A stretch of 64,000 nt of DNA. It comes from Pegea sp. RAD2-039. Lineage: Eukaryota > Chordata > Thaliacea > Salpida > Salpidae. The DNA lies in contig JAQGEQ010000071.1 of assembly GCA_034620365.1 (NCBI GenBank), positions 4,030,001-4,094,000 of the forward strand, read 5' to 3'. Positions 1-64,000 of the stretch are shown in pieces (positions within the stretch are counted from its first letter, which is position 1; the number at the start of each line of letters is the position of its first letter). The position numbers were made by a program, and so were the translations under genes. The notes under the pieces were generated by a model. It saw only the letters and a program-made list of their open reading frames with translations, had not been told where the DNA came from and ran no database searches.

Positions 1-1734
1 TACGTCATCAACACTACTGACCCGAAAAACTTGCTGACCAGTATTGGCGTTTTCTAAAACCACTTTGTACTTGTTGACACCCTTGACTGCGGCCCATCTG
101 ACGTCAGCAGATGATGACGTCACATTAGACACCACGATCCACGCAGGTGTGGGGAGTTCTATAAAATCATTATGACTTCATAGTTACCACGTCAGTATGA
201 CATCACTGACTGGTCCAGAAGTCAAAGCTGACCACTTTACTGTAGGACATCTCGTCCAGGGCTGTCAGGTCCACTTGATAGTGCTGAGCAGCCTTCAAGT
301 GTTTGAACATCACTGAAGCGTCAGTCGCGGTTCCTTGCGCCATCTGATGACGTCACTGATATATTAGCGATCAGTAAATCGAGATTGGTTGACCTTCAAT
401 CCTTTAAACTCCCGAAGAGTCCAATTGAAGAAGATGTGTTCGTTGACAGGTTCAATCCATTCTAACTGACAATGAAAACTTGTTCGATTGATAATTTTGA
501 TCTCGTTCGGGGCTTGCAGTCCTTTGTGGCCGGAAAATAAACTTTAATTTCCCGCCAAAAAACTACCAGCGACTCAATCGTACTTGTAACAAAAGAAACT
601 TTTTCCGAAACATCACCGATGTCATTTCCGGTATCATCGATGCCGACGATTGTGACGTTGTAGCGGATGCCAGCATCCAAGTTCTCAATCTTTACCTCTT
701 CATCGAGAATATTACGAAGACCTTTGGATCCATAAACAGGGGGCTTGATAAACAACTACCACCAGTTGTAGACCATTAGTAGTGGTCAGGACTGGTCCAG
801 AGGCTCTTACTGTGTATGAAGCAGCAGTCGGGATCGGTTTCCAGACCAGTATCGCGCTTTTAGTGGTCACGTGACCTTCTGGAACTTCCACAACAGTCGT
901 TTTCATTTCAGCTGAATAAGAATCAATTATTGAAGTTGCTATGGAGATGGAAGCGAGTTGCATCACCTGGGATCGTCTTCGCGTCCGCACAGCTCCAATC
1001 ACCAGGATCTATGGGATCAAAATGATCATTAAGGATCAAGAAGATCTTTTAAGACCTGTTTGAAATCGAAGATCAGCTTCTGGTCCGCACCGACTTCCGT
1101 TTCTAATCATCGCGCGAAACACGAATTCCATATTTGGATCTAAATCGCGAATTGTGAGCTGCGCGAAATCGATCCCGATCACAGGGATGTTGGGAAGCAA
1201 CCAAAGTTTAGATGCTTCTTCGTCATCAACGCTATCGACAACGACGCCATCAGAAGTCGCGCGCGCGCATCGCGTGTCACCGGAAGTAGAAAGTGTCAAT
1301 TGGAAGCTATTAGGATTAAAAAAGTCTTCTGCTCCTAGGAATCATTGGGACTTACCCATCTGGATCACCTGGGATCTTCCATTTGAGTCTCACAGAAGTT
1401 GGGAAGATTTTGACCACTTCGAGATCTTCAATTTGAGAAAGATCAGAATCTGAGAGAAGGAGATGATGAAGAGTGGGATTAGAGGAAGATCAGGACCTGT
1501 TTCGTTGCATACAGTTTCTGTGATTGATCTGTCTAATCGTGACAACAAATAATCTGCATCTTCTCCTAATTGAGACACAAAATCTTTGTAATGAAGATTG
1601 TATTCATCTTCATATTCATCTAGATGTAGATTATCTTCCGACAGAAAATCTTTTTCTGGGATCAGATCTTCTTCTGATCTTCCTTCATCTGGCAGCAACA
1701 GCAGTAACAGTAAAAGTATTTTCAGTTTTTTCAT
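1..1734 (-). CDS. Fibronectin type III repeat protein, N-terminal part (runs off left edge)
   Basis: Start ATG at 1734-1732 opens with Lys residues followed by a long Leu run, a clear signal peptide, then an acidic Asp/Glu-rich stretch. An intron beginning after the codons for VCNET leads into an exon (about 1450-1360) with a classic FN3 B-strand (KIFPTSVRLKW). Further exons at about 1310-1050, 930-760, 725-590 and 150-1 give more FN3-like segments, for example LTIRDLDPNMEFVFRAMIRN and VEIENLDAGIRYNVTIVG-type strands and SSSADVRWAAVKGVNKYKV. FN3 domains mediate extracellular binding, so a secreted or single-pass adhesion or receptor role is inferred, but no membrane segment or enzyme domain lies inside the window. 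Exon boundaries are by eye. The C-terminus is missing, so the exact family cannot be named. Confidence 0.7.
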
Positions 1735-3211
1735 TTTATTCTGAAAATTTCATAAATTTTGAATCTTTAGTTTTTGAGGGATTTGAGGTTTTTGTCGATT
1801 TTGTTGATAAAGTTTTTATAAAAATATTTTATTTTTCGAAATTATTTTTATGAAGTTTAAATTAATATTCAGTTTACTTTAACTGCTAAGATTTCTAAAA
1901 TAAATAAATATCAGAAAAACAAATATTTTCTTTAAATAAACTCAACACTTTTTAATGAAATGCAAAAAGCTGTGAGGAAACTGAAATTCGATTTAAAATT
2001 ACTTTTCCTCTTAAACAATTGAAAATGGGAACTTCTTATATTACTCATATAAATAGAAGTTGATAAACAGGTCTTGCTGACTCTAGAAGCTTCCATCTAA
2101 CATGAATTTTTTGCATTTATTCTTCTTCTTATAAAGACTTCTTCTTAAAATATCTTTGTTAGAAAATAACTTTTACTTGAACAATTGCAAATTGAGATGA
2201 AATAACCACAAAATTTCAGTTCAATTTTGAAAAGAAAAAATGTAAAGTTTAATAATAAAAGATCTTTGAATATTAATGAGTAATTTTGGATCATTTTCAT
2301 GCAAACCACTCAGTGAGCTAGTCTCAACTTTCTATTGTAAGTTTCTTGTTTGCTATTAAGCATTAGATTATTACTAGAATGGAAGGGGTCCCATAAATAT
2401 TTCATTTTTAAATTAGAAGTTGAACATGACAAAAAGTTAAATAGAAAAAGATACAAATGTTATTTGTAAATTATTTTTTACTTTTTAAAGTCACTTTTAA
2501 AAACATTTTGATGACTTTATGATTTATTGAAGTCATGTGTTTAGTAATTATTAATAATATCTAACTCATCAAAATTCGAAAGTAAAGAACTTTGTGTTTT
2601 GGATTTTTGTGAAATATTAAAAGTTTGAAAAGTAAATTTGAATAACAAAACCTGTATTAGTGGTTTCTTTTGATAATTTCAATGTTTTGTTTACTTAGTT
2701 GAAATTTAATGGAGGTTTTCATCATCGTTGTGAAAGTTCACGAAATTTCAGAACAATAAAAAAATTGAACTTTTTCTACGAATCTACAAATTTTAATTAC
2801 TTGACAGGAAACCAATTAGAAATAACCATCAGCACCATCATCATCAGCAGATGATTCACGATTCAGTGTTCGAAATCATTTTCAAATCTGACATTTTGAT
2901 ATCTATTCTGTTTGATTAAAAAACTCATCAAATAAAATCGTCCAATGAGAGAGCTACTTGGTGTAAACTCGAATTTATTAAAAACATCAAAATGAAAGAA
3001 GAAATTAGAGAAGAGGTCAGTGAGATTCACCAAAAGACATAAAAGAGTAAATCATCATCGTCATCATCAAAATAAACGCGCGATCAAGCAACAAATAAAA
3101 CGAGAAAAAGAACAAACGCGTAAAGGCGGGTGGTGACGTCATCAGATGACGACATCATTTCATCGATGAAATAATCGGAAATATTTCCTAGAAACAGAAA
3201 CTCGCCAAGTT
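1735..3211. other. AT-rich intergenic stretch
   Basis: Between the FN3 gene start and the NPC1 3' end. No convincing ORF or RNA gene was seen. The part from about 3,000 to 3,210 becomes GC-richer and carries one TGACGTCA at 3134. Confidence 0.6.
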
Positions 3212-3217
3212 TTTATT
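3212..3217 (-). promoter_or_regulatory. Candidate polyadenylation signal of NPC1
   Basis: AATAAA on the minus strand, about 45 bases downstream of the NPC1 stop codon. The position is typical for a metazoan poly(A) signal. No transcript evidence is available. Confidence 0.45.
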
Positions 3218-3262
3218 TACAAGGAAGAGGCTTCGAGAAGTCGACCAATGAGAAAGCTGGAT

Positions 3263-6200
3263 TCAAGCAGTAGAATCGTCATTGAGGAATCGCGACAAGT
3301 CAGGTTGATTGATGAAAGTCGAATAATAAGGTCTGATCTTCATCTTACTTCGAAGAGGTCCTACAACAAATTTCAAACTCGTCATTGACGCTGTATGACG
3401 TCACAACATTACTGACCGAAGAAGCTGAGTAGGATTGGGAGGAAGATGAGACCGTGAGCTGCTCCAAGGATCACAACACTCAGATACATCCGGAAGTAGA
3501 AGATTTGGAAGATCTGAGATTTGCTGAACGCCAAAATCACGATCCCGACAAACTTCGTCAAAGTGATGCCACTCATCACCTGTAGCAACGCGTTTGGTGG
3601 TCACGTGTTTGTTGCCTAGCAACCGACTAGCTACTCACCGAGCTGCCTTGTTCAGCTAGTGCGTTAGTTGCTCGTAGCAACCGCGTGTTGCCATCGCCTT
3701 TAACGAAGCCACTCGCGATATGAGCACAAAACTCCACAGATATCCCGACCGCCTACGAAACCATGACGTCATTGACGCGTTACGACTTTAAGTGTATGCA
3801 ACCAACCATGACGAGATTGACTAATGAGACCGCGTTAAGTGGAATCCCCCATAGATACATGACACCCAACATATCGAGCGTTATCAACGCGATTGTGAAG
3901 ACCACGAAGAAGCCGGACACAAAATCGAAACCCAGCAAGAGTGACGTCACAAGGAAGATGGCTCCAATCGAGATAGCTGCGCGATAATGACGTGTCAGCG
4001 TCAATGACGTCACTGATGTGCGTTCAACTAACAGAGATTGAACCAAGTATCGTGGACGATGGTGAGGTATTGTTCGTAGAAGACATAGAAGACGGAATAA
4101 GGAAAGACGTTGGCGGACATGTTGGTCGAGATGTCAGCCGCTATTCGATTGGCTTGCTTCAAACAGCTGATAAAATCTTTCGATTCACGAGTGATTGTAT
4201 GATAACCCATAAAGTAGGTCGCTGTCGGTTGCCATGGTTACCACTCGGTTGCTGGCTGGTTACTATGGTTACTAACCTCCTACTGTAGTGTTTGGTTCTG
4301 ATGCTGATTGACGATTCTTGTTGGCGATGATGTTGACTCCTGCTGCGTAGGACGCGTGCCCGCTGTCATAGCAACGGATGGGTTAGCGTTGATGACGTCA
4401 TCGTTGCAGAGTACTGACCCTTTGCTGCATTGAATACCAGGATTATCGGACAAGAACCAAGGAAGATAGTCCATGAACTCAGTCTGGTTGGGTTTGTGGC
4501 TGGTCTGAAACTCAAGTAATGACCGGCAAGTCGTACAATCCGTTGATTTGACCTGAAAGTCGAGATTGAGGTGGTTGCGGGGCGTTTTGTGACGTATGAA
4601 ACTTACCGAAGCGTTACAGAAAGTGTAAGGATCTGATGATGCATTGTAGTAGCAGCACTGTGAAAGAGGTTTCAACCAATCGTAGTAATCATCCAACCAT
4701 GACGAAGCGGGATACGCGATCGTGGAACTGATGTAGAAATAGATGAAGTAGAAGTAGAAAGGGGGCGTTTGGGGCTTACTAGTTAGGTGAGAAGCTTTCC
4801 TGGTTGATTTTAGAAACCAGTGAGTTCTGGTTACAACCAGCACCACCACAAACTTGGTTGGCCCCGTCCACACTTGTATAATTCTGACCTTCTTCCACAA
4901 CAAAGTAGACAGGGGCACCAGTAGATAGGTATTTGGCCATGTAGTCGAAGTAATCGAGGACATATGAGTCACTAGGCATGGACAGAGACTGGTCGAGACC
5001 AATTTCGACTTTATGTAAATTAGAACCACTGAAGCAAGCGAAACCTGAAACATTTGGATTTGAAGATCTTATCTCGATGATTAGATGAAGATGTTACCGA
5101 TGAAGATGTAGAGAAGGATCAAACGGATGTATCTGTTGAGCACAAAGGGCGCGAAGTAGTTTTTAAAGAAGGCGTACAAGTAACCATCCTTCTCGGCTTC
5201 TGGTGCCTCGTTGCCTTGTAAACAGCACATGCAATCATACTTGTTGGACTCCTGAAATAGTTACTCGGGGTTAAAGGTCATCGACGGATGAATATTTTGC
5301 TCGTAACACAGTTGCTTGCTTGATTGTAAATAAATCAGAAATATTTGAAGTGGAAAACAACAAGAAGTTGCAATAAACAAACTGAAAAAGTTCAAAGTTT
5401 GCAAAACAACGAAAAGGAGAAAAGGTTTGCGGGAATGTTAGGACGCGCGCGTTGAAAGCGATGTTATTTATCGCTAAATTTACTGAACAAGAAGATCAGT
5501 GGCTTCGAAGTTTGTATCAGGTTGCCATGTCAACTAACCTTCCGTTTGCTGTCCAGAGACAAAACAGCAACGAAGCACGTGATTTGAAGAAGGAAGTCAC
5601 AAAAGACCGCGAGACCCGCAAACATCGAGAAGGTCCGGACAGCTGGCATGTTTGACAAACCACCTACAAATCAAGGTGGTCACCATCTACTGATCTAAGT
5701 GGTCAGCAACTTACCCAGAAAAAAGGCAATAGTCTCTGAAAGAGCTGACATAAAGATACCGGGAGCCACTTCACCTAGGACGCGACCCAATTGTTCTTCG
5801 CGCGTCTCATCGCCCCGTTTGTCCCTGAACCGACAAATAAGCATCGAGAAGACGCGAAAACGCGAAACTGACCGATGATAATGTTGAACGATGATGAAGA
5901 TGTTGTCGACTCCAACAGCGAGCGCGAGAAAGGGAACAACTTCGACGATGATCAGGGTCAGGGGCATCCCGGCATAACTGAAGATGCCCAGAGATATGAT
6001 GACCGAGAATAGGACAATAACGACCCCAGAAAGACCCACAGTCAGTTGTAACTCGATCTGAGAGGTAAGAAGGTGAAGAAGTGGGGAGGGAGGGGGACAG
6101 GGGACCACTGACCAGCACTCGACGTAAAGTACAGCCACGAAGACGTCCCAATGCAATCGCGACGTAAGCGAACATGATGATGTAAGATAGAAGGATAGTT

Positions 6201-9032
6201 GTGACGTCAGCAGATGATTCGCGATTGATCTCGTCTTCGATGGATCGCTCCGAGGAGAACGCGATTGAAAGATTGGAATCGGATCGCGATGTAAAGTTTT
6301 TCATGAAATTGATAAATCTGACCAAAAATCGCGATGATTAACAACCAGTTGCCATGACAACCACCATCACCACAGCTTACTCGCTTTCCCAAGCCATCGC
6401 CATGGCAACCTTGTCGGCGTCGTCATAGTAATTGACAGCTGGCACTGTTACTACCGCAGCAGTCGCGTTCAAGTAGTTCTTGGCGTCGAAGCCGCCCAGC
6501 GCGACCCAGGGGAATATTGGACCACCATACTCGCCCAGACAGGACAACTCGGTCTCGTCGTTGACTGTCTCAGGGTTTCTGGAAGAAGAAGTGATGAAAA
6601 TCGGGGATTTCGGGGACATGGGGAGTTACTTAATGCATGAAATGAGATGGTTGTGATAATCGAGACCAAAAAAGTCGGTATCGATATTTGCATGATTGTT
6701 TTGAAACCAATTGACCACTGACATAGTCCCACATTCGTTGTTGTGTGGTTCTAATGGTTTCAAACAGATGTCCTTGAGTGTGATGTTGCGATCTTGATAA
6801 GAGGCTTTAATCTCAAAGATCTCATTTTGTAAATCAAGGATCTGTATTAAAGATAAACAGTTTGTGAGTGATCACGTGGTGGGTCACGTGGTAGGTCACG
6901 TGGTTACCTCATGAAGGATATTTTTTTGTAGCACAGAACCGAAGTTGTAATCGATTCCATTAGCTGTAAAAGTGCTGTTGGTGCTGTTTGGGGCAGTAAT
7001 AATTAATTGTTCTGTTCTAGAAATCAACAAGTTTGTTAGATGGTCACTTTGAGGTCACTGAAGTGGCTGCAAACCTATAAAAGGGCCCAAAATGTTTATC
7101 AAAATATTCCTTCTGGACACGAGCTGTGCTAGTGGGTGCGGACCACAATTCAACAGGGTCAGTGGTAATTTGCATCTTGGTCAGACCACAACCACATATA
7201 ATGACGACCAGTAGACCTGTTGGGTTAATATTTAAGTTGTAGAAGATGTTAGCAGCTCTTGTGACTTACCAGCAAGGAGGACCTTCACTGGATTGTAAGC
7301 ACAATATGTCCCAATCTTCTGAAAACTGTTGTGAAGAAACTGCTCGATGTAGAAAGCGATCTTGGAACGACAACTCAAAGTACTGCTATTAGTTGGCGGA
7401 TCAATAATCAAATCTTTCTTGAATCCATTTCTAAAAGAAGATTATTTGATGATGAAGAGCTGATCTTAATCACTCACAATTTGATGTTCTGATTAAGAGC
7501 TGGTTGGACCTCACCGAGATCCGAGAATACTGCATCTTCGATTTTCTTCAGGACACTAACTCGACTCACAGAGATGTAGTAGACGACGACGTTGAAGACT
7601 GAAAAAGGATCAAGATCAGAAAAGAAGATGAGAGAGACACATACCTGTGATAATGATAAAGTAAGTGAGGATCATCACAGCGTAATAACCGTCCAGGGTA
7701 ATAGTCCAGGGCTTGGCAAGGTCCGGAGGAGGTACAGGTGCGGGACAGGTGGTTGGGCAGTCAGCACAGCTACAAGGACCTTTATTTCATGAAATAGTTG
7801 ATCAAGAGATTGTGTGGTTGGAAGAAAAGGGGGTCTTACCGTCCCCTGTTAGTGGGAAGTCACTGTTACAAGATGTAGCTGAGTAATTCATACCCGAGTT
7901 GTCTTTGTAAACAGGAGTGATTTGGAAAGGAGTCTGATGATTTGAATAATCACCAAGAAAGTCAATCATGTGCTGTAAATATCAGCTGATAATTAATGAC
8001 TAGTAGCTACTTGGGTTTATTTGTTGCTAGGTAATATCGTTAGCTACAAGAAGCACCTTCAATCAACAAACACAATAAGTGTGTTGGTCGAGAAGTTTGA
8101 ATCGAGTCGAAAAAGACTTACATGAGCAGAACAGTTAGAAGCATAACTTCCACAGAAGAGTTCTACAGATGGTTTTCCAGTTTGTGGATTCATCACATTC
8201 TTACATGAATCATACATACCATTTGCAAATGATTCTTTAATTGTGTATTCTAACTCTTGCACAAACATCTCATTCTGTTTTATAGGAGTATAGTGTGCTG
8301 AAAGATAAGAATTGACAAATTTGGTTGTGAAAAATGAGAAAGTAACCTGAATCACTGCTGTTTGTTATGATGGTTGCATTTGTGTATACACTCTGGTTTG
8401 GTCCACAAGCCATCTGACAGAAGATAGCTACAAAATTACGGAAGCACGCAGGACATCTTGAGAGTAATTGATAAGGAACGCCCATATTTGATTTTAAAGA
8501 TTTAAGTTGAGAAGTGGAACAACATGTAAAGGTTTCTCCTTCTGTAAATAAACTAAAATGTTCACAATATTCTATACTGCGAGGGAAACGTTACCATTGT
8601 TGTAGAGGTAAGGACAGAACTCTAAAAGTATGTCAAGTCCTTCTTGGTCTGTTAAGGACTTAGCAGGTCCATTGTAAAAGCAATTGGCATTTTTTTGAGA
8701 GTCAATACTAACAGCGCACTCATCATACATCATACAGTAGCCAGATTCATGTATCAGACACTGAACCTTTTAAAATAAGATTTAGAAGTTATAAAAAGCC
8801 ATTTTAGTAAAAATTAAACTTTAAATTTTGATTAAGAAATGTCAAGCTCATGTGATTTAATGATTTCAACTGTGATTAAACTTTTAATAGTTTTTCTTTT
8901 ATCAGTAATATTTTTAGCAAATATTAAACAGATTAGTATCAAGATGAATTGAAAATAAAATTGTATGAAACTTACATAGACAAATGATATTGAAATGAGA
9001 AGAAAAACAAATATATTATTTCTATAAACCAT
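3263..9032 (-). CDS. NPC1: NPC intracellular cholesterol transporter 1
   Basis: Polytopic late-endosomal/lysosomal sterol exporter. Exon 1 (9032 down to about 8980) encodes a signal peptide. Following exons give the Cys-rich luminal sterol-binding domain ([30 protein letters not shown]), the Pro-rich linker to TM2 near 7750, and the middle luminal domain ([12 protein letters not shown] near 6500, [16 protein letters not shown] near 6250). The sterol-sensing domain lies at about 6050-5700 ([29 protein letters not shown]). The third luminal domain spans 4980-4390 ([25 protein letters not shown]). The last TMs end with [20 protein letters not shown] extend past an early in-frame TAA at 3409 because a 56-nt intron (3361-3416) joins to an exon reading GPLRSKMK, which matches where the family continues after its last TM. 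The final LLNF-type lysosomal tail is not evident. Confidence 0.95.
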
Positions 9033-11912
9033 CTTTCCATGAATTTATATCAATTGCATAATAAAAAACCTGAATATAAAAATTGATTGATATCTGAGCA
9101 GTTTAATTTTTATATATTTAAAATCTAAAAATCATTTACACAGAAAACTTTTCACTTAAGAAATTTTTACAAAAACTTTAGTTTATAAGCAATAGATGTA
9201 TAACCAGAGTTTTCATAAAAATTGAAAAAACATAATTTCCTTTATAAAACTAAATATACTTAATTTTTATATCACAGAAAACATTATTTATCCAAAACTA
9301 CTGATCAGTGTAATTTATACTTTAACAATATTTACTTTAAAATGTTATTTTCTAATTAAACTTATAATTATAAAAATAACTTTGTATACATATAATAAGT
9401 CACTATAAAATAATCAACTATAAAAGTAATAGTATTTTATTATGCAATTTGTAAATATAATTTACAAAAAAATTCTATCTTATCTAGAATAAAAAGAAAA
9501 TAAATGTTTAAAGCATTACCATTAAAGTGCTAACAACTGTCATATTTAAAATAACTAAAATAAGTTTATTATCAAATGATATTATAAGTTTTTAAAATAG
9601 ATTTTCTTTAAAAAAATTTGCAAATATCTAAAGTTGAAATTATTTAAACATTTAAATAAACACAAATTTTAAAAAATGACTTCATTTGCTTTGAAAATGA
9701 GAACTTTATTAAGTCAAGTTGAACTAATAACTGAGCTAATAAAAAACTTAGATACAAAGTCAAACCTTTAGACCTGTAACATGTGACACTTATCTGACTT
9801 GAAAAAATTTCAATTTAATTTTGAAAATTATATAAAATAAAATAGCTTAACAAAATTCACTAAAAACCATAAAAGTAACCTGATATTTACAACTCTATTC
9901 TTATAATATACTGAAACCTATCTATAACTGATTTAATTTCAAAAGTATATTAAGAAATATGCTGAAGATATATAATTTTTGCTAAGTCAACTTTATACCT
10001 GAGTTGAAAACATCTATCTTTTATCTATTTACTTTTTAAATAAACAAAACTTAAAATAAAATTTCTTTTTATTATTATTCCATCAACAAACATGATGTCA
10101 TGTTTTAATTTTGTAAATAAAATTGCTTTCTTAGTGTTAATAACAACAAAATTATATTTTTTGCTGCTGGTAACAATTCTATTTAATTATAATTCAGTAA
10201 CAAATTGATTTTGTGTAAACTTCTTTTGATCAGTTATGTTAATAAAGCAAAAATTCTTAAAATAAACTTCAAAAGTTGCTATCTTAATTTAAAATCATAA
10301 ATAACAAAGTATTTAAAATTGAAATTTAAATTATAAACTAAAATTATTACTAATTCAAATTTCATACATTATTAAAAAATTCATTCTATGTTAATTTAAG
10401 TTCGAAATATTGTATATGGTGTTGATAAATAATTTCAGTTATCAATTTAACAACTACATTTTCTCACATCTAAATTCACAGTCAGCTGATAGAAAAATAA
10501 TCAATTTAATAGCTGTAAAAATATCGAGTATATACCAATTAAAAGCAATTATTTAATGTTGATAATGATCAAATTATTAAGCTAGCGATTAATAAGAAAA
10601 CTTCATGCTTGAGTGCGCAAAAGTCATACGATGCTGGTATCATTTCTCATTCTTTTGTGGTTAATAATTACCAAAAATATTTTTGCTTAAAAATAACTAT
10701 TCGCCAACAATAAACTAACATTTTAATATATATTCATGATAAATTTACAAATAGGTAAAATAATTAAATTATTTTTAAAAAACAATTATTTCGATTTGAG
10801 TCATGATAGTTATAGCTACATTTTCTTTGATAATGAGTTTAAACGGCTTATGCAATCGTCGTAATATTTTAATTTTATATCAGAAATTATTTTAATAATG
10901 TCATATACTAATATTTTTTTATTTTTGTTCTAATAACTTATTTAAAAAGCATTTAAATATTATTATCTTATTTCTATTTGACTTCAACATATATATACGA
11001 TTTTTTGTATATATTTCATAAAAGGGTTAACTTTTAGTAGAAATATCTCAGCATTTACAACCTTTTTTATTAGAAAACTTCTGATGCTTTGAGTTAGAAA
11101 GTTCTTCAAATAATACAGAATCTAAATTGTATCTGATACTACATATCTCATCTAGATTTTGACTTGGCAATCAAAAGATCTTTTAGTATTGCTTGACAAG
11201 GCAACTATTCTAATGGTAGTTTAGTCTTTTCAAACATACATAAAACATCAACATCAGCATTTAATAACTTGTTTCATTACATTTAACTTTAATTTCCTAA
11301 ATATGTTACGTATTGCTTAAAAGTTTAAAAGTTAGATGTTTACGAAATATGATGGGGTTATTTCGCTAAAAGATTTCAAGTATTAAACTTTCCTTCTGTG
11401 AGATAACTTGTGATTATTTATTTACAATAACTTTTTGAAATAGGTTGTTGAAAATGAAAAAAAGTTTGTTTGTTTTTAGAAAGTACATTTTAAAATCAAT
11501 TAAGAAAAATATTTCAAATCTTCATCTCTCAAATACTTTTTTCTAAAGGAGAAGTTGTTTATAAATCACTATTTACTGATTAATCACAACGTAGATACTG
11601 ACATCGACACGTCAGATTCAATTTTATTAAAGTTTGCAAAACCAAAACTAATTGCAAAAATATTTCTATTTAAATGGTTTACTATCAAATTTCAGGTGAT
11701 ATCTAATAAGGATTAGGAATAGAAGTCAATATTTTACTTTAGTTTACCCCTTTTGACCAGATTTTTGAAAAATTATTCCAATCATTTACTTGTTGAATTG
11801 GTTTTAGCAATAGTTTATTCAGAAATACGAAATAAATTCATTTTATAATATTTTGAGTGATTTTGTATTTTATAATTACCCTACAGAACAGCTTTTTATT
11901 GAACATATGTTT
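9033..11912. other. AT-rich intergenic stretch
   Basis: About 2.9 kb between the NPC1 start and the ABCB stop. It is very AT-rich with short homopolymer runs. I see no supported gene, RNA gene or recognisable repeat. It should contain the NPC1 promoter, but no motif stands out. Confidence 0.6.
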
Positions 11913-14900
11913 CTATTCTGTACTTTGTTGAGCGCTCACCAAGCTAAAATTAAATTGATTAAAAACTAGTAAGAGATAGATATATAAAGCTGACCTGTAG
12001 TAAGCTCCTTTTAATCCCATTAATTCATCATTAGTTCCAACTTCAACAACTTGTCCATCATCAATTACGAATATTTTATCAGCTGTTTGCACAGTTGATA
12101 GTCTATGACTGACAACTAAGCAAGTCCGACCTTCTGAAGCCGACTCTAATGCGGCTTGAACAACCTTTTGAGTATATCAGGAAATGTTGCAGCTTTATGT
12201 AAAAGCAAATCAAGTGACCTTTTCACTTTCGTAGTCAAGAGCTGAAGTTGCTTCATCGAGAAGTAGGAATTTTGGTTCTCGAATAAGAGCTCTCGCGATA
12301 GCTATTCGTTGCTTTTGGCCTCCAGAAAGTTGTCCTCCTTTTGTACCCACCATGGTATCGTATCCCTGAAAAATTTGAATTTCAAACCCTTGCCTTAAAC
12401 AAACATTTCTATAAGATATCAGTTTTCAAGTTTTAATTAATTTGTTTGGTAACCCTTTTGTGATAATCTTTTACCTGAGGTAAGCCAGTAACAAACGAAT
12501 GTGCGTTGGCTAAAGTAGCAGCAGCAACTACATCTTTATCAGTCAGTTTTCGTGTTACATCTCCAAGCCTGAAATAGTTCAAAGTAGTTTAGAACAACTT
12601 TACGTTTTGCTAGAAACCATCATCTTATACTAATTATCAAATACTAAGGTTGATGTATATACAACTTACAGAATATTTTCTTTAATTGTAAGATCAAACA
12701 GGACAGGTTCTTGTGCTACAAGCCCCATTTGCTGTCGGAGCCATTTGACATTGACCTTCTTGATATTTGTTCCATCAACCAACTGTAGATCAAGTAATTG
12801 AGTGGTTTAAAGCAGCCAACTCATGCAAAGAATCATTTACAATTTCTCCATCATTGCAATCATAGAATCGTTGTAGTAGTTGAACAATCGTCGACTTTCC
12901 ACAACCAGAATGTCCAACTAACGCAACTGTTTGACCAGGCTTGACCGACAACGATATATTTTTCAGTACTTGAGCATCAGGTCTTAACGGATATTGAAAC
13001 GAGGCTGATATGACAGCAAAGTCGCCTTTGCAATGATCCTGAACACTTATTGATGAGAAACTTCATATTTTTGGTGATGTAAATAGTAAACAACTTACAG
13101 GACTTAAACCTTCTGCACTATAAGCATCAATTTCTGGTTTCAAATCGATCAACTTAAAAATTCTTTTAGCTGCAAGTTGAGCTTCAGCAAAGTCTGGAGC
13201 TAACGAACTATTTTGTGCAACTGCCATCGCTCCAAATAAAACTGCCGTCAAAACTCTGTTCATGAAATGTCAGAGAGTCATAATTATTTAGTTCAGAAAA
13301 TTGTACTTAAAAACATCTTCAAAATTGGCTTCCATGTCAATGACAAGTTCAAGTCCAAGACGAAACACAGCTGCATAAGTAAAAAACATAATACACTGAG
13401 AATATCCATAACCTATACCCATCAGCAAGCACTTTCGTGTTTCCCTCCTGAAAAATTTCGTTGACAATATAGAGGCTTCGATTATTTGGTGATTATTAAC
13501 TTACTTTGCAGGAGCTTGTAAGGCTGCATTGTAGTTTTGAAAGATTTTTCTCTCTTGATTCATGCTAGCTACTGTTCCGATATTATAAATTGCTTCTCCG
13601 GCTATCAGGTCTGTAGATAGAACATTTTTTACATAAAACAGTTCCAACTAATCAAATAAAGGGTATTGCTTGAAACTGAACTATTATGTTTCATTATTTT
13701 GCTTAGTTAGAAAAGCTAAGGCCTATTCAGAAGACGACCAAATTGTCTATTTTAATTGCTGGCAATTATAAGCTACTCAGAAAAGTCTAACTAACTACAA
13801 CGTTCCAAATCAGGGCTAGCTTTCTGCTCGTCGCCCATCACAAGTTGCATCTCTAGCATTCCTCCAATAATAATCAAAGGAATAAAAGCAATCATAAGTA
13901 AAGTCAGCTTCCAACTAAAGTAGAAAGCTATTCCGAGCGCCACACCTAAACACCAAATAAGTTGTCAAGTTTTTGGAAAAGAACCACAAAGAAAACAAAC
14001 CCAAAGAACTCAAGTTTTTCATAAGAAGACCGATCTTTACTCCTGTACATCCTTGAACTTTAGAGGCATCTGCAGCGAGTCGAGAGCAAAGTACGTTAGT
14101 ATTATGCTTTGGATCATCAAAAAAAGCTGCTTCTTGTCGTAAAATCGAGGTGAAAGCTTGTCTACGGATCCGAGTTGTCAGTCGCATTCCGCTGGCAGCG
14201 AACAAGAAAGCCTGTCAAAGATGAGTTAAAGAGATCGATCCACTTTCGCGGAGTTGAAGTAAGATTGTTGAAAAGAAGCCTACCTCTGTTGTAAATGAAA
14301 TCATTGCGGCGGCTCCGATAGCCAAGAAAAGCATCGAATAAAAGAATATCTTCCGATTTTGTTCTTCTTTATCAGTTAATGTGAAGATAGTCAAGATGTC
14401 GGCAAATACGACAGCATTGACGGGGTCTGAGCATCCAGCAATCGACGCAAATAATGTCCCAACTATCACAACAAAGATGTTCAGTTTTTAATCTCAGCAA
14501 ATGTCGTCTTACTCAGCATCCAGGCCCATTCAGGCTTGTTCATCTTTAAAAGTCTCCAGAAAGATACATCAGGAAGATCTTCTTTGGATGCATCTTTATC
14601 TTTTCCTGTTTTTTGTGTGCTTCCAGACACAAAGCTCCTGGCAGAGACTGTTCTTCCCAAGGACGCTACACCTGAAACTTCTTTTGTTGGTTTTTTTTGG
14701 GTAGTTTTTGTATCTGCTTCAAACAAATCAATCTCAATTCAAGTCTTCCCAACTCCAACCCACAACTGATCCTTACTTTCTCCCACTTTCGAAGCATCCA
14801 GAGCTTCACTGGAGCTCTTCTTAGAGATCGTCGTAGTTGCTTGCAAGTTATGCAAATTAGCGTAGACGCCTTCATTAGCGATCAGCTGGCTATGGGAACC

Positions 14901-17455
14901 CGATTCAACTACTTTGCCTTCACTAAATACCACTATTAAGTCCGCATTTCGAACAGTGGACAAACGATGGGCCACAACGAGTGTGGTTCGACCTACAACG
15001 CGCGATTAACATCAACAAACATCTTTAAAATCTCTCATCACCTTCAGACGCTTTATCGAGAGCGGCTTGGACGACCCCTTCACTTTCAGTGTCAAGCGCT
15101 GATGTTGCTTCATCTAATAACAAGATTTTTGGTTTCTTAGCAATAGCGCGCGCAATCGCGATCCTCTGTTTCTGTCCACCACTCAACTGACTTCCACTTT
15201 CGCCCACCAAAGTCTCGAATTTCTATCAATTTTGTCACTTTAGCGCCACCACGCGACCACTTTACTCACCATCGGCAAGTTGTTGATGAAATCAAAAGCG
15301 TTCGCTTGCTTCGCAGCTTCTATCATCTCGTCTTCTGTGACGTCATCGCGTCCCCACCGGATGTTATCCGCGATACTAGTGGCAAATAGTACAGGCTCTT
15401 GGGACACTACTCCCATCAAGCTCCGGAGCTTGTGGACGTTCAACTCCCGCACATCACGTCCACCCACACTGACCGTGCCCTCCTAAAACATCGCCGGTCG
15501 ATAAAACGCCCTTGAAACCACTCAACCGGGACCGACCTGAACATCGTAGAAGCGTTGGACCAATCGCACTGTGGTACTTTTGCCACAACCACTGCTGCCC
15601 ACTAGCGCCACCCGCTGGCCATGCTTTACTTCTAGCGAGACGTTGTTTAACACCTGATGACGTCATCAAGTCGCGATGTTGACTTAGTAGGATGCTGTGG
15701 TCGTTACCTTGACTTCGGGTCGAGTCGGGTAAGCAAATTGGACGTTGGTGAGTTGAATAGATCCGTTGTAAGGATCAGGTTCATCACCACGGTTCGAAAA
15801 AACGTCAATCGCGGGTTGACGGTCGATGACGCGGTAAATGTTGGCAGCTGCTGCCTTCGATTCCATCATTGAGGTCAAATAACCGCCGGTCTAAGCAGGC
15901 AGAAGGATAGGACCAAGTTGTTGAGGCTTTTTAAGGACTTACTGCTCCAAGTGCAAAAGCTGCGATGAGGATCCCAAAAAAAGTGGTCATCATATCGCCC
16001 GGGTCAATTTGACCATCCAGGACCAGTGTGGTCCCGTACCAGAAGCTCAAAGCATAAGCCCCGTACATGGTCAGGTACATAAGACCAGTACTGAAGCCGG
16101 TCACAAAACCAGATTTAATTCCGGCCATTTTTGCGATACCTAAATTAGCTGAATATCTATGAAAAGATGAATCAGTTGATGACGTAAAAACGCGCGCGTC
16201 ACCTTTCAATTATTTTCTCCTCACATCCAAACGAAGCCACTGTTCTATGAGCTGCAATACTTTCTTCAGCAACTGAACCAGCTTTACCATAAGCGTTTAG
16301 TTCAGCAGATGAGAAGCGAGTTGTCAGCTGAATAGAAGTTGCTAGTTGGTTTCATTCTCATTTCTCATTTGATAATCACCAGAAAAAAAGCTGTCGATGA
16401 AACCCCTATCAAGGGCGCCACGCCAATTGTGACCAATCCAAGTTTCCAGGAATAAATCAAACCAATCACTAGACCGGTAACTCCCATGCTGAGGTATTGT
16501 ATAAAAGTCGAGACCTTTTCACCCATCCCTTCTTTCATTTTATTGATGTCACTGAGGAGGTTTAAATACTGATCATTTAAAGATGTTTTAAATGATGTGG
16601 ACACCTAGTCAATCGGACGTTAAGTTCTCCGGAGGAATTTTTATCGTGAAATTCAGCATCTTGTCGTAAGATTGAATGGAAAAATTTTGATCTAATTTTC
16701 CTAATTTGTCTGTAATGATGAAGAAAATGAAAATAAAGAACCAACAAAATGTGCTTCAAACTACCTTGTGGCTTGTAGTGACCAACAAGCTACCTGAAGA
16801 GAACCACAACCAAAAACACCATACGCGATATAAACCATGTAGTAGACGAAGGTAAGTGAATTACTTCGAAACGTACTTTTCCTCATAGCTACATAATCCT
16901 CCCATCCACTAGTCAGAAGTAAGATCTGTTTAATGTATTTTCACATACTAATATTGAAATCATCACCTTTCATTGGCAACCGAAAAATTATAAGCAGAAC
17001 ACAGATTGTATTTGAACTGACAAAAAGCTAGCTGCCCGAAATTCGTAAACTCAGTGGTGAGCTCTCCAAAAAGAATAAACAAAACTGGAAAACCACCCCC
17101 ATGAATAAGAGCAGCAAGTGATCCAAAGATGATTAGTAGATAATCCAACCAATTACCATAACGAAACTGTAATCACAATAAGAAATAAACTTTTTTTCTA
17201 ATTAGACATTTAGTTATATAGAAACAAACTTTACCAGCCTATAAAATGGGACTGTAATTGCTGCGGTTTTTTTACCATCCACTGGCTCACTGTAGATAGA
17301 CATAAATAAATTGTAAGTAGATCTCTCCTTAATTTTACTTTTTATTAAATTAAATAAATTAGTTGATTCAATTGTGTTAATAAAAAAGTTGCAAACTTAT
17401 TCCAACAATCTTTAAATAAATAATTTAATTATTAGAGAACTTACTTTTTATTCAT
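11913..17455 (-). CDS. Full ABC transporter, subfamily B (P-glycoprotein/MDR type)
   Basis: TMD-NBD-TMD-NBD exporter of the plasma membrane. Exon 1 is only 11 nt (MNK plus two bases, 17455-17445) and splices to an exon reading [18 protein letters not shown], then [15 protein letters not shown] in TM1. NBD1 has Walker [10 protein letters not shown] near 15600-15570, Q-loop region [13 protein letters not shown], signature [14 protein letters not shown] near 15190-15150 and Walker [14 protein letters not shown] charged linker at about 14.8-14.6 kb leads to TMD2 (14.5-13.1 kb). NBD2 has Walker [10 protein letters not shown] near 12920-12890, LSGGQ near 12330, and an H-loop SHRLSTV. The last exon reads [10 protein letters not shown] then stop at 11913, as in MDR proteins. 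Both ATP sites look intact. ABCB1/4/11-type orthology cannot be resolved by eye. The NBD1/TMD1 exons are GC-richer than the rest of the gene. Confidence 0.95.
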
Positions 17456-17983
17456 TACTGGTTTGACTATTTACTCTTTCTCAGTTTTGTTTTTCATAAT
17501 TTTGTTTTATAATAAAATTTACAAAAACAAATATTAATCGCGATTATTACGTAACATAGAAGCAGAATTCCAAAGAAAATATTTGATTTTAAACAGATTT
17601 AAACTGCTGATGTATTACTAAAAAAAGTTTTTTTTTCTTATTTGTTCCAATGACATACTTGAGATGAAACTACAAAGAAAATATTCTGAAAAACTGACTT
17701 CTACTTCTTTTAATAATTGATAAATTTGATTGAAAACTTTCATTTAAAGATTAAAAATGAATATTTAAATGAGTCATCAACAATTTTTGATAAAAAGAAA
17801 CAAGAAAAAGTTTGAAGTTTTTGTATTTTTGTACAGTAAATATTTATAATCGAATATTTGGTTGAATAATAAAACAATTTTAGCAAAAATTTTACAACAA
17901 TTCCAAAAGTGTAAGCGACCAAATTAGTCATTTCAGTTGAAAACAACAACTTGTCAACTTCCTGAAATAACTTCTTGCTTTCA
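17456..17983. other. AT-rich spacer between F-spondin stop and ABCB start
   Basis: About 530 bases with poly(A)/poly(T) tracts. A 96-codon minus-strand reading frame overlapping its right end includes the last F-spondin codons in another frame and is not supported. It is probably the F-spondin 3' UTR plus the ABCB promoter. Confidence 0.5.
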
Positions 17984-20900
17984 TCAACAGCTCTTAACTT
18001 CACGTCTAGCACCACAAGCTTCACCTCCAAATCGCGCGCGCTTCAAAACCTTTCGTTTCCGGTTTGTCATCGACTTCCAGCAAACTCTCCACTCATTCCA
18101 CTCACCCATCACACAGTCCTGAGCTGATGACGATATGATTCAATCGCGTTTACAAGATCTATGACGTCACTTACGGCATCTCGAAGATTTGCATCTCTTT
18201 GTTATCCTTTCCTCACATCCAGGATAATCAGGATTGCTTCGAGTTCGACTTCTCATCGCACTATGTCCACAACTCTCGCTACAATCTGTCCATGGTCCCC
18301 ATTTACCCAGCGTACAATTAGCGTTAATGACGTCATCACATGGCAACAGGCAGCGATTGACTTCCATTTGAAAAGGTGGACAGTTGGCTTCACTAGCTTG
18401 GGAAGTGTCCAAAAGTCGCTTGCGGGTCGTTATTCCTGCGTTTTAAGGTCAGCGTGACGTCATATGAGGTGATGATGACGTCACCTTGGCCACAAGAGGC
18501 AGAACAAGGCTCCCAGTCGCCCCAGGGAGAATAAAAGCATTGAAGACAGACGTCGCGAGTGCACGTGATCTTTTCGACTTCGTCGTCATGGCAATTGGTG
18601 CTTGTCAAGTCTGAAAAATTTTGAATATGGAGATCAGAAGATTAAGATCATGAGATTAAGATCAGAAGATTAAGATCATGAGATGATGATCAAGTGATGA
18701 TGATGAAGATCTAAAAAGAAGATAAAGAGATCTTTACCGTAATCAAATGAAATTCTTCTTCTCATGCTCACGCCCACACCACAAGTCACCGAGCATCCAG
18801 TCCACGTTGACCACAAACTCCATCGACATCGCGTCGAATCATCTTCATCTTCTGACTCCTCACACGATGATGACGTCATACATTTGCTCCGTTGCATCTC
18901 TATAGCTTCGCATCGCGAATCGCCGGAAGTCAACATTCGTTTACGAAGTGTCAGTCCCGCCCCACAACTAACTGGACAGTCCATCCATTCTGTCCACGGA
19001 CTATACTCACAGCTGGTCACCACCTCTTGCTCTACACGCATGACTAGTTCAATCAGTGACGTCATAACATTTCGCGTTTTACCTGCCAGGCAATCGAATG
19101 ACGTCATACACGATGAGTTTTGCATCACAACGTTACACATTTCAACACTGCCAGCTCTGAAAGACAATCGCGTCAAATGATGACGTCATCAAGTTGCGTT
19201 AGATACTTACACGAGTCCACGTTTTCGGAAAGTGTAGCCCGGACCACATTCTGCTGAGCACCGCATCCATGGCAACCAGGCGGTGTAGATACACGCGTCA
19301 CTACACGATGGTAGTTGACATTGAACCATTTCTGCAAATAAAAACCTGTAGATGTGGACCAGTGGACAAGTGGACCATACCTTTCAGGGGCGCAGTACAA
19401 GAAGTTGGTTCAGAAGGCCATTTCATGACTCGTTGACGCGCGCGGACTGCTTCACCACAAGAGGCGCTGCAACTCGACCAACTTGTCCATTCTGTTCAAC
19501 AAACCTCGTTAAAAGTCCCTGGTCACAAGTCACGTGACCGACCTGAATACAAACACGTGGTGACGTTGTTGTTGTTGGCACAAGTGTTCGATCCTTGACA
19601 AATCTCAGTTTGGATCATATCTGTACACGTCATCACTTTTCCCACTTTCAACATCCGGTTTCGATTCTACAAACAACGACAAATCACTTCTCGAATACCT
19701 CCTTCAAACCAACCTTCAATCCCCAACCACAAGAGACGCTACACGGCAACCATTCCAACCAATCAGAGTACATACAAGCGGGGAAGTCCCCTACGTCATC
19801 TACGCTATCTTCTACGTCATCTGCTTCTTTGTTCTCTACCTCTTCACTTTCACCGCACTGCTCTCCCTGTTTCGTAAGAGTGACGTCACTGCTTCGCGGT
19901 TATTCGAGTCACTCACTGAGAGCTGGACACGTTCGATTGTGATCCTCGCCAGGGGTGGAATAGGTGCCCCTGTTTCGCTATAGAAGGGAGACCCCTCGTG
20001 GTCGGTTGAGTTTATTAGTTGGATGGGTTTGTGAGGGTTAGATGGGGCGTTTGGGGAGTTGTAAGTGATCCCGTCATCAGTTCCCGCGTCCCATGGAGTT
20101 AGGAAGTATCTACGTCATCAAAACATCGAAGATTTGTTCGAAAATGTTTGAAAGATCATCAATTGAGTCTTACTCTCTTTCTCCGACCCATCCACAACTG
20201 CTTAGACACATACTTTCTTTGGTAAGACCCACATTCCAGTCAGGACTTGGTCCAAGCATTGTGACCAGGGACACTAAAAATCGGGTACTATCAGTACTGA
20301 AGGTGGCTGTTAGTGGCTTGAATCTGAAAAAGTCCCGACAACTCTTCGAATGTTCAAAATGACTCTTCAGATGACTCACTTTCCATTTAGTGGGTAAGCG
20401 GGCCATTGTGCTCGCGTTTTGATGACGCTAAGAACATCTTCACCTTTTAAAGCGGCGAGTTCTTTCAACAACTTTTCAGGGTACCCCCATTCAGCCACTT
20501 GTTGAATACTGGCGCTAGAGAGTTGTCCAAACTTCCACATTGTGTAAAGAGGCGAGTGACTACCACCGACCACATTGGACCAGTGGGTCGAGTACTCTGA
20601 AGTCGCGAGTGTCATCATTTGTGTTTAATCATGCATGAAATACTTGGATAATCTTTCGGATGTGTTTCTGAAGACCATATTCCGTAGAACTTCATCCTAT
20701 AAGTAGCTGATCCGCATGAGCAACACGACTCTGAAATCTCTTCATCGGAAGGACACAGTTTGACGCTCAGGGATTCATCGTTTCGATACCATCGGTTACC
20801 TGAAGTAAATGTCTTTCAACCAACTTTCAACAAAATATTCAATTCGCGAATAAAGTTTTTCAAACTTCTCTAATAATCGATTTTAAAAAGGATTTATCAA

Positions 20901-21461
20901 TTGAAATGACCTTTTCCTTTTACTGAAGCTTGTAGAAGCACACAAGCTAAATTTGAAGTAGGTGCTCGCCACAACACTCGGACGTTTGATTTCTTTCCAT
21001 GGTGTGTTTCAATCATGGCTTCATTTCCACAATTTTCTTGTAGTTTTGAAGTGAATTGGTTGTGGGGCTATAAAAACGCGTTTTATGTAATTTTGGTGAT
21101 TAGTGGTGAGTAGATGTAAAAATGTTCACTTGAAATGTTCCTGCATCTTCATCTTCATTTAAGCTTCGCGCTGATATGTGAAACCCTCTGAAAGATACAC
21201 TCCGATCTCCAGATAACGTCACTGCATATCAAACTAGATGATTAAAGAGTTATTAAAGATTAAGATTTTGAAACCTGTGTAGACTTTTTCTGATCTATAG
21301 AATTGAGGTGATCCTTCAACAAAAAGATTAAACCCTCCATTACCAGATGAGAGACTTGTTTCTAGCTGTCCATTACAATTGAAAACTTCCCGTCCAAATC
21401 CTTTTGTAAGTCCCAAAAGTACAACAAAAACAAAAAAACAACAACAAAATCTGTCTGTCAT
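17984..21461 (-). CDS. SPON1: F-spondin (Reeler - spondin N - six TSP type-1 repeats)
   Basis: Secreted matrix and guidance protein. ATG at 21461 starts a hydrophobic signal peptide (CCCFFVFVVLLGL), followed by a Reeler-like start (GGFNLFVEGSPQFY). The spondin-N domain lies around 20.9-20.4 kb (YSTHWSNVVGGSHSPLY, MWKFGQLSSASIQQVAEWG). Six TSR modules with WxxW and CSxxCG signatures follow: about 19.5-19.4, 19.3-19.2, 19.02-18.87, 18.83-18.74, 18.54-18.35, 18.30-18.17, and a final divergent one (DCVMGEWNEW) ending at 17984. Counting the first as weak, this matches the six-TSR plan of F-spondin. I followed a donor at the apparent stop near 18170 because splicing gives another Cys-rich TSR in frame. 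One 49-nt intron (18436-18484) interrupts the fourth or fifth TSR. Spondin-2 is excluded by TSR number. Some exon joins are uncertain. Confidence 0.87.
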
Positions 21462-22416
21462 TGTTGCTTTGAAATCTTAAAATCTGTGGTTGTTAAGCGT
21501 AGAAAAAATAAATGAAAAAATTGATTGAAGCGTTTTAAATGAAATTCATTTGACGAATACAATAACTGAAATAAATTTCTGTCAATTTTCAATACAACTG
21601 ATCAAACAGGTTGAAAAAAATCAAACTAACTGATACTAATAAAATATTAGAAAAAGTTTATCTAACAACTCAATCAAAAAATTGTTTTTTTTTTAAGTTT
21701 TCTCAAAAAATAGTTTTCATTGCTAGATAAAATTACGAATTTTATTTAAGAATTTAGTTTTTAAATATTTAAGCTATCGATAACAAAAGATTTTATCTTT
21801 TTTGATTATCTGTACATCGCAATAAATCAAATTATAAATTTTTTCTTTATCTAGTATTCTCAAACCAAAAACTTGTTGAAATTTTAAAGAAAATTAATAG
21901 TTTATAGATTTCATATTAAACAATTTAATAGTTTCAGCTACTTAATAATAAATCCTGAAGACTTAGTTAAGTTGTATTTGTTAAGACTTATTAGCAATTA
22001 AAACATTTTTTTAAGGTCTGTGTTAGTTTTTATAGGATATTGTTAAAGAATATTTCAACCTGCTAACAAAAAACAGGAATTGTTTCGCTTCACTGCACAC
22101 CAATGAAACAAACTTTGAAAATAAATTAACCACAAACTCATTCTCAAGCTTATAGTGAAAGATAATTCACTAAGTAACTTCTGCGCAAATAAAAAATACG
22201 CGACAAAGAAAAAGATTCATCTATCTCATAAAAACTTTAGAATATCTAATGTAGTTGCTTTACTTTGAGCAAATACTTTTTCACCTACTTCATTTCTAAA
22301 GTTGAAACAATTGGGCATGCTAACCTTGTAAAGTATTTTATTAAAACAGCTGTTGAGCTTATGCTAAATTACAACTTTCTTTGGTTTGTATTTTTAACTG
22401 AGCTTCATTGACCAAA
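21462..22416. other. AT-rich intergenic stretch upstream of F-spondin
   Basis: No supported gene. Long poly(T) and poly(A) tracts. The F-spondin promoter presumably lies here, but no specific site is recognisable. Confidence 0.5.
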
Positions 22417-22692
22417 GCAGTAGATGGAAGAAAGTAAACCTTCTTGCCTACGCAAGGGATTCGCTTATAGTTGTTCTAATTTCCAATGATGTACAGGAGA
22501 GCTGCATCGAGATTAAGAGATTGTTTATCTTCTGGATTTACTCCCATACCTCTTGCAGTAGATGGAAGAAAGTAAACCTTCTTGCCTACGCAAGGGATTC
22601 GCTTATAGTTGTTCTAATTTCCAATGATGTACAGGAGAGCTGCATCGAGATTAAGAGATTGTTTATCTTCTGGATTTACTCCCATACCTCTT
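22417..22692 (+). repeat. Perfect 138-bp tandem duplication
   Basis: Copy 1 is 22417-22554 and copy 2 is 22555-22692. By eye they are identical base for base, and the unit length is a multiple of three. Read on the plus strand, each unit contains KVNLLAYARDSLIVVLIS. This resembles the YADD palm motif of a LINE reverse transcriptase with one Asp changed to Arg. The identity implies a recent duplication, or possibly an assembly artefact. Confidence 0.9.
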
Positions 22693-23362
22693 GCTTCTTC
22701 TAAATTACTCACAAAGCAACCATAGTTGGCGAAGATACTTTTCGCGTTCTTGAGTGCGATATGTCGAATCTTTGACGACGAGTCAAATTCGAATCCACAT
22801 CTTCTAAGCATAATAGATTAGTAACCACTCAACTAAACCACTCGTCTATTCCATATAAAGAACAAAACTGAAGACACAAAAGATGAAGGGTGAAAGACAT
22901 CAAACATGGCGAGGGCTTTCAAAAGTAAAAAAGCTCCTAATCCTTCTTTATTATCATAAATATTTGTAATTTATCTTGGATTGTTTGATTTGTGGTTACA
23001 GAGCTTAACTCGTAAGTTATTTTGAATTTAAACATTGATGAATTAGTCCTTTCCTCAACTTAAACCAACTCAGACGACACACATTACATCTTAATAAGCC
23101 TCTATCACCTCGTATGTTAATCAGAACACATTTTTTTCTCATACCGCACGATTAGTACATGGAACCAGCTGCCATCAGAAATTGTAATGTCAGAAACGCT
23201 TTTGCTGTTCAACGCCGAATTGAACCGTTATAATATTGCCAACATTATCATTTTGTGTTGCATTTTATGCTTTCTATATTTATAATTTAATAGAAATTAT
23301 TTGTGAGAATGTGTGTTAGCGGGAGTTGCTTTATTCAGGCACCCTCCTTCGCATTTATTGAA
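22417..23362 (+). mobile_element. Decayed non-LTR retrotransposon (LINE) remnant, RT fragment and 3' end
   Basis: The left part has the degenerate YARD reverse-transcriptase palm fragment. The right part (23126-23290) reads SYRTISTWNQLPSEIVMSE followed by LLFNAELNRYN. This is the usual C-terminal end of CR1/Jockey-type LINE ORF2 (W-N-x-LP then F-K-x-x-L-x-x-Y). The 3' end, up to about 23362, matches in inverted orientation the 3' end of a second copy at 58.4 kb. Frames are broken by stops, so this is a dead copy. The stretch between the two parts has no clear ORF and may be deleted or too diverged. Confidence 0.65.
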
Positions 23363-25108
23363 ATAAAAAAATAAATGAAAACACAATGTTCTAAAGACAA
23401 ACAAGTCAAAATGTTAACGCAAAACAAAAGTTGTAAACAACTAAATCTTTTAAAATATTCAGCATATTCAGTTTGAATGGGGTCTCAATTTATTTACTTG
23501 AAGTTTTTTATGAAAGTTTAAGAAAAGTTTAGAAAGTGATAGGAATTTATGCTATCTTTTTAATATAGTATTTGTTAATAATGTATTTAAATCAACATAT
23601 TTATAGTTTTATTTTTAAGAAAAATAAAATTTGCTAGATTAAAAGTTTTTTATATAAATGACAAGGTATTTTTCTTAATTTTATAAGATAAAACTTTCAC
23701 TGAGAACAACTTTTCTCATTATTTAATTATATCTAGGTATTTTATTTGGGAAAAAGCTATACTTAATCGGGCTACCAAAAAAAAAAGTAATTTACATTAA
23801 ATCTATAATTAAATTTAATTTTAGATAAATAACTTTAGTTTATTTTAATATATATGATGATTTATAAACTTAAACAGAACAAATAATGGTTACCTTTAAA
23901 AGTAAATGATTTTAAGATATTATTTCATTATTCTAAAATAGGTTAGGAAACACTGATATTAAAGCAAAAAAATTGATTCTGACAATACTTACCCGCGTTG
24001 GTAATATATACAGATGTCCTCTTCTGTGGGTGTTTTTTTTATTTTCTTAGAAGTTAATGTAGAATACCTTACAATTTTCAATAATTATTATTTTTTTTAA
24101 GTTTGATTTATTTGTTTACGAAGTTTTGAAAAATAGTTTGACAAAGTTTAATATCTATGTTTCATTACTCAATATAGTTAGATTAAAAGTTGTATTTTTT
24201 CACTTAAAAGTTATTGAATTTATTTGGTGGCTAATATAAGTTTAAATATTTTTAAAAAGACTATTTTTGTTCATGTTTGGTAATTATAGTTTATTTTTTT
24301 ATTACTTTTTAATTTTTTTTTGACTTTTTAAGTCTTTTATTTTTTCTTTAAAGTTTTGTTTCATTAAATTGAAATTTTATAACTTCGTTTTTGAGAATAT
24401 TAATATATGTTTGTGATATAATAATACTTTTTATATATTTCTTAATTTTTAAAGGTGATCCAGGTATAATTGTAATATATTATGATAAATATATATTTAA
24501 AAGTCTAGAGATAGTTTATTTTAAATGACTTTGTAATTATAACAAAATATTTGAATATTTTCTTTTTTAATTATATATATTTCAAATTCTTTCAATTTAT
24601 TCAATTAAAACAAAATGTTTAACTTAAAATTGATTTCCATAAATTTTTATGATTATAAAAATGTTATAAGTATACTTCATTTCAATATTTTAATTTGTAT
24701 TTTACTATTAAAAGTGGTAATTTTTTTCAAAAAAACTTTTTATTAAGTTAATTTATCAAAATGAATAATTTATTTATAGCCTTTTTTTTCAAAAAGCAAT
24801 ATTTTATGCTTGAGGCTACTTAGAATTTGTTGTAATTTTATTATAGTTCATGAATATTTTTTACATTTTCTTTTTTGTATTTATGAATTTCAACATAGTA
24901 AATATATAGTTCATAGTAAATTAATAATAATTTCATAATTAGTAAACTGAATTTTGTAACATGGTTTATATATAAGATATAAAATATACTTTTAACTTTA
25001 TATAAAAAGTTATAAAATAACATCATTTCTTTTTTAGCTATATTTTGACCCCTAAAAAACTAAAACACTATTATTGGTTGAAAAGTTGAATATAAACTTG
25101 TTACTATT
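23363..25108. other. Very AT-rich intergenic stretch
   Basis: About 1.7 kb, almost free of G and C, upstream of the PHF20-like gene. No gene supported. Short AT-only ORFs occur, as expected by chance. Confidence 0.6.
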
Positions 25109-28100
25109 ATGGATCCTGAAAAAGTAAGTTACAACATTTATTTAAAGTGTTAAAATAATTATTTAAACTTTATCATTTTATAAATAAAGATAACCAAATA
25201 ACAGGATAATTTATAAATATATAAAAGCTTTTTTGATTTTTATGATTTATGTTTATTTTTATATGACAACCATTTGGAAAATTTAGTTTCATTGAAATTT
25301 TTATTTCTTCATTTAATTTTTGTCTTACAATTATTCTATGCAGACTTATATTTAGGTTTCAAACTCGTTTTACAGAAAGTTTATACAAAGAGAAAAAGTG
25401 TTAGACAGTTTTTGTGTGATTTTAAAACCAGTTTCATTTCAAAGTAAGTTCAACGATGTTGCATGCAGGAAGATAATTTGAGTTTCTTAGTCAGTTGTAA
25501 ATGATGAGATGTCGCTTGAAACAAGTGTTGAGTAGTAGCAGTTATTTGAAACAAACTGACATCAAAAAATTGAAAAATATTTGTTTGATTTTAGCAGAAA
25601 AGAGGAAGTAAACCAATGTTTAGTGTTGGAGAAGAGACCAAGTTTGGTGACTTTGTACTCCACCTATGGCAATCAAATGTCAAAATAGCGATGGCAAACC
25701 TCCTGAGTTTAGTTGGTGAGTATCTGGAGATGTTTCCACGTGCTAAAAAGGCTTCTAGTAAATCAAGTCCCAGTAATTTATGGTAAGTTGATGGTTTGGG
25801 GTCAATCCAATCAGTTAAGGACCATTTGTAGGTTCATTAACGTGGTGAAAAGACGTCGAGAGCTTCACGACATTTATCACAGCAAAGAGTTTAAAGAATT
25901 TCGCAAATTGTCACAACGCGAAATTGAGTGTCTCAAAAACCGGATGTTTGCGGTGAGTAGCAGCGTTTTCCCATCCGACGTTGCCTAGCAACGCATCGAT
26001 CGTACAGGAGATCTCGAGTGCTCTGACGCCGGAAGAAATTGAAAAGAACAAACAAGAAGTTCTCGAAAAAGAACTTCGACAAAGTGGCAGCAAGAAGAAA
26101 GAGATGTCACCTCGCGAACGTTTGTGGCGTTCTTCTCGTTTATCAACCGATTCCAATTTGGATGACGATGAATCAAGCGACAATGACGTCAGACCGAAGC
26201 GACGCAAACGCAAGCGAATCGCTTCTGTACGCGTGAAGAACGAGGAAGCATCCCCGACTGGTATCAAGATGAAGATTATGTGTAATACAGAAGATTCGAC
26301 CACGACATATGAAGTCAAATACGAAGATTCGTCATCAACGCGCGCGCCCCAACCGCTCCCTCCACCACCGCCGGTCGCGTTTCGGGTAAGTAATCACGTG
26401 ACCACCTCATTGAAGCTTCATCGCCATTTGTGCAGCCAAGCGTGACGTCAACTCCAACAGCGAAGAAAACGACGCGCGCTCCGTCGGGAATCATTCCTCA
26501 CGATGCTGTCCCAATTCATGATATCATCTACGAGGTCGGCGAGTGGATCGAAGCCCTGGACCGCGGTCACTGGTGGAGTGCTAAGATCGTCATGGTGAGT
26601 GTATGTTGGCGTGCGTTTGTGTGACGTCATCAGTGACTGACAATGCGGTTGCTATAGTTAGACGACAACGCGGTAAAAGTCCATTTTCGGATGTGGGCAG
26701 CAAAGCATGACCGGTGGTATGTCCGTGGTTCACTACACTTACGTGGACCCACTCAAAGTGACCTACGATCAGCAGCACAAGTGAGTCGCGCGCTTCGTTG
26801 CCTAGCAACCACCGCTGTCAACTTGCAATTCAGTTTCGTGTTGGCGAGAGTGTGTTGGCACCATGGAAGGACAACAAACGATATCCGGGCAAGATTGAGT
26901 CTGTCTCTTCTTCCGGAAACTACACGATTCGATTCTTTGATGGATTGACTAAAGTGATGCGGTCCAAGGCCTTGTCCCGACTTTCTGCCCAGGACGAGGT
27001 GCCCTTCAACTAAATGGTCTCCAAACGCCCCACTGACCCTTGACTTACAGCAAGCAGCGATCGAAGCAGCCATGCGGAACGCGCAGCCAAAAGATGATCC
27101 CGCTGACGTGGATTTTCGCGCTTATAAAACTTCAGCTACTGATCGTGAAAGGCGTTTGACAGCGCGTCGTCAAAGTGGTTGGTTGCTAAGTAACAGCGTC
27201 ACCGTGCGGCTTTAATTGTTGTTGTGAACAGATTCAGTAAACACATCGAAAGAAGTCTCGGTTGCCAGGGCAACGTCATCAACAAGCTCGATGCAAACCG
27301 CTGAAAGTAGTCGACCTCGAAGTACCAGAACATCGTAAGTGGTCGTTGTCATGACAACCGACAGCTTTTAACGCGTTCTCTTTAGAAGTTCCGTGAAGCA
27401 AGAAGCTCCGACCAAACCAAAGAAGACGTCATCCAGGTTTCTGATTGGACGATTTCTCGACTGATCTTTAACTTGTTTTAATCCCAGCATCAAATCGAAG
27501 CCGCAATCTTCTAAGAAGCAAGATGAGGATCAAGATGAAGAATCAGATGAAGATCTCGGTTTGTATCTTCAACACATCAACTTGTGAATCTTTCAACATC
27601 TTCTCATCAGATCAAATCGAGAAGTTGTTGCGGAAAACATCGAAACCAGTCGAAGGAGGAGGAGACGTCCTCACTCGCTTCCAACAAGCTACTCTGATGT
27701 ACGCTAGCAGAAAAGTCACTTTAACAGAAGTAGGTGCCCCTAACTCCCCATTGATCCCATCTAACTCTTCTTCATCATCAGGCTTGTGATGCTTGCGGAC
27801 TTGATCCGACTGTTCTTCGACGAATCCTTAGAAATCGCGCTTTTAATCCAAAGTTCATCGACGCTGATAAGAAAACAAACCTCCTCAATAAAGAGGACTT
27901 CTTCTCGCTTCGTGATTGGATGTTGAAGGTGTTGATGGCAGGCTGGCGGGTTCCAGACTCCTGCGTCATCTTCTATTTGGTAATTTTACTGAAAAATCGA
28001 CGCCAAAAAGTCATCTTCGACAACGATGAGCTTCTTAATCGCGCTAGCATCAAATGGGTCAAAGGTGAGTCTTCACGCGTGAGTGAACACGACGCTTATC

Positions 28101-31100
28101 TCGATCTTTAGATTTTCGTGTAAGAAACGAGATCTTCCCTGCCTCTAAAGACCCTTTTGATGATGAGCGCAAATCATGTGATCCTCATCTTCACTGGTTG
28201 AAACATCGATTAGATTTTTCTTGTGATTATTACAATGTTGCTCCTAATCTTATATTCTATCTCGACGAGATGAAGATCACTTTTGACAGTCGGACTAGCT
28301 TCTTCTTTGAAGATGAACACTTTGAAGTATCAACTGGATCTCAATTAACTGTCCTAAGCTGTGTCTGTGCTGATGGTTCGGCCCTCGAACCCATGCTTAT
28401 ATTCCCAAGTAAGTGTTGACGTCATCAGTGGATTGAACCAATCAGAACTCGCTATTTTGTAGCTGGTAACAGTATGCCTGATGAACAAGATGGTCGCCTG
28501 TCTACAAGTCCCAACGAGCAACTCACTTATTTACATCTTACCAAATATATCGAGCGTAACATCCAATCCGCTTATCCACTTCAGTTCACGTCGCGATCTG
28601 TCCTCATCTTAGACACACAGATTCAAGATCTTCCATTCAGAGCGCTGGAGTATGGCTTCGAGACTCACACGATCTTTCTCAAGTAACTTCATCTCATCTT
28701 TTGACGTTTGAGACATCTTCTTCTTCTTTGTAGTATGATGCCTGATGTCCAAGAGAAGTTTTCTATGAAAGATCAGATATTATTTGGAAGATCTGCATCC
28801 AATTGGAAAGCTAGTATCGTAAGATTTCTTCTCCTTCATCTTCTGTGTCTTCATCTTCTTGTTTTTAGATGAAAAAGTTGATCAAAAGTGAAGTTCCTAT
28901 TGATTGCGACGTCTTGCTCAATTCTTATTCGAGTTCTTTTAAGAAGAAAGCTACATCAAAAGCTATTAAAGTAGAAGATCAATTAATATCTCATCTGATC
29001 TTCATCTTCATTCTTTTCAGGAAAGCTTCGAGAACTCCCAAATCTTCTTCCCTTTGAGCACCCTTGAATTGAAACGAAAACCTTCAAAGATCCCTTGGTA
29101 CACTCTATCGAGAGGTGCCCTTGTTTTACCTCCTCAACAATTTCTCATTCGATTTTTTAACAGAGAAACGCGATGAAGCTCTTCACAACGAGCGAGGAGC
29201 AGGAAGTTATCGACAAGGTAGCATCAACAGCTCCCTAAACATCCAACAAATCCTTCAATCTTCATCAGGGAGCCGAGAAGCCGCCCCAACCACTTATCAC
29301 TCGAAACGTAGTAGAAGATCTCTTAGTACTGTCAATTACGCTGATACTTCCATCTCACCGGAACTTCTCGAAGCCGTAGATGAAGCTCACATCACTTCCG
29401 GTATAAAACACAGTTGAAAGTGTTGTTAAGTCACTTTTGTCTATCTTGCCAGCCACTTGTTGTTTTGAGATTGTTTTTTGTGATTGTCAAATCAGCTGTG
29501 TTTGAAATTCTTGTTTGGGATTTTGCTGTCCATCGTGTTTTCACTTTTTGTTTCTGTTCAATTTGATACTGACTAACAACCTGAAAGTTGTAGGACACAA
29601 TTTGTTGGTTTGATAAATCAAGGACTTTTTTTTGTTAAACTTTTCCAAATAAATTGTGTTTGTAAAATCTCCTAATTGTTTGATTTTAAAAGTTTCAATT
29701 AAATTTTGGTAATTAGCTTGCAATTTGATTTTTTTAATTTACAAAGTCATTAAAGTTGTTTTCTGTTTTTTTCAGTAATCTATTTTATGCTTGTTTTTTC
29801 AGTAATCTATTTTATGCTTGTTTTTTTCAGTTATCCATTTTAAGCTTGTTTTTTCAGTTATCCATTTTATGCTTGTTTTTTCAGTTATCCAGTTTGAGCT
29901 TGTTTTTTGCAGTAATCTATTTTATGCTTGTTTTTTCAGTTATCTATTTTAAGCTTGTTTTTTTCAATTATTCCACTGTTAGCTTGTTTTTTCAGTTATT
30001 CCACTGTTAGCTTGTTTTTTCAGTTATTCCACTGTTAGCTTGTTTTTTTCAGTTATTCCACTGTTAGCTTGTTTTTTCAGTTATTCCACTGTTAGCTTGT
30101 TTTTTCAATTATTCCACTGTTAGCTTGTTTTTTTCAGTTATTCCACTGTTAGCTTGTTTTTTCAGTTATTCCACTGTTAGCTTGTTTTTTCAGTTATTCC
30201 ACTGTTAGCTTGTTTTTCAGTTATTCCACTGTTAGCTTGTTTTTTTCAATTATTCCACTGTTAGCTTGTTTTTTCAATTATTCCACTGTTAGCTTGTTTT
30301 TTTCAGTTATTCCACTGTTAGCTTGTTTTTTCAGTTATCCACTGTTAGCTTGTTTTTTCAGTTATTCCACTGTTAGCTTGTTTTTCAGTTATTCCACTGT
30401 TAGCTTGTTTTTTCAGTTATCCACTTTGAGCTTGGAATTAGTAAGTTTCATCAGAAGCCTAATTATCAGAAAATCTTTTAAAATTTGTAATAATTCCACT
30501 GAAATACAACAAATAGTAAATAAGAAAAGGGGACGCAGGGTAGGGGCTTGAACCTAGTTTGAAGTGACCAGAAGTCCGGCTTGTAGACAGACTACTGATG
30601 AAATGTTGTTTGCTTCTCGCTTATTTTCGTTTCATGAAAGTTGGTTAGAAATGAGATTTGTTTTTAGCATTACTACGACAACCGGCATCTGAAAAATATG
30701 ACAGGAAAGACACGTACCAAGTTGGTGAAAGTGTTTATGCTTTCTGGGCTGACTGTTACCTCTACAAGGCTACAGTATTGGGCAAAGTCAACGAAGGTAA
30801 GATTTTATGATTAGTCCAAGACCTAGGTCAGTGGTTCTCAACCTGCCCCTTAATTATATTTATTAATTTTTTGTATAAAATATAAAAGTTTAATTGAAAA
30901 GATTTTAATGATTTCTTGATTGATTTGAGAACCACTGTTTGCTTCATCAGTTCAATCAATTTGATTGAAATTTGTAAAATTTTACAGATAAGTATCAAGT
31001 ACGATATCATGATGGTGTCGTTAAAACTGTCGAAAAAAGTCTTTTACGAGAGTATCCATATGATAAAGAAAAAGTAGAAATTCCTCTTTCCATCAAAGAA

Positions 31101-34100
31101 TCGAATAAAACGAAAAAGGGTTTACTTGAAAAGGAACCACAGGAACAGTCTAGTTAGTATTTAGCAACAAATTTGTGAAATGGGACAACTTTAGTTGAAA
31201 AATGTTTAAGGGCTTAACAGAAAGTTTCTGAAATCTATTTTTGTGCTTGTCCAGTGATTAGTTTGTTAAAATTTCGTTTGTTTTTAGCTTCGCAGCTGAA
31301 AATTAAAAAAGAAATTGTTGAGAATCAAGAAGAAGAAGATGAAGTTGATGAAACTAACAAGGAACAGGTCATAGAAGAACAAGTTCCTAAATTGATACCA
31401 AAAACACCAGATTTACAAGCTGTGGACCACCAACCGACCACTGCTACCACCTCTGGTAATTTGTCACTGAAACACAGCCATCTTGTAGCAGATAGTTTGA
31501 AATTTATCAAATTAATTTTAGAAATAAGAAATGAACCTGTAGTTGAAGTGAAAAAGTATCAAGTTGGAGATATCGTCTCCTGTAAGTGGACTGATCGTCG
31601 TTACTATGGTGCAAAGATCCTAGAAGTCCTTAGAAACGGTAAATAGATCGATTAAAGCGTCCTTGACAACATGAATGTCTTTGTAGGTTGCTATCGAGTA
31701 CAGTATGAAGATCGACGCAAAAAAGTGGTGAAACCAGACTGGGTTTGCGACAAAAACTCTAGTATTGAAGGAACCATTAAAATTACTAAACACCATAAAC
31801 CATTCGTGGTGCCAACACCAACCAGTACACCAGCACAAACACCACCTCCATCACCAGCAGTTACCATAACACCTTCACCCTCTCCTGCTCCCCGTAGAGG
31901 AAGAGGCAGACCTAGGATTCATCCCCTCGTGCAGCAAACTCCTGTCAGCCGGGTTGAGAAGCCTACAAGTCCCGCGGATTCCAGTCCGATGCCCCGATCT
32001 ATTTACAGTCCTCAAGTTGATGAAGAAGCAAAGTTCTCTACTATCGAAGAGGTTTGTTCATCTACAACGGTTGCCATGGTAACGTGACGTCATCTGTGCA
32101 GTCGGATAAGAACGCCAGTCCTGAATTTATGCCTCATCATCGACTGGTTAAAGTACCAAAAAAACGCGGCCGAAAGAAGCGACGTCGCCCCGTCCACATC
32201 TACCGTATCCATGGCAAAGGTCTGGTCCAAGTCCGACATTCAGAGAAGGTCTCAGAACCTCCAAAAGAGTTGAGACCGCTTCAAGTAAGTCCACCACACT
32301 CACAACGAAAAACATCGCGCTTATATGACGTCATCAGGCCGATTCGACGTCACGTGGTTTAATTTTCTCCGTACGCTCATCTGACGTCACCAGCTTCGGG
32401 CGTCATCGTCGTCGAAGACGTCATCATCACGTGGCTCGAGTCCGCAAGTTTGGATGCGCTTTTTGTGAGGATTTCTTTGCAGAGGAACATCAGCTCTTAA
32501 GACACATCAGGAAGACTCATCCGTTCGATGAATGCCAGAAGATCACATCACGGGAACAACGTGGTAAGTTGAAAGTGCATCGCGCGTTAGTGACGTCACT
32601 AATTGCTTAATGCAGCGGTGATGGAAGCTAGACGTCGAGCTGTTGAAGAATCGGCAGCCGTAGAACCGAATCAACCTCCAATTAAGTGAGTTGATCCCGG
32701 ATGTTGATCTTTACAAATGATCTCGTTTGTGTCTTGTGTGTAGAAGAGGACCAGGAAGACCACCAGGATCGCTGAATCGCGTCAAGTCATCGAAAACCGC
32801 ATCAGTAAGCTCTTCCTTCTTTTCAACATCATCTCATTCGTCAGTTTTATCAGATCCGAAAAATTCCTAAAATGGTCATCGACAAAACTGGCCCACAACT
32901 GCCTCGACCAGAAGTGGTCCACAAGTCGCCGACCACGCAGCCCGTTGATGAGTCTACTGCCAGTTATGAAAACCAGGGTGGAATGATGGTCCAATGTGAC
33001 ATATGCGAGGTCTGGAAGCAAGCTGACCGTGAAAGTGTCAGTCGCGATCCATTAGTCGAGAAGTTCATATGCTCCATCTGCAAAAAGCCACCACGTGTCC
33101 GAAAGTGAGTAGTTGTCATGACAACCATCGCGCCACCTAATGACGTCATTCGCAGATCACAGCAGTTCGATTGGAACAATGAGTTCCTGGCCGAGGGCAA
33201 GCTGCCTACGTCATTAACGCGCGTCACCGGAGAACACAAGAACGCTCAGCTTGCTGCCAAGGTAACTACATCCCTACGCGCGCTGACATCTTTATGACGT
33301 CACGTGATTACAGCTGGCGGCTTCAGTGATCCGTGAAGTGGAGCAAATAATCGCAAAAGTTCGCGCGTTGCGTCACATGTGCGATAAGTGTCACGCGCAC
33401 GAAGGTAGTGACGTCATGATGTTTCTGGCACATTACTGGAATGGAGGCATCAGTGAAGTTACCCCAACTGAACATGTATCCGAAGACATACTTCAACAGA
33501 TCTCGCTCAAATCGGGCGTTCCAGGTACGCGCTGGTCACATCACGTGACAACGCGATGATGACGTCATCTGTTGTAGTGTCGGAGCTGAGCGCGAGTGGT
33601 TTCAAGCGTCAAGGAGCGCGATTAGGAGTTGATTATTTAGAGAAGATTGTTTCTGATGCCGATTACAAACCTGATCTTGAAGTTCTTTTTGTTGATCTTC
33701 AACTTCCTTCTAATCCCAAGGATGCAGTAAGTGCCCCTGTTTCGCTCCAAACAATTTTTCTGATCACGTGATGCAGGGAATTTATCGACGAGTGTTGATC
33801 GAGATGTTTCGACTTCATTCACGTCACTTCCTCAATGCCCATTGTCAATCCATCTTAGATCAATGCTTCGATCGCTTCCAATCTCTCCGACAACAATTTC
33901 AAGGTTCCCCACGCCCCCTTCTACATCTTCTAACTTGTTTTTTTTGCAGTGATCCGTCAACTGAATCCTTATCAAATTGAATTTCAACCTTCACTTCTCG
34001 AACAAGCTTCAGAAGTTCAACGACTTCATCGACAAATGAAATTCCTCCACAAGTCATTTCGTGCTCTTGAAGCTAAAACGCTTCCTCCAACCCCAACTCT

Positions 34101-34161
34101 CGCCCCTCAACCCTCATCTCCCCCAACAACCAGTCCTCATTTGTCGCTTAGCAACCGCTAA
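25109..34161 (+). CDS. PHF20-like chromatin reader with an embedded pogo-type transposase domain
   Basis: Starts with a five-codon exon (25109-25123, MDPEK). Main exons traced by eye: about 25598-25782, 25832-25952, 26008-26385, 26436-26594, 26658-26780, 26834-26998, 27051-27177, several to 28408, 28463-28682, 28734-28819, 29021-29114, 29164-29400, 30668-30798, then many to the TAA at 34159-34161. Order of domains: acidic and basic N-region, two Tudor domains, pipsqueak/Tc5-like HTH, DDE transposase core, two further Tudor domains, AT-hook (RGRGRPRI), C2H2 finger, second AT-hook (KRGPGRPPG), degenerate PHD, and the C-terminal PHF20 region (WNNEFLAEGKLP, IIAKVRALR). PHF20 acts in MOF/NSL acetyltransferase complexes, binding methyl-lysine. 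All junctions I checked keep one frame, including 29400 to 30668. Two adjacent genes remain possible. Confidence 0.8.
26436..26998 (+). other. First Tudor pair of the PHF20-like gene (coding sub-region)
   Basis: Three exons. The first domain reads YEVGEWIEALDRGHWWSAKI, then VHFRMWAAKHDRWYVRGS with HLRGP. This is the MBT-like first Tudor of PHF20/PHF20L1 (D-aromatic-W signature). The second reads FRVGESVLAPWKDNKRYPGK, then YTIRFFDGLTKVMRSKAL, like PHF20 Tudor 2. The aromatic residues that could cage a methyl-lysine are largely present. The last exon ends at a GTGCCC donor; read-through would hit TAA at 27011. Confidence 0.8.
27590..28960 (+). other. Pogo/Tigger-like transposase module (HTH-HTH-DDE) inside the PHF20-like gene
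   Basis: The segment reads, in order, RFQQATLMYASRKVTLTE joined to ACDACGLDPTVLRRILRNRA (pipsqueak/CENP-B-type HTH), then DFFSLRDWMLKVLMAGWRVP and RASIKWVKDF (HTH_Tnp_Tc5-like), then a DDE_1-type core. In the core, LIFYLDEMKITF holds the first Asp (codon near 28264). QLTVLSCVCADGSALEPMLI is a near-diagnostic beta strand of the family. SVLILDTQIQDL holds the second Asp (near 28612). An MKDQ sits where Tigger proteins have PMDQ, about 35 residues later. So a DD35D-like triad may survive. Several introns split the module, unlike active pogo elements, and no terminal inverted repeats were seen. This suggests an old captured gene. Family assignment is by eye only. Confidence 0.65.
29401..30667 (+). 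other. Proposed 1.27-kb intron joining transposase and second Tudor set
   Basis: The exon ending at 29400 leaves one base (G) of a codon before a GTATAA donor. The exon starting at 30668 after TTTTTAG begins with the two remaining bases (CA), giving Ala and continuing LLRQPASEKYDRKDTYQVGE. Without splicing the upstream frame stops 12 codons later at 29417. It is much longer than most introns of this gene and contains the minisatellite at 29.75-30.44 kb. If unspliced, it is instead an intergenic gap between two genes. Confidence 0.55.
29752..30436 (+). repeat. T-rich minisatellite, ~28-bp unit, about 24 copies
   Basis: The typical unit is AGTTATTCCACTGTTAGCTT followed by GTTTTTTC. Early units (29.75-29.95 kb) have variants such as AGTAATCTATTTTATGCTT. 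Unit length varies by one or two bases in the T run. Each unit ends with a T tract then CAG, so it looks like a 3' splice site. The plus-strand reading frames across it (repeats of Phe-Phe-Ser and Ser-Leu-Phe) are artefacts of the repeat. Confidence 0.93.
30668..34161 (+). other. Second Tudor pair, AT-hooks, C2H2 and PHD part of the PHF20-like gene
   Basis: Tudor 3 (YQVGESVYAFWADCYLYKAT, YQVRYHDGVVKTV) and Tudor 4 (YQVGDIVSCKWTDRRYYGAK, YRVQYEDRRKKVVKPDW) are both of the PHF20 Tudor-2 type. A Pro/Thr-rich linker with an AT-hook follows (near 31,895). Next come a C2H2 finger CAFC-x12-HIRKTH (32,455-32,530) and a PHD remnant, VQCDICEVWKQADRES...FICSICKKPP (32,985-33,100). The PHD remnant keeps CxxC pairs at each end but lacks the central His and Cys of the C4HC3 pattern. 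The C-terminal coiled region matches PHF20 after its PHD. Many introns here are 45-60 nt. Confidence 0.8.
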
Positions 34162-36224
34162 GCGCGCGCTACATCGTGATTTAGCTCGTCGCTCTCATAT
34201 TTTTTTTGTTTTTTTTTTATCTTTAGTCTCGTAACGTTCATCGCGGTTTTCTTTCGTTGAAACTATTTTCTGTGACTCGATAGCGGATGTGACGTCATCG
34301 TTTGTTCTTTAAATAAGTCGCGCTTTCTGATAAAAAGAAAGTTCAAAAAAACTGCTTTGGTGTTTTTGCAAGCTAGATGACGTCATCAAAGTGTGACGTC
34401 ATCGTAAATAGTCCGTAAGATTAATTTGTGAAGTAAATTATAGAAGCAATTTGAGACTCGTAATATCTGAACCTAGATTTTTATCAGCTGACTTATATGC
34501 AAATGAGGCTTTATTTTCGAAGCTTGTTGCTTAGAAACACTGATTCAAATAATGACGTAATTGTTGGCAGTCGGTAGAAGTTGAATCAATTCGAGTTGAG
34601 TAGTTGTAAAAGTCGATATAAAAGTAATCTCTTAAATAAGCTTTCAATATGAAGAGGCCAGACAGGAAAAAGTCCATAAAAACCCTGATGAGTTAGTTAA
34701 GATTTATGATAGCACTTCTAGAAGACGCTATACTGATTTTGAGGCTTAATAAGCAGTTTGTCACTTTACTCAATGTCGTTATGACAGCTGCATCATTCCT
34801 TTTATGTGCTGAATATTTTATTGGCGTGGACCTACTGGGCAACAACTGAATCTCCGTAATACCTGGCATAGCCGTTCTTCAAAATAGTCCATTTCTTCTC
34901 ATCTATCATTGTTTTGTAAAATTTCGCTGTTTTTAGATTAATTGTCATTTGTAGCTCACTGACTGTAAATTATATGTAAAGGGATTCACTCTAACTCAAC
35001 ACTTGCATTTAGATTACATCTTTTACTTGTTGGGAAAAGCAAGAAGAACGAGATAAAAGATGGTTATGAGTGCGACAAGCTGTTATTAGCAATCCTCTGA
35101 TGAGTATACTTTAAAAATGTTTCCAGTATACTCGGAAAAGAAAAATCTTTTGCATTTTTTTTGCTCGTAAAAATAGTTAGTAGCGAAAATATTATCAGAT
35201 AAGGGGAAAACCCTTCACACGCTGATAGTTTAGCGCTCATTTGTATAGATGTTTTTTTAATGATTTGTAGTTAATAAAATTAAACTTTTGGCTTAATTTT
35301 TTGTAAACCTCTTGTTAAAACATATAAAAATTTATTTTATTAATTTGTAATTAATCAAAAATTTTGAGTTTTTTCTTTTTTATTTCAATTATTAACTTTA
35401 TGTTTCCGTTTAGATTCAGTTTCAGGCAATTTATATTCATTTAATTCTTTATAAATTTATCTTTTCAAAGATTTTTGATTCATTTAATTTAATCCTCATA
35501 ATTTAATATTTTTTTGTAAACTCTGCAGTACAAAAAGTAGCTAATATCTGAAAGAGAACTTTAACTTTTTATCTTCTTCTAAATTTTAAAATATTCCACT
35601 CTGAAAGACAATCTATTGAAAGATGAAACGTAAATGAGCTGGAATTTTTGACAATAAATTAAATTATGAAAATTTTATTAACATACAACCAAAAATATTT
35701 TGATAATCTTGAAATTTTCTCTAAGCTTTCTTGATTTAAAGATTTTTCTTAACAAAAACGTTTTTTTTAAATTGTAAATTATTCTAAGATAGTTTTGTAA
35801 ATTTCCTCTTCATAATTTAATCAATTATTCCAATAACTTCTTTTAATTATGAGCAGAAATACTAATTTAATAGTTTAAGCAAACAATTTTCTATAAATTT
35901 TGATTTAGGTTTATTTAAGTAACTTGGCAAGCTTTAGAAATACTTTTTCATAAATGTTTTAGGAACTTTTGGCAAGATTTCAATTCTTATCCTAGTGTAG
36001 TTTACATTTTTTCTAATTGTCTGTGCCAAGTCATCTTTTTGTTGTTGGTTGATTGGAATATGATACTAACTTATATTATTATAATTTAGTTAATAAAATT
36101 TGTATAAATAACCATCAAACTTAAAAAGATTTTCTTCTAATTTAAATTTTGAATTTTTCCAAACTCTGAACAATACTTTTTTTTAATCTTCAAAGTTTTA
36201 TAAGCAACTTTAGATTTATTTATT
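34162..36224. other. Intergenic stretch between PHF20-like gene and TTLL12
   Basis: The first 300 bases (probable 3' UTR) are GC-richer and hold TGACGTCA at 34290, 34378 and 34394. The rest is AT-rich without a supported gene. A short stretch near 34.78-34.86 kb is a little GC-richer and could be an old repeat, but I cannot identify it. Confidence 0.5.
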
Positions 36225-39200
36225 ATGGCAATTCATGAAGTTGATCTTGATTATGATGACTTTAATAAATTATTTAGAAATTTCTTGACTTCTTCTGGAA
36301 TACCATCTGAGCTTATTCCAGCTCTTCATAAAAAACTATCAAATGAGGTATTTATCAATCTACATCTTTTATTTAAAGACTTTTTCCAATTCAGTTTATA
36401 TGACTTAAAAAATATCCTTACAACATTCAATCTCAAAATTTCAAAAAGTTAATCCGCAAGTTACTAAATAAACATTTGAATTTTAAACAATGAAGAAAAT
36501 TAATAAATATTTTAAAAGTTATTTGAAAGCAAACATAAAAAACTAAATTTTAATTATCAATTGATTAGGAGTTTGACGCGGGTAATTACTTCTTGCTCAC
36601 TTATGATGAGGAAGATGAAAGCATCCTTCATCCTATCGTAAGTGATGAAGATGGGCTTAAGAAGCTTGATCCCAATTGTATCTTCCTCATTGATCATGCT
36701 TGGACATATGAAGCTAAAGATGCAAGAAAACAACTTTTCGAAAATCAAGGTTTTTTTTTTCAACAAATTTTTTTTCATTTTTTTTTTATTGAAAATATTT
36801 TTGAAGATTTATTGAGCCGAATGGCAAAGATTGTTGGGGCTGATTGCCCTGATGTTGATGATGTCCTGAAAAAGCTTTGGCTCAAAAATCAGACTTATTC
36901 TCTTCCATATGAAGTAAGATCAGATTTATTGAGAACTTTTATTTGATGTGAAATTTAGGGTTCTAAAAAAGTCTTGTCACCTGTTTGGTATGTTCTTGAT
37001 GAGTTTGGATCTACTATACGTCATAGTGATGACGCAAATGTCGCGATGTTTCCATTCTTCTATCCTCCTCATCAGACTTCTTACAGTATTATGTGGCTTT
37101 TAAAAGATTTGAAACTTGGAGGTTGGGAATATTTTAATTGATGATATTTGAAATAAAATCTTCTAAATTGATTCCAGATAAGCTAGTGAGAGATTTCGCT
37201 AATAATGAGAAAGATCCCAGCATCCGTAAATGTGTCTTGCTCCCGTGGTATCCACAAGATCTTACTGACATTGATTCATCCTCTAAAGTTGTTCCAGAGC
37301 AAATTTTTGAGGTTTTTCTTTCATAAAAGAATCAAATTTCTGAAATAACAAAAATTGTGAATCAGGAAAGATTTAGTCATGAGACTACTCCACTGGAGGT
37401 TCCGCGCATCACGAAGAGCACTCCTTTAAAAGTATATCTGGAAGGATATCAACCAGGACTCACTGACACAACTTCTTTTACTTTTGTGGATGATGTAAAA
37501 GATGCAGATGTCTTGTGGACGATGAACATTATTAAAGATTACAAGTAAGATGATGAAATTGTTCAAAATTTCTTTCTAATTAAAGATGACATCAACAGAT
37601 CTTTCAGTGATTCGCATCCATCATTATTAATCAATCAGTTCCCTTGTGAGCAACTCTTACTCAATAAACATTTTTTTGCTGCAGTTTCCAGCAGTAGTGG
37701 CGAAGAAGGTAATCTTTTTCCGAAAGTTCGAAAATCTAAAACCTTTTTTTTTGGAACATTAGAACCAGCTTGGCTCCCAAAGACTTTTAATCTTCAAACA
37801 GAGCTGCTTCAATTTATCTCCTACTATCAACAAGAAGCAAAATTGAATGAAAGCGCAAATGTGTGGATTTGTAAACCCTGGAATCTTGCTAGGGGTCTTC
37901 AGATACAAGTTACAAATGATCTGAATGAGATTATCCGCTTAAGAGAGACTAGCACTCCGATGGTAAGATCTTTCAGAACAAAACTGAAAAATGATAAATC
38001 TCTTTTAAAAGATTGTTTCCAAATATATCGAAGATCCAGTTTTATATCATCGAAATGATATCAACAGCGACGTGAAGTTCACTTACCGCGTTTACGTCCT
38101 TCTAAAATCTGTTCTACCTCTGAAACTGTTTGCTTCTAAACTGACTCGATTACATTTTGCAAATAAGTAAGTTTCAAACTTCAAAAATTCTTCAATTTTT
38201 TGAAACTTTTTTTTAGGCAGTTTGAGTTGAAAGATTTTGATGAATACGAAAGACATTTTACAGTGATGAATTATTTCCAAAGAGGTGAAAGTCTTAAAGA
38301 GATCTCTTTGACGGAATTTGCATCCAATTTTAATCATCAAAACCCGGATCAGAATTGGAATAAGATTTTGGTAAAATCTTTTTCTGATCTTCTCATAATA
38401 AAGCCAACTTTTTTTAGAAATCAACTTACACTTGTATCCAACAATTTTTCTTGTCTGCCACAAAGTGTCCACCTCCCTATGGTCTAGGACATTACAATAA
38501 TTCACGAGCCCTTTATGCTGTTGATGTCATGTTGAAATGGAACAAAACCACTCCGGCAGGTATTTCAATCAACCAATCAGATTAATTTGATTTTTAAATT
38601 CTTGAAATTCATTTCAACTAAAATTTTTTTTACGGTTTTTGATGTCAAATCGGTGTAAATGATTCATATGTGATTTACTTTAAATGATTTATTAAAATCA
38701 AAACGAGCTAACATAAAATAGCTACAATGACATTAAACTGATTCAATTACTTATTAAGTTGTTTTAAAAATATCCGAATAATTTGTAATATTTGAAGTAA
38801 GAGTTGATATCAACAACTTGATGTTGGCTTTTTTCTATCTTTAACTTCAAGTATTAATTCAGTTCTATAGAACTTTTTGTTTTGAGGTTCTGCCTGAACT
38901 ACATCAACAGCTTTCCATTTAATGTTACAATTATCACAAATCCCAGAAAAATTCTTAGCTAGATCTGTTTGAAAAGTTTTATCTGAAGTCTTTTTTTGAA
39001 AAATCTTTTTCCATAAGATAATTATAGTAACAATTGTTGCTAAAATCATTGTGTTGAAGAATATAGTAAATGAAGAAGATGAGTCATCACAATCTGATTC
39101 TGCCATTGTAAATAAAGAATCACAATTCAACTGTTAGAAGAAATAAATTAATTAATTTTAAGTCACTTTAAAACTAAACTAATTTATTTCTAAATAAATA

Positions 39201-39899
39201 CAACTCTGTAACTTATATAACTGCATAAAAAAGCAAATCTATCTCCAATTAACAAGAATAATACATTTATCGAGTCTTACAACTACATCACGTCACCAAC
39301 TGACGTAAATATGACTGATATGATAAATAAAATTTGGCAACTTTGTAAGTTAGTTTGCTTTCTACAAATGTCTTGTGATGTTATTTCCTTCGATTAACTA
39401 GTAGGCGATAGTTGTCTCCTAGGAGACGTTCTGATTCCTGATATCAGTTTATAGATGAAGAAAAAGGATTTTAGACAACAGATGCGGATAATTAGCTGTA
39501 GTTTGTTAGTAGGTCAACTGTTACAAAGTTATAGATTCTCTAATTTTGATTCTGTCATCTTGAAGTGGATTCTTTCAGTATCTTAATTTGATGTTTAAAA
39601 TATTTGAAGTTTTTTTTTATTTATAAAAATGTTTTCTTTGATTAACTTTGGTTTGAGCAAATATTTTCATTTCCTATCACATCACTTCCTGTAAACTAAA
39701 ACTTCTCAATCTACAAAAAGTAATGTCGATTTTTTTCGCAGAAGGTAGAAGTGTGCAACCGATGTTACTGGAATGCAACTTCCTGCCTGACTGCTCCCAA
39801 ACCTACAACACTGATTCAGATTTTATGAACAAAGTTTTTAAGTTTTTGTTTACTGAGGCGGATGCTACTGAGTGTGATATGGAAGATATAACTCCTTAG
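36225..39899 (+). CDS. TTLL12: Tubulin--tyrosine ligase-like protein 12
   Basis: ATG at 36225 starts VDLDYDDFNKLFRNF. Exons at 36225-36348, 36570-36750, 36809-36913, 36960-37121, 37177-37312, 37366-37543 and onward give the SET-like N-terminal half (CIFLIDHAWTYEAKDAR, PVWYVLDEFGSTIRH, RKCVLLPWYPQDL). The TTL ligase half follows (LINQFPCEQLL, NVWICKPWNLARGLQIQV, FDEYERHFTVMNY, PPPYGLGHYNNSRALYAVD). The last exon, 39742-39899, reads QPMLLECNFLPDC and ends in TAG. Glu and Asn of the metal-binding ExN motif are kept. TTLL12 is usually regarded as a catalytically atypical family member acting on tubulin and histone marks. The last intron (about 38560-39741) is over 1.1 kb and contains an opposite-strand ORF. 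Introns here are AT-rich and lack the palindromes seen in the PHF20-like gene. Confidence 0.95.
38810..39106 (-). CDS. Small single-pass membrane protein nested in TTLL12 last intron
   Basis: 98-codon ORF from ATG at 39106 to 38810, opposite in strand to TTLL12 and wholly inside its final intron. An acidic, Ser-rich N-terminus (MAESDCDDSSSS) precedes one hydrophobic helix (FFNTMILATIVTIIILW). Then comes a basic Lys-rich segment (KKIFQKK) and a polar tail with a CDNC motif. That pattern suggests a type III or tail-out membrane protein. An AATAAA on the minus strand lies about 117 bases downstream (38693-38688). No family recognised. In such AT-rich DNA an ORF this long is unusual but not impossible by chance. 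Confidence 0.45.
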   Translation of the reverse strand: MAESDCDDSSSSFTIFFNTMILATIVTIIILWKKIFQKKTSDKTFQTDLAKNFSGICDNCNIKWKAVDVVQAEPQNKKFYRTELILEVKDRKKPTSSC

Positions 39900-41407
39900 A
39901 TGACGAAATATTTAAACCGAACATAGAAATGACTGCAAATAAATAAACAAATATTTTGTGGTTCAACAAGATTTATTTAAATTGCAAAAAAATTATTAAA
40001 GTTGATATTTATAATTGAATATATTAATATAAATTAATTATGAATTTGTTATAATAAATAATCAAGTTGGAATATTTTCAGCTGTTATTTTTGAAGAAGA
40101 AAAATATGTTGTTAAAAATTATAATTTTAAAGTTGATTATTTAATTTAGAAAATCAAATTAATTGAAGTCATTCATAAAAAGAAGTTGAAAATAAGATTG
40201 TGGAAGATACTAAAGATTTATGTGAGCCATCTGTGATCTAATTTGCAAAAAAATTACTAACAGTAATTAAAAATAACTTAAATGAATTTGAGGAATCTGT
40301 TCAAAGACTCGGAAAAGTTCCTTGGATGCGGCATCTTCATTCAAAGACCTCTCTATAGGCTTGATATAAAACACTTTAATAATTTCTTTAAAAACCAAAA
40401 TCTTTCAAATGTCTTCAAACACTTCATCAAAACCTATCATCTTTTTTAAGATCTTGTTTAAAAAATCTCACTTAAGTAATTTCTTCAACAAGTAAGTTAC
40501 AAGCTGCCTGTTTCTTCAACTTTTCACCTATTCTCTTATTTTGTTTTGATTAATCATTTTCATTTACTCTATCTCTGAAGTATTCTTATTTACTTCTTTA
40601 CGTTAATTGATGTTACAGTTGAATACAAAAGATGCTGAGTCATTGAAATATGTAGGTCGTTAGTTTAGTTGAAGTAATTTTGATGAAAAATTTAAAATAA
40701 CTGTTTTTTCTATAAACTCCTGAAAATTTACAAAATTATTTGATACTTTTCAAGATATGCCTGAATAAAAGCAAGATATTTTACCGGAGCTTATTTTTAG
40801 CTAAAATGTTTATATTTTCAAAAACTTTGTGTCAGTAGTAATTTCTACAAATAAATAATTTAAGTTTTAAATATTTTATCAGATTGAAATAAATCGAAGT
40901 TGAGTTTTGATATTGCCGAAGTCAAAGTGTTATTGAATTGTATTCTAGATTTGTGAAGATCCCAAATTATTGATTAAAATCATTTAAAAAAGAAATAAAA
41001 AGTTATTTGAATTATCAGAAGCAAATTACAAAATCAACTGATGATATCAACACACAAATATGAGCTAATTTACAAGACACACAGGATTCTGTGATAACTT
41101 AGAAGATCAAAAAATTATCTGCAATCAAATCAAGCAACTGAATTAAAGTTCTAATTCACGTTTGGTTAAACATCAATGTTTCTGAGTTAAAATTGGCAAA
41201 TTTGGCTCAATTATTTCCTGTTACGAGAAAAAAAAATGATTCTTTACCTTTTGTTCCTTGATTTTGGGATGGGAACTGAGAAAGGCAAACAGATCATCTG
41301 ATGAAGATTCGGACACAGCAAACAGATCACTTTTTAAACTTTCAGTTTTCTTTAAGATGATTTCTTGATTTTTGTTGTTGAATCAAAAAGACCTTCAACA
41401 ATTTCAA
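39900..41407. other. AT-rich intergenic stretch
   Basis: Downstream of TTLL12. No supported gene. Short imperfect T-rich and A-rich segments only. Confidence 0.55.
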
Positions 41408-41692
41408 ATGATTATTTTGTTTTTGAGCATTTTATTTCTAAGTATAGTATTAAACTTTCTCACTGCATATTTTTTAGTTCCCTGTGTTTCATTCTCTATA
41501 AAGAGTTGTGAAGGACTTGATGATTCTAAAAAAAGGGCATTGGTCTATGAGGTACAATCAAAACATTTATTTTGAACTTTCTAACTTTATAAAATGCAGC
41601 TGCCCAAACTTTTACATGGCGCTGTTAGCATCATGACGTATTTCAATAGTAACCATCTGTGTTCTTGTTATCTAATTATCTCAATTGAATAA
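41408..41692 (+). CDS. Possible two-exon small membrane protein, unrecognised
   Basis: ATG at 41408 begins a strongly hydrophobic stretch (MIILFLSILFLSIVLNFLTA), then a Cys-containing loop and KKRALVYE. Exon 1 would end at 41551 (phase 0, 48 codons). After a 48-base intron ending TGCAG, an in-frame exon (41600-41692) reads LPKLLHGAVSIMTYF and stops at TAA, which overlaps an AATAAA. Both splice sites look usable, but nothing else supports a gene. It could be a remnant of a larger membrane-protein gene. I do not recognise a family. Confidence 0.25.
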
Positions 41693-42686
41693 ATCACTTG
41701 CAGCAATGCGTTGAATAAAATCAATACAAATGAATAAATACGTTTCACATTACTAAAAGTTCTTTAAATTATTGAAATTAATTTTGCTTAACGCAACATA
41801 CTCATAAATATACATTGAATAATGAAACCTAATGGTTTGTTAACAAGTTAAGAATTTAATAGTTGGATTTTTACAAATCAAAGTAACATTTTTAAAATAT
41901 CGTACGTAAAACTTTACTCTTAATTTTTTTATTAGCGCGCACAATAACTAAACTTTATGATACCTTCTTTTTAAAAGTAAGAGAATAATTTTAACTATTT
42001 AACTAATTTCTTAGACAAATTAAACTGTTTAGGAATGATCTTAAATGATTATATCGCTTAACAAATCCATAAAAAATTAAAGTTTGTGAAAATATCATAT
42101 ACAAATTTCTTTAGGTAAACTACATTTATATCAAAAAAATTAAATTAAAAAAAGTTACCTTTATGGTTTTTGAAAAATAATAGAAAGTTTGTTGTCAGAT
42201 AATTTTGTTTATGCGAAGCTAACAAAGTAAACAAAATCTGTGTTGTAACTTTTATAAAGTCAAATATTGAGAAAAAGAACTTAATTAATTCTGTCTAATA
42301 TTTCCAATTCGATCATTCACAAAATAAACTGGATAATATTTTGAAAGATTTTTGAAAAACTTATTCAAAAAACAATAAATTTTTAATGCCAACAATTTTA
42401 AAGCTTATTTTAGTTAAAAAGCTTTATCAAATGGTTTCACTGTCGGGAGTTTTATAGATATCAGCTTAAATTTTCATCGGTTAATGAAATATACTTGCAA
42501 TATTTTTTACGTTTTTTTTTCAATATAAAATTTATTTTTCTGAAAATTAATTTATAACTTACAGAATTAAATATTACTTATTTTAGATTAATTTTGAATG
42601 ATGAACAAATTGTGTTTATAGTACAGAGTCTATATGTTTTATTTTAATATATTATAATTTTTTTATGAGCTTCAAGAGAAAAAAAC
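41693..42686. other. AT-rich intergenic stretch
   Basis: Upstream of the first MRG15 copy. No gene or repeat identified. Confidence 0.5.
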
Positions 42687-43720
42687 ATGTCTGCTAAAGA
42701 TGTAGAGTTTTTTGAAGGTGAAAAAGTTCTTTGTTATCATTCATCTCTTCTTTATGAAGCAAAAATTTTATCAATTTTTAAAGAGGATAAATCAAAGTCA
42801 TATTTAATTCATTATGTTGGTTGGAGCAAAAAATGGGATGAAGTCATCCATTCTGACGAAATTTTAAAGATGAATAGTTCTAATTTACAAAAAAAAACTG
42901 AGCTTGAATTAAATCATCCACAAATTCAAAACTCATTAAAATTAAGTAATAAAAAAAAGCAACTTCAATCAAGAAAAAAAGGATTATCCCCTGCAACTAG
43001 CAAAAAAAGTAGAAATCTACCTTCTGCACAAAAGAATTTAGTTTCTAATCAAAATGATCCAATCAAAGTCATAATTCCTGATAATTTGAAACCGATTTTA
43101 TATGATGATTTTAAAAATGTCACTAACTATGGATTTTTGTGTAAACTTCCTGCTAAGAAATCAGTTAATAGTCTTTTAGAAGAATTTATAAAAGGTTTAG
43201 ATATAGAGCATGCAAATAGAAGTCATCTTAAGGAATTTAAACTGGGAGTCAGATCTTTTTTCGATCATCTTCTAAATACTAGATGTCTTTATCCACAAGA
43301 AAGACTTCAATATTCCCGAGCACTATCTGAGAATCCAAACAAAACAAACTCTGAGCTTTATGGAGGTATTCATTTGTTGAGATTCTTTACAAAGATTGGC
43401 AGCTTTTTGGCTTATTCTTCTTTGGAAGCTGAACAAACTAGTAAACTGCTTTACTACATTCATAATTTCTTAGCATTCATGGATGATAATTTAAACAACA
43501 TTTTTAGTCAAGAAGATTATTTACTATCTAATTCAAGTAAGTTGAAAAATTTATTTATTATTAATTTAAATAGTTTTTTTATAATACTTTTATATTTTTA
43601 AATATTTTATGCAAATAATTTATAATAACAATTGCATTTTAACCACATAATTGTTGAAAAGTTTAAATCATTTATCTTTATTTTTATAGGTTCTATGAAT
43701 TCTACTCAATCAAATAGATA
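42687..43720 (+). CDS. MRG15-like protein, copy 1 (chromodomain + MRG domain), diverged
   Basis: ATG at 42687. Chromo-barrel domain at residues ~8-65 (KVLCYHSSLLYEAKIL, LIHYVGWSKKWDE), a Lys/Ser-rich linker, then the MRG domain at ~125-290 (CKLPAKKSVNSLLEEFIKGL, LNTRCLYPQERLQY, ELYGGIHLLRFFTKIG). MRG15 binds H3K36me and recruits NuA4/SIN3-type complexes. The coding body is one exon. A donor after LLSNS at about 43541 and an acceptor at about 43690 would give a short last exon ending near 43720; read-through would end at 43601. Compared with MRG15 and copy 2, the WDEWV motif of the chromo domain is reduced to WDEVI, losing an aromatic residue. That suggests relaxed constraint on methyl-lysine binding. 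Confidence 0.85.
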
Positions 43721-43763
43721 TTGAAAATACTTTTACAATTTTCTGCTGTTACAAGTTTTAGTT

Positions 43764-43898
43764 TATCAAATTTAGTTCTTGTTTATTTAATATATCAAAT
43801 TTAGTTCTTGTTTATTTAATATATCAAATTTAGTTCTTGTTTATTTAATATATCAAATTTAGTTCTTGTTTATTTAATATATCAAATTTAGTTCTTGT
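43764..43898 (+). repeat. 29-bp tandem repeat, about five copies
   Basis: The unit ATCAAATTTAGTTCTTGTTT plus ATTTAATAT is repeated nearly perfectly just after the 3' end of MRG15 copy 1. The last unit diverges (TTCCTTTTC). It is non-coding. Confidence 0.92.
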
Positions 43899-44309
43899 TT
43901 CCTTTTCTCTCTTTTTTAAATTTTATATATAATTTTTATTTTTAATTTCAAAGTCTTATAAGTCAACTATTTTGACTATTATACTCTAGTTATGTTATTT
44001 TCAATGTTATACTTTTCTATTTTATAACAAAATATCTTCCAATAAAGTTTTTCTTCAAATTCTTTTTGTGTTTTATTTGCAAATGGGTTTTAATTTTTCA
44101 ACCATGTTTGCAATACAATAAATCTTTCAGTAAATACAAGCTAACTCGACAAGAAATGATTAATTATACCAATATTACTAATACCTAGGTACTATCTTTA
44201 TTCTAAGAAAAGGTTTGACAGCAGGATAGAGTTTTTATATCAGCTTTATAGATCTCATCAATTCCATTGACATTGTAAATAGTGCCATAAGATAAGGAAC
44301 TGACCAAAC

Positions 44310-45270
44310 AGTTTATGATAGAAAATGGCGGGAAACAAGGATATGTGCTTCCACCAACTCTTTTTTCCATATTGTTTATCCATAGAACCTCAAAGCTTGA
44401 TTACGAAGACGCAGTCTACCACCTTGATGACTGCTTATTCAACCGAAGGCGTCTAAAGTCCACTAAATGGTTAAAGTTTTTTGTTGATGAAACTATTTTA
44501 GTGGTTCAATCGGTGCTACAAGTTGATAATATTTTACAAATGAGCCTCAAAAAAGAGAAGTTCCCCACCGAATAACCCCACGTGACAAATACCGCCGATA
44601 TTGATAGCGAAGGACTAAGGCTCGCGTAGCGCTTTAAGTATCTGGGTAGCATAATATTATTTGATGCTAACATCAATAGAGAAGTAGACAATAGATTAAC
44701 AAACAGGCTTTAATCGACTCTATAAAAGTTTGAATACAGCTCAAAACTGAGACGAAAAACAACCTGCAAAGAGCCATGGTTCTGACCACACTTTTATACA
44801 AGCCCAAATCCATACATTTGTCATTTACGACTTGTTCCCATCAACGCTGCCTCCTAATCTCTGAATCAAATAGAAGGATTTTATCCCGAGTACCACTGTG
44901 CTTGTCAGAGCTAAAATACCCGGCGTCGAAACCTTACCCACAAGACATAGAATTTGTTGAATCTTCAGAATAGAGAATAACTCTAACCCCAAGTTGTATC
45001 AAATGGCTCTCACCTAGCTGCAAAAGTAGATACTTCAAAAAATATATAAAGATTAAAAATCCTGGTTGAAACTGAACTTGTAGCGGATCGTATAATGAAG
45101 AAAAACTATCGGCAGTGAGTCAACATCTCTTGCGAGCTGGCGGTGCATCTAAAAAGAGCACAAGGAAGAAGGCTCACTAATTAATCTCATCTATCACAAG
45201 TCTGTAAAAGCTCTCATGGAGCAAGTCTTTCGCGCTGTGGCTTATTTAGACACGAATGTGATTACCAAAT
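44310..45270 (+). mobile_element. Decayed LINE reverse transcriptase (endonuclease-RT type)
   Basis: Plus-strand translation, with several stops and shifts, reads ENGGKQGYVLPPTLFSILF (compare NGVKQGCVLAPTLFS of LINE RT), then DDCLFNRRRLKSTKW, FFVDETILVVQS in place of the FADD palm motif, and after a frameshift FKYLGSIILFDANINREVDN. This is the order seen in jockey/RTE-like ORF2. The catalytic YADD/FADD is replaced by FVDE, and several stops interrupt the later part, so it is not functional. It lies between the two MRG15 copies. It belongs to a different family from the LINE at 58.4 kb. Confidence 0.75.
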
Positions 45271-46100
45271 AAGTTTCACTTGCTGAAATAAGTCGGAATT
45301 ATCATTTTTTTAAAGTTTTGTAAAAGTAAAAGTCCTGACTTGTAAAGCCACTTTGTCAAATTGCTTCTTTGAGGTGATCTTCGACTAAATTTAAATAATT
45401 TGAGTTTTGTTTGTCAATGTAAATTATAAAAACAAAAAAATAAACTTAACGCCTTCTCCCATTATTTAGTCTGTAGCTTTCTTAAATGTAATGCACATCT
45501 TACTGCCCTTATCGAATAAACGGGCAATAAGATTGAAGCAAGAAAAATCTTATTTGCAAGGTGCCTGACCTACATTGGCAGTATCCCGGGATTCTGTGAC
45601 CTATTTTTCCTTTCTTACTGGTTACCTCAGTTGTAAAGTCCTGTCTCAACGCTCTTGTCAGTAACTTGGGCGTCTACGTCCTCACCTATACGGTGTCAGT
45701 CAAATTCACTTCACCCGCGGTCGTTTATTCCATCTTGGTTGTTGAAATTTGCAAGGAATTCACTGCTGTTACCAAGAAAATTCTTCTGCTTTCATTTTCC
45801 TCGTATTCAAAATATTTAAGCCTTCTTTTTTATCTTTCATCGTAACCATTCGAAACTTTTTTTCAGCTCGTGAAGTACATATCTAGTTCCTTCCTTCCAA
45901 GCGCTGCCAATTTTTCTTATCAGCCCAATTTGACCTATAGCCTTCTAAGAAGTTGGTTAAAGTTTTCTTTCAATCAAGCCACTTGTAGGCTGCCGAAAAA
46001 CGGATGGTGTCTATAGATAGTACCCTCGGCTTAAAACCCCTATCTTATTTCTATTAGTAATAAAACACAAGTGTTTATCTATTTATTACAGTAAACGCGA
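45271..46100. other. Unidentified moderately GC-rich stretch, probably old repeats
   Basis: Differs in composition from the flanking AT-rich DNA (for example 45,470-46,060). No ORF or family is recognisable. Its position between a LINE remnant and a tRNA-like sequence suggests further decayed transposons. Confidence 0.35.
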
Positions 46101-46104
46101 GGGA

Positions 46105-46150
46105 GAGTTTCTGAAAAAAGCACTTCTCGCTAATACACATCTTCACAAAT
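46105..46150 (-). repeat. Short match to the 3' end of the 58.4-kb LINE family
   Basis: TGAAAAAAGCACTTCTCGCT followed by AATACACAT resembles the inverted 3'-end segments at 58,434-58,470 and, reverse-complemented, at 23,325-23,362 (GCCTGAATAGAGCACCTCTC type). It is probably a third, heavily truncated copy. Confidence 0.4.
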
Positions 46151-46185
46151 ATTATAGTACTATAGAGCTTTATGGTGTTCTGCCA

Positions 46186-46257
46186 GTCTCCGTAGTGAAG
46201 CGGTTATCACGCCCGCTAAACACGTAGAAGATCTCGGGTTTGAGCTCAGGCTTACCA
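46186..46257 (+). repeat. tRNA-Val-like sequence (tRNA pseudogene or SINE head)
   Basis: 72 bases starting GTCTCCGTAGTGAAGCGGTT. An A-box-like TAGTGAAGCGG at 46193 and a B-box-like GGTTTGAGCTC at 46237 have the right spacing. The closest pattern I know is eukaryotic tRNA-Val (GTTTCCGTAGTGTAGTGGTT). The acceptor ends do not pair (GTCTCCG versus CTTACCA) and the anticodon arm is altered, so it is not a working tRNA. Confidence 0.65.
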
Positions 46258-47281
46258 TTCTATCTGCAGCAACTTAAAGCTCTCTTTAAAACTTGAGTTT
46301 TGGAAAAGAGGCCTCGAAAGAAAAAGGTTTCGAGTTGCCTGCCTAAAATATAATAAGACCATGATCAAGTTTTAATGTAATATTTGAGCGAAATTTGAAG
46401 ACAGTAACAACGCTACTACTGTTAAGCAAAAATTAAAATTTATCTTCAAACATTTTTTTTTGAAAGATTTTTTTACTTCTTACTACTTTAGCATAACTTT
46501 TAACCTCAAAATGAAAAAAATAATTTTATTAAAAAAAATTAAAATAGTACAAATGTTAATAATGTTAATAAATATAAAAATTTGTAAATTTCAGTTTTCG
46601 GTGAATATTTTAGCTTAAATTTATTTATTTTGAAAAATCTCTTTAACTTTTGTTTATAACCAAATATTACAATTTATTAAATTAGTTTAAATTATTTGAT
46701 GAATTTAACTTTAAGGTTCAAATATTAGTGATAATACTAAATTATAAAGTTATTATATTTAATTGTAGATTTTACATATTTTTTTTTCAATCTAATATAA
46801 AAAAATAATTCTTGTTTAAATTAATTTTTTTCTCAATAACTTTAAATTATTTATAAGAATTATATATTTATTGTTTCATATTTTTCAATGTTTTGTTTTC
46901 AAGTATCCCTTTTATATAAAGACTTATAAGAAATGACTTAAATTTTTAGAATTGATTTTTCTAAATATTTCCTGTTTGCTCAGATTCGATTTTCTATAAA
47001 TATTATTTTCACAAAAACAGAAAATTTTTGGTTCTGAGTTCATCAAAGTTCACTCTTTAAATTATTTTTATTATTTTTATAAACTTTTACTGCTTAATGT
47101 CAAATAATTTTTTATGTTTAAATTTTTAAATCAAAAATATTATCCATATTACAAACATTTTTTACTTTATTTCTATATTAAACAAATATCTTTAATTTAT
47201 GACCAATAATAGAATTATAATATTATATTTAAACATAATTTCTAACCATAAAATTTTTAATTGGTTCTTAGGTTTTTTATA
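46258..47281. other. Very AT-rich stretch upstream of MRG15 copy 2
   Basis: No gene. A TTCTTAG at 47265-47271, just upstream of the copy-2 ATG, could be a 5'-UTR splice acceptor. Confidence 0.4.
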
Positions 47282-48178
47282 ATGTCACCCAAAGGTGCAA
47301 AGTTTCATGATAGTGAGAGGGTTCTATGTTTTCATGGTCCTTTGCTTTATGAAGCTAAATGTATGAAATCTGAGTTAAGAGAAAAAATTGTTTATTATTT
47401 GATTCATTATAATGGTTGGAATAAACATTGGGATGAGTGGGTGTTAGAGCAAAGAGTTTTAAAATACAATGCTGCAAATTTACAGAGACAAGCTGAATTA
47501 TTACAACAACAAAATAAGGAAAAAAGTAAAAGAAGTAAGCCTGCCAAACTGATGAATAGAGATAAAGATAAACAATACTCTAGAAAATCAGAGATTTCAT
47601 CATCTCCAGCAGAATCTAAAAGAAAAAGAATTTCTTTGGCAATTGATAGTGATACTATTGATGAAACTGAAGAAGAAAAAGAAATAGAAGAAAAAATGGA
47701 AGCAAAAATAGAAGTTCCAAGTACTTTGAGATCTATATTGAATGAAGACTCTCAAAATATTACTAAAAAGAACTTGTTGTGTAAATTACCTGCAGATAAA
47801 TCTGTTGAAGACCTTTTAAATGATTTTATTGAGCATGAAAAACAAGAAGGGGGTTATAATAATCATTGGAATGAATTTGCTTTTGGAATAAAAGCATTTT
47901 TTGATCAGATTCTAAATACTAGATGTCTGTATGCTGAAGAAAGACAACAATATAGTAAACTTGTTAGAGAAAATGAAAACAAAAGCCTTTCACAACTTTA
48001 TGGTGGTATCCACTTATTAAGATTTTTCATAAAAGTCGGCCCCCTTCTTACATATACTAGTTTGTACCCTGAGCATATTACCAAAGTGATTAACCACATG
48101 CATAAATTTCTTTCATTTCTGGAAAGTGATTCTAACAAAATATTTTTAGCAGATAATTATATTATAGCTGAAAACTAA
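47282..48178 (+). CDS. MORF4L1: MRG15-like protein, copy 2 (chromodomain + MRG domain)
   Basis: The ATG at 47282 is chosen because MSPKGAKFHDSERVLCFHGP matches the family start. The frame is open seven codons further up but has no other ATG. Chromo domain: LIHYNGWNKHWDEWVLEQRV, with the full WDEWV motif, then NLQRQAEL. An acidic/basic linker leads to an MRG domain: LCKLPADKSVEDLL, FFDQILNTRCLYAEERQQY, LYGGIHLLRFFIKVGP, and a C-terminus LADNYIIAEN. 298 residues in one exon; vertebrate MRG15 is 323-362. Expected role: H3K36me reader and scaffold of NuA4/Sin3 complexes. The lack of introns, shared with copy 1, suggests origin by retroposition followed by duplication. AATAAA at 48277 is about 100 bases past the stop. 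Confidence 0.92.
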   Translation: MSPKGAKFHDSERVLCFHGPLLYEAKCMKSELREKIVYYLIHYNGWNKHWDEWVLEQRVLKYNAANLQRQAELLQQQNKEKSKRSKPAKLMNRDKDKQYSRKSEISSSPAESKRKRISLAIDSDTIDETEEEKEIEEKMEAKIEVPSTLRSILNEDSQNITKKNLLCKLPADKSVEDLLNDFIEHEKQEGGYNNHWNEFAFGIKAFFDQILNTRCLYAEERQQYSKLVRENENKSLSQLYGGIHLLRFFIKVGPLLTYTSLYPEHITKVINHMHKFLSFLESDSNKIFLADNYIIAEN

Positions 48179-48276
48179 TTGGACATTTGATTTTATTTGT
48201 TGTTGCTTTGTTGTTGTGAAGTCAACAATAATCTCTTATAAATTTTGTTTAAAGGTTTCTGAGGTTCACTGTATGT

Positions 48277-48282
48277 AATAAA
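48277..48282 (+). promoter_or_regulatory. Candidate poly(A) signal of MRG15 copy 2
   Basis: AATAAA 99 bases after the stop codon, within the 187-base gap before TBCC. It is followed 55 bases later by a T-rich stretch ending TTAG at 48338. Confidence 0.5.
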
Positions 48283-48365
48283 AGTGACTTTTTGAAGCAA
48301 AATATATTTTCTTTTAAGAATCTAGTTTATTTTGTTAGTTTTTGTGTTCAAAATTTAAGCAAGGT

Positions 48366-49455
48366 ATGGATTCCCAAAATGAAGATGTAAGCGATAATTT
48401 AGACTCCAAACGAAAGATATTTAGCATGAAGCTTGATGAGAGAGATCAACAAAGAAAAAATAAAGTCCTTGAAGATCGGAGGAGCAAAGGTATCCTGAAG
48501 ACTGAAAAAGAGGCATCTTCATTTCTTCTTCATAAATTTGATGAAGAATTTGCGAAGCTAGATACTCAATTATCCATCGAAGCTTCATCTTTCACTGAAA
48601 ATAGTGATTTGATTCAACATTTTGATGATTTAATGGAGTCGCATATGAAGATTCAAAAGTTTTTTAATGAATCTTATACAAATCTTCCTTCGTACAACGT
48701 TCGACAGATTCAAAATAAATTGGAGATTATCAAAACTAAGATTTCTGAGCAAAGAGAAGGATCTTTTCCTAAGAAGAAGTTTGCTTTTAAATCCAGGCGT
48801 AAGGCTCAAAAAGAGTCAACAAAAAGTAACTTGCCAATTAACAAAAACTTCATCTCATCAACAACCTTTTTTAATCAGGTATCCAACCACAATTGAAGAG
48901 TTCTTTGAAAGTCAACGATTATCTTGAAGATAAGTTTGAAATTAAAGACAAGAATGATGAAACTATCTTACTGAAAAGCGACGAGGTTAAAGGTCGATGT
49001 ATATCTCTGAGTAACCTCAAAAACTGTTCCATTTCACTACATGGGTCCCCAGGAACTGTTTACATACATCAATGCCAGTCATGTGACCTCCAAATTGGTC
49101 CAGTTTCTGGTTCAGGCTTTCTTGAAGAGTTAGTTTGTTGAGAAATCAATTCGATGATTCGAAAAATAAACATTTTTTGTTTAGATGCAAAGATTGTAAA
49201 ATTTCGATTGGATGTCAACAGCTGAGGGTCCATCGGACTACAGATACCACTTTCAACGTCCACGTCACCAGTCGGTCCATCATTGAGGACTCAACCAACG
49301 TAAAGTTCGGTCCTTATGACCTCACATATGATGGATTGGCGACCGACTTCAAGCTTTCCGGTCTATGTGAGAAGAACAATTGGACTGAAGTAGAAGACTT
49401 TAACTGGCTCGTCAAAGACACCAAATCTCCCAATTGGAGTTTAATTGATCAATAA
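48366..49455 (+). CDS. TBCC: Tubulin-binding cofactor C
   Basis: GTPase-activating partner in the tubulin-folding supercomplex (with cofactors D and E). Three exons: 48366-48825, 48879-49128, 49185-49455. Residues ~1-150 form the helical spectrin-like N-domain (RKIFSMKLDERDQQRKNKVL, HFDDLMESHMKIQKFF, PKKKFAFKSRRK). The C-CAP/cofactor C beta-helix follows: LSNLKNCSISLHG, CDLQIGPVSGSGFLEE, CKDCKISIGCQQLRVHRTTD, SRSIIEDSTNVKFGPYDL, and NWTEVEDFNWL near the end. The QLRVHR segment carries the conserved Arg of the GAP site. The joins LLE-ECKDC and TK-SIQPQ are in phase. The gene starts only 187 bases after MRG15 copy 2 on the same strand and converges on the Rab escort protein gene, with 262 bases between stops. 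Confidence 0.94.
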
Positions 49456-49717
49456 TCTCGACAACTTGAGATGTCACTTTCCTAACCTCTAATTGAACAA
49501 GCACTTGTGATTTCTAATAAAACAAATTCGCTGAAGTCACGTGATTGATCATTTATTACGAGAAAAGTGAAAAACGAACATTTAGAGACAGAAAATAGGA
49601 AAGTGAGAAAGATTGTTGGGCGTGAGTTTGTAGCGTGCAGTGAATCGCGGCTCATTTGAATATTAGTCGAGAATCTGTAAAGGACTTCATCAAACCATCG
49701 CGATGATGATGACGTCA

Positions 49718-52700
49718 TCACTCGACCTGTTCATCTTCGGCAACTTCCGCGTAATCCTCCTCCCCGTTCGGATTTTGTTGATTGTGACGTAATTCAATCG
49801 AATGGTCGCTCGAAGTGGCAGCTGCGGAAGTCCTCTCGGTGTTGTATCCTTCATCATCCTCAAACATGATCTCTTCCGGATCAGGAGCTCGAGGGAGGAA
49901 CTCCTCTTCCGGGCAGATCTTCTCAAAGATCTCTTTCGCCTGAATCACATTAATCAGTTTCTCGGATTGAAAAATGTCCGAACTCTACCTCATTGATCGC
50001 TTGATCGAAGCCCAGGGCGAAGTCGGGACCAGTTACCATGGAAACGTTGCTGGGCAAAGAGCTCGAATCGAATGTGAAAGAGTTGGAGATACGGAAGTAA
50101 GCCGCCCACAGAACTTCCGGTTTGATTTGATCGTTTTCAGCGTCTGTTTGGTGGAAGAATTAGAAGAAGTTGCAGACGTGGTGAGGTGGAACCTGGATTA
50201 GTTGGCGAGGAAAAGAGGATTTCTTCAGTTCGACGGAAAGCTTCCTTCAAATTGATGCTGGAAGTCGATCTTTCACCAAAATCAATTGTAGCATGGAGCA
50301 AATCTGAAGAAGAGTTCTGTTGATCATCAATTGAGTCCCGGAAGATACTTACAATGATCTTTGGGACATGCTCCGGAAGACACTCCAACTTCAATCAATC
50401 TCACCAAGGAGTCACGCTCTGTAGGATTGAGGATACCCAAACTAATCTACAGATAATAAAGATGTAGATTGGGAGTGTTGATGAAGATCAACTCACGTGT
50501 TCATTTTCACTTTCATAGATAGAAGAGTTGATGACGTAAACAGCGCGAATGCAGTTTCTTCGAGCTACTTGCTGATCTTCAATTGGTAGTAACCGTTCGT
50601 TGAGTATTACATGATCACAAATAAGTCTTTGACCTGATCTGTGTCTTTAGTATTTGAAGCAAACATGAAGATTAGGTGGTTACCGGTTGTATCGATGACT
50701 GAAGTACATCGGTTGCTTTCCTTATCGATAACTAACGACTTAACTGATCGACGAAGACAAAACAATCCCCCAAAAACAGCGCTCAGTCTGAAAATAAATA
50801 AAATTTCATGAAAAGTATTCACAGCAGTCGAATATTTTGTGCTCTCGACAACATTATATGTCTAAAGCGTTCATCAGTTTATTTGTTTACTTTGAATATT
50901 TCTTATTTTCACAAACAAATGACGTAAAGCCGAGAAAGTCACTTGTGGTGGTTTAATTTGACAATAAATCAAATTTCCCAGTTTTACGACTAGTTTGATT
51001 TTGTGAGTAACTTGAAAAAGTTGATCAATTATTCAAAGTTTTTATTTGCTTGCTGAATATTTTGACAGATTTTTCTTGATGATAAAACAAATTTGATTTC
51101 AAAAGTTCTTCAAATTAATTTGCTGTTGATGATAAATCATCTTTATAAAAAAGCTTTTGATAAATTTCAACAAAATTGAAAAAAACTTCAACTAAACTGA
51201 AAAAATTAGTCACAAGTTGTTTGTTTCAAACCAAGACCTTTTCAGTTTGATACATCAAAGTTAAAACCAATTTATAAAAGTTGATAAATAGACAGAGGAC
51301 AATAAAAAGTCCATCTTTTAACTGAATATGGTAAAAAGTACCTTGAAAAGGCTTGAGGTATTTCTCCCGTCCCATATGTAGTCCAGAGAAACGCCCCATT
51401 TCCATATCTACCGAGCGATTTGAGGAATTTTTGTGTTGACTTAAGTCCTTCATAAGTATTTGTATCTTCATCAATCAGAGCGATTGAGAAGATGATAAAA
51501 TCTTGGAGTTTTTTACTCAATCTTTGATGATGTAGAAACTCTCTGTAAGGTTTGTCCTTAAATTCTGAAAAACAAAAATTTCGAAACTTTTACAAAATTT
51601 ATGAAATATTCAATTTGCGATCAACATTGAGTTGATGAACTTTTATCAACTACTAATTTCAAATGTCTCAAAGAAGTTGATAAAAGCCAGGCGGTTTTAC
51701 GACTTGAAGTTTGATAAAAAGTAAAAACCTTCAAATCGATCTTCATTTTCATCAAAATTTGCAGCAAGAGTAAGAGCTTTCATGAGAAGACGTTTTTCGA
51801 TCACAGAGATATCACTTAAAGTAAAAAAATTCGTCAACTAACTTCATAAAACACAAAATTTACAGAAAATATTTTTAGAATTCAATAAAACCTGTTGTTG
51901 AAGACATCAGCCCTGGAACAAGGGACTTTATGTAGATCAGTGGATTCAAAAGATGTAGCCAGGATCTGATCAACCATACGGAACTCCAAGTATCTGGAAA
52001 TGTTCGAAGAAATGAGCAACTCAACCATGAGTCCGCGAGCAAACAAAAGCTGTTGATGCAAAAGAGTTGAAGTTATTGACTCTCAATATGCAAATTAGCA
52101 GTTGAGATGTATTTAGTTTGTTGTTTTTGAACATCTTCGGACACAAATATCACCTTAGGGGTCAAGTCGATGTTGAATTGTCGCCATTTATCATACAACG
52201 AAGTGGTTTGTTGGGAAGAAACTGACGAGTTTACAGGATTGGTCGATAAATTGTCATGTGACGTCATCTGGTCATCTTCTGATACATTAGTTGCATCTGA
52301 AACTTGATCTTGATCATTTGTGGATGAAGATTCAGCTTGTGATGGATTTATATTTGAGTTGTTCTGGTTTCTAAATCAATATTTTTTGAAATGATCAATA
52401 AGTTGGCAATCTAATTTTCACCAATTTCAAGTTTAATTAATTTAAAAAAACTCTGAAAATAAAATGAAAAGATCTCAACTACTGATGACATTTTTACATC
52501 TTCTAATTAATTACCTGACTCTGTATTCGGTGAAGCCTTTGATAGTTCTCCGTGAGTGGATCAAATTAATAACATCTTCATCTGAAGTAGTCTGTTCATC
52601 AAGTTCAGTAGCTGAAAAAGAAATTAATTATAGAGAATAGAAAAATCTCGAAATAAAAATAAGAAAATTTCAACTAAAATAGATTTATCAAAGAATAGTT

Positions 52701-53174
52701 TGAAATTGAATACTTTCAGTTGAATGATCATTGTTTTGTTCGTTGATAAAATCTTCAAATGCTTTGATATGAAAAGAGGCCCAATCATCTCCATAATAAT
52801 CATTAAAATCGATATGAAGGACTTTTTTACCGATCCTTGACAAGGCTCCAGATAAAATAGATTCTTTCAAACCTTTAAACACGAATCATTTAGTCAACAA
52901 TCTCGAAGGTTTATCATTTTTAGCAATTTTTTATATCTTTTGCTTCAAGAAAAAACTTGAAAAAGTTTGAAGAAAAATATTTGATGATAAAAAATATTCA
53001 TCTCATAAAATTTCATTTTTGTTTTCTTTCTATCTTATTTTAAATAAATAAAATAAACATTTAATAACTTTTATCTTATATAATTCCGTATAATAATATA
53101 ATATTTGAATAAAATAGCAAGATACCTGTTCCTACTATGACGATATCGAACCTCTCAGGCAAACTTTCATCCAT
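49718..53174 (-). CDS. CHM: Rab escort protein (Rab geranylgeranyltransferase component A)
   Basis: Presents new Rab GTPases to geranylgeranyltransferase II. The ATG at 53174 gives MDESLPERFDIVIVGTG, the Rossmann-like start of the GDI/REP superfamily. Later exons: KKVLHIDFNDYYGDDWASFH (~52840-52780), a Ser/Asn-rich insert typical of REPs, YDKWRQFNIDLTPKVIF (~52180), KVPCSRADVFN (~51910), LGRYGNGAFLWTTYGTGEIP (~51400-51360), SAVFGGLFCLRRSVKSLVID (~50780), and a C-terminal region with EIFEKICPEEEFLPRAPDPE (~49930-49870). This last motif separates REP from GDI, which ends earlier. An acidic tail ends at 49718. About ten or more introns. Only the 3'-most part is GC-richer and has TGACGTCA (49710, just past the stop; 52259). 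Confidence 0.94.
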
Positions 53175-53972
53175 TTTTAGTCTAAAAGAAACTGAAACGT
53201 CAGAAAAGTAACAAAATATTAAACAATGCTTCAACTATTTATTAGATATTCTTACAGTAAATAAACAAATAAAGATTATGACATGCTTATACTTAAATTA
53301 AAGAAAGCTGACGATAACATTACAAGTATCAAAAACAAAGTTGATAGATAAGAAGAAATTGTTGAAGATCTCCTTTTAAACATAAGCAGCAATAGAAGAA
53401 ACATCAATAAAAAGTTTGTCAATATTTCAGTTGATCTTCAAAATTAAGAAAATTTTTCTCACTAAATTTCTATTTAGTTTTGAACTCATAATTTTAACTA
53501 AAATAATTAAAAGTTTTTATAAAAATATTTGATGTAAAAATGAGAAAAAGTAAACTTTTTATGAATTTCATTTATTATTGAGCTACACAAAACCAACCAG
53601 CAATGGAAAAAGAATAATCAGCAAAAGTTACTGAAAAAAATTCAATATTTAAAGAAAAAAGAACAAGCCAGTTAAGTTGAAGCCATTTTATTGGGCAATC
53701 TGTATACTTGGTTCAGAAAAATTTCCTTGAAGACGTTCACAATAAAGATTGATAATCTCGCAATTAAAAGAGATCAGAAAAAGTTGATGATCAAATCAAG
53801 ATGTTAGAAAAAGAAGCTAATCAAACTACTGTTTTTATACAATTTCATTTAATGAATGAGAAATATTTATATAATTAATATTACTTATTGCACAAAAGAC
53901 ATAAAAGTTATTATTGAATTATAATTAAAAATAAATGTAAATTTTTTACTAACAAATTATTATCTTAAAATT
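53175..53972. other. Spacer between HGS stop and Rab escort protein start
   Basis: About 800 AT-rich bases. No gene. It is probably the HGS 3' UTR and the Rab escort protein promoter. Confidence 0.5.
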
Positions 53973-56114
53973 TTAGTCAAATGTTATGAGCAAGTTTTGC
54001 TGGTCATTCTCTGCCGTTCCAGTTGTTTGTTGATCTGCTGGAATAGGAGGTTGTTGGGAGTTATCTAGAGGGTAGGCTTGTTGATTAGCTTGCATTTGGT
54101 AGCCACCAGTGTCAGTAAGTTGATAAGATTGCAGTGGTGTTTGTGGTGGAGCAGTAGCAACTACATGATGGTTATTATTTTGTAAGCCAGCTGTGGTGAC
54201 AGTTTGTTGTGGTAAGGCTGTTTGCATCACTTGCATGTTATAAAACTCCTGAGGTAAGTTACTCGCTGAATAGCTTCCTTGTGGATACTGCATTGGTGCT
54301 TGGTTTGTTCTGTTTACATCAGAATATCCTTGATACTGAGCTTGATGAGGTGCAGCAGAGTATGCTTGAGATGGAAACTGATTTGAAGGATATGTTTGTT
54401 GACTTGTAACTTGAGGAGCATAATAATTGGCATTATAATTGACCATATCATTTGGAGTTTGATTAGCTTGCATGTCGTATTGATTTGTGTAACCAACAAG
54501 CATTGGTTGCATCGCTCTCTGTTGGATATATTGTTTCTGTTGTTCTAGTTTCACTTGGCGAGCTGCTTCTTGTTCTTGCATCCGTTGTAAAGCAATCTGT
54601 CGTTGATGAGCCAGATACTCTTGCTTCTTCTGCCTCATTAATTGTAGTTTTTGACTCATTTGTATCTGACGGAGTCTTTCTGCTTCCTCAGCATCTCTTC
54701 TTAATTTTTCAGCATGATCTGCTCTCAGAGCATCCAGAGCCGCTCTTGCATCTTTCATCTGTGTCACTTTATCTTGAAGAGCTTCTTGTGTCAAACGCGA
54801 TTCTTCAAGATGATTCAACATGTGAAGAACTTGAGGATGCATCGAATTAATAGTTTGGAAAAGTGTTTGAACCGCCGAATCATTAGAAATTGATCTTCCT
54901 CGGATCTGATTAGATCTCATCCTATTCATGAAGATTTCGATACTTGTACGAAGATTTGTGAGAAGTTTTTGATCTTCATCTGAAGTATAGAGGACGTTTT
55001 CCTGCATCACCTGCACCTCAGGAGCTATTTCCTCCATTTTCTTTACTTCTACATTCACTGCTTCTTTGTCATGTTGATTCGAGGAGCTTTGCTGATCTTG
55101 CTTTTCCTTTTTCTTCTCCCAATATGCTCTATTAAAGTAATGAGCCAGATCTGGATCAACATTTTCTTTTACGGAGTTTTTAGAAGTTTCATTTGGAGAT
55201 CCGACTTTAGTTTCATTTGGACTAGAAGTTGTCTCCGAGTTCTTTTCTCTTTGAATCTGAGCACGATTTTGTTGCTCATCCAATGAAAGAGCAAGAGCCA
55301 ATTGTATCTCCTCTTCTTCTTTTAACTCTGCTTCAGTTTTTTTCGGAGGTTCTTGAACCTCTTTAAAAAGAGCACTTTGTAGATACTCAATTGGCAGATC
55401 AGACTCAGTCTTTGAAGAGCTTGCTCCTTTTTTTGATGAAGCTTTTTTGACACTTAATTGAGAGTAACAATCATCACAAACTCTCACTTCCTTTTCAATA
55501 CCAAATTTTGGAATTATAGCTTGCTTGCTTGTACATTTGCTACAAAATATTCCACCACAAGCTCTACAGTGATGTTTTCGAGTTACAACACCAAATTCAG
55601 TCTTACAACTCGAGCATTCAGCTCCTTCTCTCCATGTAGGTGCAGACTCAGACTTAAACATATCACTAACAGTTTTTTCTGGTGGAAATTTATATCCTTC
55701 TGCTTTAAGAACATTGTAGAGGGTAAATGCAATTCTTAATTTGGAATCATTTTTAAAACCAAGACCCCAGCACTGAATCATTTCCAAAAGTTTATTCTTC
55801 AGGTTATCTGATCTTGTATTTTTCACCAAGTCTTTCATTTTCTCCATATATTGTTCAGTTATTACCTCAGTATGAAAGCTTTCACCGCAGTTTTTCATCA
55901 CTGTATCTAGAACACTGATAGCCAACAGCTTTTGGTTTGGATTTTTTTCATCCATAACACGATTTTTTATTAAAGTAGCAGCATCCCGGACTTTAACGTC
56001 TCCACCTCTAATCTGATCACAAATTTGGAGCATACAGTCCAAGTCGGGTTCTAATAAAAGATTGCTAGTGGCCTTATCAAGAGTTTTTTCAAAAACAGAC
56101 TTTGTGCGAAACAT
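53973..56114 (-). CDS. HGS: Hepatocyte growth factor-regulated tyrosine kinase substrate (HRS/HGS), intronless
   Basis: ESCRT-0 subunit that sorts ubiquitinated cargo at early endosomes. One uninterrupted 713-codon frame. VHS domain ~1-145 (FEKTLDKATSNLL, LLAISVLDTVMKNCGESFH). FYVE finger ~162-220 with the PI3P-binding RKHHCRACG and paired cysteines. UIM ~262-282 (EEEEIQLALALSLDEQ). Coiled-coil helical region ~370-550 (EKLRRDAEEAERLRQIQ), then a Gln/Pro/Tyr-rich tail and a C-terminal LLITFD clathrin-box-like end (human ends in LISFD). All expected parts are in order, at a length near the human protein's 777. The complete absence of introns, next to a Rab escort protein gene with many, suggests a retroposed origin or intron loss. 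Confidence 0.96.
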   Translation of the reverse strand: MFRTKSVFEKTLDKATSNLLLEPDLDCMLQICDQIRGGDVKVRDAATLIKNRVMDEKNPNQKLLAISVLDTVMKNCGESFHTEVITEQYMEKMKDLVKNTRSDNLKNKLLEMIQCWGLGFKNDSKLRIAFTLYNVLKAEGYKFPPEKTVSDMFKSESAPTWREGAECSSCKTEFGVVTRKHHCRACGGIFCSKCTSKQAIIPKFGIEKEVRVCDDCYSQLSVKKASSKKGASSSKTESDLPIEYLQSALFKEVQEPPKKTEAELKEEEEIQLALALSLDEQQNRAQIQREKNSETTSSPNETKVGSPNETSKNSVKENVDPDLAHYFNRAYWEKKKEKQDQQSSSNQHDKEAVNVEVKKMEEIAPEVQVMQENVLYTSDEDQKLLTNLRTSIEIFMNRMRSNQIRGRSISNDSAVQTLFQTINSMHPQVLHMLNHLEESRLTQEALQDKVTQMKDARAALDALRADHAEKLRRDAEEAERLRQIQMSQKLQLMRQKKQEYLAHQRQIALQRMQEQEAARQVKLEQQKQYIQQRAMQPMLVGYTNQYDMQANQTPNDMVNYNANYYAPQVTSQQTYPSNQFPSQAYSAAPHQAQYQGYSDVNRTNQAPMQYPQGSYSASNLPQEFYNMQVMQTALPQQTVTTAGLQNNNHHVVATAPPQTPLQSYQLTDTGGYQMQANQQAYPLDNSQQPPIPADQQTTGTAENDQQNLLITFD

Positions 56115-58433
56115 ATTTCTTACGTAGATATGATAATTATTACAAAATACTCAGACCTAAAAACAGTTGAAAGATTTTATTAAATTAGCTGCTACTAAAA
56201 AACTTTTTAATCTTAGGAAAGCAATTTATAAAACAACTAAACACTTTTTAGTTAATATAATTGATTATATACAAAAAGCTTTTAAGAGATTTATAATTAG
56301 TGATATAAGAATGTTTATGTTTGAAGTTAGTTAGAAGAAAAAGCTTTATATTTTAGTATATTATAAAAATACTATGACTGATATAAAAAAATAAATTTTA
56401 TTATTTAAACTTTATTTTATTCAATGCATATGTCAAATTATACTCTTCTTATAACAGGCACTGACTTTTTGATCCGTTTGTACTCTAAGATTTATTTGCA
56501 AAACAAGTTATTAATGACTTGGTGTTGTTGGTCAAGAAGTTTTTATAAATCAATGTGCTAGAAGCAGGTTAGTCCTCAGCACCTTCAAACACCAAGCACA
56601 AAACTTGTTTGTAAGACAAGTTATTAATGACTTAGTGTTGTTGGTTGAGAAGTTTTTACAAGTTAAGGTGCTAGCAAAGGAGCGGAGTTTTACATAAAGA
56701 TCAAGTGATGAAGAATAATTATTCAAAATTTTAAGAAGGACCAACTATGTGCCCTACTTAGTACTTATTGCTCTTATAGCAAGCACTAAACAGTATGACT
56801 GGAGAAAAATAATGAAATATTCTTAATATAGTTTAATATAATCAATACATAAAAATAGGAAGACTGAAGACTATGTATTTAGTATTTTATATAGGTTATA
56901 TGATCATTTAAATAAAACTTAAGTTTATATCAGTTATGAATCAAAAGTACAAAATAAATGGAGAAAATGAAGAAACTGATAGTATCTATTCTAAACAAAA
57001 TTATTAAAATCATATTTTTTCAAACATAATTTTAAAATATAAATTATTAATTAAATAATTTTGTTTAATAAATAAAAGTTATAATTATATGATTAACTCA
57101 TATAAAAACATTTCTTGATATTTTATGTTAATAACACAACATTAAAATTATACATTTTTTGAAATATTATATAAATGAAATATAAATGACATGACCAAAA
57201 TAATACAATGAATCATAAATTATATAACAATGTTCAAATTATTATTGAATCAAATAACTTACATTGTAACAAAGTTTATATAATTAAATAATTGAATAAT
57301 GATTTAAATTAAACATTCTAATAACTTATATAAAATACATACATGATAACAATTACAACAATATTATAGTGATCAAAATAAGACTGGGCATTTTTTAATA
57401 ACAATTTATGTTATCAACAGTTAACTTTGTAAGCAAGTAACAATTTGTTTGATAAACCTTAAAGACTTATTTAGATAAAGCTTTATTTTAAAAACTATTT
57501 GTTTTATAAAAACAGATTTCAGAAATTTAGAAAAATAAGATTTTTAAATTAAACTTGACAAAAAATGTTAGATTTTTAACGGTTTAAAGTTTTAAAAGTC
57601 AAAAACAATTTAATAGAATAAAAAATAAAGTTGATGAACATTTAAAAAATAGTTATCCAAAATTCCAAGAGATAAATTAAATAATTAAAAATAAATTAAA
57701 AAGTAAACAGCTTGGCTAAAACGTAACTTTAAAAAAATAACATTAAGATGAAAAAAAGTTAAAATTTAATTCGAACAATTCAATTTCAAATAAAAATAAA
57801 TTTCAAGTTATTTCAAATAAAGGACTTGAATATTTTATTAATTTTACAAAGGTAAGATTAGAGAGAGTTTAATAAAAGTCACATTAAACATTATTTGTGA
57901 TTTTTGGTAGAAATATGAAAGGTTATAGTCCCGTGAACTTACCAAAACAAACTAATGATGCAATTTACTAAATTTACCAATATTTGTATAATTTATACAA
58001 ATGCACAAATTGGCATTAAACCGATAATTTTACAATAAAACTCTATTGGTTCTTGTTGATAAAACCATATCAGTAATAACAGCTCATAAACAAAACTTAG
58101 ATTGAAAAAACATTAACTTTTCCAACCAACAACGATTTATTGGAAATATACAGACAACTAGATGCTACTCAGTCATTTTGATTAAAGAATAAGACAAAAT
58201 TCTTTATGATAGTACCATTACATACTTATTCACATTACAATTTATTATATTATAATTTTTCTTAAAATTTTGTCAGTTTTTTAGTTGGTTAACTAAGCTT
58301 AGTTCATTTAAGAAGTTTTCTCCAGATTGTTTTGTTGATGTACATAATAGATATTCGTTATTTTGTATATTTTAGTCTATATAAGATATTTTGTAAAATT
58401 ATTTTTATTCATTACAACAAATGCAAAGGATCG
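56115..58433. other. AT-rich intergenic stretch with one direct repeat
   Basis: No gene supported. Apart from the repeat pair at 56.5-56.7 kb it is AT-rich unique DNA with scattered short A/T tracts. Confidence 0.55.
56499..56676. repeat. Imperfect direct repeat, ~65 bp, 113 bp apart
   Basis: Copy 1 (56499-56565) and copy 2 (56612-56676) share ACAAGTTATTAATGACTT then GTGTTGTTGG, AGAAGTTTTTA and GTGCTAG with few changes. Just before copy 2 is a short inverted repeat, AACTTGT-7 bases-ACAAGTT. It may be a decayed mobile element, family unknown. Confidence 0.75.
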
Positions 58434-59471
58434 TGCCTGAATAGAGCACCTCTCGCTGACATACATTCCAAAATAATACCTGTTAAGTTAGAAATATCGA
58501 AAGAAAAAGATGTAACACATTACATTTCAGTACTCTTCAAAGTATTTAACAGTGAACAATTACATAGAATGTAAATAATATAAAAAGAAAAAAATCACAG
58601 TTGATAAAAGAAAAGGTTATAATATTATAACGGTTCAACTTCTACTTGAACAACACGAGTGATTCTGATATGACAATGTCTGATGGTAGCTGGCTCCAAG
58701 TACTAATTGTGCGGTATAAAAAAAAAATTATTGTGACTAACGTACCAGATGAGGCGGTCTTTGAAAATTTAAGTAGTGTTGTCTGTGTTGATGTATCTTG
58801 AGGGAAGGACTAATAGAAAAGAAAGCATCGAATTTAAGGTCAACTAAATTGTGGATGATTTTAAAATAAGAATTAAATCGTACTTAATCCGTCGAATTTC
58901 CAAAGTATCTAAATTTAAGAAGCAAAGACGATGTTTATAGCACTGACATTGTATTCAAGAATTGAACGTACATAAAATTTGAAGATATTGATAAAGAAGT
59001 ATGAATTTAAGTTAGAGTTAAAAGTCTTTCTTATGAGGTAAACAATATTGATTGATTTTCCAAAGATTTTGGAAATATAATTGTGCCATTTAAAGTCAGA
59101 TGAAAAAGGGTAATGCCAAGGTCTAGGACCGAAGGTATTTGTGGAATAATAAATCCATTGATGGAATATTGGCTTAAGGAGCTTGCAGCTGGCTTACGGG
59201 AGAAAGTTATAAGTTCAGAATTTGTTGGCTGAATTCTGAGCTGCCAGTTCGTAGACCAGTTTTCTGCAGTGTGTAGTGCAGTTTGAAGTTTTGAAGGATA
59301 GTTAGATAATATCTTAATGTCATCTGCATACACAAACACACTGACATCATCTACTGGTACTAGTCTTCTGATGAGGTCTTCAATGAAAATTAAAAAGAGA
59401 AGCGGACCCAGAACGGAACCCTGAGGAACGCCACTAAGGACTTGGACTAGGAGCAGATAAAGATTTTTCAA
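58434..59471 (-). mobile_element. 5'-truncated LINE (CR1/Jockey-like), reverse transcriptase C-terminal half
   Basis: The minus strand from 59471 reads VLSGVPQGSVLGPLLFLIFI, then VFVYADDIKILSNYPSKL (intact YADD), then ENWSTNWQLRIQP. Further down it reads YVRSILEYNVSAINIVF and ends near 58720-58620 with SQLPSDIVISESLVLF. The 3' end at about 58434 matches the inverted copy at 23.36 kb. The first RT blocks are missing (5' truncation typical of target-primed insertion), and stops occur after the palm region. It is therefore dead, though it retains the catalytic Asp pair. Confidence 0.82.
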
Positions 59472-62400
59472 TACTTATTTATATTATTCAAACTTATTTC
59501 CAATATACAAAATATATAAACTGTTGAAGCCATGGGTACTACCTATAAGCCTCAATAGTCTACCGGCAGCTAACATGTATATCTACCTAAAAAAAGCGGT
59601 TTATTAATGTTAAAATTGTATAGCAAAATAAGTCTAACAGTACTTTGATTTCTGTTAAACTTAAGTAGAGCCATCGAACAAAGGCGGCCTACACCGCTTT
59701 CTACAGTAGGTCTCATTGTAAAATAGTTACCCAATATCTATGTCTATATATATCTTTGCTACTACAATATGTAATAATGAAATTGTTGATAAATGTAAAG
59801 AGGTATAGAAGTTTCAAGATCGACATTATTTTTGTAAATTTCATGTCAAACGTGTTAGACATGTACAGGTCTATAGTTTGTATGAATACAAAGATGAAAA
59901 CTAAGATAAGTTATCTTTTAGTGATTAAAGTTTACTTACCATAGTAGGAAGAAGTGAAGTTAAAAAGATAAAGTTAAAAGCATACACCAAATAAATCTAT
60001 TTTTTTAATTTTAATGTTTTTAATAACTTTTACTGCAAAATCTAACTAAGCGTTATCAACTCTAAACTTTATTATATTATTATTATACTATAACTAATAT
60101 TCTGCTCCTTCAACGTAGCACTTTTGTTATGAAAGTTTTTATGCTGAAGAACCTCATCGGAAGCTTCATGAGGTGTCATGACAGCTGACTCCATATAAAG
60201 GAGATTTCAATTTTTTGTTGATTATTTTACAACCGATTGAGGAAAAGACAAATTGCTTTTTCTTTACAATGAATGTTTAAATTCTTGGTTTTGAAAAAGA
60301 TTTTTAGTAAATATAATAAAAATGAATTTTTATATAGTGTAAGGCGACTAACGCAATGATAAATATATTAAAGATACGCACTATCTACCACCAAGCCTAT
60401 TATCGAAAGTCAACCGTATATACGATAGTTACGTTCAACACATTTACGTCAGCGGCAAAATACATTTCAAATATACCACAGTAATGAAATATACTTTTTT
60501 GAATTTAACTATATAATAATTATGAAAAATTGTCTACATACTTCATAAGTATCTTCACATTAAAAACTAAACGATTTTCATTTAGGGAAAGTTGAACTGG
60601 AGTGTTTAAAAGACGTTTGCTTTTTCTAGCCAAATAAATTAATGGTGTGTGGATAGAAGAATGTGAAATTTTTAGAAAAACCTTTTTTGTTTTGTCTTTT
60701 TTATATAAAATATTGATCATATATATTTGTAATAGATATGAATACAATTAATAGTTACGTTTTCAAAGTGAAAAGTCAGCAAAAATATTTGTGACATTAG
60801 CAGTATTTTCATGATATTATTGTTTATTTTTAAAAACACTTGCGCTGGTTAATAACTAACCTCAAGTAATTTAAAAGCATCAAGTTAACAGTCAATTTAT
60901 ATATAATATCCAGTTTACTAACACACTGCAAATAGTGTACAAAATTGCTGACGTTTTAAACCAGACTGATCTTGTTATAAATAAATTAAAGCATTTTTTC
61001 ATTCATATAAAATATAATAAGGCGCATATTAATCGCTTAAAATATATTCTTCAAAGCCATTTCTACAGAAGCCATTTTAGCAACAAGGGTTTACGTTTGA
61101 TTGCTTAGACTGTGGAAACGGTTAATTGATGCAGATAAATCTAAAAAATGAGAACTTTTCTTGAATATTGATTTTTTTAAGTATAAGATATAAATAAAAA
61201 TATAAAAGAGATTGTGATTTTTTATGAGTGTTTGCTAACATTTATCAATATTTGGATTTTTCCTAAAGTTTGAGGCAATTTCTTGTCAGCTTTTTGTAAC
61301 CAGTAAGTTTTGAAAAAAATTTTAACTTATTCAGCACTTAAAACGATATGTGATGCCATTCTTAGTATGAGCCTTGATACTTTTAAATGTTTAGAGTATT
61401 CATTTACTTCAAAAGTATTTGAATTATTGAAAAATGGAAAGTACGAATATAAGTTACTTCTTTATTTTTGGCTTCTTTATGTTTATAATCTTTTAAGCAA
61501 GCAAAAGATACCTAATTATATTTTTCAAGCTTATAAATCAATAGAAAGATATTTATTCAGTCTTTAATACTAAAAATAGTTTATAAAAAACTTTAAAAGA
61601 TATCGTATAAAACTTTCTAGATATTCAACAACTTTATATAAGATTGTTTATATTTGATCTAGCTTTTAATCAAGATGACGTAATCAGTTATCTGCATGGT
61701 AAAAATATTTTCACTTAAAAATCAATTACTTCTAATAGTTTTTCGAAAATTTTTCAAGTGAAAAATTAAAAATTTTACTATTTGATTTGCTCAAATGAAT
61801 ATTTTTCAACAAAACAAACTCATTCAAGTAAAGTATGTTTGATTAGTCCCACGATAATAACGAATGGTTTTATCAATGGTAGTATTATTTTATCAGTAAT
61901 TTATTTGAAAGTTTTAACGACTCTCTTATATGACGTTTTTGAAGGTCTTACCCACTATTACATCCAAGTAAGAAATTTATGGAATAAATGCCAAGCGCAT
62001 ATAAACTAAGAATACATTTTTTAAATTGTAAAGGTCGAGTTATAAACTTATCGCGTAAAAAAGTAATCAAAAGCAGAAGTTTCAATTTTTGGAGACAGTT
62101 GTTTCAAATTTTTAGTAAAATATTTAAAATTCCTATAAAGTGATAATAAATCAAATCAATTATGCTTTTTAACAAAGTTTCTCAAACATGACGTTACTTT
62201 CATGATCTTATATATCTATGTCGGTTGTATCTGACTTACTTAAACGCAATTGACCACAAAATGTTATAAATTATTCAGTGAATGAAATAAAAGGACAGAT
62301 AAAACAGTTTGTTCATCTCAAGTTGCACTTAAAGACATTTATTTACTTCTATCTATAAGCTAGCAAATTGTAAATTTATTATATTGTAGATCTTTAAAAA

Positions 62401-63088
62401 GATTGATGGATTCTTGTGTTTATATTATTATATATGTTGAAAATATTTATTAATATTTATAATTAAACTTTAGTAGAATTTTTGTTAGTTTTAGTTTTGT
62501 TCTATTTATTTTATCTTAAAAAAGATAAATATTTATTTGTGATTGTAACTTGTTAGGTACAAAAAAATTTCAAACTATTGCTAAAAGTTTGTTTCTAAAG
62601 TTTTTAAATAAAGTTTAATTCTCATCTTTCAGATTTCAATTCGTAGCCAGAGTAAAAACAAACTTTCAATTCTAAAAAGAATATCAAAATAGCAAGTTTT
62701 TTTTAAAGGTTTGTTGACAGAAAAATTAGTCAAGTAAGGTTTGGCAGAGAGAAATCGTTTGACCTTGTAAAAAGACAAATATGTGGTTTATTAAACTAAT
62801 ACTTACCTGAACAATACATCAGTAAGTATACGAGTAAAACGTAATCAGTCTTATCTACTTTAAAATTTAACTTTAAATAATTAGGAAATCTTATCTTTTA
62901 TAATAGTGTGTATACTTCAAACTTTGGGTTTTTGACTAATCCTTTTTTGCTTAAATCTAAACTTTTGTGCAGTTTTATTTAATTTGTTTTTCTCTAAACT
63001 AATAATCTTGAAAATTATTTATCTAAAATTAATAATAATTTTTTACAATGAAGGTTAATAAGTAAGAGTTTTATTATTTTTCAATAAA
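59472..63088. other. AT-rich intergenic stretch
   Basis: No supported gene. A reading frame at 61310-61567 lacks an ATG start and has low-complexity Leu/Tyr/Lys composition. The part at 59.5-59.72 kb is GC-richer and may be more LINE or repeat sequence, not identified. The DDAH promoter should lie at the right end. Confidence 0.5.
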
Positions 63089-63942
63089 ATGAGTTTCTTT
63101 GCTTACAAATCGGTGATAATGAGAGGCATTCCAAACAGCTTAGCTGCTGAAGCTTTACGAATGGAAGACAGTGAAGTTGATCTTTCAAGAGCCAAACTTC
63201 AACATGAAAACTATAAAAAAGTCGTCTGGTGAGTTCCATCAAGTTTATTAACTTGTTGGTGATTTGTTGCTCGCTTTCAGTGATTTTGGCTTGAGACTTT
63301 TATACATGGAGCCGGATGAGAATCTTCCTGATTGTGTCTTTGTGGAAGATCCAGTTGTGGTAGTTGGTAATCATGCTGTGGTATCTACTCTAGGACATGC
63401 TAATCGTAGGAATGAGGTAAAAAGACACAGTTTTTTGGATGAGAAATTTCTATTTTACTAATTATTTTCTTTTTCATAGAAAACTGAAATGGTGAAATGC
63501 TTAGAAAAGATCCCCGACTTGAAGATTTCTGACATGAATGAAATTGACTGTGATGCGCGGTTAGACGGAGGCGACGTTCTTTATACTGGTATCTATTAAA
63601 ATTTCAGTTCCTTAAATAACAAGAAAAATCTAAACTGAAACACTCTTATTCAACGAAATAAGAAACCTAATATTCATCATCATTAAACAAACTAAACCAA
63701 AAGATCTGTGAGAAATCTGCTCAATTGTTTTTATTTTTTCTTAGGCTATGAAATGTTTGTTGGTATAAGCTCACGAACAAATATGGCAGCAATAAAAGTA
63801 TTAGAAAGTTGCTTTGATGGATTAACGATCCATGCTATACCAGTTGAGTCTGGGCTGCATTTGAAAAGTGTTCTGTCACTGGCTTGTGTGGACACGATAC
63901 TATGTTGTGTCCAGAATGAAAATTCGATCAAAATAGTCCAGG
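63089..63942 (+). CDS. DDAH1: Dimethylarginine dimethylaminohydrolase, N-terminal two-thirds (cut by window edge)
   Basis: Hydrolyses asymmetric methylarginines to citrulline and so controls nitric-oxide synthase inhibition. Exons: 63089-63228, about 63281-63416, 63480-63587, 63745-63942. The frame reads VIMRGIPNSLAAEALRM, LPDCVFVEDPVVVVGNHAVV, DARLDGGDVLYTGYEMFVGI, SSRTNMAAIKV and SGLHLKSVLSLACVDTIL. The LDGGDVL substrate loop and the catalytic His in GLHLKS are present. The nucleophile Cys lies in the missing C-terminus. All four exon joins are in phase. DDAH1 versus DDAH2 cannot be separated; invertebrate single-copy genes are usually named DDAH1. Confidence 0.94.
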
Positions 63943-64000
63943 TATAGATATTGAAAATAAGTAAACTTTTATCTGATAATCTTTAGATAGTTTTAAAATT

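Follow-up and report, generated by a model that had tools for sequence, protein, structure and literature searches.

Has a chromatin reader taken a transposase into its own reading frame? The question is raised by a locus in the window, i.e. the whole stretch of 64,000 nucleotides of Pegea sp. RAD2-039 DNA that was analysed, where the original prediction placed a pogo-type transposase inside a PHF20-like Tudor/PHD protein. In other animals PHF20 is a methyl-lysine reader and a subunit of the NSL acetyltransferase complex, and new DNA-binding regulators are known to arise through host-transposase fusions.

Gene model and host domains

By manual splicing, positions 25109..34161 (+) could be assembled into one gene model of 35 exons and 1808 aa, which begins at an ATG at 25109 and ends at a stop at 34161. 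A splice check in Python gave GT-AG borders for 34 of 34 introns and no internal stop, the sole stop being the terminal one; the single frame over many introns that had been claimed is borne out, as a model, over all 1808 codons. Intron size is 46-66 bp in 30 of the 34 cases, the other four measuring 135, 191, 471 and 1267 bp, and the least certain exon is the first (MDPEK). The predicted order of domains is N-domain, Tudor 1-2, HTH plus DDE-like core, Tudor 3-4, AT-hooks, C2H2 and PHD. Two diverged paralogs, C14 and C84, are 24-32% identical over the transposase part.

Exons 1-9 (+), manual splicing: 25109-25123, 25595-25782, 25832-25952, 26008-26385, 26436-26594, 26658-26780, 26834-26998, 27051-27177, 27232-27334
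Exons 10-18 (+), manual splicing: 27386-27436, 27488-27558, 27611-27729, 27782-28064, 28112-28408, 28463-28682, 28734-28818, 28869-28970, 29021-29114
Exons 19-27 (+), manual splicing: 29164-29217, 29269-29400, 30668-30796, 30988-31152, 31288-31455, 31522-31638, 31687-32051, 32102-32284, 32338-32563
Exons 28-35 (+), manual splicing: 32616-32685, 32744-32804, 32854-33104, 33156-33261, 33314-33524, 33578-33726, 33777-33903, 33950-34161

The host domains are as follows.

25595..25952 (+): N-terminal region, conserved in paralog C14 with one intron in common
26436..26780 (+): Tudor 1, PHF20 Tudor-1 type; PDB 3q1j/3sd4 (PHF20), E 2.2e-5
26834..26998 (+): Tudor 2, PHF20 Tudor-2 type; PDB 2equ (PHF20L1), E 7.9e-10; Pfam Tudor_3, E 2.5e-7
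30668..31080 (+): Tudor 3, nearest PHF20 Tudor 2; PDB 3p8d, E 2.4e-6, and 3qii (PHF20), 4.1e-6
31522..31770 (+): Tudor 4, nearest KDM4 Tudor; PDB 4uc4, E 1.3e-3; Pfam Tudor_2; counterpart in paralog C84
31896-31916, 32159-32191 and 32745-32765 (+): AT-hook-like basic motifs RGRGRPR, KKRGRKKRRRP and RGPGRPP, read from the translation
32455..32520 (+): single C2H2 zinc finger, CAFC-x12-H-x4-H, from the translation; weak matches to C2H2 fingers
32995..33081 (+): PHD-type finger, CDICEVWKQ...CSIC; PHD_5, E 9.3e-4, under the curated cut-off

The N-terminal region has no Pfam match at E <= 0.1. For both Tudor 1 and Tudor 2 (26.44-27.00 kb) the top PDB matches are PHF20/PHF20L1 Tudor chains, the labels Tudor-1 and Tudor-2 type following from which of the two Tudors each PHF20 chain presumably contains. 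The claim that two PHF20-type Tudor pairs flank the HTH/DDE part holds as far as Tudors are present on both sides and Tudors 1 to 3 are PHF20-like, but Tudor 4 is closer to KDM4 Tudors (1.3e-3) and the second 'pair' is therefore not a clean PHF20 pair. Between the Tudors and the PHD, the PHF20 family has an AT-hook and a C2H2 finger; we take the three basic motifs to be AT-hook-like. The PDB PHDs nearest to the PHD-type finger are those of ASH1L/MLL5 (E 6e-3 to 8e-3).

Queried with the N-terminal 383 aa, the genome gave the window gene, paralog C14 and one more C14 place at 22 kb (E 0.5), where the N-terminal exon of C14 is repeated almost identically; the C-terminal 846 aa as query gave the window gene together with C84 (E 0.078). 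Neither query revealed a second PHF20-like gene lacking the transposase-like insert, in searches that score the best candidates alone, so that a diverged second copy could escape. By this reckoning no full-length PHF20-type gene other than the predicted window gene was found in this small animal genome. The genome contains the MCRS_N domain of MCRS1, an NSL subunit (E 3.1e-47), and PEHE reaches E 0.002, under the cut-off; for the window gene product we infer membership of the NSL complex.

The transposase-like part

Between the two groups of Tudors lie the following features.

27611..28140 (+): two putative helix-turn-helix regions, HTH1 at ~27640-27840 and HTH2, of Tc5 type, at ~27850-28140
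28243..28404 (+): DDE-like core, beta1-3, with the first acid (YLDE) and TVLSCVCADGSALEPMLIF; segment alignment to own-genome Tigger
28463..28970 (+): DDE-like core, second half, with a GR.[AS]S.W-like motif; DD35D spacing
29021..29400 (+): three-exon C-terminal extension of the transposase-like part, ahead of the long intron; intron matches with C84

The motifs YLDE, LILD and MKDQ are all present as predicted, and their acids (D at 28264-28266, 28612-28614 and 28771-28773) make up a D/D/D series with 97 and 35 residues in between; for L001, a Tigger-like copy from this genome, the spacing is 113 and 34 residues. The suggestion that a DD35D triad may be retained stands for the window copy but not for C14, which reads N/R/D (94/33) and has no D-D-D triad; C84 reads D/D/E (97/34). 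The states of the two paralogs argue that the family was not kept for cutting: given N/R/D in C14, the family can probably do without catalysis, and we infer its absence. TGACGTCATC is a candidate word for putative binding by the HTH part.

Profile searches were less favourable to the original prediction, which had proposed DDE_1 (PF03184) as a check and the lack of a hit as an outcome against it. That check failed: at a limit of E 10 DDE_1 was unlisted for the window part, both paralogs, motif-bounded pieces and the three-paralog consensus, a null which, because HMMER filters discard most matches above about E 0.1, speaks for the lack of a noteworthy match but not of every match. The companion check with HTH_Tnp_Tc5 (PF03221) came out marginal for C14 (E 0.036) and for the consensus (E 0.16 whole, 0.0096 trimmed), but neither the window protein nor C84 had a match, and the window locus, C14 and C84 are all absent from the 19 HTH_Tnp_Tc5 matches listed genome-wide. 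For the HTH/DDE half of C14 it was the sole family returned.

In global alignment to the HTH of the genome's own Tigger, the window copy outscored 997 of 1000 shuffles, C84 outscored 591 and C14 918. With segments that were picked after the motifs were known, so that the numbers are supportive and no blind test, the score of the window beta1-3 segment against Tigger was reached by 0, 1 and 2 of 2000 shuffles under three settings; the corresponding counts at or above the real score were 52, 83 and 101 for C84, 403, 941 and 968 for C14, and 13, 53 and 28 for the HTH2 segment of the window copy, and the second-half DDE segment was not significant (93, 827 and 59). Alignment of the whole DDE part to Tigger gave a score reached by 222 of 1000 shuffles, with no standout among the paralogs. 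When the window copy itself was shuffled, 13, 14, 181, 451, 12 and 7 of 500 were at or above the real score under six settings, and the three acids paired with the correct acids in two of the six. HMMs built from the genome's own transposons gave 2.4 bits for the window copy, at the wrong place and reached by 18 of 1000 of its own shuffles, and nothing for C84 or C14, in a test for which HMMER reported 525-723 of each 1000 shuffles per paralog. A comparison of the paralog alignment with own-genome transposon pieces by hhalign gave 0.3%, a PDB search with the transposase-like part found no credible match, and scans of viral contigs with the paralog alignment and with a transposon protein led nowhere. 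AlphaFold models of single exons were poor (pLDDT 55 and 57); that of the beta1-3 exon is all-beta with five strands and the acid in a strand, at low confidence (pLDDT 57). Among the Foldseek matches listed for the two exon models there was no transposase or RNase H fold, and the beta1-3 exon model had no fold match at E 0.001.

Could the middle part be an unrelated domain whose resemblance to a transposase is limited to a few motifs? The DDE half fails the profile, fold and database tests, and the paralogs without a full D/D/D triad give little or no alignment signal, as would suit such a domain; on the other side, HTH, HTH and three acids follow in order with pogo-like spacing, HTH_Tnp_Tc5 is all that the C14 half returned, and the window beta1-3 segment, chosen post hoc, stands out from its shuffles. 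On balance we regard an unrelated domain as unlikely. A pogo/DDE_1 origin is likely, as judged from motif order, DD35D spacing, the marginal HTH_Tnp_Tc5 match and one segment alignment, and is weaker than the original prediction held. A functionless Tigger copy that inserted recently into the PHF20 gene has in its favour that the genome contains a Tigger-like family, an exon-by-exon search giving at least 28 DDE_1 matches at E 0.001 or better. But the window locus is none of those listed, 19 of the 28 listed carry internal stops, and the eight loci compared belong to a single family, with 53-95% identity to L005 across the main pieces. The part in the window has an open frame through nine exons and, by profile, no clear likeness to that family, and its presence in two diverged multi-exon paralogs contradicts recency. 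Recent insertion was therefore rejected and we consider it extremely improbable.

Paralogs and the continuity of the gene

The C14 model comprises N-domain, Tudor 1, HTH/DDE and a stop (619 codons excluding the start exon, no internal stop), and the C84 model HTH/DDE, Tudor 4 and a stop (525 aa). Neither has the complete architecture, because C14 lost Tudor 2 and the 3' half and C84 lost the 5' half. Identity to the window gene is 52% over 71 columns for Tudor 1 of C14 and 42% over 62 columns for Tudor 4 of C84. With splice sites of the paralogs chosen under the guidance of the window gene, introns at alignment columns 22, 117, 217, 290, 319 and 353 are equal in position and phase in all three, and a seventh, at column 384, is common to the window gene and C84; one more is common to the window gene and C14 in Tudor 1, and one to the window gene and C84 in Tudor 4. 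In the C-terminal extension, the introns before and after the first exon agree with C84 in position and phase. The modelled joins are repeated as well, Tudor 1 to HTH across a 1175-bp intron in C14, and HTH/DDE to Tudor 4 across a 184-bp intron in C84, in the same phase as in the window gene. Beyond the window locus, the fusion is thus supported by paralog models that repeat the joins with common intron positions and phases. The proposed dN/dS comparison over the transposase part of the three paralogs (NG86) bore out constraint, with values of 0.31, 0.35 and 0.31 at a dN of 0.74-0.92 and a saturated dS of 2.4-2.6. If its identification as a transposase is right, this part is in frame with the host domains and under constraint.

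The weakest point of the model is the longest intron.

29401..30667: AT-rich intron, 1267 bp, holding a 28-bp tandem array of 24 copies at 29767-30434

One may envisage two genes here, one with N-domain, Tudors and transposase that ends at the TGA at 29415-29417, and one with Tudors, zinc finger and PHD whose start would lie in the AT-rich stretch ahead of 30668, so that PHF20 would be split in this animal. The donor at 29401 (CCG/GTATAA) is the fourth weakest of 58; it is followed by the in-frame stop at 29415-29417, by an AATAAA near 29650 and by the AT-rich array, and C14 stops directly after its DDE part. But phase 1 is compatible on either side of the intron, C84 is modelled across the corresponding join, and the exons of Tudor 3-4 hold no in-frame ATG, so that a separate downstream gene would require an unseen first exon. 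Phase, paralog C84 and the missing ATG all speak for the junction 29400/30668, and we find two genes rather improbable.

A probable captured transposase and its known relatives

The explanation that we favour, with some reserve, is an old host-transposase fusion, in which a pogo/Tigger-like transposase was captured in a PHF20-type gene that was later duplicated, probably adding DNA contacts to an NSL-type reader. Of the original prediction, the fusion is upheld by the gene model, the paralogs and Tudors 1 to 3, but not by the DDE_1 profile or the fold tests. The capture would have taken place between the Tudor pair and the half with the zinc fingers, and its age would have left time for at least two duplications of the fused gene, the copies being now down to 24-32% identity with six intron positions kept. 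Adding DNA contacts would be the most likely role of the two HTH regions, and DNA targeting by them is plausible; the DDE-like fold may act as a scaffold or dimer surface, and the Tudor, PHD and C-terminal parts would supply chromatin reading and complex membership. We give only a slight chance to the idea that the window copy, alone of the three, keeps a working D/D/D under selection, which would make it an NSL-type reader with HTH-steered DNA cutting or strand joining at a fixed genomic word. Should the favoured explanation be true, a conserved reader that is a subunit of a histone acetyltransferase complex carries the fusion, in the one full copy found, and the capture was the origin of a small family in which the transposase part is not flagged by Pfam. 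The fusion would also allow a direct test of whether a general promoter complex gains sequence-specific targeting via transposase capture.

Drosophila MBD-R2 has an N-terminal THAP domain of P-element type, which would parallel the window fusion; we know of no pogo-like DDE part in it. MBD-R2 is an NSL subunit equated with PHF20 in the parts consulted of PMC6772098 and PMC6607013; in PMC6607013 the word THAP is absent. A pogo-PHF20 fusion is undescribed in the paper listings seen and in the portions surveyed of PMC12147562, PMC10027918, PMC12062965, PMC7386202 and PMC6607013, a survey whose scope excluded subscription papers and preprints. PHF20/PHF20L1, which have the nearest Tudor sequences, share two Tudors with the window gene and have a PHD finger, to which its putative PHD-type finger would correspond; as described in the sections available, they lack both a transposase-like part and Tudor 3-4 (PMC6607013). 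Among domesticated pogo transposases, CENPB, POGK, TIGD and JRK likewise keep HTH and a DDE core, but no fusion to Tudor/PHD readers is described for them in the sections drawn on; the triad is altered in several such genes (DD34S, DD30N) and unrecognisable in CENPB (PMC7386202). POGZ, described from vertebrates, differs in that its DDE_1 was assigned by profile, as is not the case for the window gene, and in that those sections describe no Tudor or PHD; like the window gene, it has zinc fingers fused to a Tc5-type HTH and a DDE_1 core, and its DD35D triad has the very spacing of the window copy (PMC7386202).

The window gene and its surroundings

The + strand between 24.0 and 35.5 kb (assembly of 105.7 Mb, 387 contigs) was translated and exons were joined by hand. 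The resulting manual model is a single spliced frame of 35 exons, which starts with the ATG at 25109, ends with the stop at 34161 and encodes 1808 aa; all 34 introns are GT-AG and 30 of them measure 46-66 bp. The original reading of one frame spanning many introns is borne out by this model, and in our judgement chance alone is far from enough to account for an open frame across 35 exons. The order of its parts, and the position of its long intron, are as follows.

First part of the gene (+): N-terminal region, Tudor 1, Tudor 2, Ser/Lys-rich linker
Middle part (+): two putative HTHs, DDE-like core, Tudor 3, Tudor 4
Last part (+): AT-hook-like motifs, one C2H2 finger, PHD-type finger, C-terminal region
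29401-30667: long intron, 1267 bp
29767-30434: tandem array of 24 copies of a 28-bp unit, within the long intron

Two PHF20-type Tudor pairs had been proposed. Tudors 1 and 2 have PHF20 and PHF20L1 as top PDB chains (E 2.2e-5 and 7.9e-10) and Tudor 3 matches a PHF20 Tudor (E 2.4e-6), but Tudor 4 matches KDM4 Tudors (E 1.3e-3), so that the proposal holds for three Tudors out of four. The PHD finger matches PHD_5 only weakly (E 9.3e-4, under its cut-off) and the N-terminal region is without Pfam match at E <= 0.1. Elsewhere in the genome, MCRS_N, a domain of the NSL subunit MCRS1, occurs at two loci, one per strand and some 11 kb from each other (C59:349607-350149 and C59:361566-362129), and a genome profile search gave a weak match to the KANSL1/MSL1 domain PEHE (E 0.002).

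Against an expectation of 0.51, the window has 38 copies of the palindrome TGACGTCA, mainly in 0-6, 15-20 and 26-34.4 kb. Genome-wide, TGACGTCATC is found 21,962 times on both strands, versus 145 for its reversed control. Within the window gene, both short introns and exons contain the word, and it is found downstream of the stop too. A CRE-like word present about once per 5 kb across an animal genome is striking; none of the papers listed for the subject dealt, by its title, with a comparable case. The G+C content, taken in 2-kb bins, changes from as low as 0.22 to as high as 0.48 over a few kb. By reading of the translations, the window also contains:

42669-43598 (+) and 47261-48175 (+): neighbouring long ORFs, MRG15/MSL3-like (chromo barrel and MRG)
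53976-56150 (-): intronless open frame of 725 codons, HGS/Hrs-like (VHS, FYVE, glutamine-rich end)

Two paralogs and the integrity of the gene

With the transposase part as query, two more loci were found in the genome, C84 (L017) and C14 (L018), whose identity to the window copy over this part is 32% and 24%, respectively. The C84 model (525 aa) consists of HTH, DDE-like core, one Tudor and a stop. That of C14 consists of the N-domain as in the window gene, Tudor 1, HTH, DDE-like core and a stop; its frame, the first exon being left out, has 619 codons with no internal stop, and a 1175-bp intron separates Tudor 1 from the HTH. The window gene shares 52% identity with C14 in Tudor 1 and 42% with C84 in Tudor 4. 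According to these models, therefore, both the Tudor 1-transposase and the transposase-Tudor 4 joins occur elsewhere in the genome. Six introns are common to all three copies by alignment column and phase, a seventh to the window gene and C84, and there is one further common intron within Tudor 1 and one within Tudor 4; knowledge of the window gene guided the choice of the paralog splice sites, each of which is GT-AG and flanked by aligned exon sequence, so this agreement is not blind. When the first 383 aa and the last 846 aa of the window protein were used as genome-wide queries, with only the best candidates scored, no PHF20-like gene was listed at E <= 10 beyond the window gene, C14, C84 and one C14 exon copy. 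The latter, nearly identical to the N-terminal exon of C14 (L018:1524-1702), is located about 200 kb away, at about 22.4 kb of the same contig (L028), and is apparently a recent partial duplication.

A split of the window gene into two genes seems unlikely to us, because the Tudor 3-4 exons are without in-frame ATG and the corresponding join, from transposase to Tudor, is made in the C84 model. What would speak for it is the donor at 29401, among the weakest (4th lowest of the 58 used), the in-frame stop just past it (29415-29417) and the 28-bp repeat, which makes up half of the intron. For the single fused gene, the simplest history drawn from paralogs of one genome is a fused ancestor, then two duplications, then loss of ends. 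Over the transposase part the NG86 dN/dS of the three copies is 0.31-0.35, which is only a hint of constraint because dS is saturated (2.4-2.6).

Origin of the transposase-like part

The motifs reported earlier (YLDE, TVLSCVCADGSALEPMLIF, LILD and MKDQ) are all present in the window copy. Its acids are separated by 97 and 35 residues, as against 113 and 34 in L001, a Tigger-like transposon copy of the same genome. The predicted DDE_1 match did not appear: Pfam DDE_1 was listed neither for the window part, C14 and C84 nor for pieces or a consensus, at a limit of E 10 with filters that remove most matches above 0.1. HTH_Tnp_Tc5, another of the profiles proposed for the check, gave a weak match on C14 (E 0.036), where it was the sole family returned for the HTH/DDE half, and on a trimmed consensus (E 0.0096), but fell to E 0.16 on the untrimmed one. 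Against the genome's own transposons, hhalign gave 0.3%; with HMMs of these transposons, the window copy obtained 2.4 bits, equalled by 18 of 1000 shuffles and misplaced, and C14 and C84 scored lower. Exon-level structure models were of poor quality, without fold match.

In global alignments to a composite of the genome's Tigger-like transposon, the whole window copy outscored 990 of 1000 transposon shuffles, the HTH part 997 and the DDE part only 778; when the three copies were summed, the score was reached by 12 of 1000 shuffles for the HTH versus 418 for the DDE part. With the window copy shuffled instead, 13, 14, 181, 451, 12 and 7 of 500 shuffles equalled or exceeded the real score in six settings, in two of which the three acids were aligned to the correct acids; in the first of these two, three D on D were also seen in 10 of 500 shuffles. 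Of two segments picked post hoc and run alone in three settings, the one covering beta1-3 and the first acid was matched in score by 0, 1 and 2 of 2000 shuffles, and the second half of the core by 93, 827 and 59. We conclude that a pogo-type origin of the transposase-like part is likely but not proven.

Possible function and comparison with known domesticated transposases

The acid triads are D/D/D in the window copy, D/D/E in C84 and N/R/D in C14. As C14 has lost two acids and yet kept an open frame, the part has probably been retained for something other than DNA cutting. In CENPB and POGZ, the HTHs and the fold are used for DNA contact, dimerisation or scaffolding, and these would be the more likely roles here. 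The Tudors, the PHD finger and the C-terminus may serve chromatin reading and the joining of an acetyltransferase complex.

In the portions available of the literature on PHF20/NSL, Tudor genes and domesticated transposases, no description was found of a transposase part in a PHF20-family protein, and a Tudor gene survey gives PHF20-20L1 as double Tudor. We file the window gene, which is without the Pfam DDE_1 match, as a host-transposase fusion, a known kind. The mix of triads in the three copies is ordinary for domestication, since in one study the triads of domesticated pogo genes run from an intact DD35D in POGZ to one that can no longer be recognised in CENPB (PMC7386202).
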